Shown: positions 1 to 44,351 of the stretch, one piece after another
Position numbering within the stretch: the first letter of the stretch is position 1
Layout of the letters: the number at the start of each line of letters is the position of its first letter
IMG/VR virus record: IMGVR_UViG_3300043119_000970
Location: 1 to 44,351 of that record
Direction: 5' to 3' (one strand)
Source: a virus
DNA: 44,351 bases
Made by a program: the position numbers and the translations under genes
The notes under the pieces: model-generated
What the model was told of the DNA's origin: nothing
What the model saw: only the letters and a program-made list of their open reading frames with translations
The model's database searches: none

Positions 1-429
1 ATGTCAGAAAAAGAGCACAGAATTCAGGGACAAGAAGTATCAGATGAATTTTACAAAGAGTTCTACAAGATGAAACGCCGCGAGAGGTACATGGAAAAGG
101 ACGTAAAAGTTGGCCGTATCGATGTGGACATGGAAAACGAGAAAGTGACATTTATACCTAATAAAGAAGATTCACTTCAACGCTTAATGGACCTAGGTGC
201 AGATTATGCTGATGAGCAATTGGTAGAAGATCTAGTCGTTGATAAGGCGATGCTCTTAATTTTGCAAGAAGCGATGAAAGAGCTTAATCGCCAAGAAAAA
301 GAGCTTATTGATGACCTCTTTTATAAAGAGATGACCGTAAGAGATGTTGCCAAAAAAGAAGATATCTCGCATGTAGCTGTGATGAAGCGTAGAGATAAAG
401 TTTTAGCAAAGCTCAGAAATTTTTTTTAA
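1..429 (+). CDS. Sigma-70 region 4-like phage regulator
   Basis: The protein has 142 residues. Its last ~55 residues look like a sigma-70 region 4 helix-turn-helix: LNRQEKELIDDLFYKEMTVRDVAKKEDIS followed by a basic recognition helix (residues about 90-140). No sigma region 2 is visible, so it is probably a DNA-binding regulator and not a complete sigma factor. Proteins like this are common at the start of the early operon in clostridial prophages. The ATG is the first base of the window, so upstream signals cannot be judged, and the true start could lie further upstream. A structured repeat follows the stop codon, then the antirepressor gene. The fold is well supported; the role in early transcription is inferred. 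Confidence 0.7.
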   Translation: MSEKEHRIQGQEVSDEFYKEFYKMKRRERYMEKDVKVGRIDVDMENEKVTFIPNKEDSLQRLMDLGADYADEQLVEDLVVDKAMLLILQEAMKELNRQEKELIDDLFYKEMTVRDVAKKEDISHVAVMKRRDKVLAKLRNFF

Positions 430-431
430 AT

Positions 432-490
432 TTCTGGTTACCAAGAGAGGGTCCTCGTTGGCTAGGAAGTGAAGGGGACTTTCCTCTATC
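432..490 (+). promoter_or_regulatory. Structured leader repeat, copy 1
   Basis: This intergenic stretch shares GGTTACCAA (436-444) and TTGGCTAGGAAGTGAAG (458-474) with a second copy at 1237-1290. GTCC (451-454) pairs with GGAC (476-479), and the helix extends outward through GAGAGG (445-450) with TTTC-TC (480-486, one bulge). The conserved TTGGCTAG segment lies in the loop. It sits just before the ribosome site of the antirepressor gene, so an RNA-level role in translation or mRNA processing is possible. Confidence 0.5.
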
Positions 491-513
491 AAATATTACG
501 AGGTGATGAATAG

Positions 514-1221
514 ATGAATGAGTTGATGCGAGTAAATTACACCCAAGATGAACCAACGGTATCCGGTCGAGAACTTCATGAGTTTCTGGAAGTTAAGACG
601 AAATATAAGGACTGGTTTCCAAGGATGAAAGAGTATGGTTTCACTGAAAATCAAGACTTCACATTGGTGGCTCAAAAAAGAGCAACCAATAATCCTAAAA
701 ATCCATATACGGAGATTATTGATCATCAGTTAACTATTCCTATGGCAAAGGAAATCTGCATGATCCAAAGATCGGAAAAAGGTAAACAAGCTAGGCAGTA
801 TTTTCTAGCTATTGAGAAGGCTTGGAACACACCTGAGATGGTTATGTCAAGGGCCTTGAAAATGGCAGAGTACAGAATTAACCACTTAGAAGCAGAAAAC
901 AGCAAGCTTCTTGTAGCCAATACTACGATGCAGCCGAAGGCAGAGTATTTTGATGAACTGGTGGATCGAAATCTACTGACAAACTTCAGGGATACAGCAA
1001 AAGAGCTAAAGGTTCAGGAAAAGCTCTTCATTCAGTTCCTACTGGACAAGAAATATATCTATCGTGATCGCAAAGGAAGAATCAAGCCTTATGCAGAGAA
1101 AAATGACCAGCTCTTCGAAATCAAAGAAGCAAAGAACGAGAAAACAGGATGGGTTGGGACCCAAACTCTGATTACACCTAAAGGCAGAGAGACTTTCAGG
1201 CTTCTAATGAAAGGAATATAA
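514..1221 (+). CDS. Phage antirepressor, AntA/AntB plus KilAC domains
   Basis: The protein has 235 residues with two domains. Residues about 8-85 match the AntA/AntB antirepressor type (VSGRELHEFLEVKTKYKDWF, ENQDF, a TIPMAKEICMIQRSEKGKQAR motif). Residues about 125-235 match the KilAC/ANT C-terminal domain (FRDTAKELKVQEKLFIQFLL, YIYRDRKGRIKPYAE). A short coiled coil (HLEAENSKLL) links them. Family members inactivate phage repressors or modulate early transcription. The ATG at 514 follows GAGGTGATG. It lies between two copies of a structured leader repeat. The domain assignment is firm; the target repressor is not present in this window. Confidence 0.85.
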   Translation: MNELMRVNYTQDEPTVSGRELHEFLEVKTKYKDWFPRMKEYGFTENQDFTLVAQKRATNNPKNPYTEIIDHQLTIPMAKEICMIQRSEKGKQARQYFLAIEKAWNTPEMVMSRALKMAEYRINHLEAENSKLLVANTTMQPKAEYFDELVDRNLLTNFRDTAKELKVQEKLFIQFLLDKKYIYRDRKGRIKPYAEKNDQLFEIKEAKNEKTGWVGTQTLITPKGRETFRLLMKGI

Positions 1222-1236
1222 AAGATTTTAAAATTC

Positions 1237-1290
1237 TTGGTTACCAAACCACCTTCCCCATTGGCTAGTAAGTGAAGGGGTTAAGTGGAA
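1237..1290 (+). promoter_or_regulatory. Structured leader repeat, copy 2
   Basis: This is the second copy of the 432-490 element: GGTTACCAA (1239-1247) and TTGGCTAGTAAGTGAAG (1261-1277). CCCC (1256-1259) pairs with GGGG (1277-1280), where copy 1 has GTCC/GGAC. The stem continues with CTT/AAG and CCA/TGG around small bulges. The paired bases changed together while the loop stayed constant, which supports a real RNA helix. It precedes the small gene that leads into metK. Confidence 0.5.
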
Positions 1291-1305
1291 GGAGGTGACC
1301 TAGAT

Positions 1306-1482
1306 ATGACCCAAAAGAAAGGAGACGAGAATATGAACGCAAGCAAAGAAATTCAAGACGAGATGGTAGGAGTTTTAACCGCCATCAGCATTGTATCAAA
1401 GAGGTTGGCCTCACGATTACTTGATCTTGATAATGAGCCAGAAGATGAGCAGAAAAACGACAAACAAGAAAGGAGCAAGTAA
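1306..1482 (+). CDS. Small charged hypothetical protein
   Basis: This is a 58-residue protein starting at ATG 1306, placed about 5 bases after a strong AAGGAGGTGACC site (1289-1300). A second good start, ATG 1333 after GGAGACGAG, would give a 49-residue protein. The middle is a helix (EIQDEMVGVLTAISIVSKRLASRLLDL) and the tail is very acidic then basic. No domain is recognised. Its stop is directly followed by the metK ATG, so the two are probably translationally coupled. Confidence 0.5.
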   Translation: MTQKKGDENMNASKEIQDEMVGVLTAISIVSKRLASRLLDLDNEPEDEQKNDKQERSK

Positions 1483-2703
1483 ATGAAAGAAAATCAGAAA
1501 CCATCCTATGTTTTTACCTCTGAATCAGTGACGGAGGGCCATCCTGATAAACTCTGTGATCAGATTGCTGACGCAATTATGGATGCCATTTTATTGGAGG
1601 ATCCAGAAGCAAGAACAGCAATTGAAGTCACTGCAGCTGATGGGTTCATTCATGTGTTTGGAGAAACCAGCACTGAAAAGAGAATCGACTATAAGAGCGT
1701 AATCAAGAACGTGATTTATGATATCGGCTACCGAGCAGACGAGCTATCCACAGATGGTGAGTTCTACAGAATGCTGATTGCAATCAACAAGCAATCTCCT
1801 GACATCGCCATGGGCGTTGATAAGAAGGAAATTGGTGCGGGAGACCAAGGGATGATGTTTGGCTACGCAACGGATGAAACACCTGAGTTTATGCCTCTAC
1901 CATTAGTCCTCTCACATAGGCTCTGCATGGGACTAGCAGAAGCGAGAAAGTCAGGACTGCTTCCTTATCTCAAACCAGATGGGAAAGCACAAGTGTCGCT
2001 GGTTTATGGAAAGGACAACAAGCCGTTATCAATTGAAGCGATTGTGGTCTCTACACAACATTCAGAAGGTGTGGACATCAGGAAACTGAGAGAAGACGTT
2101 ACCAAGCATATCGTCCTAAAAGTTATCCCACATGAGCTTTTGACTGAGAACACCAAATTGATGATCAATCCAACAGGTAGATTCGTACTTGGTGGTCCTG
2201 CTGCAGACTCAGGTTTAACCGGCAGAAAAATCATCGTTGATACCTACGGAAGCAAGGGGCGTCATGGTGGAGGAGCCTTCTCAGGAAAAGATCCAACGAA
2301 GGTAGACAGGTCTGGTGCTTATCTCGCCAGATACATCGCAAAGAACATTGTGGCAGCAGGTCTCGCTAGGGAATGTGAAGTACAGGTTTCTTTCGCTATC
2401 GGTGTAGCAGGGCCTGTGTCATTTAAGGTAGAGACATTCGGAACAGGGAAATTGTCAGATGAAGTGCTGACGGAAATTATAAAAGCGCTCATTGATATGA
2501 GACCAGGCACCATCATCAAGTCATTTGGATTAAGAAGACCCATCTATAGACAGTTTGCAGTCTACGGTCACTTTGGCAGAGAGAAGATGCTGCTTGATGG
2601 TGTTGAGAGAAACACACCCTGGGAGATGAAGGACCTGGTTCCGATTCTTAAGGAGTTTTCTACAGATTATTTGAAAAAGAAAGGAGGACAAAGAGATGAG
2701 TAA
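1483..2703 (+). CDS. metK: S-adenosylmethionine synthetase
   Basis: At 406 residues this is a full-length methionine adenosyltransferase (bacterial enzymes are about 380-400). It makes SAM from methionine and ATP. The signature motifs are intact: GHPDKLCDQIADAI near the start, GAGDQGMMFGYA around residue 120, and the glycine-rich GGGAFSGKDPTKVDRS around residue 260. It therefore looks active and not vestigial. The start ATG 1483 follows AAGGAGC. It overlaps the next gene by 8 bases and lies in the phage early operon. A phage copy would raise SAM supply during replication; the clearest consumer here is the DNA methyltransferase at 15177. That link is inferred. Confidence 0.95.
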   Translation: MKENQKPSYVFTSESVTEGHPDKLCDQIADAIMDAILLEDPEARTAIEVTAADGFIHVFGETSTEKRIDYKSVIKNVIYDIGYRADELSTDGEFYRMLIAINKQSPDIAMGVDKKEIGAGDQGMMFGYATDETPEFMPLPLVLSHRLCMGLAEARKSGLLPYLKPDGKAQVSLVYGKDNKPLSIEAIVVSTQHSEGVDIRKLREDVTKHIVLKVIPHELLTENTKLMINPTGRFVLGGPAADSGLTGRKIIVDTYGSKGRHGGGAFSGKDPTKVDRSGAYLARYIAKNIVAAGLARECEVQVSFAIGVAGPVSFKVETFGTGKLSDEVLTEIIKALIDMRPGTIIKSFGLRRPIYRQFAVYGHFGREKMLLDGVERNTPWEMKDLVPILKEFSTDYLKKKGGQRDE

Positions 2704-3076
2704 AATCAAACTCGCACTGGATGTCGTCAGTGATCTTAAATCGCTGGCTGAAAGTATAGAGACTTTGGTACGTGCCATGGAAGCTAATGAAGCAGCGCCT
2801 GCCAATGAAGAACCAACTAAAAAGAAATCAAAGGCCAAGGCAAAAGTGGAAGAACCAGAACATGAAGTGGCCGAAGTGGAAGAGCCACCGGTTGATGAGC
2901 CAGAAGAAAAACAACCGACCTTGGAAGAAGTCAGAGCAGCTATGGCAGATAAGAGTAGAGATGGATTTCGAGCCGAGGTGAAGGCTATTCTCACGAAATA
3001 TGGAGCAAATAACCTTTCATCCCTTGATCCTAAACACTACGTATCGGCGCTGAAGGAGGTAGGTGAACTGAAGTGA
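2696..3076 (+). CDS. Lys/Glu-rich phage protein
   Basis: The protein has 126 residues. Residues 1-35 form an amphipathic helix (DVVSDLKSLAESIETLVRAM). Residues 36-85 are a low-complexity K/E/P linker. The last ~40 residues form a conserved-looking C-terminal domain (LEEVRAAMADKSRDGFRAEVKAILTKYGA). It is encoded between metK and the Cas4-like nuclease, and overlaps both genes by a few bases, so it is co-translated with the replication module. Proteins of this layout are frequent at this position in clostridial phages but have no assigned function. A scaffold or DNA-associated role is only a guess. Confidence 0.7.
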   Translation: MSKIKLALDVVSDLKSLAESIETLVRAMEANEAAPANEEPTKKKSKAKAKVEEPEHEVAEVEEPPVDEPEEKQPTLEEVRAAMADKSRDGFRAEVKAILTKYGANNLSSLDPKHYVSALKEVGELK

Positions 3077-4206
3077 GTGGATCGTACAATGAACATTCCG
3101 ATTTATCAGCATCAGCCTCTCACAGGTGGCTAGCCTGCCCGCCATCAGCGATGCTTGAAAAAGAAGTGCCTAACACAACGAATGAGCATGCAGAAGCAGG
3201 AACTGCAGCACATGACCTCGCTGAGTATAAATTGAAGAAAGCACTGAAGATGAGAACGAAGAAGCCAAACAGTAAATATCAAGACGAGGAGATGGATGAG
3301 TATACTGACCTCTATGTTGAGTACTGTTTAGGGCTTATAGAAAAGGTCAAAGAAACCTGCGCAGATCCTCAGATCTTGATTGAGCAAAAGCTTGACTTTA
3401 GTGACTTTGTACCCGGTGGCTTCGGAACCGGAGACCTAGTGATCGTTGGAAAAGGAACGCTTTATGTTGTGGATTTTAAGTACGGATACGTTGAAGTTTC
3501 AGGAATCAGAAATTCACAAATGATGCTGTATGGCCTTGGAGCACTTACTTTATTTGACATGCTGTATGACATCGATAAAATTTCAATGACCATTTTCCAG
3601 CCCAGAGTCAACAACTTTCCTACGGATGAGATGACTGTTGAAGAACTGCTCTCTTGGGCTGAAGAAGAACTAAAACCCAAAGCCCTCTTAGCAAGCCGAG
3701 GTGAAGGTGAGTTCTGTGCAGGGGACCATTGTGCATATTGCAGAGTAGCAGCAAGGTGTAGGGCTAGAACTTTAAAGAACTTAGAGATGGCAAGATATGA
3801 ATTTCAAAAACCACCTCTTCTTTCAGATGATGAAATTGTAGAAATCATTAGTGCTGCAAATGAAATATCTAAATGGGCCAATGATGTTTATACCTACGCA
3901 ACATCTCGTGCTATCAATGAAGGGAAGCAGTGGGATGGTTTTAAATTAGTAGAAGGTAGAGCTAGAAGAAAGTATACCGATGAAACTGCAGTAGCTGAAG
4001 CTGCTAAAGGAGCCGGCTATACAGACATCTTCAAACAAAGCCTGATTTCCATCACTGAAATGGAAAAGCTTATGGGCAAGAAGAAGTTCAGTGATATCCT
4101 TGGAGATTTGGTAGAAAAACCAAAAGGAAAGCTGAGTCTTGTTCCGGATACGGACAAGCGAAAACCAGTCGATACAGTATTTCAAGATTTTGATGTTATC
4201 GAGTAG
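3073..4206 (+). CDS. DUF2800 Cas4-like PD-(D/E)XK nuclease
   Basis: This 377-residue protein matches the phage DUF2800 family of Cas4/RecB-like nucleases. The start region (LSASASHRWLACPPSAMLEKEVP) and the HAEAGTAAHDLAE segment are typical. The catalytic core is visible as GTGDLVIV...LYVVDFKYG (the D...DxK of PD-(D/E)XK, residues about 115-135). A cysteine cluster FCAGDHCAYCRVAARC around residue 220 resembles the metal or Fe-S site of Cas4/AddB-type nucleases. The start is GTG 3073, overlapping the preceding stop. It is paired with the SSB-like DUF2815 gene, a standard phage recombination/replication pair. Confidence 0.85.
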   Translation: MSGSYNEHSDLSASASHRWLACPPSAMLEKEVPNTTNEHAEAGTAAHDLAEYKLKKALKMRTKKPNSKYQDEEMDEYTDLYVEYCLGLIEKVKETCADPQILIEQKLDFSDFVPGGFGTGDLVIVGKGTLYVVDFKYGYVEVSGIRNSQMMLYGLGALTLFDMLYDIDKISMTIFQPRVNNFPTDEMTVEELLSWAEEELKPKALLASRGEGEFCAGDHCAYCRVAARCRARTLKNLEMARYEFQKPPLLSDDEIVEIISAANEISKWANDVYTYATSRAINEGKQWDGFKLVEGRARRKYTDETAVAEAAKGAGYTDIFKQSLISITEMEKLMGKKKFSDILGDLVEKPKGKLSLVPDTDKRKPVDTVFQDFDVIE

Positions 4207-4239
4207 GAACTAAATAGATGAATTTAAGGAGGAAGAAGA

Positions 4240-4779
4240 ATGAGTTCAGATACAAGAATCAGGATTTACGGGAGATTAAGCTATGCAAATCTTTGGGAGC
4301 CAAAGTCAGCATATGGAAACAAGCCAAAGTACAGTGTATCTATTATTATCCCCAAAAGTGACAAGGCCACAGTTAATAAGGTTTTGAAGGCCGTTGAAAT
4401 AGCGAAGCAAAAGGGGGTCACCAAACTATTTGGAGGAGAAATTCCTAGTAAGTTTCATTTACCACTAAAGGATGGAGATATTGAGAGACCTAACGACCCC
4501 AGTTATAAGGATTCGTATTACATTAATGCAAGTTCGTATAATCCCCCACAAATAGTGGATAGAGGAAAGAACTTAATCCTAGATCGAAGTGAAGTGTATA
4601 GCGGCTGCTATGCAAATGTAACTGTGAATATCTACCCATTTAATAGCGGCGGGAATAGAGGTGTATCTGCTGGGCTTGGTAACGTTCAGAAAGTGGAGGA
4701 TGGAGAACCTTTAGGTGGATTCTTTAGGGCGGAAGACGACTTTGATGTTTTAGATGATGACGATGACTTCTTGGATTAA
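4240..4779 (+). CDS. DUF2815 single-stranded-DNA-binding-like protein
   Basis: This 179-residue protein fits the DUF2815 family, which includes phage OB-fold ssDNA-binding proteins. Residues 1-150 are beta-rich (IRIYGRLSYANLWEPKSAYG, KYSVSIIIPKSDKATVNKV, YINASSYNPPQIVDR). The C-terminus is a strongly acidic tail (EDDFDVLDDDDDFLD), as in SSB proteins, where such tails recruit partner enzymes. The start ATG 4240 follows AAGGAGGAAG. It lies between the Cas4-like nuclease and the DNA polymerase, as expected for a replication SSB. Confidence 0.8.
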   Translation: MSSDTRIRIYGRLSYANLWEPKSAYGNKPKYSVSIIIPKSDKATVNKVLKAVEIAKQKGVTKLFGGEIPSKFHLPLKDGDIERPNDPSYKDSYYINASSYNPPQIVDRGKNLILDRSEVYSGCYANVTVNIYPFNSGGNRGVSAGLGNVQKVEDGEPLGGFFRAEDDFDVLDDDDDFLD

Positions 4780-4812
4780 TCAATCTAGGAACAGAGAGGA
4801 GGTGGTGAACTC

Positions 4813-6078
4813 ATGACAACTTTATCAATCGACATTGAGACATTTTCAGATATCGATTTAGGAAAGTGTGGTGTTTACCGCTACACCGACAGTCCAAACT
4901 TCGACATTCTACTCTTTGCCTACAGCATTGATGAAGGTCCAGTAAAGCTGGTTGATCTTGCTAGTGGTGAAGAGATTCCAACGGAAATTGTGGAAGCAAT
5001 TCTGAGTAGCGATATCATCAAAACGGCTTTTAACGCCAACTTCGAACGAGTTGCTCTTATGCGGTATCTCAGTCGAAAGTTAGGTAAGGATGTGTATCTT
5101 GGTCCATCATCATGGCGGTGTAGTGAGGTTCAGGCAGCAATGCTTGGACTTCCTCTCCACCTTGAGGGTGTTGCCAAAGTGCTAAGGCTAGGTGTTCAGA
5201 AGATGGCCGAAGGAAAACCACTGATCAGATACTTCTGTATTCCCTGTAAGCCAACAGCAGCCAATGGTGGAAGAACCAGAAATCTGCCATCTGATGCACC
5301 GGAAAAATGGGAACTTTTCAAGCAGTACAACATAAGAGACGTCGAAGTGGAACTGGAAATCAGAAAGAAGATTAAAGACTACCCAATACCAGAATCAGAG
5401 CAAGCTCTCTATGAACTGGATCAGCGCATTAACGATCGAGGCTTCAGAGCAGATATGGATTTCGTTATGCAGGCTATCTCCTGCGATAAGCAGTTTACCG
5501 TTGCAGTAACAGAAAGAGCCTATGAACTGACAGGTCTTGAAAATCCAAACTCAGTATCGCAACTAAAAGATTGGTTATCGGACCGAGGCGTGGAAGTCGA
5601 GTGTCTTTCAAAGAAGAACGTAAAAGAGCTGGTCTCAGAAACTAAAGGTGAAGTGGAAGAAGCATTAAAGCTTAGGCTCCTTATGGCCAAGACCAGTGTC
5701 AGAAAATATGAAGCGATAGAAAGAGCGGTATGTTCAGATGGCAGAGTCCACGGACTACTACAATACTATGGTGCCAATCGAACGGGTAGGTGGTGTTTAG
5801 CTGAAGGCACCAAAGTAAAAGTTAAGACGCCAGAAGGAAAAATATTGGATAAAGCAATTCAAGAAGTAGAATTATCTGATTTGGTTTTTGATGGTGAAGA
5901 TTGGGTTACTCATGATGGTGTTGTTTATAGCGGAGATAAAGAAGTCATCGAGTGGGACGGTGTTATAGCTACTCCAGAACATATTGTATTTATCTCTGAT
6001 AATGAAAAAATGAGCCTGGCTGAAGCAAAAGAAAGGAGGATTCAGCTATGGAGAGGCAGTTTAAAGTTTATAAAATAG
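4813..6078 (+). CDS. DNA polymerase I, N-terminal part fused to split-intein N half
   Basis: Of 421 residues, 1-327 are the N-extein: a DEDD 3'-5' exonuclease (SIDIETFSD, FNANFERV, YNIRDVEVEL) and the start of the polymerase domain, ending in YYGANRTGRW. The next 94 residues are an intein N-fragment. It begins with Cys328 (base 5794) in CLAEGTKVKV (block A) and has block B ATPEHIVF around Thr387/His390. The reading frame then closes where the GIY-YIG gene begins (31-base overlap). The rest of the polymerase is encoded 0.84 kb downstream with the intein C half. This is a fractured gene and not a pseudogene, because every splicing block needed is present. Confidence 0.9.
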   Translation: MTTLSIDIETFSDIDLGKCGVYRYTDSPNFDILLFAYSIDEGPVKLVDLASGEEIPTEIVEAILSSDIIKTAFNANFERVALMRYLSRKLGKDVYLGPSSWRCSEVQAAMLGLPLHLEGVAKVLRLGVQKMAEGKPLIRYFCIPCKPTAANGGRTRNLPSDAPEKWELFKQYNIRDVEVELEIRKKIKDYPIPESEQALYELDQRINDRGFRADMDFVMQAISCDKQFTVAVTERAYELTGLENPNSVSQLKDWLSDRGVEVECLSKKNVKELVSETKGEVEEALKLRLLMAKTSVRKYEAIERAVCSDGRVHGLLQYYGANRTGRWCLAEGTKVKVKTPEGKILDKAIQEVELSDLVFDGEDWVTHDGVVYSGDKEVIEWDGVIATPEHIVFISDNEKMSLAEAKERRIQLWRGSLKFIK

Positions 6079-6917
6079 TTTGCACTAATGGGAGATATTA
6101 CATTGGTTATACCGTTCAAAGTTTAAATGAAAGATTGAGGCAGCATACTACGAGAGCTTTAAATGGGGAAGCTAGAAGTCATCCTTTTTATCAAGACATT
6201 AGGGAATATGGAGCAGATGCTTTCCAAATCATAAAACTAGCTGAAACAGCGGATAGACATCAAGCAATGTTTCTAGAAAAGACATATATTTCATCAGAGG
6301 AATGCCCACAACTATATAATTTGTCATCTGGCGGATTAGAAGATGCCAGCTGTGGAGGAAAGATTTTCTGGGGACGGTTAAACGAGAATCCTGAAGAACG
6401 AAAAGAATATATCAAGAAGCTCTCAGAAGTCAAAAAAAGCAGAGACTGGACAGATTACGATAAGTTGCTTCAAAAAAGTCAAGAGTGGAGAAGAGCAAAT
6501 CCTAAAGAGGCTTATAAATTATCCTATAGGGCAATTAGGATTGCTAATAGACATAGAAATGTAGCACCTAAGGAAGATGAAAGAGGCAAGAAAGATATTT
6601 TAATGTGGAAATACAAGAGGAGTGATATGACGAGAAAAAATGCACTTAGGTTATGGCAAAACAGAACTGAAGAAGAAAAAAGAGAAATAGGAAATAAGAT
6701 TTCAATCGCTCAGAAAAAACGCATGAAAGACATCGCCGTTTTGCCAGAATTCCAGCAGACACAATGGCCCTACGCTAAAGCTACTGTACTAAGAAAGATT
6801 AGGCAGGGAATGGGCAGGGAGGAAATTATAAAAGATGCCATTAATAATGTTGAAAACAGAGGATCTCACTGGAGAGAGGTTCGAGAAAAACTTAATAATA
6901 TGGGGGTGTCGGTTTGA
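6048..6917 (+). CDS. GIY-YIG homing endonuclease between intein halves
   Basis: The protein has 289 residues. The N-terminal ~95 residues are a GIY-YIG nuclease: KVYKIVCTNGRYYIGYT, the conserved Arg region LNERLRQHTTRA, the Glu of MFLEKTYIS and the YNLSSGG ending. The rest is basic and helical, suiting DNA recognition. It has its own start (ATG 6048) after AAAGGAGGATTC inside the intein N-half coding end. Its TGA overlaps the TTG start of the next gene. It occupies the place of an intein endonuclease but in a different frame, so it is expressed as a separate protein that presumably spreads the whole cassette. Confidence 0.88.
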   Translation: MERQFKVYKIVCTNGRYYIGYTVQSLNERLRQHTTRALNGEARSHPFYQDIREYGADAFQIIKLAETADRHQAMFLEKTYISSEECPQLYNLSSGGLEDASCGGKIFWGRLNENPEERKEYIKKLSEVKKSRDWTDYDKLLQKSQEWRRANPKEAYKLSYRAIRIANRHRNVAPKEDERGKKDILMWKYKRSDMTRKNALRLWQNRTEEEKREIGNKISIAQKKRMKDIAVLPEFQQTQWPYAKATVLRKIRQGMGREEIIKDAINNVENRGSHWREVREKLNNMGVSV

Positions 6918-7960
6918 GAACCTATGACATCCTAAACGCAGGGCCCAATAATCGATTTATGGCTTCGGGTAGAATCGTTTCAAACTCAGGAAGGCTGGTG
7001 CAGGTCCAAAACCTCCCACAGAACCACCTTGTAGACCTTAAGCTTGCAAGGGATCTAGTAAAAGAAGGTCGTTTTGATGACCTGCAGATGCTCTTTGGTA
7101 ACACACCAGGTGTCCTATCAGAGCTCATTAGAACCGCCTTCATTCCAAAAGAAGGTCACAGGTTTATCGTAGCTGACTTTTCAGCCATAGAAGCGAGGGT
7201 TCTATCCTGGCTTGCTGGTGAAAAATGGAGACTTGAAGTCTTCCAGTCTCATGGAAAGATTTATGAAGCGTCTGCATCACAAATGTTTCATGTACCCATA
7301 GAGGAAATCACAAAGGGCAGTCCCTTAAGACAGAAAGGTAAAATATCGGAACTGGCCTGTGGCTATGGCGGAGGTGTTGGAGCACTGAAATCCATGGGCG
7401 CACTAGAAATGGGAGTAGAGGAACATGAGCTTCAAGGTCTTATCGATAACTGGCGAAGGGCTAATCCCCACATCGTTAACTTCTGGTGGGAAATAGATAA
7501 GATGGCCATCAAAGCAGTGAAGGGGAGAACCAGGACAAGAACCCATGGGATTATCTTCACCTATAAAAGTGGCATGCTTTTTATCACCCTTCCATCGGGA
7601 AGAGATCTTGTTTATGTAAAACCAAAGCTAATGCTTAATAAATTCGGACGAGAAGGATTGACCTATGAAGGAATCGGCACCACGAAAAAGTGGGAGAGGA
7701 TAGAGACTTATGGACCTAAGATTGTTGAAAATATTGTCCAAGCAGCATCAAGAGATTTACTGGCAGAAGCTATGCTAAGGCTTGATAAAGAAGGCTTCAG
7801 CATCGTAGCCCATGTCCATGATGAGGTCATTTGTGAAGTGCCAGTGGGAGAGTCCAGTGTAGAGGAAATTTGTAAAATCATGAGCGTCAATCCTAAATGG
7901 GCAAAAGGACTACCCTTAGATGCAGATGGGTTTGCTTGTGATTTTTACCAAAAAAACTGA
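6914..7960 (+). CDS. Split-intein C half fused to DNA polymerase I C-terminal part
   Basis: This 348-residue protein starts at TTG 6914, overlapping the endonuclease stop, after GGGGGTGT. Residues 1-24 are an intein C-fragment: block F (TYDILNAGPNNRFMASG) and block G ending in Asn24, followed by Ser25 as the +1 nucleophile (base 6986). The penultimate residue is Ser instead of the common His. Residues 25-348 carry polymerase A motifs: DFSAIEARVLSWL (A), a motif-B region KISELACGYGGGVGALKSMG, and HVHDEVICEV (C). Joining the exteins gives GANRTGRW-SGRLVQVQNLPQ, a seamless family A sequence of about 651 residues, the normal size for this phage polymerase type. Confidence 0.9.
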   Translation: MRTYDILNAGPNNRFMASGRIVSNSGRLVQVQNLPQNHLVDLKLARDLVKEGRFDDLQMLFGNTPGVLSELIRTAFIPKEGHRFIVADFSAIEARVLSWLAGEKWRLEVFQSHGKIYEASASQMFHVPIEEITKGSPLRQKGKISELACGYGGGVGALKSMGALEMGVEEHELQGLIDNWRRANPHIVNFWWEIDKMAIKAVKGRTRTRTHGIIFTYKSGMLFITLPSGRDLVYVKPKLMLNKFGREGLTYEGIGTTKKWERIETYGPKIVENIVQAASRDLLAEAMLRLDKEGFSIVAHVHDEVICEVPVGESSVEEICKIMSVNPKWAKGLPLDADGFACDFYQKN

Positions 7961-8015
7961 TGGAAATACCGAAGAGATAAAACAAGCAAAAGCTTTAGAA
8001 ATGGGGGCGATTAAG

Positions 8016-8369
8016 ATGTATGAAATAGATAATCTGGAACAGTTTATCCAAGCAGAAGTAAAAAAGCAAATAGAGAAAGTTCAAATCAACATGGGGGATC
8101 GAAATAAGTTTACCACCGGTAGATACGGAGAAGTCAGAAAGAAATTTAGAGATGAACTTAGATTCGGAAAATTTGATGGAGGGTTCTTCGAGCACAAGAT
8201 ATTAGAAGCCTTTAAGGAGATTGCTAAAGCAGATGTAGGACTCAGTTATATGAGTAAAGCCACAGAAGCTGATTTTGAGAAGATGGCGGATGTATTTGAA
8301 GTCATTGCAGAAGCCTATTTGAATTATAAAAAAAGTCAAACCAACAAACACGAAAGTGAGGAAAGATAG
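8016..8369 (+). CDS. Hypothetical protein
   Basis: This is a 117-residue charged protein. The start ATG 8016 was chosen because GGGGGCGATT (8003-8012) precedes it; the open frame extends upstream into the polymerase gene without a ribosome site. It is predicted mostly helical, with a conserved-looking GRYGEVRKKFRDELRFGKFDGG stretch in the middle and an acidic-hydrophobic C-terminal helix. No family is recognised. It is followed immediately by a small zinc-binding protein in the replication module. Confidence 0.6.
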   Translation: MYEIDNLEQFIQAEVKKQIEKVQINMGDRNKFTTGRYGEVRKKFRDELRFGKFDGGFFEHKILEAFKEIAKADVGLSYMSKATEADFEKMADVFEVIAEAYLNYKKSQTNKHESEER

Positions 8370-8543
8370 ATGATTTCAAAAGAATACGGTAAGTGCATTT
8401 TGAGTTGTGACATATGCGGAGAAAAAACTGGCGAAGAATATGAGAGTTTTCAAGATGCTTTAGACGCCAGAGAAGACATCGGGTGGAAGAGCAAGAGGGT
8501 CGAAGGTGAATGGCTAGATATTTGCCCTGAATGTATCGAGTAG
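8370..8543 (+). CDS. Small zinc-ribbon-like protein
   Basis: A 57-residue protein begins at ATG 8370, directly abutting the preceding stop codon and preceded by GAGGAAAG. Two cysteine pairs, CDIC (residues 13-16) and CPEC (about 52-55), lie at either end and could bind one zinc ion. Between them is SFQDALDAREDIGWKSKRV. Similar short proteins occur in Firmicutes phages, but no role is known. It is inside the replication operon. Confidence 0.6.
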   Translation: MISKEYGKCILSCDICGEKTGEEYESFQDALDAREDIGWKSKRVEGEWLDICPECIE

Positions 8544-8588
8544 GACTGAGCACACAAATCGCATGAAATAAAAAAGAAGGAGGACGCC

Positions 8589-11042
8589 ATGAAATTTACT
8601 ATTTCAACAGGCAATAGCCGTAAAGATATTCTCTGGAAAGAGCAGACGGTGTCCTGGGATGAGTTTGCAAAAAGGCTCTCCCAAACCACCGTCACCAGCG
8701 AAACCCAAGAAGAGTACCGAAAAATGAAGAAGTATCAGCAGGACAACGTAAAAGATGTGGGTGGCTTTGTAGCGGGTCAGCTTAAAGACGGAAGAAGGAC
8801 CAAAGCCAGTGTCATCAATCGCTCCATGTTAAGTCTTGATATGGACCATGCAGATGACGCGGTGGTTATAGCTGAGAACATGGAGATGCTCTATGGATAT
8901 GCAGCAGTAGTTTACTCCACTCACAAGCACACACCGGAAAAACCAAGACTTAGATTGATCATCCCACTATCAAGAACAGTGACCGCAGATGAGTATCAGG
9001 CGGTCAGCAGAAGGATTGCAAAAGAAATCGGGATAGAACTATTCGATGATACCACCTACGAGCCAAACCGGCTCATGTACTGGCCAAGCACATCAAGCGA
9101 CGGAGAGTATTTCTTTAGGGAAGTCAAAGGGAGTTTCTTAAACCCTGATAGCATCTTAAAGCTTTACGATAACTGGCAGGACTCATCAATGTGGCCGGTG
9201 TCATCAAGACAATCCAAACTCATTGATAGGCTGATGAAAAAGCAGGCGGACCCCATCAGAAAGGAAGGGCTGATCGGTGCTTTCTGCAGGACTTACACCA
9301 TTGAAGAAGCCATTGAGACGTTTCTTTCAGACATCTATCAGCCAAGTGTGATGCCTGAGCGTTACGACTATATCCCGGCGGATTCCACAGCAGGTGTTGT
9401 CATCTACAGCGGAAAGTATGCCTACTCTCATCACGCGACGGATCCAGCATGCGGTTATCTCTGTAATGCCTTTGACCTAGTGAGGATCCACCGATTCGGT
9501 GAACTAGATGAAGGCGCGGATGAAAGGAAGCAACTTCCCTCAGTAAAGGCCATGCTTGAGTTCTCTGCGACAGATGAAAAAGTAAAAAGACAGCTAGCAA
9601 AAGAGCGGGAAGATGAGATTAATAAAGAGTTTGAAGTGCTAGATGAAGAGGATTCTGAGAATCATCAGAGGAAAAGCTCTGGTGTCGATCAGGATGAGAA
9701 TGAAGTAGATCTCACCTGGCAGCTAGAACTCGAGGTGAACAAGAACGGAACGATCAAAGATACCCCGACCAATATTCTGACGATCATCAGGAAGGATCCT
9801 AGACTCCAAGGCGTGGCCTACAATCAGATGACTCATTTACTAGATGTCAACGGGAAACTACCTTGGAAACAGGTAAAACCAGGATGGAATGATTCGGACC
9901 TTGCCAATCTCAAGATGTATTTTGATAAGCATTACGGTATTTGGTCACCTGCAAAGATTAAGGATGCTCTCTTGACCGCAGCTTCAGAGAGGGTCTTTCA
10001 CCCTATTAAAGACTACTTAGAAGGACTGCCGGTTTGGGACGGAACTGAGAGACTAGATAGTCTACTTATCGACTATCTAGGTGCCGAGGATAACCCGTAC
10101 ACAAGGGCTGTGATGAGAAAGACCTTAGTTGCTGCTGTAGCACGAGTATACGAGCCAGGGACGAAATTTGATTATATTTTGGTTCTAAATGGGCCGCAGG
10201 GCATCGGGAAATCTACCTTCTTTGCAAAGCTCGGTGGAAAGTGGTTCTCGGACAGCCTAACAGTTTCAGATATGAGAGATAAGGCAGGAGCAGAGAAGCT
10301 TCAAGGTTACTGGATCCTAGAACTCGGTGAACTTGCAGGTCTTCGGAAGATTGACGTGGAGACGGTGAAGTCATTTATTACAAGGACAGATGACAAATTT
10401 CGACAAAGTTATGGCATCAATGTGGAAAGCCATCCAAGGCAAAGTATTATTGTCGGAAGCACGAATAGTACCAGCGGTTTCTTAAGAGACGTCACCGGAA
10501 ACAGAAGATTCTGGCCGGTAAGAGTTAACCACGGAATCAAAAAGGTCTGGGAGATGACGGACATCGATCAGATATGGGCAGAAGCCCTTGAACGATACAA
10601 GGTAGGTGAACCACTTATTCTCATCGGGGATGAAGTGAAGATGGCCTACGAAGAGCAGCGAGACGCCATGGAAGCTGATGACCGCGAAGGTTTAGTAGAG
10701 CAGTATCTTGAGAGACTACTTCCCGATAATTGGACCAAGATGGACATCTATGAACGACGAAGCTACCTGGCCGGTGAGAGTGAGTTTGGTGAATCTGTTC
10801 CTCAAGGAGTTAATCGAAGAGATCGAGTTTGCTGCCTAGAAATCTGGTGTGAGTGCTTCGGGAAGGAGAGAAATGCAATTCGCAGAGGTGATTCTTATGA
10901 GATTGAAGCAATCTTAATGAGAATTGGTGGTTGGAAGCGATATGAGGGCAATAAGAGAGGGAATATGAGATTCCCAATATACAACGCTCAAAGAGCATTT
11001 GTTAGAGAGGGATATGAGGATACTGAAGATGATAGCGATTAA
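8589..11042 (+). CDS. VapE-type phage primase-helicase
   Basis: This protein has 817 residues and two parts. Residues about 1-190 resemble the primase-polymerase-like N-terminus of phage replication proteins (SLDMDHADD, STHKHTPEKPRLRLIIP, YEPNRLMYWPS). Residues about 400-770 are the VapE/virulence-associated E ATPase: Walker A NGPQGIGKSTFFAKLGG (about 531-547), Walker-B-like WILELGELAGL, FITRTDDKFR, and GNRRFWPVRV. Such proteins prime and unwind DNA at phage or satellite origins. The start ATG 8589 follows AAGGAGGACGCC. It is directly upstream of a repeat-rich non-coding region, which fits an origin-acting protein. Confidence 0.88.
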   Translation: MKFTISTGNSRKDILWKEQTVSWDEFAKRLSQTTVTSETQEEYRKMKKYQQDNVKDVGGFVAGQLKDGRRTKASVINRSMLSLDMDHADDAVVIAENMEMLYGYAAVVYSTHKHTPEKPRLRLIIPLSRTVTADEYQAVSRRIAKEIGIELFDDTTYEPNRLMYWPSTSSDGEYFFREVKGSFLNPDSILKLYDNWQDSSMWPVSSRQSKLIDRLMKKQADPIRKEGLIGAFCRTYTIEEAIETFLSDIYQPSVMPERYDYIPADSTAGVVIYSGKYAYSHHATDPACGYLCNAFDLVRIHRFGELDEGADERKQLPSVKAMLEFSATDEKVKRQLAKEREDEINKEFEVLDEEDSENHQRKSSGVDQDENEVDLTWQLELEVNKNGTIKDTPTNILTIIRKDPRLQGVAYNQMTHLLDVNGKLPWKQVKPGWNDSDLANLKMYFDKHYGIWSPAKIKDALLTAASERVFHPIKDYLEGLPVWDGTERLDSLLIDYLGAEDNPYTRAVMRKTLVAAVARVYEPGTKFDYILVLNGPQGIGKSTFFAKLGGKWFSDSLTVSDMRDKAGAEKLQGYWILELGELAGLRKIDVETVKSFITRTDDKFRQSYGINVESHPRQSIIVGSTNSTSGFLRDVTGNRRFWPVRVNHGIKKVWEMTDIDQIWAEALERYKVGEPLILIGDEVKMAYEEQRDAMEADDREGLVEQYLERLLPDNWTKMDIYERRSYLAGESEFGESVPQGVNRRDRVCCLEIWCECFGKERNAIRRGDSYEIEAILMRIGGWKRYEGNKRGNMRFPIYNAQRAFVREGYEDTEDDSD

Positions 11043-11434
11043 AATCATTTGAATGAGTGAGCTGATTTATTTGAATGTGTAGTCTGAGGACTAGAAATAT
11101 GTAGTCTAACTTATGACATGTAGACTGGCAAGAGGTGAAAATGTGTAGTCTGATGTAGTCTGAAAATTCTCAGTCTACACCTTGTACTACAAGGCTAAAA
11201 CGGCTTACATCAAAGGGTTCAGTACGTTAGTAGTCTATGTAGGAGATAACTTAATTGATTAATTATTTTACTAGCAATAATAGTAATATAGCCTACATAC
11301 GCGCGTATAGGTTTTAAACCCTTCAGACTACAACTATAGACTACAAGGAAATGTTAGATGGACTAAACAATAGATATTTCTTCAGTGCTTAATAGGTACC
11401 TAAGTCAAAGGCAATAGAAATTGAGGTGATAGAG
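11043..11434 (+). repeat. Iteron-like TGTAGTCT repeats, possible replication origin
   Basis: No gene was found in this 390-base stretch. It holds the 8-mer TGTAGTCT in direct orientation at 11078, 11100, 11144 and 11154, and inverted (AGACTACA) at 11325 and 11338. Near-copies lie at 11119, 11172 and 11228. Between the clusters is an AT-rich segment (11250-11290). Repeats on both sides of AT-rich DNA, right after the primase/helicase gene, fit an origin. They could equally be operator sites for a regulator. Confidence 0.5.
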
Positions 11435-11725
11435 GTGACAGAAAAAGAACTTGAGCTGATGCTCGTAAAAGAAGTGAAAAGAAGAGGCGGTAGAGCCTAT
11501 AAGTTTATATCCCCAGGATTAAATGGGGTGCCTGACCGGTTGGTGCTAATGCCGGGAGGAAAGATGGGATTTGTTGAAGTGAAAGCACCTGGAAAGAAAA
11601 TGAGGCCAAATCAGATAAAGAGAAAAGGGGAGCTGGAGGAGCTAGGGGTTTTGGTTTATTGCCTGGATAGTCCAGCGGATATAGGAGGTGTGGTGGATGG
11701 GATTGCCGGAAGTTGTACTACCTAA
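11435..11725 (+). CDS. VRR-NUC domain nuclease
   Basis: This 96-residue protein is a stand-alone VRR-NUC (PD-(D/E)XK) domain: EKELELMLVKEVKRRGGRAYKF, GVPDRLVL, then FVEVKAPGKKMRPNQIKR, which gives the D...ExK catalytic set. Phage versions act as structure-specific or Holliday-junction-type nucleases. The start GTG 11435 is preferred because GAGGTG (11424-11429) lies five bases upstream; GTG 11426 is the alternative. It overlaps the SNF2 helicase gene, and the VRR-NUC/SNF2 pair is a standard module in Firmicutes phages. Confidence 0.88.
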   Translation: MTEKELELMLVKEVKRRGGRAYKFISPGLNGVPDRLVLMPGGKMGFVEVKAPGKKMRPNQIKRKGELEELGVLVYCLDSPADIGGVVDGIAGSCTT

Positions 11726-13115
11726 ATCAAGACTACCGTATCACCCTCATGAATATCAGACTCACTGCACAGAGTTCATTTTGGAGAAAAGCTCTGCAGG
11801 TCTCTTCCTAGATATGGGACTTGGAAAGAGTGTGATTACACTCACTGCACTTGTGGATCTACTCCACGATCGGTTTGAAGTATCCAAGGTCTTAGTGATC
11901 GCACCGCTTAGGGTGGCAAACACCACATGGCTGGATGAGGTTTTAAAGTGGAAGCATACAAAGGAACTTAGGGTTTCAAGGGTTCTTGGAAGTGCAAAGG
12001 AAAGAACCATGGCCCTATATAAAAAGGCGGATATCTACACCATCAATAGAGAGAATGTTCCGTGGATCGTGGAATTTTATAAAAATGAGTGGCCCTTTGA
12101 TATGGTCATCATCGATGAACTTTCAAGCTTTAAATCACCATCGGCTAAAAGGTTCAGAGCACTTAAGAAAGTCAGACACAAGATCAAAAGGATTGTAGGG
12201 CTGACTGGAACGCCAGCTCCTAATGGACTACTCGATATTTGGAGTCAGATTTATCTTCTTGATGGTGGCGAGCGGCTTGGAAGAACCTTCAGTGGATACC
12301 GCAGCAGGTATTTCCACCCACAGAAATATGTGAACGGTGGCATACCAACAGACTATGCGCTGAACGATGATGCAGAGGATAAAATCTACGACAAGATTTC
12401 TGATATTTGCATCAGCATGAAAGCTCTAGAGTATCTGAAGATGCCAGAGATCATCTTTAACAAAGTAGAAGTGGAGCTATCAGAAAAGGAAATGAAGCTC
12501 TACCGAAAGCTTGAACGAGATCTGCTACTTCCTCTTGAAGACAGTGATGTGGATGCCGCCAATGCAGCGGTGCTTTCCAACAAGCTCCTACAGATGTCAG
12601 GTGGAACAGTCTATGACGAGTATGGAGATGTACACCAGATTCACGAAAGAAAGCTGGATGCGTTAGAGGATCTTGTTGAAGCAGCTAATGGAAAACCGGT
12701 CCTGATCTACTACGGCTTCAGACATGAGCGTGACCGAATCAAAGAGAGATTTGATGCAGGAGACATTAACACCTCAGAGGACATTGCCAGATGGAACCGG
12801 GGGGAAATGAAGATAGCTCTCTGTCACCCGGCATCAGCCGGGCACGGACTTAACCTTCAAGAAGGTGGCTCCACCATCATTTGGTTTAGTGTTACCTGGA
12901 GCCTAGAACTATACCAGCAGGCTAATGCCAGACTATGGCGGCAGGGACAAAAGCATACGGTTGTGATCCATCACATACTGGCAAGAGATACGATCGACCA
13001 GCGAGTGATGATGGCGCTGGATAACAAAGACACGAGTCAGAACGCTTTAATCGACGCAGTAAAAGCGAGAATAGAGAACTTGAGAATTGGAGGTAATGAA
13101 AATGAGTGTAAATAA
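11697..13115 (+). CDS. SNF2-family DEAD-like helicase
   Basis: The protein has 472 residues. Motif I is DMGLGKSVIT (about 45), motif Ia LVIAPLRVANTTW, motif II IIDELSSFK, motif III GLTGTPAPNG. The C-terminal lobe has LIYYGFRHERDRI, GHGLNLQEG (motif V) and QQANARLWRQGQKHTV (motif VI). All ATPase motifs are intact. The start ATG 11697 has AGGAGGTG (11683-11690) six bases upstream. It overlaps VRR-NUC and the following gene. Phage SNF2 proteins probably remodel or unwind DNA during replication and recombination together with the neighbouring nuclease. Confidence 0.9.
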   Translation: MGLPEVVLPKSRLPYHPHEYQTHCTEFILEKSSAGLFLDMGLGKSVITLTALVDLLHDRFEVSKVLVIAPLRVANTTWLDEVLKWKHTKELRVSRVLGSAKERTMALYKKADIYTINRENVPWIVEFYKNEWPFDMVIIDELSSFKSPSAKRFRALKKVRHKIKRIVGLTGTPAPNGLLDIWSQIYLLDGGERLGRTFSGYRSRYFHPQKYVNGGIPTDYALNDDAEDKIYDKISDICISMKALEYLKMPEIIFNKVEVELSEKEMKLYRKLERDLLLPLEDSDVDAANAAVLSNKLLQMSGGTVYDEYGDVHQIHERKLDALEDLVEAANGKPVLIYYGFRHERDRIKERFDAGDINTSEDIARWNRGEMKIALCHPASAGHGLNLQEGGSTIIWFSVTWSLELYQQANARLWRQGQKHTVVIHHILARDTIDQRVMMALDNKDTSQNALIDAVKARIENLRIGGNENECK

Positions 13116-13533
13116 ATTTAATGCAGAAGGTTACTACGATCCCACGGTGTATGAAGCACTAACAAATCTCGAAAGAGAAGAAAAGCAAAGAAAGAAAAAG
13201 AAGATCGTGTTCATCTGCAGTCCCTTTGCTGGTGACATCGAAGGAAATATTAGACGAGCGAGAAGATATGGACGTTTTGCAGTGACTGAGAAAGTTGTAC
13301 CGATTATTCCGCATTTGATGTACCCACAGTTCCTAGAGGAAGACGATCCTGAAGAACGAAAACTTGGCATTGATATGGGGCTTGTACTTCTAAGTAAATG
13401 CCACGAGATTTGGGTCTTTGGGAACAGAATCTCATCAGGAATGAGTGTGGAGATTGCAAAGGCAAAGAAATGGAATATCCCAATCAGATATTTCACGAAT
13501 GAGTGTCTTGAGAAAGGGGGTCCAAAAGGGTGA
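13102..13533 (+). CDS. DUF4406-like protein (deoxyribosyltransferase-like fold)
   Basis: This protein has 143 residues. KIVFICSPFAGDIEGNIRRARRYGRFAV, then IIPHLMYPQFL, then LVLLSKCHEIWVFGNRISSGMSVEIAKA resembles the DUF4406/nucleoside 2-deoxyribosyltransferase-like fold. A nucleotide or nucleotide-sugar ligand is likely, and the exact reaction is unknown. The start ATG 13102 follows GGAGGTAATG; it overlaps the SNF2 gene by 14 bases. It sits in the replication module with other nucleic-acid genes. Confidence 0.7.
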   Translation: MSVNKFNAEGYYDPTVYEALTNLEREEKQRKKKKIVFICSPFAGDIEGNIRRARRYGRFAVTEKVVPIIPHLMYPQFLEEDDPEERKLGIDMGLVLLSKCHEIWVFGNRISSGMSVEIAKAKKWNIPIRYFTNECLEKGGPKG

Positions 13534-13757
13534 TCAAACGAGAGTGTTTTGCTTTTGCTGAGGACAAGTGCTCTGCCCTAAAGGCTCTTGAATGTGATGG
13601 GTGTAACTTCTACAAGTCTAGAGAAAGAGCTCATCAAGATCAGCAAAAGGTATTTCGAAGAATTAAGGGTCTGCATCGACAGGCGCGAGTAAACATCATT
13701 GAACTCTATTACAGAGGGAACATGAAACTGCTCGATGAAGTGGAGGAACGCAAATGA
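13530..13757 (+). CDS. Small Cys-rich phage protein
   Basis: This 75-residue protein starts at GTG 13530, overlapping the preceding stop, with AAAGGGGG upstream. Cysteines at residues about 6, 14, 22 and 25 (CFAFAEDKCSALKALECDGC) suggest zinc binding. The rest is a basic helix (RRIKGLHRQARVNIIELYY). It is encoded immediately before the late-regulator gene (4-base overlap). Its function is unknown. Confidence 0.6.
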   Translation: MIKRECFAFAEDKCSALKALECDGCNFYKSRERAHQDQQKVFRRIKGLHRQARVNIIELYYRGNMKLLDEVEERK

Positions 13758-14185
13758 ATGCTAAAGAGTATTTGAACCAAGCCTATAAACTAAACAATCG
13801 CATCAATAGCAAACTGGAACAGTTAGAAGTCTTGAAGAGCCTTTCGATGAAAGTGACTTCTTGCTTTTCAGATGTTAAAGTCATGCATTCAAAAAATGAG
13901 AAAAGTCAGATGGAAAAGAACCTAGTTCAAATCGTTGACCTTAGTGTTGAGATTAATGATGAGATCAATGAACTCATCAGGCTAAAATCAGAAATCGCTG
14001 AAACCATTCGTGAAGTGGATGATGTGAACTGTGAACTGTTACTCGTCAAGCGTTATATCAGTGGGAAGTCTTGGGAAGAGATCGCCGAAGAGATGCAGTA
14101 CAGTATCAGTGGCATCTTCAGAATTCATGGCGAAGCACTGAAGAAAATCAATAAGATTTTAAAGCGACAGAAGAAAAGTGTGTAG
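13754..14185 (+). CDS. Sigma region 4-like late transcription regulator (DUF1492/ArpU-like)
   Basis: The protein has 143 residues. The first ~100 form a long coiled coil (YKLNNRINSKLEQLEVLKSLS, INDEINELIRLKSEIAETI). The C-terminus is a sigma region 4-like HTH: CELLLVKRYISGKSWEEIAEEMQYSISGIFRIHGEALKKI. This layout matches the DUF1492/ArpU-type phage proteins encoded just before the packaging genes, which control late transcription. Three 10-base-phased TGTAGT repeats and an extended -10 element begin at its stop codon, a likely site of action. The start ATG 13754 overlaps the preceding gene. Confidence 0.75.
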   Translation: MNAKEYLNQAYKLNNRINSKLEQLEVLKSLSMKVTSCFSDVKVMHSKNEKSQMEKNLVQIVDLSVEINDEINELIRLKSEIAETIREVDDVNCELLLVKRYISGKSWEEIAEEMQYSISGIFRIHGEALKKINKILKRQKKSV

Positions 14186-14223
14186 TAAAATGTAGTGAAG
14201 TGTAGTTAGGAATCTGATATAGT
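14181..14223 (+). promoter_or_regulatory. Candidate activator-dependent late promoter
   Basis: TGTAGT occurs three times at exactly 10-base spacing (14181, 14191, 14201), so all copies face the same side of the helix. An extended -10 element, TG-A-TATAGT (14215-14223), follows 8 bases after the last copy. No good -35 hexamer is visible, which fits an activator-dependent promoter. The regulator gene just upstream is the natural candidate to bind. Inferred from sequence only. Confidence 0.5.
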
Positions 14224-14250
14224 ATATGATGTAAAGAAGAATAACGATGA

Positions 14251-14277
14251 AGCCCAGGGAAACCGCGGGCTTTTTTT
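14251..14277 (+). terminator. Intrinsic terminator after the early operon
   Basis: AGCCC pairs with GGGCT around a short internal loop, followed by seven T residues. It lies about 30 bases downstream of the candidate late promoter -10, so late transcripts must read through it, or it ends the early operon. Confidence 0.6.
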
Positions 14278-14293
14278 ATTGGGGGAAGAAACG

Positions 14294-14476
14294 ATGTCAG
14301 AGAAACTTTGCTCTTATGACCATTGCAGGTTAGAAGCTGAGCCTGATGATGAGTACTGTAAATACCATAGAAAGCTGAAGGAAATTGAGAAACTGGGACC
14401 TGACTGGCTCAATCAGTTGATCGAAGACATGAAACTCAAGATTAAAGAAAATGAAAGTGTGGGCTCTGGTCAGTAG
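14294..14476 (+). CDS. Small Cys/His hypothetical protein
   Basis: This is a 60-residue protein with start ATG 14294 after GGGGGAAG. Residues CSYDHC...CKYH (about 5-28) resemble a small zinc knuckle, and the same kind of motif (CNYPGC...CEKH) opens the HNH protein that follows. The C-terminal half is helical and acidic. Its position at the start of the packaging module suggests a DNA-packaging accessory role, which is inferred only from context. Confidence 0.55.
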   Translation: MSEKLCSYDHCRLEAEPDDEYCKYHRKLKEIEKLGPDWLNQLIEDMKLKIKENESVGSGQ

Positions 14477-14509
14477 ACTAGAGCTTTAAAATTTGGGGGG
14501 GTGAACTTG

Positions 14510-14878
14510 ATGCCCTGGAAACCAAAGAGCATCTGTAACTATCCTGGGTGTCAGTCGCTGACCCACGATAGATATTGTGAGAAGCATAAAAAAGAAATGA
14601 CAAGGGTTCAGAACGACAGGACCTCTAAGATGTACACTTATCAGTGGCGAAAGGCCAGCAAGGAGTTTCTTAAGAAGCATCCACTGTGTGTTCACTGCGA
14701 GAGAGATGGAAGAATCACTCCGGCAACAGAGGTGGACCACATCAAACCGCACGGAGGTGACCGGAAACTCTTCTGGAACAAAAACAACTGGCAGCCGCTA
14801 TGTAAAAGCTGCCACTCCAAGAAGACTGCTGAAGAAGATGGAGGCTTCGGAAATAATCCAAAACCCACGAGGGGGTAG
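14510..14878 (+). CDS. HNH endonuclease, packaging-associated
   Basis: This 122-residue HNH nuclease has CVHC (about 60-63), the catalytic EVDHIKPHGGD core, then NWQPLCKSCHSKKTAEEDGG. The paired CxxC motifs bind structural zinc. A second small zinc motif is at the N-terminus (CNYPGC...CEKH). In HK97-type phages such HNH proteins work with the large terminase in cos cleavage and are usually next to terS; here a 6-kb island separates them. The start ATG 14510 follows a run of G residues; GTG 14501 is an alternative. Confidence 0.88.
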   Translation: MPWKPKSICNYPGCQSLTHDRYCEKHKKEMTRVQNDRTSKMYTYQWRKASKEFLKKHPLCVHCERDGRITPATEVDHIKPHGGDRKLFWNKNNWQPLCKSCHSKKTAEEDGGFGNNPKPTRG

Positions 14879-15120
14879 GGGGTCTGAATCTCTACAGAAA
14901 GCCTGAAACGACAACGCGCCAGGGTCTTTTGTGAGAAATCGCAAAAATCGTAAGGGGGGTATATCCCAACTTTTCTTCGCAATATTCAAGGGGAGATAAT
15001 CTCCTGGAAATCGCATGAATAGTGGGATGTAGCGCCCGATGAATAAACAAGAAACTAAGTCAAACTGAATTCAGTACAACCTTGAAATATAGGTGTTTTT
15101 CAATAATATCTTATGAGTTT
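14879..15120 (+). other. Non-coding region, candidate cos/packaging site
   Basis: No gene is visible. Notable signals are a perfect 13-base palindrome GGAGATAATCTCC (14992-15004), the direct repeat GAAATCGCA at 14935 and 15007 (72 bases apart), and GGGGTATATCCC near 14956. Cos sites of HNH-containing HK97-like phages often lie beside the HNH gene, so this is a reasonable place to look, but nothing here proves cleavage. Confidence 0.3.
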
Positions 15121-15121
15121 T

Positions 15122-15151
15122 AGCCTATAGACCTCGGTCTAGGGCTTTTTT
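15122..15151 (+). terminator. Strong intrinsic terminator before the methyltransferase
   Basis: AGCCT and TAGAC pair with GTCTA and GGGCT around a CTCG loop with one bulged A, followed by six T residues. It lies at the left border of the cargo island. Confidence 0.75.
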
Positions 15152-15176
15152 AATGCCAAGAAACGGAGGAAAGCTG

Positions 15177-16442
15177 ATGAAACAGGACATGATTATAAGA
15201 AAAGTTCCGGTAACGGATATCAACCCGGCAGAGTATAACCCAAGAAAAGATTTAAAGCCCGGAGATCCTGCTTATGAAAAGTTGAAAAGGTCCATGACGG
15301 AGTTCGGGTATGTGGAGCCAATCATCTGGAATGAAGAGACGGGCAATATTGTCGGAGGCCATCAACGATACAAGGTGCTGGTAGCAGAAGGTCACACGGA
15401 AGTTGAATGTGTCATTGTTAAAATGAGTTCTGAAAGAGAAAAGGCTCTCAATGTTGCGCTAAATAAAGTCACAGGCGATTGGGAGTTTGAAGCTCTGGCA
15501 GATCTGATTAAAGATCTGGAAGCACAGGACTTCGATGTGACCCTTACCGGATTTGATGCTGCAGAGATTGAAGACCTCTTTAGCCAAGTTCACGATAAGG
15601 ATGCAAAAGATGATGATTACGATGTGAATAAAGCATTGGAGGAAGCTGCCTTTGTTAAACCGGGAGATGTATGGCTCCTCGGAAGACACCGTCTTCTTTG
15701 TGGCGATGCCACGAAACCTGAAGATGTAGAAAAGCTTATGGATGGGAAAAAGGCTAATCTAGTTCTTACGGACCCGCCTTATAATGTGGACTTCGAAAGT
15801 GCCAGCGGGCTTAAGATTCAAAATGATAAACAAGACAACGATACCTTCTATAGTTTCCTGCTTGCTGCCTTTAAGAACATGGCGGAGCATACTGCACCCG
15901 GAGGATCCATCTATGTCTTTCATGCAGATACGGAAGGACTTAATTTCAGGAAGGCCTTCATTGAGGCAGGTTTCCACTTAAGTGGTGTGTGTATCTGGAA
16001 GAAGAATTCACTGGTACTTGGAAGAAGTCCGTACAACTGGATCCATGAACCGATTCTCTTTGGATGGCTTAGAGGTGGAAAGCACAAATGGTTCACAGGA
16101 AGATCAGAGACCACCGTTTGGAACTATGACAGGCCAAAGAAGAATGGAGAGCATCCGACCATGAAGCCTGTGCCGCTTCTTTGCTACCCCATTAAAAACT
16201 CATCTCAGGTCAACGGAATTGTGATGGACCTCTTTGGTGGAAGCGGTTCTACTCTTATTGCCTGCGAGCAGATAGATCGGATCGCCCACACCTTGGAACT
16301 TGACCCCAAGTATGCCACCGTGATTGTGAAAAGATTTATCGAACAGGTCGGAACGGACAAAGATGTATATGTGCTTCGCGATGGTGAGAAAATTCATATC
16401 AGTAAAGTTGAAAAACCAGAGGAAGTCCAAGGTACAGAATAA
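15177..16442 (+). CDS. ParB-domain DNA methyltransferase (beta class)
   Basis: The protein has 421 residues. Residues 1-110 are a ParB/Srx-like nuclease domain (VTDINPAEYNPRKDL, GYVEPIIWN, VGGHQRYKVL). Residues about 160-410 are an amino-methyltransferase: motif IV TDPPYNVDF precedes motif I DLFGGSGSTLIAC, the order of beta-class N6-adenine/N4-cytosine enzymes. It probably modifies phage DNA against host restriction, using SAM. No partner restriction enzyme is encoded nearby. The start ATG 15177 is preferred because GGAGGA lies six bases upstream; ATG 15153 in the terminator tail has no ribosome site. Recognition sequence unknown. Confidence 0.9.
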   Translation: MKQDMIIRKVPVTDINPAEYNPRKDLKPGDPAYEKLKRSMTEFGYVEPIIWNEETGNIVGGHQRYKVLVAEGHTEVECVIVKMSSEREKALNVALNKVTGDWEFEALADLIKDLEAQDFDVTLTGFDAAEIEDLFSQVHDKDAKDDDYDVNKALEEAAFVKPGDVWLLGRHRLLCGDATKPEDVEKLMDGKKANLVLTDPPYNVDFESASGLKIQNDKQDNDTFYSFLLAAFKNMAEHTAPGGSIYVFHADTEGLNFRKAFIEAGFHLSGVCIWKKNSLVLGRSPYNWIHEPILFGWLRGGKHKWFTGRSETTVWNYDRPKKNGEHPTMKPVPLLCYPIKNSSQVNGIVMDLFGGSGSTLIACEQIDRIAHTLELDPKYATVIVKRFIEQVGTDKDVYVLRDGEKIHISKVEKPEEVQGTE

Positions 16443-16465
16443 AATACAATATTTACCTCTTAATT

Positions 16466-16503
16466 AACTTGCTATACCTCTCGTTTAGAGCGTTAATGTA
16501 CAT
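16466..16503 (+). promoter_or_regulatory. Recurring CTTGCTAT...ATGTA element, copy 1
   Basis: AACTTGCTATAC, then 18 bases, then AATGTACATG, about 40 bases before the amidoligase gene. Four similar elements lie at 18129, 19061, 20677 and 37324. Copies 1 and 4 share CTATAC and TAGAGC and have a spacer 3 bases longer than the others. Confidence 0.5.
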
Positions 16504-16543
16504 GACGAAAGAAACACACCTAAACGAGAAAGGGGAAAGCACC

Positions 16544-17470
16544 ATGGCAGAAAAGGATTTCTTGAAGAGCAACTTTGGAATCGAGATCGAATTCACAGGA
16601 ATTACCAGAAGAAAAGCAGCCAAAATTGTGGCAGAGCATCTAGGCGGCAGCATCGAAGAACTTCACGATTACTACAGAACCTTTAGAATCACAGCCCCTG
16701 ATGGTCGAAAGTGGAAAGTGATGTATGACGGAAGCATTAACACTCAGAAGAGATCAGGTGGTCAGAAGGTTTCAGCCTCAAAAGAATACAGCGTCGAACT
16801 GGTCAGCCCAATCCTAACCTACGGAAAAGACATGGAGAGCCTTCAGGAGATGGTGAGAAAACTTAGAAATGCCGGGGGATTTTCTCAAGCGCAGAACTCG
16901 GCTGGAATTCATATCCATTTGAACGGCGCTGACCACACACCAAGGTCCATCAGAAATTTCATGAACATTATCTACTCAAGAAACGATCTTTTATACGATG
17001 CCCTTCAAATAGAGAGAAGAAGAATGCACTACTGCAAAAAGATGGACCAAAGCCTTGTTGAAAGGATGAACAAGAAAAAGCCAACCACCATGAAGCAGAT
17101 TGAAGACATCTGGTACCAAGACTACAGCGAGAGAAGGGACAGGCATTACCACGACAGCCGATACCATTTTTTAAACCTTCACAGCCTTTTCAACGGATGC
17201 GGAACGGTTGAACTTAGAGGATTTAATAATCCGAACCTCCACGCTGGAAAGATCAGGAGCTATGTGGTTCTGGCCCTGGCCATGAACCATCAGGCCATAA
17301 CCCAAAAGAGTGCCAGCAGCAAGAAACCACAGATGGAAAACCCAAAGTTCTCCATGAGAACCTGGCTTAATCGAATTGGGCTAATCGGGGATGAGTTCAA
17401 GAACTGCCGCGAACACTTATGTAAAAGCTTATCAGGATCGGCAGCCTGGAGATTTCGCACAGCCGCATAG
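16544..17470 (+). CDS. Amidoligase (glutamine synthetase-like/COOH-NH2 ligase fold)
   Basis: The 308-residue protein matches the phage amidoligase family, predicted ATP-dependent ligases that form amide bonds. Visible motifs: FGIEIEF (Glu14, Glu16), YDGSI, VELVSPIL, GIHIHLNG (His123, His125) and TVELRGFNN (Glu223, Arg225). All lie in the order expected for an active enzyme. The C-terminal ~40 residues (266-304) are strongly similar to the end of the protein encoded at 19126. The start ATG 16544 follows AAAGGGGAAAG. Amidoligases and gamma-glutamylcyclotransferase-like genes often occur together in mobile elements, as here with 17608. The substrate is unknown. Confidence 0.85.
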   Translation: MAEKDFLKSNFGIEIEFTGITRRKAAKIVAEHLGGSIEELHDYYRTFRITAPDGRKWKVMYDGSINTQKRSGGQKVSASKEYSVELVSPILTYGKDMESLQEMVRKLRNAGGFSQAQNSAGIHIHLNGADHTPRSIRNFMNIIYSRNDLLYDALQIERRRMHYCKKMDQSLVERMNKKKPTTMKQIEDIWYQDYSERRDRHYHDSRYHFLNLHSLFNGCGTVELRGFNNPNLHAGKIRSYVVLALAMNHQAITQKSASSKKPQMENPKFSMRTWLNRIGLIGDEFKNCREHLCKSLSGSAAWRFRTAA

Positions 17471-17477
17471 ATAAAAA

Positions 17478-17590
17478 ATGGCGGCGCCTTCAAACCCACC
17501 GAGCGGGCAACCGCTCTTAAGGTGGTAGAAGGGTCCCCCACTTTAAACAAAAGCCGACACAGGCGAAACGTGGGGGGATAAACCGCCCTT
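17478..17590 (+). ncRNA. Strongly structured intergenic RNA
   Basis: The stretch folds as a closed three-way junction. GGCGG (17480-17484) pairs with CCGCC (17583-17587). Arm A stacks three helices: CCTTC/GAAGG (17487/17528), CCACC/GGTGG (17496/17521) and GAGCGG/CCGCTC (17501/17511) capped by a GCAA tetraloop. Arm B is TCCCCCAC/GTGGGGGA (17534/17570) with GCC/GGC (17553/17562) inside. It lacks a T run, so it is not a simple terminator. I do not recognise a known RNA class. It could be a trans-acting RNA, a riboswitch or an mRNA stabiliser between the two genes. Confidence 0.6.
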
Positions 17591-17607
17591 TAAGAAAGGA
17601 TGAAGTG

Positions 17608-18099
17608 ATGATGAAAGTGGAAAAGAGACTCAATGTGGCCTATGGGTCCAATCTCAATCTTGGTCAAATGGCTATGAGGTGCAAGACGGCTAAGGTCTAT
17701 GGCATAGGTGTTTTAAAGGGCTATAGACTTCTTTTCAAAGGCCAAATGGCAAATGCCTACTGCACCATTGAGAAAAAGCGTGGTGGGAAAGTTCCGGTGA
17801 TTGTTTGGGAACTTAAGCCGGAAGATGAAAAAGCACTGGATTTTTACGAAGGCTACCCGAGATTTTATGAAAAGGAAGACGTGAAAGTTACATTGGAGGA
17901 TGGAACGGTCATTACAGCCATGGTGTATATCATGACCGATAAAATACTCGATAGGATCCATCTCAACCTTCCAAGCAAAAGTTATCTAGAGACTGTAAGG
18001 GAAGGTTACAGAGCTGCCGGTTTTGATGAATCCTTCATTGATGATGCACTGGCCATCAGTGAAAAGGCTATTAAGAAGTACCCGACAAGTTTTCTGTAG
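17608..18099 (+). CDS. Gamma-glutamylcyclotransferase-like (AIG2-type) protein
   Basis: The protein has 163 residues. It has the fold signature VAYGSNLNLGQMAMRC near the N-terminus, GYRLLFKG, PVIVWELKPEDEKALDFYEGYPRFYEKE (with the likely catalytic Glu in FYEGYP), and MVYIM. The family splits gamma-glutamyl amide bonds by cyclisation. It is therefore chemically the counterpart of the amidoligase upstream: one forms an amide bond, the other may trim it. The pair is reported in mobile elements. The start ATG 17608 lies after AAAGGATG; GTG 17605 and ATG 17611 are possible. The natural substrate is unknown. Confidence 0.85.
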   Translation: MMKVEKRLNVAYGSNLNLGQMAMRCKTAKVYGIGVLKGYRLLFKGQMANAYCTIEKKRGGKVPVIVWELKPEDEKALDFYEGYPRFYEKEDVKVTLEDGTVITAMVYIMTDKILDRIHLNLPSKSYLETVREGYRAAGFDESFIDDALAISEKAIKKYPTSFL

Positions 18100-18128
18100 G
18101 TCTAAAAACGCACATTGTTTCTTCTAAA

Positions 18129-18169
18129 AATGACTTGCTATTACTTTGGTTTTAAGGCATGTATAGTAG
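18129..18169 (+). promoter_or_regulatory. Recurring CTTGCTAT...ATGTATA element, copy 2
   Basis: AATGACTTGCTATT (18129-18142) is followed by GCATGTATAGTAG. The left part is identical to copy 5 before the recombinases. It lies 26 bases before the next small gene, so TATAGT (18162-18167) could serve as a -10 box. Confidence 0.5.
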
Positions 18170-18194
18170 AACCAATAGCAAGGAGGTCAAAGAA

Positions 18195-18386
18195 ATGATG
18201 ATTCAGAAGAAAGACAGGTTTGAAAACAGGAGTGGTAAGGTTTATCAAATCGCTGGAAAATGGAATCGGGATTTTATCCTGTCACCAGTTGAAGAGAGTG
18301 ATGATGAATGCCTGATCTACACCCCAGGCGAGATGGAGGAATTTCTGGAAACAGGGTATTTCAAACGAGTGGGAGGGAGAAAGTGA
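18195..18386 (+). CDS. Small hypothetical protein of the cargo island
   Basis: This is a 63-residue protein starting at ATG 18195 (or ATG 18198) after AAGGAGGTC. It looks like a small beta-rich domain: NRSGKVYQIAGKWNRDFILSP, then ECLIYTPGEMEEFLETGYFKRV. No family is recognised. Its TGA overlaps the next ATG by one base, so the two genes are coupled. It is driven from the recurring element just upstream. Confidence 0.6.
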   Translation: MMIQKKDRFENRSGKVYQIAGKWNRDFILSPVEESDDECLIYTPGEMEEFLETGYFKRVGGRK

Positions 18387-18697
18387 TGAAAGCCATATTC
18401 GGTAGAAAAGTGTGCGACCTAGTAGAGCTTAAAGAACTCACCCACCAAGCCATCAAAGAGGGAAAGAAAGGGCGGCCATACATCATTACAAGAGAAGTGA
18501 TTCTAAAGGATGAAGAGTTCAGGGGTTTTGCCCAGGACTTTTTCAAAGATCAGCCCTGGATCACGATAGAAGACGGGGGCATCAACCAAAACGGAGAGGT
18601 AAGATGCATCCGCGTTATAAACATTGATACCGGGGAAAAAATCCTTGTGAATAATGAGGGATACTCCTATGGGCGGTATGTTGGCCTCGAGCTCTAG
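18386..18697 (+). CDS. Hypothetical protein of the cargo island
   Basis: This is a 103-residue protein starting at ATG 18386 after GGGAGGGAGAAAG, coupled to the preceding gene. The N-terminus is helical (VCDLVELKELTHQAIKEGKKG), followed by beta-rich segments (RPYIITREVILKDEEF, EVRCIRVINIDTGEKILVNNEGY). Such proteins appear in clostridial mobile elements beside amidoligase genes, but no function is known. It ends just before a terminator shared with the opposite-strand regulator gene. Confidence 0.6.
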   Translation: MKAIFGRKVCDLVELKELTHQAIKEGKKGRPYIITREVILKDEEFRGFAQDFFKDQPWITIEDGGINQNGEVRCIRVINIDTGEKILVNNEGYSYGRYVGLEL

Positions 18698-18708
18698 AAC
18701 TTAAGAAA

Positions 18709-18740
18709 GCAAAAAGCAGGCTTAGCGGCCTGCTTCTTTG
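18709..18740. terminator. Bidirectional terminator between convergent genes
   Basis: AAGCAGGC (18714-18721) pairs with GCCTGCTT (18728-18735). On the minus strand the stem is followed by TTTTT, and on the plus strand by TTCTTT. It ends the regulator gene, overlapping its last codons, and the plus-strand gene pair. Confidence 0.7.
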
Positions 18741-18970
18741 ATATAGGCAATACAATTACTGCAGATGAGTTTTCCTTTAAATTTACGAGTGCCTTTTGCA
18801 TTACCGCAGATTGCACATTGCGGCTCGTATTTACTCAGAATAATTGTCTCCTCGCTGGTGAAAATCTCGAGCGGGACTTTTGGATCCATACCCAGTGTAT
18901 CTCTGAGTTCTTTTGGGATGACGATTCTGCCAAGCTGATCAACTTTCCGAACAATGCCTGTTGATTTCAT
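18722..18970 (-). CDS. AbrB/SpoVT-type regulator with zinc ribbon
   Basis: This is the only minus-strand gene in the window. The protein has 82 residues. Residues 1-48 are an AbrB/SpoVT swapped-hairpin DNA-binding domain (STGIVRKVDQLGRIVIPKELRDTLGM, PLEIFTSEETIIL). Residues 52-75 form a four-cysteine zinc ribbon (CAICGNAKG...LICSNC). The ATG at 18970 has AGGAGG (plus strand 18977-18982) six bases upstream; the GTG at 18976 directly abuts it. An inverted repeat TACCA-N6-TGGTA (about 19015-19030) lies upstream and could be an operator. It is divergent from the 19126 gene and may control the island. Confidence 0.85.
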   Translation of the reverse strand: MKSTGIVRKVDQLGRIVIPKELRDTLGMDPKVPLEIFTSEETIILSKYEPQCAICGNAKGTRKFKGKLICSNCIAYIKEAGR

Positions 18971-19060
18971 TTGCACCTCCTAGGTTGTTACTTCTATGTT
19001 ATATGAAAGAAATTACCAATTCAATGGTAGGGCTTCCATATTCAAAAATAAAAAATATTT

Positions 19061-19097
19061 AGCTTGCTATTTAGGGCAGTGTGAGTGATGTATAGAA
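19061..19097 (+). promoter_or_regulatory. Recurring CTTGCTAT...ATGTATA element, copy 3
   Basis: AGCTTGCTATTT is followed by GTGATGTATAGAAG with the same spacing as copies 2 and 5. It lies 30 bases before the amidoligase-paralog gene and beside the divergent AbrB-like gene. Confidence 0.5.
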
Positions 19098-19125
19098 GTA
19101 CCAACCAAGTAAAGGAGGATTAAAA

Positions 19126-19947
19126 ATGGAAAGAAAAGAAATGATCAAACAACTGGGTGAGCATTTTGGCGTGAAACCTAAGTACTTAAGTGTTCCAAGC
19201 TTCGCTTATGAAATCAGAACTGAAACGGAAGTCTATACCATTGACAGACATGGTGGTATTACGCGAGCGGGTGGAGAGTCCATCACTATGGAAGAAATCC
19301 TGGGCCAGCAAGTTCAGCCAGAACCAATGGCTGATCAAGAGGAAATTCATGAAGCCGAGATGAATGCGGTGGAAATTCTAGAAGCAGCTCAAAACCCAAA
19401 AAATTCTAGTTCGCTAGAAGATCTTAGTGGAGTTGAAGTTAAACTTAACTTTGATGAGCACACAGCTGATAGCCTGAAGAACATCATCAACATGCTTTAC
19501 AGTAAGCAGCGACTCATCATGATGGCTTTTGAAACAAAGGTAACCTTAATGGATGAGGGGTTTGCTGAAGATCTAAGTGATTTTGAGATTAAGGACTTTG
19601 AAGGGCTTAAAGAAATCCTAGAGAAACTCGGAACAAACAGGTGCCCAGGATTTCAGATTGATTTTGATGAGAAGACGTTCACCTTCAAACTTCTCAGCTC
19701 AAACTTGAATCCAGAAAGGATCAAGGCATTTCAAGATCTATGCGTTCTCATAGCAAGCTATGCCAGAACCTTAAAACGAGCATCCTACAAACAGGCACAG
19801 GATGACAATCCAAAGTATGCCCTTAGAACCTGGCTGATCCGCATCGGAATGAATGGTCCTGAGTACAAGGAAACCAGAAAGACACTTCTTAAGCACCTTG
19901 AGGGTAGCGGTGCTTTTAGAAAGGTGGATGAAAATGATGAAACCTAA
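19126..19947 (+). CDS. Amidoligase paralog lacking the catalytic core
   Basis: Proteins of this type are often labelled virulence-related in mobile elements. The 273-residue sequence aligns by eye with the amidoligase at 16544. The last blocks (here 228-266, there 266-304) share about 20 of 39 residues, including RTWL-RIG--G-E-K--R. The middle block (KLNFDEHTADSLKNIINMLYS against HLNGADHTPRSIRNFMNIIYS) also matches. The catalytic positions are changed: HIH becomes EVK (Glu104, Lys106), and the EIEF and ELR motifs are absent. It is probably a non-enzymatic partner or substrate-binding paralog. The start ATG 19126 follows AAAGGAGG. Confidence 0.75.
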   Translation: MERKEMIKQLGEHFGVKPKYLSVPSFAYEIRTETEVYTIDRHGGITRAGGESITMEEILGQQVQPEPMADQEEIHEAEMNAVEILEAAQNPKNSSSLEDLSGVEVKLNFDEHTADSLKNIINMLYSKQRLIMMAFETKVTLMDEGFAEDLSDFEIKDFEGLKEILEKLGTNRCPGFQIDFDEKTFTFKLLSSNLNPERIKAFQDLCVLIASYARTLKRASYKQAQDDNPKYALRTWLIRIGMNGPEYKETRKTLLKHLEGSGAFRKVDENDET

Positions 19948-20125
19948 ATGCAGACTCACAGGCGAGGATGGAAACATCTTTAATCTCATGGGAATTGTAT
20001 CACGAACCCTAAAGGAAGCTGGGGAGCCTGAAAAGGCAGATGAAATGATTAAGCGAATCACGAGTGATGCCAAAAGCTATGATGAAGCCCTAGGTATTTT
20101 GATGGAATATGTGGATGTGGAATAG
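19934..20125 (+). CDS. Small hypothetical protein
   Basis: This 63-residue helical protein (NLMGIVSRTLKEAGEPEKADEMIKRIT) starts at ATG 19934 after AAGGTGG, overlapping the upstream gene by 14 bases. Sequences of this kind often follow the gene at 19126 in mobile elements. No function is known. Confidence 0.6.
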   Translation: MMKPKCRLTGEDGNIFNLMGIVSRTLKEAGEPEKADEMIKRITSDAKSYDEALGILMEYVDVE

Positions 20126-20137
20126 GAGGTACGAGTG

Positions 20138-20344
20138 ATGGATCGATTTTTTAGTCAAAAGCATTGTGACCGCTGCGGTGGCAGCTTAGAAGGTGGGCGA
20201 ATCATGTCCATGTTCAATGAGCAGTGCATCTGCATGAGTTGTAAAGAGAAGGAAACAAAAGACCCTGAGTACAACAAAGCCGTGGAAAGAGATCATGAAG
20301 AGATTCGAAAAGGGAACTTTAACTATAAGGGAATTCGTGATTAA
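20138..20344 (+). CDS. Small four-cysteine zinc-ribbon protein
   Basis: This 68-residue protein starts at ATG 20138 after TAGGAGGT. Two cysteine pairs (CDRC at about 10-13, CMSC at about 33-36) with a short beta turn between them should bind one zinc. The tail is charged and helical. It is part of the cargo-island string of small genes; its function is unknown. Confidence 0.65.
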   Translation: MDRFFSQKHCDRCGGSLEGGRIMSMFNEQCICMSCKEKETKDPEYNKAVERDHEEIRKGNFNYKGIRD

Positions 20345-20393
20345 ACGAGCCGCCGAAGTGATGAGCATGTGTGTAAAAATAAGACGAAAAGAA

Positions 20394-20609
20394 ATGGCGA
20401 TTTTCTACATGGTTACCACGGAGACGAAAACTGGTAGGAAGCTATACCTTAGCATTTGGGAGGATCAACCTAAATGGACTTTTGGTTTTGATATGGTTTG
20501 TTTCTGGGACAGTAAAGAGATGGCAGAAAATTTCTCGGAAAAATGGTTAAAGAGCTTTATAGACTGGAAAGTCGAAGTAATCAAAGTCGACATGAAAAGC
20601 GTAAACTGA
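20394..20609 (+). CDS. Small hypothetical protein
   Basis: This is a 71-residue protein rich in aromatic residues (KLYLSIWEDQPKWTFGFDMVCFW). The start ATG 20394 is uncertain because its ribosome site is weak; ATG 20361 would add 11 residues. No family is recognised. A terminator follows its stop codon. Confidence 0.5.
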   Translation: MAIFYMVTTETKTGRKLYLSIWEDQPKWTFGFDMVCFWDSKEMAENFSEKWLKSFIDWKVEVIKVDMKSVN

Positions 20610-20618
20610 GAGAAATCT

Positions 20619-20645
20619 AGAGCCTGAAAAGAGGCTCTTTTCTCT
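20619..20645 (+). terminator. Intrinsic terminator
   Basis: AGAGCCT pairs with AGGCTCT around GAAAAG, followed by TTTCTCTTT. It closes the transcription unit that starts at 19126. Confidence 0.7.
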
Positions 20646-20676
20646 TTGATATAAATCTTCAAGTATACACAAATAC

Positions 20677-20714
20677 TACTGGCTATACTCCCCGACTAGA
20701 GCTATTATGTACAC
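20677..20714 (+). promoter_or_regulatory. Recurring element, copy 4
   Basis: ACTGGCTATACTC...TAGAGC...TTATGTACAC closely matches copy 1 in sequence and spacing. It lies 26 bases upstream of the 59-residue gene at 20740. Confidence 0.5.
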
Positions 20715-20739
20715 ACCAAAAGGAAAGGGGAATGAAACC

Positions 20740-20919
20740 ATGAACAAAAAAATCGAAAAGAAACTGGAAGCCATCGCAAAAGAGCATCTCTTTATGGAGA
20801 CTTTAGAAACCAGAAACTCCGACGGACTTGATTTTCATGATGTTTCCGTATGGGGAGTGAAGAAAGCCTTAGAGCTTGCCTTTGAACTGGGAAGAGCAGA
20901 AGGGCGAAAAACAAAATAG
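20740..20919 (+). CDS. DUF6900-like small protein
   Basis: A 59-residue protein starting at ATG 20740, after AAAGGGGAATG. The pattern KKLEAIAKEHLFMETLETRNSDGLDFHDVSVW then ALELAFELGRAEG resembles the short DUF6900-type proteins found in Firmicutes mobile elements. The family assignment is from memory and moderate. It has its own upstream element and a downstream terminator, so it is a one-gene unit. Confidence 0.65.
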   Translation: MNKKIEKKLEAIAKEHLFMETLETRNSDGLDFHDVSVWGVKKALELAFELGRAEGRKTK

Positions 20920-20936
20920 AATGTGGTTTTGAACGA

Positions 20937-20956
20937 AGACCTTCGGGTCTTTTTTC
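20937..20956 (+). terminator. Strong intrinsic terminator before terS
   Basis: AAGACC pairs perfectly with GGTCTT around a TTCG tetraloop, followed by further T residues. It sits 30 bases before the small terminase start, at the right border of the cargo island. Confidence 0.8.
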
Positions 20957-20984
20957 TTTGCAGTAAATGAAGGAGGTGAAAGTT

Positions 20985-21497
20985 ATGGCAGGTAGAGGAA
21001 GACCACCAAAACCTACAGCGGTCAAAGAGCTGGAAGGAAATCCAGGAAAAAGACCACTGAATAAGAATGAACCGAAACCAAAACAGATAGCACCTAAGTG
21101 CCCGTCATGGCTGGAACCGGATGCCAAGAAAGAATGGAGAAGGCTATCAAAAGAACTGGAATCTATGGGACTATTGACTGAGGTGGATATGGCTGCCTTT
21201 GCCGGGTACTGTCAGGCCTATGCCAGATGGAAGGAAGCAGAAGAATTCATCTCAAAGCATGGATCCATTTTAAAGACCGCTTCAGGATACATTCAGCAGA
21301 TTCCTCAAGTATCCATTGCCCAGCAGAACCTTAAACAGATGAGAAACTTCTGTTCAGAGCTTGGGCTAAGCCCATCGGCCAGAAGTAGACTCAACATCAA
21401 TAACAGCGCAGGCACCATCGAGGGCGATGCCATGGAAGAGCTGCTTTCAAATGTACCAAAGGCGGAGGACATTCTGAAAAAGAGTAAGGACGACTAA
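20985..21497 (+). CDS. terS: Terminase small subunit, P27 family
   Basis: This 170-residue protein has the typical P27-family start (MAGRGRPPKPTAVKELEGNP) and the AKKEWRRLSKELESMGLLTEVD and IAQQNLKQMRNFCSELGLSPSARSRL blocks. It recognises the phage packaging site and loads the large terminase. The start ATG 20985 has AAGGAGGTG seven bases upstream, inside the same short gap as the terminator. It is directly followed by the large subunit. Confidence 0.92.
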   Translation: MAGRGRPPKPTAVKELEGNPGKRPLNKNEPKPKQIAPKCPSWLEPDAKKEWRRLSKELESMGLLTEVDMAAFAGYCQAYARWKEAEEFISKHGSILKTASGYIQQIPQVSIAQQNLKQMRNFCSELGLSPSARSRLNINNSAGTIEGDAMEELLSNVPKAEDILKKSKDD

Positions 21498-21517
21498 TTT
21501 GAAAGGGGGAGAGGCCT

Positions 21518-23074
21518 ATGCCATTTAGTGAAGCTCATGCCAACCACGCCATTAACTTTATCGAACAACTGAAGCTGACCAAAGGCAGATGGGCCGGTCA
21601 GCCTTTTAAGTTACTTCCCTGGGAGAAGGACCTGGTTAGGCGCCTCTTTGGAACTTTGAGAGAAGATGGTACCCGCCAGTACCGAACCGCTTATGTGGAG
21701 ATTGGTAAGAAAAACGGTAAGTCGGAGCTGGGCGCAGCCATTGCCCTTTACATGCTTCTTGCTGATGGGGAACCTAATGCTGAAGTGTATGTAGCCGCTT
21801 GTGATAGACAACAGGCTAGTATTATTTTCAACACCAGTATGAACTTCGTGGAAGGGAATCCAACCCTATCAAACGTCACAAACCTTGTGCGCTCCACTAA
21901 ACGAATCACCTATCCCAAGACGGGGAGCTTCTATCAGGTGCTTAGTTCCGATGTTAAATCAAAGTCAGGGATCAATGCTTCCTGCGTTATCCTTGATGAG
22001 ATTTGGACCTACCCGAATCCGGACCTTGCCAAGATGCTGACCACCGGTTCAGGGGATGCGAGAACCCAGCCGCTATTTTTATACCTCACCACTGCAGGAA
22101 ATCAACTCTCTGGCTATGGCTGGGAGATGCATCAAAAGGCGAAAGACATACTTGAAGGCAAGAGAGTAGATCCGACATTCCTCGCCATTATCTATGGGCT
22201 AGAGGACGATGCGGACATTGAAGATGAAAACAACTGGTATAAGGCCAACCCAAGTCTTGGCCATACCATTTCTATAGAGAGAGTTAGGGAGCACTACAAT
22301 CAGGTCAAAGACGATCCGGCAGATCTCGCCTTATTCAAACAGCTAAGACTGAACATGTGGTTAAAGCAGGAAATCAAATGGATGCCCATGGATAAGTGGG
22401 ACCTTTGTAATTTCACTGTAGACCCAGAAGAGCTGAAAGGACGAGTCTGTTTTGGAGGTCTTGACCTGTCCTCAACCAGTGACATCACCGCTTTTGTTTT
22501 AGTGTTTCCACCACTAGAAGAGGGAGATAAGTTTCAGGTACTCCCATACTTCTGGCTTCCGGAGGAGACTCTTCATCAGCGGGTGAAAAGAGACAGTGTT
22601 CCCTATGATATCTGGCACAGACAAGGACTTCTAAATCTTACAGAAGGAAACGTGGTCCACTATGGATTCATCGAAAAATTCATCGAGCGACTTGGTGAGA
22701 AATATAACATCAGAGAAATCGTCTATGACCGCTGGGGTGCAACGCAGATGAGTCAGAACCTGGAGGGCATGGGGTTTACCGTGGTGCCTTTTGGTCAGGG
22801 CTTTAAGGATATGTCACCGCCTACAAAGGACCTCATGAGACTCACTTTAAGTAAGCAGATCGCTCATGGCGGGCATCCGGTTCTTCGGTGGATGGCAGAT
22901 AACATCGTTGTCAGAACTGACCCTGCTGGAAACATCAAGGTAGACAAGGAAAAGTCCTCTGAAAAAATCGACGGTATCGTGGCTATGATCATGGGTCTTG
23001 CTAGAGCAACAGTGAATCCACCGGATGATGATGGGTCCATTTACGATGAACGCGACATGATCATTTTAGGATAG
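21518..23074 (+). CDS. terL: Terminase large subunit
   Basis: This protein has 518 residues. It opens with ANHAINFIEQLKLTKGRWAGQPF, the standard entry of HK97/P27-associated large terminases. The ATPase has a Walker-A-like EIGKKNGKSELGA (about 67-79) and Walker B CVILDEIWTY. The nuclease half includes CFGGLDLSSTSDITA (RNase-H-like metal site) and later IREIVYDRWGATQ and the IDGIVAMIMGLAR ending. It pumps DNA into proheads and cuts it. It is full length, with start ATG 21518 after AAAGGGGGAG. Confidence 0.95.
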   Translation: MPFSEAHANHAINFIEQLKLTKGRWAGQPFKLLPWEKDLVRRLFGTLREDGTRQYRTAYVEIGKKNGKSELGAAIALYMLLADGEPNAEVYVAACDRQQASIIFNTSMNFVEGNPTLSNVTNLVRSTKRITYPKTGSFYQVLSSDVKSKSGINASCVILDEIWTYPNPDLAKMLTTGSGDARTQPLFLYLTTAGNQLSGYGWEMHQKAKDILEGKRVDPTFLAIIYGLEDDADIEDENNWYKANPSLGHTISIERVREHYNQVKDDPADLALFKQLRLNMWLKQEIKWMPMDKWDLCNFTVDPEELKGRVCFGGLDLSSTSDITAFVLVFPPLEEGDKFQVLPYFWLPEETLHQRVKRDSVPYDIWHRQGLLNLTEGNVVHYGFIEKFIERLGEKYNIREIVYDRWGATQMSQNLEGMGFTVVPFGQGFKDMSPPTKDLMRLTLSKQIAHGGHPVLRWMADNIVVRTDPAGNIKVDKEKSSEKIDGIVAMIMGLARATVNPPDDDGSIYDERDMIILG

Positions 23075-23093
23075 AAGGGGGTGAACATAGATT

Positions 23094-24329
23094 ATGGCGA
23101 ATTTTTTTAAATGGCTATTTAAGGCGAGGGCAGAACCCACGGACAGTGTCAGCAGTGCACCGAACTTTTATATGGGTCAAAGTATATCGGGGAAAATTGT
23201 CAATGAACGAAGTTCCATGCAGACCACAGCAGTCTTTGCCTGTGTGCGAATCATTGCTGAGACGGTGGCATCTTTACCCCTTCACACGTACAGGTATCAA
23301 GGTGACGGCAAAGAAAAGATGTACACCCACCCGCTGTATAGGATTTTACACGATGAACCAAACCCGGAGATGACCTCTTTTACCTTAAGAGAAACCATGA
23401 TGACCCACCTTCTTCTATGGGGAAATGCCTACTGCCAGATCATTCGAAATGGCAAAGGGGAAGTGGTGCATCTTTATCCCCTGATTCCCGACAAGATGAT
23501 GGTGGATAGAGATAAGAATGGCAATCTCTACTACGCTTATAGGAAGGATACCACCACCCATTATCTAGGGCCGGAGGATGTTCTTCATGTACCTGGTCTT
23601 GGCTTTGATGGCGTCATGGGTTACTCACCGGTGGCTCTTGCGAAAAATGCCATCGGACTTAACATTGCCGCTGAAGAATATGGTGGTAGGTTCTTTGCCA
23701 ATAACGCAACACCTAGCGGTATTCTTTCAACATCAGGAACCATCAAGGATCCTTCAAAAGTGAGAGATGCTTGGCAGGCGGCCTATGGAGGAAGTGGAAA
23801 CAGCAACAAGGTGGCAGTCCTTGAAGATGGCCTTCAGTACCAAGCCATAAGCATGCCAAACTCCGATGCTCAGTTTCTAGAGACGAGGAAGTTTCAGATA
23901 GAAGAGATTTGTAGAATCTTTCAAGTGCCACCCCATATGGTAGCGGACCTTAGCAAGAGTTCATTCAGTAACATTGAGAACCAGTCCATCAGCTTTGTGG
24001 TTCACACTATCCGGCCATGGCTGGTTCGAATAGAGCAGGCTATGAACAAGAAGCTCTTTCTTGAAAAAGAGAAAGGGCAGTGCTTTGTGTCCTTCAATGC
24101 ATCGGCACTGATGCGAGGGGATTATAAATCCAGGATGGATGGATACGCCATCGGAATTCAGAATGGTTTCTTCTCCGTTAATGATGTAAGAAGGATGGAG
24201 AACATGGATCCTATACCTGATGAAGAAGGTGGGAATCTCTATTTGGCGAACGGAAATCTTTTGCCTTTAAAGATGGCAGGCGCCTACGCGAAGAAAGCAT
24301 TGGATGAGTCTGGTGGTGATGAGCCTTGA
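23094..24329 (+). CDS. Portal protein, HK97 family
   Basis: The 411-residue protein carries the HK97-family portal pattern: VNERSSMQTTAVFACVRIIAETVASLPLHTY, LLLWGNAYCQIIRN, DVLHVPGLGFDGVMGYSPV, and EICRIFQVPPHMVADLSKSSFSNIE. It forms the dodecameric ring at the capsid vertex through which DNA passes. Full length for the family. The start ATG 23094 follows GAAGGGGGTG at a slightly long spacing. A strong terminator separates it from the protease gene. Confidence 0.93.
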   Translation: MANFFKWLFKARAEPTDSVSSAPNFYMGQSISGKIVNERSSMQTTAVFACVRIIAETVASLPLHTYRYQGDGKEKMYTHPLYRILHDEPNPEMTSFTLRETMMTHLLLWGNAYCQIIRNGKGEVVHLYPLIPDKMMVDRDKNGNLYYAYRKDTTTHYLGPEDVLHVPGLGFDGVMGYSPVALAKNAIGLNIAAEEYGGRFFANNATPSGILSTSGTIKDPSKVRDAWQAAYGGSGNSNKVAVLEDGLQYQAISMPNSDAQFLETRKFQIEEICRIFQVPPHMVADLSKSSFSNIENQSISFVVHTIRPWLVRIEQAMNKKLFLEKEKGQCFVSFNASALMRGDYKSRMDGYAIGIQNGFFSVNDVRRMENMDPIPDEEGGNLYLANGNLLPLKMAGAYAKKALDESGGDEP

Positions 24330-24414
24330 TGACATGTGAATAACTATGTGCATAAGCATGTGTGCAACTGCACCATTTCTGTGGACAAATACAAACTTAA
24401 TACGATGTATCAAC

Positions 24415-24446
24415 AGCATTTCTCGAAATCGAGGAGTGCTTTTTTC
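24415..24446 (+). terminator. Strong terminator between portal and protease genes
   Basis: AGCATTTCTCG pairs with CGAGGAGTGCT (11 pairs including two G-T) around AAAT, followed by six T residues. It lies inside the head operon with no obvious promoter after it. The rest of 24330-24470 holds no gene. Confidence 0.75.
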
Positions 24447-24470
24447 ATGATGAGAAAGGAGGTCGATTAG

Positions 24471-25277
24471 ATGGATAAATTTTGGCGGTGGGTGGTGAAT
24501 GAAGCCGAGGAGACTACAGTGAGAACCCTGCACCTTGAAGGGTACATTGCAGAGTCCTCTTGGTTTGACGATGACATCACCCCTAAACAGTTTAAGACGG
24601 AGCTTTATAGCAGTGGCCCGGAGACAGATGACATTGTTGTAAAGATACACTCGCCAGGTGGAGATACCTTCGCTGCTGCACAGATTTACAACATGCTTAA
24701 AGAGTATCCAGGCAAGGTCAGTGTCCATATAGATGGACTCGCAGCCAGTGCCGCTTCTGTCATTGCCATGGCAGGAGATGAGGTGTGTGTTTCTCCGCTA
24801 TCAGTGATCATGATCCATAACCCAGCCATGCTTATTGCTGGTGAAGTGGCGGATCTGCAGGTGGGGATTAACCTACTAAGTGAAGTAAAAGAGAGTATTA
24901 TCAATGCTTATCAGACAAAGACAGGGCTTTCCAGAGCGAAAATCTCACACATGATGGACGCAGAAACCTGGATGAGTGCCCACAAAGCCATCGAGCTAAA
25001 GTTTGCCGACAAGATTCTTTATGAATCAGAGCCGGTAGATGAAGGTTCCGGTGGCTTTATCTTTGACCAGATGACAGTGACAAATGCTCTAAGGAACAAA
25101 CTCCCTGGTATTCAGGCGAGGATGAAATACCTCTCAGATAAACAGGGAGAAGAGAAGGTAGCAACACCTGAAGAAGTGCCTATGAACAAAGAACCAAAGC
25201 AAGAACCAGTAGAAAAGACACTTATCCCTATTGCCCAGCTGGAAAGACGGCTGGAGCTGATTAAAAATTGGAGGTAA
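24471..25277 (+). CDS. ClpP-like prohead protease
   Basis: The protein has 268 residues. The ClpP-type serine protease core is clear: KIHSPGGDTFAAAQIYNML (oxyanion region), DGLAASAASVIAMAG with the likely nucleophile Ser, MIHNPAM with the catalytic His, and MDAETWMSAHKAIELKFAD with the Asp. Phage members of this type mature the capsid by cutting scaffold or coat protein. The last ~55 residues form a charged tail. The start ATG 24471 follows AAAGGAGGTC. It is adjacent to the coat gene, as usual. Confidence 0.92.
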   Translation: MDKFWRWVVNEAEETTVRTLHLEGYIAESSWFDDDITPKQFKTELYSSGPETDDIVVKIHSPGGDTFAAAQIYNMLKEYPGKVSVHIDGLAASAASVIAMAGDEVCVSPLSVIMIHNPAMLIAGEVADLQVGINLLSEVKESIINAYQTKTGLSRAKISHMMDAETWMSAHKAIELKFADKILYESEPVDEGSGGFIFDQMTVTNALRNKLPGIQARMKYLSDKQGEEKVATPEEVPMNKEPKQEPVEKTLIPIAQLERRLELIKNWR

Positions 25278-25282
25278 TGAAT

Positions 25283-26476
25283 ATGAGTAAAATTCAAGAA
25301 CTAAGAGAGAAACGCGCCAAGGTTTGGGAGCAGGCTAAGTCATTCCTTGATGAACATCGTCAGGAGAATGGTCTGATCAAACCTGAGGACAATGCCGTCT
25401 ATGAAAAGATGGAAGATGAAGTGGTCAGCCTTGGAAAGGAAATCGAGCGCCTTGAGCGTCAAGAGATGATGGATAGAGAGCTTTCAGCTGCCCTTAGCAA
25501 ACCTCTTGCATCAAGACCTGATAAGATGACCGAAGAAAAAACTGGCAGAGCATCCGATGCCTATAAGAGTGCCTTTTGGGGTGCCATGAGAAACAAGATG
25601 AACCCTGCGGTACACAACGCGCTTCAGATTGGTACCGATTCAGAAGGTGGTTTCCTTGTACCGGATGAGTATGAAAACCAGCTGATTCAGGCACTTGAAG
25701 AGGCTAACATTCTTAGAAATCTGTGTAACGTGATTACGACCAGCTATGGGGATAGAAAGATTCCTGTTGTAGCTAGTCATGGATCCGCCGCATGGATGGA
25801 TGAAGAAGCTGCCTTCACTGAAAGTGATGATGCTTTCACTCAGGTGACCCTGTCAGCTTACAAACTTGGTACCATGCTGAAAGTTTCTGATGAGCTTCTT
25901 AATGATAGCTACTTCGACCTTGAAGCCTACATTGCAGCTGAGTTTGCAAGACGAATCGGTGCCGCAGAGGAGGAAAGCTTCCTCACTGGAAACGGAAGCA
26001 GCAAACCTACAGGTCTTCTTCATACAACTGGTGGAGCGAGCCTTGGCGTGACTGCTGCAAGTGCAACAGCTATCACCATTGATGAGGTGCTGGACCTATA
26101 CCACAGCTTGAAGTCTGCTTACAGAAAGAACGCGACATTCCTTGTGAACGACGCAACCATCAAAGCCATCAGAAAGCTTAAAGATGGTCAGGGTCAGTAC
26201 TTGTGGCAACCATCTGTTCAGGCGGGAACACCAGATACGATTCTCAATCGTCCAGTGGTTACTTCTCAGTACATGCCAACTGCTGCAGCCGGTGAGAAAA
26301 CCATTCTCTTTGGAGACTTTAAGTACTACTGGATTGCTGATCGTCAGGGTAGAACCTTCAAACGTCTGAACGAACTCTATGCAGCAAATGGTCAGGTCGG
26401 ATTCCTTGCATCTCAGAGGCTGGATGCGAAGTTGATCCTTCCTGAAGCCATCAAGGTCCTTCAACAAAAGGCCTAA
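25283..26476 (+). CDS. Major capsid protein, HK97 fold
   Basis: This protein has 397 residues. Residues 1-85 are a coiled-coil delta domain (scaffold-like, LREKRAKVWEQAKSFLDEH, EIERLERQEMMDRELS) removed by the protease. The remainder is the HK97 coat: GTDSEGGFLVPDEYENQLIQAL, ITTSYGDRKIPVV, AYKLGTMLKVSDELLNDS, ARRIGAAEEESFLTGNGSSKPTG, and FGDFKYYWIADRQG. The start ATG 25283 has GGAGG seven bases upstream. It is probably the most highly expressed late gene. Confidence 0.94.
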   Translation: MSKIQELREKRAKVWEQAKSFLDEHRQENGLIKPEDNAVYEKMEDEVVSLGKEIERLERQEMMDRELSAALSKPLASRPDKMTEEKTGRASDAYKSAFWGAMRNKMNPAVHNALQIGTDSEGGFLVPDEYENQLIQALEEANILRNLCNVITTSYGDRKIPVVASHGSAAWMDEEAAFTESDDAFTQVTLSAYKLGTMLKVSDELLNDSYFDLEAYIAAEFARRIGAAEEESFLTGNGSSKPTGLLHTTGGASLGVTAASATAITIDEVLDLYHSLKSAYRKNATFLVNDATIKAIRKLKDGQGQYLWQPSVQAGTPDTILNRPVVTSQYMPTAAAGEKTILFGDFKYYWIADRQGRTFKRLNELYAANGQVGFLASQRLDAKLILPEAIKVLQQKA

Positions 26477-26486
26477 GTAATTTAAC

Positions 26487-26517
26487 GGGAAGGTGGTCCT
26501 AGTTACTGCCTTCCTTT
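26487..26517 (+). terminator. Weak hairpin after the capsid gene
   Basis: GGAAGG pairs with CCTTCC (26509-26514) around a 15-base loop, followed by TTTC. It could reduce read-through or protect the capsid mRNA end. Confidence 0.4.
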
Positions 26518-26540
26518 CACTTTCATAAGGAGGGAAAACC

Positions 26541-26765
26541 ATGGGATATAACACGAAAAACTATACCGAGCAGGGTGGCGATAAAACCATTATCGGTGGA
26601 GAGCTTGCCGTTACGGCAGAAGGGAAAGTTACCTTCAACGGGACACAGTTGAAACCTGCAGCGCTTCAAGCAGACAGCACCGCTGTAGATGTGGCGGACC
26701 TGGTGGCTGATTTCAATGCCTTGCTTTTAAAGCTTAAAACCGCTGGCCTGATGGAAAGCGAGTGA
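26541..26765 (+). CDS. Head fiber-like protein
   Basis: The 74-residue protein resembles short phage head-fiber proteins: GGELAVTAEGKVTFNGTQLKPAALQADSTA then VADLVADFNALLLKLKTAGLM. The beta-rich front and helical, trimer-prone end fit a capsid decoration. The start ATG 26541 follows AAGGAGGG. The position just after the coat gene agrees. Confidence 0.75.
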   Translation: MGYNTKNYTEQGGDKTIIGGELAVTAEGKVTFNGTQLKPAALQADSTAVDVADLVADFNALLLKLKTAGLMESE

Positions 26766-26771
26766 TGGTAG

Positions 26772-27080
26772 ATGACGCTTCTTGAGAAGGTAAAACAAAA
26801 TCTCATTGTAACCCATAATGAGGATGATACCTTACTGGAAGGTGTAATCGCCGCAGCCATCAGCTACGCCGAAGGTTATCAGCATCTAGGGACGGACTTC
26901 TACACAGAAAACACCATGTCACCGACCACCGAGCAAGGAGTCATTATGCTGGCTTCTCATTTTTATGAGAGTCGTGATGGCTCCACCGGTGGTTTTTTTA
27001 ATGACAATGTCAGTGCTTCAGAGCAGGTGTGGAAGACGGTCCATCTACTTCTACGCATGGGAAAGGAGTGGCAGGTCTGA
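26772..27080 (+). CDS. Head-tail connector (gp6-like)
   Basis: This 102-residue helical protein has the gp6-like connector pattern: LLEKVKQNLIVTHNEDDTLLEGVIAAAISYAEGYQ, then EQGVIMLASHFYESRDGST, and VWKTVHLLLRMGKEWQV. It forms a ring under the portal. The start ATG 26772 has only a weak ribosome site and probably relies on coupling with the gene just before. Confidence 0.85.
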   Translation: MTLLEKVKQNLIVTHNEDDTLLEGVIAAAISYAEGYQHLGTDFYTENTMSPTTEQGVIMLASHFYESRDGSTGGFFNDNVSASEQVWKTVHLLLRMGKEWQV

Positions 27081-27259
27081 TGAAACGGCTATGGGTGAAG
27101 AAAAGAAGGAAACGTCAGAAAAGATGCTACCGAAAAGGCAGGCGAAAGGATCGCAGTCATGGATATGAGGAAAAGGCAGTAAAGGCAGGTGAAGAGTATG
27201 AGCTTTGGGAAGATGAACACCCGAATCGACATCATCGATACGATTCCCATGAAGGATGA
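27080..27259 (+). CDS. Possible small Arg/Lys-rich protein
   Basis: A 59-residue frame begins at ATG 27080, sharing one base with the connector stop. The front is extremely basic (KRLWVKKRRKRQKRCYRKGRRKD), and the rest overlaps the next gene in another frame. It could be a real coupled gene or the by-product of a purine-rich gap. There is no clear ribosome site. Confidence 0.25.
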   Translation: MKRLWVKKRRKRQKRCYRKGRRKDRSHGYEEKAVKAGEEYELWEDEHPNRHHRYDSHEG

Positions 27260-27527
27260 TGAAGGATTCTCTTCAAAGGGAGAAGAGGTCATCGCCAGTG
27301 TTCGTGCGTATAGGGATGAAAGACACGGTTCAAGAAAGTGGGCCAATATGGCCGCCTACACCAAAGCGAGTGCCACCTTTCAGTTTAGACGGATTCCTGA
27401 TGTGGTGATTGAACCTGGTATGCTGATTCGCTGCGATACCGGTGAATACAAAGTCTTAAGCGTTGAGGTTATTATGGGATTTTATTTAGAAGTAGCAGCA
27501 GAAAAGATTGAAGCCACGAAGGACTAG
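27198..27527 (+). CDS. Head-tail joining/closure protein
   Basis: This 109-residue protein fits the phage head-tail joining family: KMNTRIDIIDTIPMKDDEGF, EEVIASVRAYRDERHGSRKW, ATFQFRRIPDVVIEPGMLIRC and YKVLSVEVIMGFYLEVAAEKI. It is a small beta barrel that closes the connector before tail joining. The start ATG 27198 lies after GGCAGGTGAAG. The order connector-closure-gp10-tail completion is standard. Confidence 0.85.
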   Translation: MSFGKMNTRIDIIDTIPMKDDEGFSSKGEEVIASVRAYRDERHGSRKWANMAAYTKASATFQFRRIPDVVIEPGMLIRCDTGEYKVLSVEVIMGFYLEVAAEKIEATKD

Positions 27528-27538
27528 GAGGTGATTTC

Positions 27539-27970
27539 ATGGCAAGATCAAGTTTTAAAATGCCAGAGGACTTCTTGTTAAAGGTATCGACTTTGGCAGA
27601 GAAGACCGATGAAATCATCCCTAAGGTCCTGGAAGCTGGTGGCGAAGTGGTGAAAGCCAAAGTGAAGTCAAACCTTCAGGCGAGCATTGGAAATGACACA
27701 AAACTTCCATCAAGGTCTACTGGAGAGCTGATTGATGCACTCGGTGTAACGCCTGCTGGCGTGGATCGAGATGGCAATTACAATGTGAAGGTGGGCTTTG
27801 ATGAACCGCGAAAAGACGGAGAATCAAATGCTAAACTTGCCAATATCTTAGAGTACGGTAAGTCTGGCCAGCCGGCTAAGCCATTCTTAAAGCCAGCAAA
27901 AACAGCCAGTCGAAATGCCTGCATAGATGCGATGAAAAGAAAGCTGGATGAAGAGATTAGCAAAATCTAA
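27539..27970 (+). CDS. HK97 gp10-like tail-component protein
   Basis: The 143-residue protein matches the HK97 gp10 family: LAEKTDEIIPKVLEAGGEVVKAKVKSNL, STGELIDALGVTP, YNVKVGFDEPRKDG and the typical ANILEYGKSGQPAKPFLKPA. It is involved in the head-tail interface. The start ATG 27539 follows GGAGGTGATTTC. Confidence 0.88.
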   Translation: MARSSFKMPEDFLLKVSTLAEKTDEIIPKVLEAGGEVVKAKVKSNLQASIGNDTKLPSRSTGELIDALGVTPAGVDRDGNYNVKVGFDEPRKDGESNAKLANILEYGKSGQPAKPFLKPAKTASRNACIDAMKRKLDEEISKI

Positions 27971-27990
27971 AGATAAGGAGGGCGAGCCAA

Positions 27991-28338
27991 ATGTATAACA
28001 GTATTTTGAAGGATATAGGCGAGGTCCTTGAGCCTTTGGGGATTCCTATTGAAACAGGTGTGTTCAGCAAAAAAACGCCGGATGAATACCTGGTCCTTAC
28101 CCCTATGAGTGATATCTTCGACCATTATGCTGACGATCTGCCAGGAGCAGAACTGCAGGAAGTTCGCCTCTCCTTATTTTCTAAAGGCAACTACCAGGCG
28201 AGAAAAAATGAAGTGGTAAAAGTACTACTTGAATCAGGCTTTATTATAACGGACAGAAGGTATCTTGGATATGAAGAAGATACCGGTTTTCACCACTTCG
28301 CCATTGATGTGGCAAAGGAATACGAAGTGAATTTTTAG
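27991..28338 (+). CDS. Tail completion/terminator protein
   Basis: This 115-residue protein has the alpha/beta pattern of siphovirus tail terminators: ILKDIGEVLEPLGIPIETGVF, EYLVLTPMSD, LQEVRLSLFSKGNYQARKNEV, and ESGFIITDRRY. It sits directly before the major tail protein, the usual place. The start ATG 27991 follows AAGGAGGGCG. Identification is by pattern and position. Confidence 0.75.
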   Translation: MYNSILKDIGEVLEPLGIPIETGVFSKKTPDEYLVLTPMSDIFDHYADDLPGAELQEVRLSLFSKGNYQARKNEVVKVLLESGFIITDRRYLGYEEDTGFHHFAIDVAKEYEVNF

Positions 28339-28376
28339 CTGAAGTAGATTCAGCGATTTTGAAGGAGGAATAAAAC

Positions 28377-29258
28377 ATGGCAACAATTGGACTCGACAGT
28401 CTATACTACGCCAAGATCACAGAAGATGAAAATGGTATCGAAACCTATGGCACACCAAAAGTCCTGGCAAAAGCCATGACAGCAGAACTGAGTGTGGAGC
28501 TGATTGAAGCAATTCTCTATGCAGATGATGGTGCTTCAGAAGTGGTCAAGGAATTCAAAAGCGGCGCACTGACTCTTGGGATTGATGATATTGGCTCGGT
28601 GGTAGCTCAGGATTTAACAGGATGTAAAATCGATAGCAATAATGTTGTGGTTTCAAGAAGTGAAGATGGAGGAAGTCCAGTAGCCATCGGATTTCGTGCA
28701 AAGAAGGCCAATGGGCGCTATAGATATTTTTGGCTTTACAGAGTAATCTTCAGCGTTCCAGCTACCAGTCTTGCGACCAAAGGTGATTCCATTACATTTA
28801 GCAGTCCCACCATAGAGGGAACGGTCTTTAGACGAAACAAACTGGATGGGGAGAACAAGCACCCATGGAAAGCCGAAGTCACCGAAGGAGATAGCGGAGT
28901 TGCACCATCGACTATTTCCGGGTGGTTTACGTCTGTGTATGAACCGGACTTTACTCCGGTTACACCGGCGATTACCATCACGACTCAGCCTGCAGCCCTC
29001 ACCGAAGTGACAGCCGGTAGCATAACTGGAAGTCTTTCTGTGGTGGCAAGCTCCAATACGTCTAACCCTGTAACGTATCAGTGGTATGAAAACACCATCG
29101 ACAGTTCTACAGGCGGTACACCAATTAATGGAGAGACCTCTGCCAGCTTTGATATCCCAACGGACCTTGTGGCAGATACCTATTACTATTACTGTGTGCT
29201 GAACTTAAGTGGAGCAGATCCTGTGACCACTGAGGTAGCAACAGTAATCGTATCTTAA
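28377..29258 (+). CDS. Major tail protein with C-terminal Ig-like domain
   Basis: This protein has 293 residues. Residues 1-195 resemble the phi13-type major tail tube protein (GLDSLYYAKITED, AKAMTAELSVELIEAILYADD, GALTLGIDDIG, FRAKKANGRYRYFWLYRV). Residues about 200-293 are an immunoglobulin-like domain (TITTQPAALTEVTAGSITGS, VTYQWYENTIDSSTGG, YYYYCVLNLSG), probably displayed on the tube surface and able to bind carbohydrates or cells weakly. The start ATG 28377 follows GAAGGAGG. An in-frame fusion, no frameshift. Confidence 0.9.
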   Translation: MATIGLDSLYYAKITEDENGIETYGTPKVLAKAMTAELSVELIEAILYADDGASEVVKEFKSGALTLGIDDIGSVVAQDLTGCKIDSNNVVVSRSEDGGSPVAIGFRAKKANGRYRYFWLYRVIFSVPATSLATKGDSITFSSPTIEGTVFRRNKLDGENKHPWKAEVTEGDSGVAPSTISGWFTSVYEPDFTPVTPAITITTQPAALTEVTAGSITGSLSVVASSNTSNPVTYQWYENTIDSSTGGTPINGETSASFDIPTDLVADTYYYYCVLNLSGADPVTTEVATVIVS

Positions 29259-29272
29259 TGGAGGGAAGATAA

Positions 29273-29683
29273 ATGGCAGATGAAAATGTAAAACTAACAC
29301 AAGCAGCTGAAGATAGAAGCGCCACCATCGAAATCGGAGGCATAGAATTTAAGCTGGTACTCACCACGAAGGCAACAAAAGAAATTGCAGGGCGTTATGG
29401 TGGTCTTGAAAACCTGGGCGAGAAGCTCATGAAAACTGAGAACTTTGAAATGGCACTTTCTGAGATTGTGTGGCTGATTACACTTTTGGCCAATCAGTCC
29501 ATCTTGATTCATAACATCAGGAATAAGGATCATAGAAAAGAGCTCCTCACCGAAGAAGAAGTGGAGCTTCTCACCACACCTTTTGATCTAGCGACCTACA
29601 AGAACGCCATCATGGCCAGTATGATGAAGGGGACCGAGAGAAATGTGGAGAGCGAACCTTCAAAAAACGAGGTAGTCGGGTAA
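29273..29683 (+). CDS. Tail assembly chaperone, unshifted form (gpG-like)
   Basis: The 136-residue protein lies between the tail tube and tape measure genes, the position of gpG-type tail chaperones. It contains FKLVLTTKATKEIAGRYGGLENLGEKL and EIVWLITLLANQSILIHNI. Near the end the heptamer A-AAA-AAC (29662-29668) is in the right phase for a -1 ribosomal slip, giving a longer form. The start ATG 29273 follows ATGGAGGGAAG. The short form presumably coats the tape measure during tail assembly. Confidence 0.88.
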   Translation: MADENVKLTQAAEDRSATIEIGGIEFKLVLTTKATKEIAGRYGGLENLGEKLMKTENFEMALSEIVWLITLLANQSILIHNIRNKDHRKELLTEEEVELLTTPFDLATYKNAIMASMMKGTERNVESEPSKNEVVG

Positions 29684-29871
29684 GTGAGGAGGAGTTATTT
29701 ACCCGACTGATTTACTACGGCACAGTCCATCTTAATCGTAAAGAAGATGAAGTGTGGTTGATGCCTATAGGTTATCTGATGGATCTTTGGGAATGCCACA
29801 AGCAGTTTATTGGCATCGCAAAACCGAAGCTAAATCTATCGATCGATGACGTCATTCCCGCTTGGATCTAG
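29662..29871 (+). CDS. -1 frameshift extension of the tail chaperone (gpGT-like)
   Basis: Slipping back one base on A-AAA-AAC (29662-29668) reads KRGSRVSEEELFTRLIYYG and continues to the TAG at 29869. The fusion has about 199 residues. The extension (GTVHLNRKEDEVWLMPIGYL, IDDVIPAWI) has no start codon or ribosome site of its own, which supports expression by frameshifting, a conserved device in caudovirus tails. The long form binds the tape measure. Confidence 0.82.
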   Translation, partial: KKRGSRVSEEELFTRLIYYGTVHLNRKEDEVWLMPIGYLMDLWECHKQFIGIAKPKLNLSIDDVIPAWI

Positions 29872-29880
29872 ATGATTTTT

Positions 29881-29907
29881 AGACACTTGAGACGAGGTGT
29901 CTTTTTT
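29881..29907 (+). terminator. Intrinsic terminator before the tape measure gene
   Basis: AGACACTT pairs with AGGTGTCT around GAGACG, followed by TTTTTT. It is inside the tail operon; no promoter is evident between it and the next gene. Confidence 0.7.
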
Positions 29908-29936
29908 CATGCCTAATGAGGAGGAGGTGAGACACT

Positions 29937-32216
29937 ATGGCAGCTGATAGCAATTTTGGCCTAAAAATAGGGGTTGAAGGGGAAAAGGAGTTCAAGAATA
30001 GCCTTCGTGAAATCAACAGAGATTTCAAAGTGCTTGGTTCTGAGATGAAGCTTGTCACATCTCAGTTTGATAAACAGGATAAATCTCTACAGGCGGTGAC
30101 GGCAAGAAATGAAGTTCTGAACAAAGAGATCGATGCCCAGAAAAACAAGATCAGCACTCTGGAAGCTGCCCTTAAAAATGCTGCCGACTCCTTTGGTGAG
30201 AATGACAAGCGAACGAAAGCATGGCAGATTCAGCTGAATAACGCAAATGCAGATCTTAATAAGATGGAGCGGGAGCTTGATGAAAACAATAAAGCTCTCG
30301 ATGCAGCCAGCGATGGATTTGATGATGCCGGTAAAGAAGCTGATAAGTTTGGCGATGAGATTAAAGAGTCAGCTAAAGTAGCAGATGATTCCGGTGGAAA
30401 GTTTGAAAAACTAGGTTCTGTCATGAAGGGTGTAGCCGCCGGTATTGGTGTGGCCATGGCAGCCATTGGAACTGCAGCAGTGGGTGCGGGAAAGAAGCTG
30501 TATGATATGGCAAATGATGCAGCTGCCGCCGGAGATGTAGTGGATAAAGCCAGTCAAAGACTGGGCCTTTCGAGACAAGGCTATCAGGAATGGGAGTATG
30601 TACTTTCTCAAAATGGTGCCAGCATCTCATCTCTTGAAGCCGGGATGAAGAAACTGAATAGCACCGTGGATGATGCCATTAATGGGAGTGCTTCTGCTAC
30701 TGAAAAGTTTAAAAGACTCGGCATTTCTATGGAGGACCTTCAAGGGAAATCTCGAGAAGAAGTCTTTGAGATGACCGTTAGAGGACTACAGGGGATTGCA
30801 GATGAAGGCGAAAAAGCTGCTATTGCTAATGACCTTCTTGGCACTTCTTCTGTAGAGCTTGGAGCCCTTTTAAATCAAACAGCAGAAAGCACAGATGCTC
30901 TGAAGAATAAAGCCAGTGAACTTGGCCTAGTGATGAGTGATGAATCCATTGATGCGGCGGTGGGTTACACCGATGCCATGGATAACCTCACTCGTTCCTT
31001 TGCAGGGGTGAAAAACAACATCACCTCGCAGCTCCTTCCTGGCTTCACCATGGTGCTTGATGGGCTTACCGGACTAATTACTGGCCAAGACGGAGCCTCA
31101 GAAGAGTTAAAAGAAGGGGCCAGGCAAACGGTGGATCAGATTGCAGTGATTCTTCCGCAGATTTTAGAGGTGGTGACTGGACTCATAGCGGCTATTGCCG
31201 AAGTGGCACCGGACCTTGTTCTTGCTCTAGTAAGTGGCATCATCGATAACTTGCCAACGCTTATTGAAGCGGCGACAAATATTATTATGACCATCGTAGG
31301 TGGACTCATCGAAGCTCTACCTCAGATTACTGAAGGCGCACTCCAACTGGTGCTGACTTTAGTAGATGGAATCATCGCCAATCTGCCAGCACTTGTAGAA
31401 GCAGCCCTTGTGATGATTGTTACCCTTGCTACGGGACTTGGTGAAGCACTACCTGAGCTGGTTCCTTCCATTGTTGAAGCAGTGATTCTCATTGCCCAGA
31501 CGTTGATCGACAACTTAGACCTGGTCCTTGATGCAGCCTTTCAGATCATCAGTGGCCTTGCCGAGGGTCTGATCAACTCACTGCCGAAGCTAATAGATGC
31601 CCTCCCTCAAATTATCAATAGCATTATTACCTTCATCACAAATAACTTACCTAAGATTATTGAGATGGGCATTCAGCTGACCATCCAGCTGGCGGCAGGA
31701 CTCATCAGAGCCATTCCGCAGCTTGTCGGTCAGCTTCCACAAATCATCTCGGCAATTGTGACAGGACTGGGAAGAGCCATTCCTTCTATGAATGATGTGG
31801 GAAAAAACATCGCTAGAGGTCTATGGGACGGTATCTCCTCCATGATCGGTTGGCTGAAAGGAAAAGTAGATAGCATGGTCAGTGGTATCGTTAAAGGTGT
31901 TAAAGGTGTTCTTGGAATCCGCTCACCATCAAAAGTATTCGCTGGGATTGGTGCCAACATGAGTGAAGGTATTGGAGAGGGCTTTACTGAAGCCATGAGC
32001 GGGGTTGAAAAAGACATTCAAGGAGCTATCCCTACAGACTTTGATCTCGATCTGAACTCTCAAGTTTCAGGAAGTCTAGGTGGTTCTGAAGGTGCAGTCT
32101 TTGATGTGACCATTCCACTTACCATTGATGGAAATGTTCTAACAAGAGTCATAGCCCAGCTTCAGTGGAATCAAAATACCGTCACTGTTAGAAATCTCGG
32201 AGTAGCAGGATCATAA
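29937..32216 (+). CDS. Tail tape measure protein
   Basis: This protein has 759 residues. Residues 1-150 form coiled coils (LREINRDFKVLGSEMKLVTSQ, KISTLEAALKNAADSFGE). A glycine/alanine-rich hydrophobic segment follows (about 165-185), then a TP901-like core (AAAAGDVVDKASQRLGLSRQGYQEWEYVL). Residues about 390-620 are a hydrophobic repeat with recurring LPxLIEA, LPQI and similar units. GIRSPSKVFAGIG near the end is common in tape measure proteins. Tail length scales with this protein, so the tail should be of moderate length. The start ATG 29937 follows GAGGAGGAGGTGAG. Confidence 0.92.
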   Translation: MAADSNFGLKIGVEGEKEFKNSLREINRDFKVLGSEMKLVTSQFDKQDKSLQAVTARNEVLNKEIDAQKNKISTLEAALKNAADSFGENDKRTKAWQIQLNNANADLNKMERELDENNKALDAASDGFDDAGKEADKFGDEIKESAKVADDSGGKFEKLGSVMKGVAAGIGVAMAAIGTAAVGAGKKLYDMANDAAAAGDVVDKASQRLGLSRQGYQEWEYVLSQNGASISSLEAGMKKLNSTVDDAINGSASATEKFKRLGISMEDLQGKSREEVFEMTVRGLQGIADEGEKAAIANDLLGTSSVELGALLNQTAESTDALKNKASELGLVMSDESIDAAVGYTDAMDNLTRSFAGVKNNITSQLLPGFTMVLDGLTGLITGQDGASEELKEGARQTVDQIAVILPQILEVVTGLIAAIAEVAPDLVLALVSGIIDNLPTLIEAATNIIMTIVGGLIEALPQITEGALQLVLTLVDGIIANLPALVEAALVMIVTLATGLGEALPELVPSIVEAVILIAQTLIDNLDLVLDAAFQIISGLAEGLINSLPKLIDALPQIINSIITFITNNLPKIIEMGIQLTIQLAAGLIRAIPQLVGQLPQIISAIVTGLGRAIPSMNDVGKNIARGLWDGISSMIGWLKGKVDSMVSGIVKGVKGVLGIRSPSKVFAGIGANMSEGIGEGFTEAMSGVEKDIQGAIPTDFDLDLNSQVSGSLGGSEGAVFDVTIPLTIDGNVLTRVIAQLQWNQNTVTVRNLGVAGS

Positions 32217-32237
32217 AACAGAAAGGGGGGATAAGCC

Positions 32238-33365
32238 TTGATTGAAATCTATGCAGGAAGTACACTTCTTCAAAGCATCAAAAAAGTCATGAGTGCTAAT
32301 GTCAGAGAAACCTTGGAAGGGGAGTACACCCTTTCTTTCACGGTACTTGCAAAATCAGCACTGGCACTTAAGGTAAAACAGATCGCCAAGCTAGATGATC
32401 AGTATTTTGAAATCGTTCAGATATCAAAGAGTCTTCAGGGCAGCCTTCCCATCTGTTCAGTGATCTGCGAGCACGTCTCCTATCTCCTGAATCATGAGAT
32501 GTATAACATCACGGAGTTTGAGTTCACCGGAGATCCGGCTGCTGGACTTGCGCAGGTTCTTTCCGGTACACCATTTAACGTGGGGATTGTAGATTTCACA
32601 GAGAGTGTCACTATGAAGATCAATCAGGAAGTCTCAAGAAGGGCTGCCCTGATGCAGTACATTGCTATCCTTGGTGGCGAGATTGAGTACGATGGATACA
32701 ACATTAACATTCGGAGTCATAGGGGAAGTACCGACTATATCCCGGTGATGGATTCAAGGAATGTCACCAACGTGGCGGTATCCCATGATTCCAGGGAGAA
32801 TGCATCTTCTTATGATATTTCATTCTTTAAGCTACTCAACCTAGCTGTGGGAGATAATGTGCAGATTGTGTTTAATCCCCTGGGGATCAACGTGAAGACT
32901 AGGATCATTTCCCTGGAGTACAATCCCTTTTATAGGTACAACATCCGGGTGGAGGTTGGGAGGTATAGACCCAGCATTTCAGATACCTTCTACCGGATAG
33001 AGAGTTCTTTAAATAATGTGGGAAGCTCGGTGGATGACATTCAAACACAGGTGAATGACCTAGGGGTCTCCTATACCATAGTTTCCAATCTTGTAGTGAC
33101 GGATACCACCATTGATGTGACCTACACAGTGGAGAAGGGCGATACCCATCAATATCATGCCCAGTATCAATACACCACCGATAGTGGCGGAAGAATCACA
33201 AGCATCACCCTGGATAACATTTTCTCGGAGCTACTCTTAAAAGAAGTCTTCACGTTAACAGTGGATATGATGAGTTTTTATATCGAATATGCAGATGGCA
33301 CAACAGCAACATATAACTACACCGTGGATAGCGGCGGAAGAATCACCAGCGTAACGAAAGTATAA
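32238..33365 (+). CDS. Tail-tip protein (Tal/prophage endopeptidase-tail type)
   Basis: The 375-residue protein resembles Tal-type baseplate hub proteins: VRETLEGEYTLSFTVLAKS, QYFEIVQISKSLQG, CEHVSYLLNHEMYNI, SRRAALMQYIAILGGEIEYDGYNI, and IISLEYNPFYRYNIRVEVG. The end has two repeats (YTTDSGGRITSIT, YTVDSGGRITSVT). The start is TTG 32238 after AAAGGGGGG. No separate distal tail (Dit) gene lies between the tape measure and this gene, which is unusual. Confidence 0.82.
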   Translation: MIEIYAGSTLLQSIKKVMSANVRETLEGEYTLSFTVLAKSALALKVKQIAKLDDQYFEIVQISKSLQGSLPICSVICEHVSYLLNHEMYNITEFEFTGDPAAGLAQVLSGTPFNVGIVDFTESVTMKINQEVSRRAALMQYIAILGGEIEYDGYNINIRSHRGSTDYIPVMDSRNVTNVAVSHDSRENASSYDISFFKLLNLAVGDNVQIVFNPLGINVKTRIISLEYNPFYRYNIRVEVGRYRPSISDTFYRIESSLNNVGSSVDDIQTQVNDLGVSYTIVSNLVVTDTTIDVTYTVEKGDTHQYHAQYQYTTDSGGRITSITLDNIFSELLLKEVFTLTVDMMSFYIEYADGTTATYNYTVDSGGRITSVTKV

Positions 33366-33380
33366 AGGAGGGCTGAATCC

Positions 33381-34454
33381 ATGAGCTATGATCATATTTT
33401 TAATAACACCCTAGCCATCTGGACAGCTTTCGGTGGACGAGGAGAGGTTCTTTTCACCATTCCAACACTGAGTTGGTCAAAGAAATACTATAACAACTTT
33501 GGCTACACCCAGTATGGCAGCGAGAAGCAGATTAACGTTTACGATAATGGCAACGCTCAAATTGCTGTGTACTTTGCAAAGACTCCCTACATGTCCTACT
33601 GGAACAAGACCACCAAGCAGTGGACCGTTGTCAGCGTTCCTTGGTGGAGCTATGGCCAACCGGAGATTCTCTATGCAGCTAATGGTGTGTTTATTGCCAA
33701 GATTGTGGGCCTTGCCAATGTCATCGCATCCTTTGATGGCATCACTTGGCATAATGCTGGGTATTGCCCTGGAGCCTATAACGCCATGACCTGTGGGGCT
33801 TATGACATGGCCAGAGGGTCCGGTATTGTCAGTTGGTGGTACTACAAGTCGCCAGTCTTCTATAGCTTTGACTCTTTAGAGGAAAGAACTGCATGGACCT
33901 TGGTTGGATCTGACGGAACTTCGGTACCGATTTTTAAATACCTGACCACCCATAAGGGAAACTTTGTCGGCGTTGTTGGTGGAGATAAATCCATAGCAAT
34001 AGCCAGTTCAGCCAGTCCTGGTCTTTGGACCACGACCATACCAGAGGATGTGAACGACACCAGGTATATGTTTATTCGGTCTGTGAACGATGTCCTCTTT
34101 GTGATGAAGTTCAACTACACCAATGTGGGCGGCGATTATACCTACTATGTAAAGCTCTGCGTGATGAGTGACGATGCCACGCAGATTACAGAGACGAATC
34201 TTTCCTGGGTGGGGGATCTGGCCAACAACAATATCCCAAATCCAAGGAACATCATCTGGATGGAGGACTGGGGCAAGTTTGCCCTTCTTAAAGAGAGCAT
34301 GCTCTGCGTTTCTAATGATGGTCTTTACTGGGAAGGGGTACATCAACCAGCGTTCACAACAAGCCAGTACGACACCTTTGATGGTGCGATTTATATTCCT
34401 GGTGATGGTTTTTATGCTAAAGCAAGCGGTTATGTTTACTATGCCCCATACTAA
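33381..34454 (+). CDS. Putative receptor-binding/tail-tip propeller-like protein
   Basis: This 357-residue protein is the last structural gene, the usual place for the receptor-binding protein. It has repeated Trp/Tyr-rich beta motifs (GVFIAKIVGLANVIASFDGITWHNAG; KSIAIASSASPGLWTTTIPED; SMLCVSNDGLYWEGV) of the kind seen in beta-propeller or Asp-box-like folds. The N-terminal ~30 residues (HIFNNTLAIWTAFGGRG) probably attach it to the tail. A close, membrane-anchored relative is encoded at 34627. No domain is recognised with certainty; the receptor role is inferred from position and fold. Confidence 0.65.
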   Translation: MSYDHIFNNTLAIWTAFGGRGEVLFTIPTLSWSKKYYNNFGYTQYGSEKQINVYDNGNAQIAVYFAKTPYMSYWNKTTKQWTVVSVPWWSYGQPEILYAANGVFIAKIVGLANVIASFDGITWHNAGYCPGAYNAMTCGAYDMARGSGIVSWWYYKSPVFYSFDSLEERTAWTLVGSDGTSVPIFKYLTTHKGNFVGVVGGDKSIAIASSASPGLWTTTIPEDVNDTRYMFIRSVNDVLFVMKFNYTNVGGDYTYYVKLCVMSDDATQITETNLSWVGDLANNNIPNPRNIIWMEDWGKFALLKESMLCVSNDGLYWEGVHQPAFTTSQYDTFDGAIYIPGDGFYAKASGYVYYAPY

Positions 34455-34516
34455 TGAAAACTACATTTCTTAAGCTGAGTGAGGCGATTAAAAAGATGGT
34501 TTTACGCTCGAATTGA

Positions 34517-34546
34517 TTGGAAAAATATAGTTATATATTTTATAAT
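34517..34546 (+). promoter_or_regulatory. Promoter of the membrane-anchored tail-protein paralog
   Basis: TTGGAA (34517-34522), an 18-base AT-rich spacer and a perfect TATAAT (34541-34546) form a housekeeping-type promoter about 80 bases before the gene at 34627. It is the best sigma-A-like promoter in the late region and would allow expression in the lysogen. The rest of the 34455-34626 gap is AT-rich and holds no gene. Confidence 0.65.
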
Positions 34547-34626
34547 AGATGTCAGAATATCGTAGGATATTTGAGTTCATAGATGGTGTCTATATGTTAT
34601 CCATTTGAAAGGAGCGGTGAGAAGTA

Positions 34627-35775
34627 GTGATAAAAAGTGGTAAAGGTAAGCTCATCATCAGTTTGATGATTGTCGCTTTTATTGCAATCGTCGCGATGGT
34701 GTTTTTTGACACCACACCAGTTGATGAAGCTAAGGCGATAGAGTATCTTGACGATGATGCAGTAGAAAACCTTGAACTGAACTCACTTAGCTGGGAAAAG
34801 TTAACCCTTGAAGACTTTGGTTACGAGATGCTGGGTGATGAAAAGCAGATCAATGTTTATGATAACGGAAGTGCTCAGATCGCTGTGTATAGAGCAAAAG
34901 CTCCTTACGTTTCATATTTTGATAAAGATAGTGGCGAGTGGACAATGGTGGATTGTTCTTGGTGGGAAAATGGAGAACCAGAGATACTTTACGCGGATGA
35001 TGGAGTTTTCCTGGCCAAGATTACGGGACTCGCTAATATCATCGCTTCTCATGATGGCATCACTTGGTATAACGCGGGCTTCTGTGAAGGAGCCTATAAT
35101 GCCATGGCGACAGCGGCATATGATGCGGAAGAATCAAGTGGCGTCGTTAGTTGGTGGTATGAGAAAACTCCAATCTATCATAGCTTTGATTCATTAGAAG
35201 AGAAAACTAAGTGGACTCTTATCGAACCAACTGAAGAAAAAAAGGTGCCCATCTTTAAATACCTAACAGCGCATAAAGGAAGCTTTGTAGGTGTGGTAGG
35301 CGGCGATAAATCAATAGCTATTGCTAGTTCAATGGCTCCAGATGAGTGGATCACGACAATACCAGAAGACGAGAATGATACAAGATACATGTTCATCCAG
35401 TCAGTAAATGAAAAGCTATTTGTGACAAAGTATAACTATAGAAAAATGGGTGGAGATTATATTTACAATGTGAAACTCTCTGTGATGAGTGACGATGCCA
35501 CACAGATTACGGAGACGAATCTTTCATGGGTCGGTGACCTCGCTAGTAATAACATCTCTAGTCCAAGGAATATCATCTGGATGAATGAGTGGAAGAAATA
35601 CGCTTTGTTCACTGAGAAGATGATGTATTTATCCGATGACGGCATCAGATGGAAGGGAGTAGAACAACCGGATCTATCGGTAAGTCAATACGATACATTT
35701 GATGGGGCCATCTACATTCCGGGCGATGGCTTTTATATAAAGGCTAGTGGGTATATTTACTTCGCACCCTATTAA
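34627..35775 (+). CDS. Membrane-anchored paralog of the tail-tip protein
   Basis: This protein has 382 residues. Residues 1-8 are basic, 9-27 are a transmembrane helix or signal (LIISLMIVAFIAIVAMVFF), and 28-55 an acidic linker. From residue ~57 it is a close copy of the 33381 protein, sharing blocks such as EKQINVYDNG, VGVVGGDKSIAIASS and MSDDATQITETNLSWVGDLA to the very end. Charge rules place the copied domain outside the cell. An AKA sequence (35-37) could also allow signal cleavage. The start GTG 34627 follows AAAGGAGCGG. With its own promoter and terminator it looks like a lysogeny gene; superinfection exclusion by receptor masking is my best guess. Confidence 0.75.
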   Translation: MIKSGKGKLIISLMIVAFIAIVAMVFFDTTPVDEAKAIEYLDDDAVENLELNSLSWEKLTLEDFGYEMLGDEKQINVYDNGSAQIAVYRAKAPYVSYFDKDSGEWTMVDCSWWENGEPEILYADDGVFLAKITGLANIIASHDGITWYNAGFCEGAYNAMATAAYDAEESSGVVSWWYEKTPIYHSFDSLEEKTKWTLIEPTEEKKVPIFKYLTAHKGSFVGVVGGDKSIAIASSMAPDEWITTIPEDENDTRYMFIQSVNEKLFVTKYNYRKMGGDYIYNVKLSVMSDDATQITETNLSWVGDLASNNISSPRNIIWMNEWKKYALFTEKMMYLSDDGIRWKGVEQPDLSVSQYDTFDGAIYIPGDGFYIKASGYIYFAPY

Positions 35776-35805
35776 GGGAATCAATCAAACAGAATAGAGA
35801 CACCA

Positions 35806-35836
35806 GGCGTCCTCAATGTGGGGGCGCTTTTTTATA
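35806..35836 (+). terminator. Intrinsic terminator
   Basis: GCGTCCTC pairs with GGGGGCGC (with G-T pairs), followed by TTTTTT. It closes the single-gene unit of the membrane-anchored paralog. Confidence 0.65.
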
Positions 35837-35866
35837 TACAAAAATTCATGAAAGTGAGGGATAACA

Positions 35867-36283
35867 ATGAGAGAAGTTTGGAATTTCATTCAGATGATAT
35901 TTGCGGCGGTTGGTGGATGGCTTGGTTATTTTCTAGGAGGCTACGATGGTTTTTTATATGCCCTGATTGCCTTTGTAGTGGTTGACTATCTAATGGGTGT
36001 TATGTGTGCAGTGCTTGAGAAGCACTTATCTAGCGACGTAGGTGCTCAGGGCATCTTTAAGAAAGTAGTGATTTTCTCTTTGGTAGGAGTGGCACACATC
36101 ATTGATCAGAATATTATCGGAGATGGTAGCGCCATCAGAACAGCAGTGATTTTCTTCTATCTATCCAATGAAGGAATCAGCATCGTTGAAAACGCCACAA
36201 GGCTCGGCCTACCGGTCCCAGAGAAGCTGAGAGACATCCTAGAGCAGCTGAAGGATGGAGGTGACAAGGATGGGACTAAGTAA
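35867..36283 (+). CDS. Holin, TcdE/CutE (toxin secretion/phage lysis) family
   Basis: This 138-residue protein has about three hydrophobic segments (MIFAAVGGWLGYFLGG; FLYALIAFVVVDYLMGVMCAV; a third near VVIFSLVGVAHIID) and the family signature SSDVGAQGIFKK, then IFFYLSNEGISIVENATRLGLPVPEKL. It forms membrane lesions that release the endolysin. The start ATG 35867 follows AAAGTGAGGG. It overlaps the endolysin gene, the standard lysis cassette. Confidence 0.93.
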   Translation: MREVWNFIQMIFAAVGGWLGYFLGGYDGFLYALIAFVVVDYLMGVMCAVLEKHLSSDVGAQGIFKKVVIFSLVGVAHIIDQNIIGDGSAIRTAVIFFYLSNEGISIVENATRLGLPVPEKLRDILEQLKDGGDKDGTK

Positions 36284-37250
36284 TTTGAGAATTAAGTACA
36301 TGACCAGAAATGATTGCTATACCGCAGGGAAAAAGATCACTCCCAAAGGTATCATGGTTCATTCTACAGCGGCACCTGGAGTAATGGCGGGGGATTGGTT
36401 CATTTGGTGGAACAAATCCTATAAAGCGAAAGAGATCAAACGTCAGGTCTGTGTTCATGCCTTCCTGGATGATAAAGAAATCTGGCAGTACCTTCCTTGG
36501 AATCACAGGGGTTGGCATGCCGGGGGAAAAGCGAATGATACTCACATCGGTCTCGAGATATGTGAGCCGGGTGGGTTTTCTTATTCTAAGAATCAGATGG
36601 TAGGCTATGATGTGAAGAAAAATGAAGCCTACTTTAGAGCGGCTTGGGAAAATGCAGTGAAGCTTTGTGTTTATCTCTGCAGAGAGTATGGTCTGACTGA
36701 GAAAGACATTATCAGCCATGCGGAAGGAAATAAGAAAGGAATCGCATCAAACCATTCTGATGTGGGCCATTGGTTTCCAAAGCATGGGGAGAATATGGAC
36801 ACCTTTAGAGCTGCTGTGAAAAGAGCGCTCGAAAATGAAGATGATAGTAAAACGGTCTTTCAAGTTGGTAATATTGTAGAAATCAAGGCATCCGCTAAAA
36901 CCTACTATCCAGGCGGTCCAATCATACCAAACTGGGTGAAATGGAACTATCACCTGATAACCCAGGATGATTCGAGTGGAAAACCAGTGGTCAAAGGTGG
37001 CAAGGAATGCGTCCTTCTCGGTAAAACCATTCTGAAAAGCACCATGGATGAGAAGGCTGGCATTATGACCTGGGTTGATAAAGACAATCTTGAAATGGTC
37101 AGTGCTGGTGTGGAAGTAGAACCGGAGAATGAATCAGGTGAAAAATACTACCGAGTGCAGGTGGGAGCCTTCAATGACAAGAAGAATTCAGAGGCCCTCA
37201 TAGCCCGACTAAAGGAAGCTGGATTTGATGCTTATCTGAAATATGAATAG
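36270..37250 (+). CDS. Endolysin: N-acetylmuramoyl-L-alanine amidase with SPOR domain
   Basis: The protein has 326 residues. Residues 1-185 are an Amidase_2 domain with likely zinc ligands in GIMVHSTAAPG (His) and SNHSDVGHWFPKHG, plus NHRGWHAGG and THIGLEICEP. It cleaves the bond between muramic acid and the stem peptide. A middle SH3-like/linker region follows (FQVGNIVEIKASAKTYYPGG). The end is a SPOR-type domain (YYRVQVGAFNDKKNSEALIARLKEAGF) that binds denuded glycan. The start ATG 36270 lies after GGAGGTGAC. No signal peptide, so holin-dependent release is expected. Confidence 0.93.
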   Translation: MGLSNLRIKYMTRNDCYTAGKKITPKGIMVHSTAAPGVMAGDWFIWWNKSYKAKEIKRQVCVHAFLDDKEIWQYLPWNHRGWHAGGKANDTHIGLEICEPGGFSYSKNQMVGYDVKKNEAYFRAAWENAVKLCVYLCREYGLTEKDIISHAEGNKKGIASNHSDVGHWFPKHGENMDTFRAAVKRALENEDDSKTVFQVGNIVEIKASAKTYYPGGPIIPNWVKWNYHLITQDDSSGKPVVKGGKECVLLGKTILKSTMDEKAGIMTWVDKDNLEMVSAGVEVEPENESGEKYYRVQVGAFNDKKNSEALIARLKEAGFDAYLKYE

Positions 37251-37269
37251 AAGAAAAATCGCGAAACTC

Positions 37270-37305
37270 TAGCCGGTGTTATCTTTATAGCATCGGCTTA
37301 TTTTT
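37270..37305 (+). terminator. Terminator after the lysis genes
   Basis: AGCCGGTG pairs with CATCGGCT around TTATCTTTATAG, followed by TATTTTTA. It ends the late operon before the recombinase block. Confidence 0.7.
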
Positions 37306-37323
37306 ATCCCAATTTATAGTAGA

Positions 37324-37364
37324 AATGACTTGCTATTCATCTGTTTATAAGTGATATATACTAT
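37324..37364 (+). promoter_or_regulatory. Recurring CTTGCTAT...ATATATA element, copy 5
   Basis: AATGACTTGCTATT is identical to copy 2 at 18129 over 14 bases, followed at the same spacing by GATATATACTATG. It lies upstream of the recombinase operon, linking the recombinases to the cargo-island regulon. Confidence 0.5.
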
Positions 37365-37374
37365 GACGCCGATA

Positions 37375-37415
37375 CCCTGAAGCATTGAATTTTCAGCGTT
37401 TCAGGGTCTTTTGTT
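37375..37415 (+). terminator. Attenuator-like hairpin in the recombinase leader
   Basis: CCCTGAA (37375-37381) pairs with TTCAGGG (37400-37406), followed by TCTTTTG. Lying between element copy 5 and the first recombinase, it could attenuate recombinase transcription. Confidence 0.5.
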
Positions 37416-37431
37416 AAAAAGAGGTGTTTGG

Positions 37432-37518
37432 ATGGTCATTCAAAAGATTTTTATAGAATGGCTTACTAGACGAAAGGAGGAAGAATCGTGGAGAAAACTT
37501 TATCAGCGAGAACACTAG
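37432..37518 (+). CDS. Possible leader peptide overlapping the recombinase start
   Basis: A 28-residue frame (MVIQKIFIEWLTRRKEEESW...) begins at ATG 37432 after AGAGGTG and ends at TAG 37516-37518, 31 bases inside the recombinase gene in another frame. It contains the recombinase ribosome site, so its translation could control recombinase expression. Not certain to be expressed. Confidence 0.35.
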   Translation: MVIQKIFIEWLTRRKEEESWRKLYQREH

Positions 37519-39116
37519 ACATGGACAATGAAACTTTTAGGTACGGAGCGTCAAGAAATCGTTCTAGTGAACTTAGTTTGGGAAACCTAGCGATCGATAG
37601 TGAAAGATTAAGAGTTGCTTCATATTGCAGGGTTAGTACGGAAGAAGAGCTTCAAATGAATTCACTTGATAATCAAATTGTTCACTATACCAACTACATC
37701 CGCTCAAACCCTGAGTGGCAGTTTGCTGGAGTCTTTTCAGACCTTGGCAAATCCGGAACGAAGATGGAAAGTAGGCACGGGTTCAATAAAATGATCCGCT
37801 ACGCCAAAGCTGGTAAGATCGACTTGATCCTCTGCAAATCCATTTCAAGGTTTGCTCGAAATGTCATGGACACGTTAAAAGTAATTAGAGAGCTCCGAGA
37901 GAAAAAGATCTATGTCCTGTTCGAGAAAGAAAATCTCTACACAGGGGACATGCAGAGCGAATTTATACTCACGATGCTCGCGGCAACAGCTCAAGAGGAA
38001 AGCCGAAGTACCTCAGAAAACATCACTTGGGCTACATCAAAGCGCTTTGAGCAAGGCGAAGCCAGGTTTGTTAGAATTCTTGGCTATAAAAAGGTGAAGG
38101 GTAAACGATGGGTGATAGATCCAAAGGAAGCAGCCGCGGTGCGTGAGATTTTTAGACAGTTTCTAGAAGGAAGAACCCCGACTGAAATTGCGAATCACTT
38201 TATCAGAAATGGCTATGTGAAGGCAAACGGGAGAAATGACTGGACCAACGTTGCCATTACATCAATCCTTAGAAATGAACGTTACGTAGGGGATGTTGTT
38301 TGCCAAAAGACATTTACAGAAGACTATCTAACCCATAAAAAGGTAGTGAACAAAGGACAAAAAACGAAATACTACATCAAAGATCATCATGAAGGGATTA
38401 TTGATAGAGATACATTTGAAAGTGTACAAAAGATGCTTAAACCCAAAACGAAGGGGGTTAAGCGCGGGCCTAGTAAACGCTATGATTTTACCGGAAGAAT
38501 TGTCTGCGGTGAATGCGGTGCAAATTACCATAGATACAAGACCAGAGGATATGTGACATGGCGATGTAGCACACGCATGAAAAGTGTTAGACTCTGTAAA
38601 ATGGATGGTATCAAAGATGAGACGATTTATAAGGCTCTAAAGAAAGCCTTTATAGAGAAGTTTGAGATTGATCCAAAGGCACCTGCAAAACGTCAAATCA
38701 TTCAACTTGAGAAGAATCTCTTAAACACAGAAGTTCTGAGAGACGGAGAACAGAACAGGCTGCGCCTAGAACTGGAAAAAGCCCTCTTCGCAGAGAGCAT
38801 GGCAGTTATTGAAAATAAAGATAGTATTGAGCTTGAGAATCAGAGAATAGCTATCGAAAAAAATATATCTGAAAGAGAACCTTGGTGGGCAATGATTGAT
38901 TCAGATGATCCATACAGAAAAGACGCTATAGCTGAGCTTGGTAGAGTTAAAGAGTCAACGAATCCTATCAATGAGTTATACAAAAAACTAGATAGCACAA
39001 AATTTTTAAGGGCATGGATGACACGTGTAATAGCGGAGTCATCTTTTTTATTGAGAATTGTGTGGATTACTGGCGAGGAAACAGAGGTCAGTCTTAAAGA
39101 AGGAGGAGATGCTTAA
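37488..39116 (+). CDS. Large serine recombinase, type A (copy 1)
   Basis: The 542-residue protein has a resolvase domain (about 45-185): SYCRVSTEEELQ with the nucleophilic Ser, LGKSGTKMESR, ICKSISRFARN, and EESRSTSENI. The recombinase domain follows, then a zinc ribbon (CGECGANYHRYKTRGYVTWRC) and a coiled-coil C-terminal arm. All key Arg residues appear intact. The start GTG 37488 follows AAAGGAGGAAG. It ends with LRAWMTRV, like the first half of the fusion at 40995. It shares TAATG with the next gene, so the two are made together and may form a heteromeric integrase. Confidence 0.9.
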   Translation: MEKTLSARTLDMDNETFRYGASRNRSSELSLGNLAIDSERLRVASYCRVSTEEELQMNSLDNQIVHYTNYIRSNPEWQFAGVFSDLGKSGTKMESRHGFNKMIRYAKAGKIDLILCKSISRFARNVMDTLKVIRELREKKIYVLFEKENLYTGDMQSEFILTMLAATAQEESRSTSENITWATSKRFEQGEARFVRILGYKKVKGKRWVIDPKEAAAVREIFRQFLEGRTPTEIANHFIRNGYVKANGRNDWTNVAITSILRNERYVGDVVCQKTFTEDYLTHKKVVNKGQKTKYYIKDHHEGIIDRDTFESVQKMLKPKTKGVKRGPSKRYDFTGRIVCGECGANYHRYKTRGYVTWRCSTRMKSVRLCKMDGIKDETIYKALKKAFIEKFEIDPKAPAKRQIIQLEKNLLNTEVLRDGEQNRLRLELEKALFAESMAVIENKDSIELENQRIAIEKNISEREPWWAMIDSDDPYRKDAIAELGRVKESTNPINELYKKLDSTKFLRAWMTRVIAESSFLLRIVWITGEETEVSLKEGGDA

Positions 39117-40801
39117 TGAATACAGAACAAACACGAAGGCTGCCAGCATCAAGGGTCAGCATCATCCCAGCTCGAACTAGGACCTCGAGGAATGAAGAGA
39201 ACTTTGATGGCCAAAAGAAAAGAATAGGGGTTTATGTACGTGTTTCTACAGACTCAGCCATGCAGGCCACCAGCTACGATATACAGGTATCTTACTTCAA
39301 AGAATATGTAGAGAAGAACCCTAACTGGGAACTCGTAGAGATCTTTGCTGATGAGGGCCTGTCAGGGACTTCAACTAAGAACCGGGTTGAGTTTAATCGG
39401 ATGATCGAGCGCTGCCAGAAGAAAGAAATCGACTACATCATCACCAAATCCATCAGCCGATTTGCGAGGAACACCCTGGACTGTCTACACTACATCAGAA
39501 TGCTGAAGAACCTCGGTATTGGGATTTACTTTCAAAAGGAAAACCTCGATACGTTAGATAGTAAAAGTGAGCTGTTCCTCACTATTCTTTCATCCATGGC
39601 CCAGGAAGAGTCGAGGTCCATTTCAGAAAACACGAAGTGGGGAGTTCAGAAAAGGTTCCAACAGGGCAAAGCCCATGTTCCAACGACCTACTTTCTAGGA
39701 TACACAGAAGACGAGGATGGAAATATTATCATCGATGAGAAGCAGGCTGAAGTGGTTAGGCGAATATACAGGGAGGTACTTGAAGGGAAAGGTACCCCCA
39801 CAATTGCCAAGGAACTGATGAAAGATGGGATTAGGACAGCGAGAAATAAGAAGACCTGGACTTCAGATTCTGTGTACAAAATCCTACGAAACGAAAAATA
39901 CAAAGGTGATTGTCTAGCACAGAAGACCGTGACGGTGGATTTTCTGACCCATGAGCGAGTGAGAAATAAAGAGCATCAGCCGCAGTACTATATTAGAAAT
40001 CACCATCCAGCGATCATCAGTGAGGAAGATTGGGAAAAGGTACAAGAAGAGCTGAATAGACGTAGTAAGATGTTTAGGGATCCAGACAATAAGTACAATA
40101 TGGCCTACAGCGGGGCAGCACCATTTTCAAATAAACTCTTTTGCGGAGAGTGCGGAAGGCCGGTGACTAGAAGGCGGCTCACGACTCACTGCGGAGTGGA
40201 TAGAGCACCTGTGAAGTTCACGGCCTGGCACTGTAGAGTTGCCTCTAAAAGAGATGCAAATTTTAAAGACTGCAAATGTAGTTATGTTTGGGAGGAAGAA
40301 CTAGAGCGGGCCTTCATGAAGCTTCTATTCGACATAAAAAAGGGTAAGGATAAACTGATTGAAGATGTGGAACTGGCCATTGAAGAAGCCTCATTAACAG
40401 AGGAAGAAGACAGAAGGCTAAATGAACTAGGCACTCAAATCGATAGGATCACAGATAAAATTACTGCAATGGCTGCCAGAGCAACAGGATCGAATGAGGT
40501 CATTTACGAGGCGACTATGCGACACTTAATATACGAACAGGAGATTCTCCAAATGGAGTATGATGGACTGAGTGAGAATAAAAAGGAAAGTGAATACCTT
40601 GAAGAGAATCTGAAAATCCTAATTGAAGTCTTAGAGGACATCAAAGGTCCTGAAGAAGACTTTGATCCGGACATCCTAACCAAGGTCATTGAGAAGGGAA
40701 TCGTCTACAATAAATGGCGAGTAGAGTTTCAACTAAAATCCGGCGTTTCATATGAAGTCGACGCTAGGAGAAGACCACAGAGGAGTAAGAAATCAAGATA
40801 G
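39116..40801 (+). CDS. Large serine recombinase, type B (copy 1)
   Basis: The 561-residue protein contains GVYVRVSTDSAMQATSYDIQ (catalytic Ser), EGLSGTSTKNR, ITKSISRFARNTLDCLHY, and QEESRSISENTKWG. The recombinase domain follows (PTIAKELMKDG), then a zinc ribbon (CGECGRPVTRRRL...WHCRVASK) and a coiled coil. Its C-terminus (ILTKVIEKGIVYNKWRVEFQLKSGVS) resembles the end of the fused protein's second half. It starts one base inside the stop of the type A gene (TAATG). Complete and probably active. Confidence 0.9.
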   Translation: MNTEQTRRLPASRVSIIPARTRTSRNEENFDGQKKRIGVYVRVSTDSAMQATSYDIQVSYFKEYVEKNPNWELVEIFADEGLSGTSTKNRVEFNRMIERCQKKEIDYIITKSISRFARNTLDCLHYIRMLKNLGIGIYFQKENLDTLDSKSELFLTILSSMAQEESRSISENTKWGVQKRFQQGKAHVPTTYFLGYTEDEDGNIIIDEKQAEVVRRIYREVLEGKGTPTIAKELMKDGIRTARNKKTWTSDSVYKILRNEKYKGDCLAQKTVTVDFLTHERVRNKEHQPQYYIRNHHPAIISEEDWEKVQEELNRRSKMFRDPDNKYNMAYSGAAPFSNKLFCGECGRPVTRRRLTTHCGVDRAPVKFTAWHCRVASKRDANFKDCKCSYVWEEELERAFMKLLFDIKKGKDKLIEDVELAIEEASLTEEEDRRLNELGTQIDRITDKITAMAARATGSNEVIYEATMRHLIYEQEILQMEYDGLSENKKESEYLEENLKILIEVLEDIKGPEEDFDPDILTKVIEKGIVYNKWRVEFQLKSGVSYEVDARRRPQRSKKSR

Positions 40802-40905
40802 CTTCTTCTGAAACAGAAATTCACAACTCTCGATTTACAAAATCTAAGAAAACCTAATGCCCATGACCTGAGAAACAGATCGAGAAAAAGAACTTCTTTC
40901 ATTCT

Positions 40906-40977
40906 AGAGATAGTACTTGCATTATCTCTGGACTGGAGCCATTAATAACATACCTGGTACTTAACAGGCGGCTCTAG
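40906..40977 (+). promoter_or_regulatory. Inverted repeats before the fused recombinase gene
   Basis: AGAGATA (40906) pairs with TATCTCT (40923). CTGGAGCC (40933) pairs with GGCTCTAG (40970), enclosing the perfect palindrome TACCTGGTA (40951-40959). The region has no gene. It could be an operator, an RNA switch hiding the ribosome site, or a recombination-related site. Confidence 0.35.
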
Positions 40978-40994
40978 TGAAAGGAGTTTTTGTT

Positions 40995-43900
40995 GTGAGA
41001 AAAAAGACGGTTGAAGTGCTATGGCCAAAGGAAAAAGAAGAACCAGAAAAAGAGAGTAATGGAAAGTTAAGAGTTGCTGCCTATTGCAGGCTTAGTAGAC
41101 AGGGCGGTGATAAGCAAATCAACTCTCTCGAGAATCAGTTGAAATATTACACCCATTACATCAGAAGCCATGATGAATATAAGTTGGTGGGTTTATATTA
41201 TGATAAGGAAATATCAGGTGTAACGATAGATGGTCGTCCCGGGTTCAAAAGACTCCTTAGACATTGCGAAGATGGATTGATAGATTTGGTGTTAACGAAG
41301 AGCATCTCTAGGTTTTCTAGAAACGCGAAAGATCTTCTGGAAGTTGTGGACCATTTAAGTGATCTTGGTATACCGATAATTTTTGAGAAAGAAAACATCA
41401 ATAGTATGGAAAGAAAAAACAAGTTCTTTCTAACAGCCTTGGCGGCGGTCAGCCAAGATGAAATTGTGAGTATAGCCCACAATAGTAAGTGGGGAAAAAA
41501 TAAACGAATCCTTTCAGGTAATCCAATCTATAGAAGACAGTTCGGTTATAAAATTGTAAAGACAACACAGGGACAAGTTGCAGTCATACACGAAGAAGAA
41601 GCTGAGGTGATAAAAGAAGTCTTTGAACTCTTTCTTGGGGGCATGAAAATCGGTGAAATTCTAAAACTCTTAACGGATAGAGGTGTGAAGACCGTTAGTG
41701 GGCATACTATTTGGTCGCATACATTGATACTGAATATCTTAGAGAATAGGTCTTATATTGGTGAGAAGATTACAAATCAATATAACAGTTCACTCTCTCA
41801 AAAAGTCGAATTTCTTAAAGATAGTGAGAAGGATATGTACCTCATTGAGAATGCCTATCCTAGAATTATTTCACCTGAGTGTTTTGAAAAAGTACAAGAT
41901 ATGCTCTTGGAGAAGAGGAGAAAAAAAGGACTTGGCAAAACGATACATCACTCTTGTTCGAAGAGGATAAGTTGCGGCCTATGCGATGTGAACTATCACA
42001 AGAACAGAAAAAAGAATCGCGTTGAATGGGTCTGCAGCGTGAAGCAAAAACAAGCGAGATTATGTGATTCTCCACGGTTGACCGATAAAAAGATTCTCAA
42101 ACTGATGAAGGAAGTTATCAGAAAGAGGTATGATTTCAACAATCCTAAAATATTAGAAGTGATGAAGGATGAATTGATTTGGGTGAACAAAAATGATCGG
42201 TTTGAACTTCATCGCCTTAGCTTACTAAGCAAATTACAAATCGCGAAAGAGCATCAAAGACGAGCATCGGAAGATGAATTAGCAATCATTGAAAAAGAAA
42301 AGGTGGAGCGAGCAATAGTGGAGTTCGAGCATCTAGCGACCATGATAGAAGAAGATCGGAAGTATCGTGATCTCGCGATTGAACTATTACGAAAAGCAAA
42401 ATCTCCTGAAGATTTTATAGAGAGAGCTAATGTTGATGTTCTTAGAGCGTGGATTTTGGAAATCAGGATTTTCTCTTTAGAAGATTACCAGGTGCATTGG
42501 TATGATGATCTACATACGACTGTTGGGACTTGTGAGAATAGAAAAGTGGAAATGGAGCTAAAGCGGGAACAATTGATGGGTGAAGATTTGATACTAAAAT
42601 CCCAAAAAAAGGAGCGATATCGCATCTTAGTTGAGGGATGTGAAATCGAAGGCGTGGAAGAAATAGATCCACCATTTCCTAAAGTAAGAGGTGAGAACAT
42701 GCAAGCTGTTAGAGTTGAAAAATACTTTTCAGAGAATATTATCGATCGTATACGAAGAGAAATTAGGGAAAGTAAACAAAATAGCCTGCCTGCCAGGAAA
42801 AAGGTTAGAATCGCTGTATATGCAAGAGTTAGTACTGATGATCCAGTGCAATTAGGATCGTTGGAGGCTCAGATGGCCTACTATACTTATGCTGTGTTAA
42901 AGAATCCTGAGTATCGACTGATTAAGGTTTATTATGACGAGGGGGTATCAGGAAAGAAGGCGGAGAATCGAGATGGTTTTCAAGAGTTGATTTCAGATTG
43001 CAGAAAAGGAAAAATTGATCGCGTCATCACCAAGTCTATATCGAGATTTGCTAGGAACACTGTAGATTGCTTGGAATATGTGAGAGAGTTAGAGACTCTA
43101 GGTGTTTCAATAATGTTTGAGAAAGAAGAGATAGATACCGCTGAAAAAGATGGTGAAATCTTACTGACTGTATACAGCGCGCTCGCACAAGAAGAGTCTA
43201 GGAGTCTTGGTGAAAGCCTTACATGGGGACGAAGTAAACTAGCAGAAAGAGGATCTGTTAAACTCAGCACACTGCCTTATGGATTCTATTACGGTAAAAA
43301 TGGGAGCTGGGAAATTGACAGCGAGAAGGCTACTGTGGTCAAAAGAATCTTTGATGAATATCAATTAGGGAAAAGCATGCAAGGTATTGCAAACGGTCTA
43401 ACGGGAGATAAAATTCCAAGTCCTAAGAATAAGAGTACTTGGGGGTTCACTACAGTTCGTAGAATGTTAAATAATCCAGCATACATCGGAGATGTGCTTT
43501 ATCAAAGAAAGTACACAAGCGACTCCATTACCGGAAAGAGAGTCCCGAACAATGGTGAACTGCCAATGTACTATATTGAAGAAAATCACGAAGCTATTAT
43601 CGATAAAGAAAAGTGGGATGCGGTGCAGAGAATCATCAATAGTAAGACAAGGAAAATCACGAAAGCAAAACGACACACTAGAGACGAGTTCTTTAAGACT
43701 TTCCAATGTGGATCTTGCGGCTGTCCAATTATACATCTTTCAAGCCATAATGGGTTGGAGAGGCATTACTGGCGGTGTAGAGCTTCAGCTGTTAAGAACC
43801 ACACCGAGGAGTGTTTTGAAAAAGCTATCAGGGAAGAAAACATCGAGCATACTTTTATGGTAATGCTCCAGGAAATGAAAAACTCGAAGAAGTTATCGGA

Positions 43901-44351
43901 ATTGGTAAATGAAGTTATCGAAGAGGTTAGCCTGAAACCTCATGAGGAGGAAGAACTTGAGCGTTTAGAAACAGAAATCGAAATCTACTACCAGAAACTA
44001 TACGAGACTGTTGAAGAGGGAAAAAAACATGGCGAGGATACCGGTGCGATCAAAGTGATTACAGACCACATCATGGATCTTCACGGTAAGATTCGAAGCT
44101 ATGAAGATAGAAAGGAGAGAGTGATTGCGCTTAGTGAAGAGTTAAAGTGGTTGAGGAAAGAGCTCCTAGCTTTGGAGGCCTTCAATCCGAAGAAGGAGAG
44201 GATACCCTTTAGAGGCGATATTTTCACGAGGTTAATCAAGTCAGGAACCTTCCTAGCTGATGACGTTATTGAGTATCAACTAAGTATTGGCGTGAGCTGG
44301 AATGCAAGAGATAATCGCAGGGAATATTGGAAGCTCCCGATAAAAAAGTAA
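40995..44351 (+). CDS. Tandem fusion of two large serine recombinases (types A and B)
   Basis: The 1118-residue protein contains two whole recombinases. First unit (about 1-565): AYCRLSRQGGDKQ with the catalytic Ser, TKSISRFSRNAKDL, QDEIVSIAHNSKWG (lacking the usual EESR), and a zinc ribbon (CGLCDVNYHKNRKKNRVEWVC). Second unit (569-1118): VYARVSTDDPVQLGSLEAQ, TKSISRFARNTVDCLEY, AQEESRSLGES and a zinc ribbon (CGSCGCPIIHL...HYWRC). The order matches the separate A and B genes upstream. The start GTG 40995 follows AAAGGAG; the frame begins at GTG 40977. The stop codon is the last base triplet of the window. Confidence 0.88.
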   Translation: MRKKTVEVLWPKEKEEPEKESNGKLRVAAYCRLSRQGGDKQINSLENQLKYYTHYIRSHDEYKLVGLYYDKEISGVTIDGRPGFKRLLRHCEDGLIDLVLTKSISRFSRNAKDLLEVVDHLSDLGIPIIFEKENINSMERKNKFFLTALAAVSQDEIVSIAHNSKWGKNKRILSGNPIYRRQFGYKIVKTTQGQVAVIHEEEAEVIKEVFELFLGGMKIGEILKLLTDRGVKTVSGHTIWSHTLILNILENRSYIGEKITNQYNSSLSQKVEFLKDSEKDMYLIENAYPRIISPECFEKVQDMLLEKRRKKGLGKTIHHSCSKRISCGLCDVNYHKNRKKNRVEWVCSVKQKQARLCDSPRLTDKKILKLMKEVIRKRYDFNNPKILEVMKDELIWVNKNDRFELHRLSLLSKLQIAKEHQRRASEDELAIIEKEKVERAIVEFEHLATMIEEDRKYRDLAIELLRKAKSPEDFIERANVDVLRAWILEIRIFSLEDYQVHWYDDLHTTVGTCENRKVEMELKREQLMGEDLILKSQKKERYRILVEGCEIEGVEEIDPPFPKVRGENMQAVRVEKYFSENIIDRIRREIRESKQNSLPARKKVRIAVYARVSTDDPVQLGSLEAQMAYYTYAVLKNPEYRLIKVYYDEGVSGKKAENRDGFQELISDCRKGKIDRVITKSISRFARNTVDCLEYVRELETLGVSIMFEKEEIDTAEKDGEILLTVYSALAQEESRSLGESLTWGRSKLAERGSVKLSTLPYGFYYGKNGSWEIDSEKATVVKRIFDEYQLGKSMQGIANGLTGDKIPSPKNKSTWGFTTVRRMLNNPAYIGDVLYQRKYTSDSITGKRVPNNGELPMYYIEENHEAIIDKEKWDAVQRIINSKTRKITKAKRHTRDEFFKTFQCGSCGCPIIHLSSHNGLERHYWRCRASAVKNHTEECFEKAIREENIEHTFMVMLQEMKNSKKLSELVNEVIEEVSLKPHEEEELERLETEIEIYYQKLYETVEEGKKHGEDTGAIKVITDHIMDLHGKIRSYEDRKERVIALSEELKWLRKELLALEAFNPKKERIPFRGDIFTRLIKSGTFLADDVIEYQLSIGVSWNARDNRREYWKLPIKK
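42684..42701 (+). promoter_or_regulatory. Internal ribosome site and ATG inside the fusion
   Basis: AGAGGTGAG lies four to six bases before the in-frame ATG 42699, which would give a 550-residue type B recombinase alone, the same length as the free-standing copy. The fusion gene may therefore yield two products. Confidence 0.45.

Follow-up and report, generated by a model that had tools for sequence, protein, structure and literature searches.

What lies between the amidoligase gene and the gamma-glutamyl cyclotransferase (GGCT) gene of a Clostridia phage, and does it bear on the expression of either? The window analysed here, the whole 44,351-nucleotide stretch (positions 1 to 44,351) of IMG/VR record IMGVR_UViG_3300043119_000970, is a contig from a Clostridia-type phage. 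Its gene order is DUF1492, HNH endonuclease, ParB-like/DNA methylase, amidoligase, the RNA described below, GGCT and a second phrog_2443 gene, followed by the small and large terminase subunits and the portal. The RNA is in sense orientation within this phage operon, with the terminase genes 3.4 kb downstream, and it is flanked by two cistrons:

16544-17470, plus strand: upstream cistron, Amidoligase_2 (PF12224, phrog_2443), stop codon UAG at 17468-17470
17605-18099, plus strand: downstream cistron, GGCT (PF06094, phrog_2520)

Among annotated records the closest to the window is a human fecal phage, IMGVR 517045, assigned to Ca. Heliusvirales, and the hosts of related named phages are Ruminococcus, Coprococcus, Agathobacter, Dorea, Lachnospiraceae, Acutalibacteraceae, Monoglobales and Terrisporobacter. 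The second phrog_2443 protein (19126-19947) has no Pfam match and has its C-terminal part in common with the amidoligase; the 3' end of its gene carries no copy of the RNA, a model search of the window returning a single copy. A promoter-like intergenic motif, roughly CTTGCTAT...TTTAGAGyG.TATATGTAcatgAC, is repeated upstream of several gene groups (approximately 16466-16510, 18131-18165, 19058-19100 and 20670-20710 in the window; also in the viral loci L163 and L165). Since this motif stands ahead of gene groups, amidoligase, RNA and GGCT appear to form a single two-gene unit. The pair of proteins has been noted among the accessory genes of Clostridium clostridioforme prophages (PMC11318856) and in prophage TPDSL_ph1 (PMC11253131), and discussed there as a possible cell-wall or receptor modification; the available portions of these two papers make no mention of an RNA.

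A first-pass annotation had proposed a highly structured RNA at 17478-17590, folded as a closed three-way junction and belonging to no recognised class. Its first arm consisted of the CCUUC/GAAGG, CCACC/GGUGG and GAGCGG/CCGCUC helices with a GCAA loop, and the fold included the following elements:

17480-17484 with 17583-17587, plus strand: P1, closing stem GGCGG/CCGCC, mutually exclusive with P0 and P6 (see below)
17487-17491 with 17528-17532, plus strand: P2, CCUUC/GAAGG, mutually exclusive with P6
17534-17541 with 17570-17577, plus strand: second arm, UCCCCCAC/GUGGGGGG, plus GCC/GGC

Every described helix is present in the window sequence, and folding the 113 nt on their own gives the described structure as the one of minimum free energy, at -50.3 kcal/mol. 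The complementarity exceeds chance, as had been claimed: shuffled sequences averaged -36.2 (sd 3.5, z -4.0), with 0 of 200 as low. The negative claims also held. There is no terminator-like site within 17478-17590, where a GC-rich hairpin followed by a U run was not found, and an intrinsic terminator is thus ruled out, as is a coding remnant, owing to indels between relatives (alignment A1, below). All 4227 families of Rfam 15 gave no match at the gathering score for the window and 12 family loci, so that membership of any Rfam class, riboswitches and ribozymes included, is ruled out; below threshold, the best hits, at E 0.15 in the window and E 0.42 in L169, came from unrelated families. Among the known riboswitch classes and self-cleaving ribozymes of Rfam there was likewise no match, with three unrelated weak matches at E values up to 5.

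The three-way junction is therefore the fold of the isolated sequence, but it is sensitive to context. In 17455-17600 (146 bases, adding 23 nt upstream and 10 nt downstream), the minimum energy fold (-54.1) replaces P1 with P0, a hairpin around the amidoligase stop codon, and pairs the Shine-Dalgarno site (SD) of the second cistron with CCUUU, while in the longer stretch 17400-17660 P1 is present again. Within 17455-17600 the helix set of the junction (-50.3) and that conserved in the family (-51.0 kcal/mol) are nearly equal. Given these near-equal energies and the dependence of the minimum fold on context, thermodynamics alone cannot choose between the folds.

Comparison with close relatives did distinguish them. 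Relatives were gathered in four ways: a 20-mer gave 7 loci, the amidoligase 45 loci, a gapped pattern 41 stretches and GGCT 27 loci; 7 short intergenic rows lacking the RNA and 4 duplicates were removed, and alignment A1 comprises 34 close relatives. The proportion of paired cells in A1 was 67.6% for P1, 80.6% for P2, 92.4% for P5, 93.6% for P4, 87.5% for the second arm and 97.1% for GCC/GGC. Alignment A4 retains 30 of these 34 rows with more upstream sequence (the type-2 rows L056, L064, L084 and L116 being excluded). At least 4 of 5 pairs are kept in 26/30 relatives for P0 and in 18/30 for P1, which is broken in the other 12; P6 has at least 4 pairs in 26/30 and P2 in 24/30, P5 is retained in 29/30 and P4 in all 30, with 75.9% of cells paired for P1 and 87.0% for P2. 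CCGCC is lost in L072 and L079 and GGCGG in L054, L067 and L069, all five of which retain P6; the CCCUU partner is missing in L003, L088 and L093, all from the window's own group. The breakage of P1 rules out the P1/P2 three-way junction as the conserved fold of the family. That structure is instead P0, P5 enclosing P4, and P6, and the element, whose structured nature stands, extends beyond 17478-17590 to the amidoligase stop codon upstream and the SD downstream. P2, and the P1/P2 junction as a whole, are each a possible alternative state in the window's lineage. The parts of the conserved element in the window are:

17462-17466 with 17481-17485, plus strand: P0, GCCGC/GCGGC, hairpin with the amidoligase stop codon in its loop
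17496-17500 with 17521-17525, plus strand: P5, CCACC/GGUGG, enclosing P4 and a UUAA bulge
17501-17506 with 17511-17516, plus strand: P4 hairpin, GAGCGG/CCGCUC with a GCAA loop
17517-17533, plus strand: conserved core UUAAGGUGGUAGAAGGG, its columns invariant in A1 and, partly by selection, in the wider-family alignment
17528-17533 with 17586-17591, plus strand: P6, GAAGGG/CCCUUU, its 3' strand 3 nt from the SD AAAGGA
17534-17585, plus strand: lineage-specific insert in the P6 loop (the junction's second arm and the GCC/GGC hairpin)
17595-17600, plus strand: SD of the second cistron, AAAGGA, able to pair with CCUUU at 17587-17591

Within the insert, the motif AAGCCnACAC(A/G)GG (17551-17563) is invariant in nearly all 34 rows of A1, partly by selection, and it is missing from most of the wider family.

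The RNA of the window is 75% identical to that of L067, the amidoligase and GGCT proteins being each 46-49% identical, and RNA similarity correlates with that of amidoligase (0.79) and of GGCT (0.75), two values that favour neither neighbour. Such strong sequence conservation relative to the neighbouring proteins, together with the very stable fold, could also befit an independent small RNA acting in trans, processed from the operon or transcribed within it. This is quite unlikely, as the element is neither closely preceded by a promoter-like site nor ended by a terminator, and is locked to the SD of the next gene.

To see how far the element extends among viruses, viral contigs were searched with the 17-mer TTAAGGTGGTAGAAGGG (17517-17533), which yielded at least 119 stretches, of which the 98 new ones were examined; the identity of the core in these loci is due to selection, on which their genomic setting and remaining structure do not depend. 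Among the matches listed, an amidoligase gene ends just upstream in 96 of the 98 further viral loci, the other 2 being cut there, and downstream there is a GGCT gene in 92, no GGCT in 4 and a contig end in 2. None of these 98 listed matches places the 17-mer outside the amidoligase junction, with some 7 chance matches expected by rough estimate. The RNA family is widespread among viral loci, a relative being present also in TPDSL_ph1, a prophage of Terrisporobacter petrolearius DSL, and its layout in the wider family is P0 at or just past the amidoligase stop, P5 (CCACCUU/AAGGUGG) around P4 (for example GACCGC-UUCG-GCGGUC), the UUAA bulge, UA, P6 (GAAGGG/CCCUUC), GGAAAGGA and the start codon. 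The core UUAAG..GGUAGAAGG is near-invariant, and its strictly conserved unpaired bases suggest more than a simple coupler. Variants found by the model, without use of the 17-mer, have AAGGCAG as the 3' strand of P5 (L161, L164, L263 and L265), and the second copy in L162 has P6 altered on both strands to AGCGGU/ACCGCU.

A gene of the DUF4314/DUF5049 type takes the place of GGCT in 4 of the 98 listed loci (L165, L174, L176 and L190; both Pfam names rest on the L174 protein alone), with the RNA and SD layout unchanged, and this replacement weakens the idea of a GGCT-specific leader. L168 has a junction of the same type at which the contig ends, and L246 is cut off downstream too. Three loci carry two copies of the RNA, namely L161 (959-1050 and 2092-2178), L162 (1501-1599 and 2270-2370) and L181 (4517-4610 and 4094-4184, minus strand). 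The second copies follow other genes and precede GGCT genes; in L181 a small gene lies between the two copies, the first of which has no SD. The extra GGCT copies of L161 and L162 and the GGCT of L181 each have their own RNA copy ahead.

These settings bear on the idea that the element acts in the nascent transcript on RNA polymerase, as an antitermination element like put of HK022 that sits a few kb upstream of the terminase and structural genes. Its sense orientation 3.4 kb upstream of the terminase genes, its conserved hairpins and the invariant bases joining them would suit such a role. However, the amidoligase junction in 96 of the 98 listed loci, with no other setting among these, the duplication along with GGCT, the fixed spacing to the start codon and the presence of more promoter-like motifs downstream all argue against antitermination, which we regard as improbable.

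The proposal of the first-pass annotation that covariation should be sought in homologs was borne out in the wider family but not in the 34 close relatives, where total covariation in A1 is not clearly above shuffles. Alignment A2 contains 43 of 59 representatives; sequences with a long P6 loop, members of the window's group and a number of near-duplicates were excluded. Two-sided changes occur at 11 of its 25 pairs, compared with 5.7 in shuffles (0/500 as high), and 79.5% of cells are paired, compared with 37-55% when partners are slid. As one slid version also gave 10 two-sided pairs, the support is carried by the percentage paired and by the shuffles. A model trained on A2, from which the window's group is absent, detects the window at 37.8 bits (E 2.6e-11), a detection that is not fully independent because the A2 sequences have the 17-mer in common. 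Alignment A3 was made from 89 of 102 matches, the 13 antisense ones being dropped, and was fitted to the model and so leans towards it; here 80.6% of cells are paired (71.8 in shuffles, 0/500) and 161 cells show two-sided changes (47.8 in shuffles, 0/500). By helix, P4 and P0 covary strongly in A3 and P5 somewhat, P4 having the strongest covariation of the family, with two-sided changes at 5 of its 6 pairs. P6 has none among the 89 sequences of A3 because its 5' strand is invariant, partly through selection on the 17-mer. The support for P6 is its conservation and its geometry.

P6 was found in 81 of the 89 family members and not in the other 8, several more having it weak or placed elsewhere. 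In 50 of these 81 members, 17-19 nt separate the 3' end of P6 from the start codon, and in 6, including the window (counting from GTG at 17605), 13 nt do so, the rest having other values. The loop ranges from about 3 to 96 nt (<10 nt in 58 members, 10-19 nt in 4 and 40-99 nt in 19), and despite this range the spacing to the start is mostly constant, so that placement of P6 beside the SD and the start codon is conserved. The variability of the loop identifies the second arm of the window as an insertion into the P6 loop that only the window's lineage and a few others possess and that most of the wider family lacks. L226, L232 and L247 have different inserts of 62-65 nt, unlike that of the window, which indicates that the P6 loop accepts extra domains.

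The SD can form 4 pairs with the 3' strand of P6 in 58/58 cases, compared with 39.5 expected after shuffling, a moderate excess for a pairing that is nearly automatic because it follows from P6. Two mutually exclusive folds are possible on paper in the window, one of which hides the SD. The same geometry can be set against the view that the element serves mRNA processing or stability, with a ribonuclease or protein at the core cutting or shielding the bicistronic transcript to give unequal amounts of the two proteins. An intercistronic position, three consecutive stable hairpins and invariant single-stranded bases would be expected of such an element, but processing alone would not need a mostly constant distance from P6 to the start, and we consider this explanation unlikely.

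The class to which Clostridium sp. cel8 belongs, represented by 391 genomes, served to assess the distribution of the element in cellular genomes. Model R1 gave 7 matches at E 0.01 and model R2 gave 25 at E 0.001; 9 of the 391 genomes (G001, G055, G111, G214, G218, G223, G243, G290 and G355) were judged to be real carriers. The weak R2 matches (about 20-25 bits), including a resemblance to 16S rRNA, were treated as chance because the loci inspected, which covered part of the weak ones (13 loci, strong matches included), were rRNA, terminator or unrelated sequence. Seven of 34 genome-contig matches were judged real (L088, L089, L092, L093, L109, L114 and L116, all confirmed with R1), the remainder being set aside as chance on sight. 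A phrog_2520 match occurs in 60 of the 391 genomes; among 30 loci retrieved, an amidoligase is present in 29 and the RNA in 8, and the 22 without the RNA rule out an obligatory partner of every amidoligase-GGCT pair. Some GGCT matches, among them L295, L303 and L309, contain one or two in-frame stop codons and may be broken genes or reflect where the matches end.

An amidoligase tree was built from 86 representatives, of which 66 have the RNA; L158, whose core has a one-base difference, was scored as a carrier manually. Presence of the RNA requires a minimum of 4 gains or losses on this tree, and well supported branches force 3 of them. The RNA has thus been lost or moved several times. Combined with gene replacement directly behind the RNA and with an RNA sequence more alike between lineages than the flanking genes, this mobility could point to a DNA-level element, either a packaging site or a boundary at which cassettes are exchanged by recombination. 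The compensatory changes in P4 and P0 and the single orientation relative to the operon nevertheless indicate an RNA, and two or more copies can occur within one locus, making a DNA-level role highly improbable.

Taken together, four features characterise the family: the P0-P5/P4-P6 layout, a near-invariant core, a location behind the amidoligase gene and a spacing from P6 to the start that is mostly fixed. From structure, position, conservation and spacing we infer, with about even confidence, a cis-acting intercistronic element of a two-gene phage mRNA that sets translation of the second cistron. Translational control is possibly achieved by a switch between P6 and the SD. In the ON state, P6 would bind the SD-like GAAGGG to CCCUU(U/C) and leave the adjoining true SD free. 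In the OFF state, GAAGGG would be taken by another partner, so that CCCUU(U/C) could pair with the SD and shut initiation. Candidate partners of GAAGGG are CCUUC at 17487-17491 in the window, or some factor recognising the core, whether protein, ligand or ribosome. On reaching the end of the amidoligase gene, a ribosome would open P0 and cover the 5' strand of P5; we hypothesize that the fold could in this way respond to translation of the upstream cistron. Conservation of the unpaired bases is suggestive of a bound factor. We tentatively entertain, as a rather doubtful extension, an orphan phage sensor RNA in which the UUAAG..GGUAGAAGG junction would bind a specific ligand or protein, P6 would release or hide the SD, and the RNA would be more mobile than its neighbouring genes; its partner may be, for example, the ribosome or a product made by the amidoligase/GGCT pair.

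No description of such an RNA was found in the literature at the level of titles and abstract openings. Comparative genomics has reported candidate structured RNAs from the human microbiome and gut bacteria, some of them near phage domains (PMC8040213); amidoligase and cyclotransferase are absent from the accessible main text of that paper, and some overlap with its candidates is possible. The element is a phage RNA with compensatory changes that Rfam lacks. Its phages are those of gut and sediment Clostridia and extend over many Clostridia families. It accompanies the amidoligase-GGCT pair, whose role in phages is putative, and its defined core and common position offer a testable handle on how phages control that pair. 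Its covariance model could annotate many prophages.

In translational switches that sequester the SD, and in translational coupling elements, a strand resembling an anti-SD beside the SD pairs alternatively. The present element is like them in a possible alternative pairing of the SD and in having the stop codon of the upstream gene inside the structure, and differs in its 17-nt conserved core and four-helix layout, which have no described counterpart among the families searched. Like the putRNA of HK022, it is a phage RNA of consecutive hairpins and may act in cis, whereas it differs from putRNA in being intercistronic and bound to one gene junction and start codon (PMC9378689, in the portion available).

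Follow-up and report, generated by a model that had tools for sequence, protein, structure and literature searches.

Gene content of the tail and lysis gene junction

The analyzed DNA (the window, 44,351 nucleotides of IMG/VR record IMGVR_UViG_3300043119_000970) carries two related genes on the plus strand between a Tal-like gene and a holin gene. The first encodes a distal tail protein of 357 residues (33381–34454), which combines a conserved N-terminal peptide with a predicted seven-bladed Asp-box beta-propeller. The second, found in the ORF list and by BLASTP, encodes a paralogous copy of the tail propeller with a predicted export segment (34627–35775, 382 residues, GTG start). The Tal-like gene upstream contains Prophage_tail and Prophage_tailD1 domains, and the tape measure and major tail protein genes lie farther up (the latter at 28377–29258, with a weak match to an Ig-like domain at its C-terminal end). 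Downstream of the copy follow the holin gene (35867–36283, plus strand; PF05105, E 2.5e-45), an amidase gene and large serine recombinase genes, the last of which suit a temperate siphovirus.

Apart from the copy, nothing but the tail gene lies between the Tal-like and holin genes, and in 56 of 58 relatives that lack the copy the holin starts 72–100 nt past the tail stop codon. The tail protein comes next after Tal in all 59 Tal-anchored loci with enough sequence. In loci with a more distant holin, different large tail proteins fill this position, which is what a module for the distal tail or for host recognition would be expected to show.

Several related loci show further exchanges in the same region. 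In L227, L237, L239, L240, L243 and L254 the holin is 84–91% identical, but the distal protein is unrelated and reaches up to 451 residues (MELVFSTTGIIGQGKYPDFLQF...), indicating that the whole distal tail module has been exchanged against the lysis module. L028 carries a group II intron with a maturase ORF (3257–5220; RVT_1, GIIM) between its tail and holin genes, the junction that holds the copy in the window, and the tail homologue of L074 (1980–3055) lies in several broken frames, with a longer gap before the holin. Between holin and amidase, L015 encodes an AAA ATPase/RloB pair (3120–5052; AbiLi, E 9.5e-80; AbiLii, E 1.8e-11), so phage-defence cargo is taken up in this part of the genome. 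Insertions of equal size occur at the same place in L021, L027 and L030.

N-terminal replacement in the copy

The copy and the tail protein share 226 of 334 aligned residues (68%, BLASTP E 1e-175). The alignment runs from tail residue 25 and copy residue 49 to identical C-terminal ends, and the longest identical block spans 21 residues. In place of tail sequence, the first ~50 residues of the copy comprise a basic stretch (MIKSGKGK, net +3; 34627–34650), a hydrophobic helix at residues 9–27 (34651–34707), which may be a transmembrane anchor or the core of a signal peptide, and an acidic linker at residues 28–54 (net -8; 34708–34788). The 19-residue hydrophobic segment, LIISLMIVAFIAIVAMVFF, has a Kyte-Doolittle value of 3.13 and overlaps a helix at residues 6–26 of the structure model. 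The propeller domain, as delimited in that model, makes up residues 55–382 (34789–35772). These data support the description of the copy as an N-terminally re-engineered paralogue of the tail protein with a predicted export segment. They also bear out the sequence-only reading, which had described a repeat of nearly all of the tail protein with its N-terminus swapped for a basic stretch, a transmembrane helix and an acidic linker.

Under the positive-inside rule, the charges of +3 and -8 on either side of the helix predict an N-in/C-out topology, which would place the propeller outside the cell. A possible signal-peptidase site, AKA (residues 35–37), is present in every copy. Since it lies ten residues past the hydrophobic core, the sequence fits both anchoring and secretion, and the copy may either stay in the membrane or be released by cleavage at this site. 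Residues 1–56 of the copy contain no cysteine and thus no lipobox cysteine.

Residues 1–24 of the tail protein (33381–33452) are without counterpart in the copy. They carry the motif FNNTLAIWTAFGGRG, of which each of the 15 positions is 93–100% conserved among 88 tail homologues and which is absent from all copies. In the monomer model this segment is unstructured (pLDDT under 50), and a pattern search found the peptide on no other protein of the compared loci. A sequence that is nearly invariant yet unstructured on its own fits a docking peptide, and it is probably the part that attaches the protein to the tail. As the copy lacks it, we do not class the copy as a tail component.

The tail protein itself is unusually conserved. 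Its median dN of 0.033 is the lowest of seven tail and lysis genes (0.064–0.096 for the others), a comparison open to ascertainment bias because the loci were chosen by similarity to this protein. Such low divergence is atypical of a diversifying receptor-binding protein; a conserved ligand would reconcile the two. We infer host-surface recognition as a candidate role for the tail protein, which its position and predicted fold fit.

Predicted fold and surface of the two propellers

Neither the copy nor the tail protein matched a Pfam, PHROG or NCBIfam family above the cut-off, and the copy had no sequence match in the PDB. Modeled from 64 sequences (pLDDT 85.8), the copy is predicted to consist of the N-terminal helix and a propeller with seven blades, as counted from the strand list, whose ring is closed by an N-terminal strand. 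The tail protein, with its propeller at 33453–34451, is modeled with the same fold (pLDDT 83.9). Through structural alignments, the best solved matches of the copy are GH74 xyloglucanases (Z 19.0, 3.3 Å over 285 residues), and the best Z of the tail protein is 20.2. Both are predicted to be seven-bladed, Asp-box, GH74-like beta-propellers. The likeness to the xyloglucanases, with Z of ~19–20, concerns the fold; identity is ~8–11%, the enzymes have two propellers, and fold alone does not show function.

Conservation between copy and tail protein differs by structural element. Inner strands are 85% and B-C loops 80% identical, in contrast to 61% for the top D-A loops, where the copy has lost aromatic residues. 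Ligand binding may thus have changed. The surface has also become much more charged: relative to the tail protein, 34 charged residues are new in the copy and 5 have disappeared, mostly in loops. The copies contain 88–90 charged residues over the whole chain, compared with 43–55 in the propellers alone of the 88 tail homologues; for the propeller alone, the copy in the window has 77 (net -23) and its tail protein 48 (net -6). Such a gain is expected of a free-standing extracellular domain that is no longer packed in a tail, and it may also accompany a shift in ligand binding.

Distribution, selection and origin

Copies occur in seven other viral contigs (L003–L009), representing at least three further backgrounds, and every complete copy is a full-length ORF. 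In the comparison of the window with L032/L006, the most distant, the copy gave Nd 24 and Sd 43, corresponding to a dN/dS of ~0.13 (p 3e-14 versus neutrality); the tail gene is held more tightly in the same comparison (0.019/0.784). The phages that carry the copy are mosaic. Across the stretch that extends from the intergenic gap to the amidase, both included, L007 matches the window exactly, whereas identity falls to 88% in its tape measure and 91% in its recombinase. L006 is 96.5% identical in the gap and 94.2% in the copy, compared with 82–90% in other segments. Conservation of the copy and of the region upstream of it thus exceeds that of their flanks, and the two behave as a constrained cassette. 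Taken together, these comparisons support purifying selection on the copy and its retention in several phage backgrounds.

Searches of phage and plasmid collections found no match to the copy. Across ~685 further whole genomes from three orders no copy was present, and full-length tail homologues were confined to the three genomes around which the search was centred. Youngiibacter, Anaerotalea and Sutcliffiella are among the hosts of relatives. Among ~290 loci, tandem pairs of exported and non-exported paralogues were found in this lineage alone.

The sequence past the copy's stop codon matches that past the tail stop codon in the copy-less L027, including the hairpin terminator, so the end of the copy resembles that of a tail gene together with the 3' flank. 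Recent duplication of the phage's own tail gene was considered and rejected. Synonymous sites between copy and tail gene are saturated, the copy forms a deep branch in the protein tree made with FastTree, and the two genes differ in GC content (41.7% in the copy, 46.7% in the tail gene), all of which argue against a recent duplicate. The tree places the copy next to L140 and not beside the co-resident tail protein, a placement to which long-branch attraction may contribute. As regards concerted change of copy and tail protein in one phage, 3 of 12 tail-variable positions vary among copies as well, a number too small to build an argument on.

Putative expression signals

A promoter-like site (TTGGAA-18-TATAAT, plus strand, 34517–34546) matches the consensus at 10 of 12 positions and is invariant in all six copy-bearing records aligned. 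Downstream of it, a ribosome-binding-site-like AAAGGAG, read from the sequence, lies on the plus strand 12 nt before the GTG start (34608–34614). When the 172-nt gap upstream of the copy was shuffled 2,000 times, 7.9% of shuffles reached 10/12 and 4.5% did so with a perfect -10, and the site is therefore only moderately better than chance. The gap as a whole is strongly conserved: it differs from L006 by 5 substitutions, where ~32 are predicted from synonymous divergence (18.5% in the gene; p 4e-10). The 88 aligned bases downstream of the copy contain 15 substitutions relative to the same locus. RNA structure in the leader was rejected (z-score 0.02).

A terminator-like hairpin follows the copy on the plus strand (35805–35829). 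A matching hairpin lies between the tail and holin genes of relatives without the copy, which makes the terminator ancestral to that junction and not the copy's own. No terminator-like site was found between the tail gene and the copy, so transcription late in the cycle is expected to read through from the tail operon, and the copy is probably co-transcribed with the tail genes at that stage as well. For expression in the lysogen, one promoter-like site is weak evidence. The earlier interpretation is supported in part, namely as far as it concerns a re-engineered copy with a predicted export segment, to which selection in several phage backgrounds can be added. The "good promoter" on which it drew is present as a motif in a conserved region but is matched by 4.5–7.9% of shuffles, and the terminator that it assigned to the copy is the older one of the tail and holin junction.

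Possible functions of the copy

We consider a surface-displayed or secreted decoy of the distal tail propeller, interfering with phage adsorption, to be the best explanation of the copy, held tentatively and at somewhat less than an even chance. The copy would be exported through the membrane with its N-terminus inside and its C-terminus outside, and its propeller would either stay anchored or be cleaved and released. Outside the cell, the propeller would occupy the ligand that this phage and related ones use through their tail propellers, and later phages with the same tail protein would adsorb poorly. If expressed late, it could also keep progeny from being lost on the debris of lysed cells.

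The features of the sequence behind this proposal are the homology, the loss of the peptide, the gain of an export segment, the predicted fold, purifying selection and the behavior as a cassette in mosaic phages. In particular, the putative docking peptide has been replaced by an export segment in a protein that shares its predicted fold with the tail protein and has kept most of its inner strands and B-C loops. The tail gene lies between the Tal-like gene and the holin, at a position that is exchanged among loci, and a beta-propeller has been described as the likely glycan-binding platform of another phage's receptor-binding protein. More specifically, the propellers of phi11 Gp45 are proposed to hold wall teichoic acid GlcNAc (PMC4901313). 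Gp45 is a precedent for a beta-propeller in a siphophage receptor-binding protein, but its propellers have five blades and belong to a trimer that also comprises a stem and a tower, and it is a virion protein and not membrane-anchored. The constraint on the copy, the conservation of copy and upstream region above that of their flanks, the gain of surface charge and the AbiLi/AbiLii-like defence cargo in the neighboring region of relatives also speak for a decoy. The proposal further supposes binding of a host ligand by the tail protein, retention of this binding in the copy, production of the copy at a suitable time and a resulting loss of adsorption.

Other observations weigh against a decoy. 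The conservation of the tail protein is atypical for a receptor-binding protein, the D-A loops of the copy may bind a different ligand, and a copy that branches deep in the tree need not match the ligand of the present tail protein. Furthermore, an anchored copy with a ~27-residue linker would lie beneath a thick Gram-positive wall and could not reach through it, a difficulty for the masking of an outer-wall receptor. Cleavage after AKA would release the propeller.

The short linker would hold an anchored domain at the membrane, where a block after adsorption could be pictured instead: between membrane and wall, the propeller would engage the incoming tail tip or a membrane-side receptor and stop DNA entry. 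The best-known exclusion proteins of Gram-positive hosts are membrane proteins that stop injection after adsorption (PMC10883804), and tail propellers might contact one another or a tail partner. Ltp of TP-J34 and Sie2009 of Tuc2009, for instance, block DNA injection, and escape from Ltp maps to the tape measure protein (PMC10883804). Both come from siphophages of Gram-positive hosts and act in superinfection exclusion as exported or membrane proteins; in contrast to the proposed decoy they act after adsorption, and they are not paralogues of a tail tip protein. However, the conserved, putative tail-docking peptide is exactly the part that the copy lacks, and a tail-binding partner is not known. 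We regard this explanation as unlikely.

We also give a low probability to lysogenic conversion unrelated to exclusion, in which an exported glycan-binding or glycan-processing propeller would alter the host surface, for example in adhesion or polysaccharide handling. It would suit the GH74 enzymes as best fold matches, a surface chemistry that has diverged strongly from that of the tail protein, and the deep branch in the tree. It fits less well with an identity of 68% to the tail protein and a location that always adjoins the tail gene, and no catalytic residues were identified.

The position on the same strand inside the late operon, directly 5' of the holin, with a terminator after the copy and none between it and the tail gene, leads to a third alternative. 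If read-through led to its production along with the tail and lysis proteins, and without expression in the lysogen, the copy could tether or sequester tail parts at the membrane, protect progeny from debris or aid lysis. The conserved promoter-like upstream region and the fact that most relatives do without the copy make such a late-stage role quite improbable. Finally, a non-functional or decaying tandem duplicate, to which the tandem position and the copy-specific divergence might point, is highly improbable given full-length ORFs, the low dN/dS, the conserved upstream region and the retention of the cassette in mosaic phages.

Comparison of the proposed decoy with known systems

Receptor-blocking superinfection exclusion is known in phages. 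The lipoprotein Llp of T5 blocks FhuA allosterically from the periplasmic side and is thought to limit adsorption to fragments of lysed cells (PMC9586334), and Cor of phi80 and N15 disables the phage receptor, as cited in PMC10883804. Both are small phage-encoded exported proteins that disable the receptor of the phage's own receptor-binding protein, as is proposed here. Their exported or membrane-associated nature is found in the present protein by prediction only (hydrophobic segment, charge asymmetry and model helix). Llp, however, does not copy pb5, the tail protein of its phage, whereas the present protein is a paralogue of a tail protein and lacks a lipobox cysteine. The receptor blockers of phages described in the literature covered here are small, dedicated proteins that have no relation to the adhesin of the phage encoding them.

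Nearest in design is the receptor interference by Env-derived proteins in vertebrates, namely Fv-4, Rmcf, Refrex-1, Suppressyn and FeLIX (PMC11019853). There, the cell anchors or secretes a viral receptor-binding protein, whose competition for the receptor keeps out related viruses. These proteins are retroviral and host-domesticated, and their relation to the copy is one of analogy and not homology. Tai systems, which are prophage-encoded and inhibit tail assembly (PMC11364771), share with the copy an interference of prophages with other phages via their tails; they act inside the cell, whereas the copy has an export segment.

PADLOC defence models gave no family for the copy at E ≤ 0.001. 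Literature searches covering open-access full texts found no exclusion protein that a phage had derived from its own receptor-binding protein, in agreement with the earlier remark that no exclusion system built in this way has been described. It is possible, if rather doubtful, that no earlier phage system is of this design, with an adhesin of the virion duplicated and re-engineered into a decoy that is displayed on the cell or secreted and excludes phages by occupying their receptor, comparable to Env-derived interference. If the decoy proposal holds, exclusion could be reached by a simple and repeatable route, the exchange of a docking peptide for an export segment, and the decoy would predict its own target range, namely phages with the same tail protein. 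It would also parallel the use of retroviral Env by vertebrates and offer a handle on the receptor that a widespread prophage family of Firmicutes uses.

Additional observations in the window and on a related contig

The 92-kb contig IMGVR_UViG_3300017919_000016 contains two tail and lysis regions (L005 and L027), ~30 kb apart and in the same orientation. One has an exported copy and the other the AbiL-sized insertion, and the contig represents either tandem prophages or an assembly chimera.

In the window, three consecutive large serine recombinase ORFs occupy 37488–44351. The last encodes 1124 residues with two resolvase and two recombinase domains, and its end coincides with that of the window. 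A small AbrB/MazE-like DNA-binding gene (18722–18976, PF04014) lies on the minus strand, opposite to the other genes examined, and may encode a regulator. A DNA-polymerase-like gene (4813–7960) is apparently split by a GIY-YIG ORF (6048–6917), which suggests an intein or intron with a homing endonuclease.
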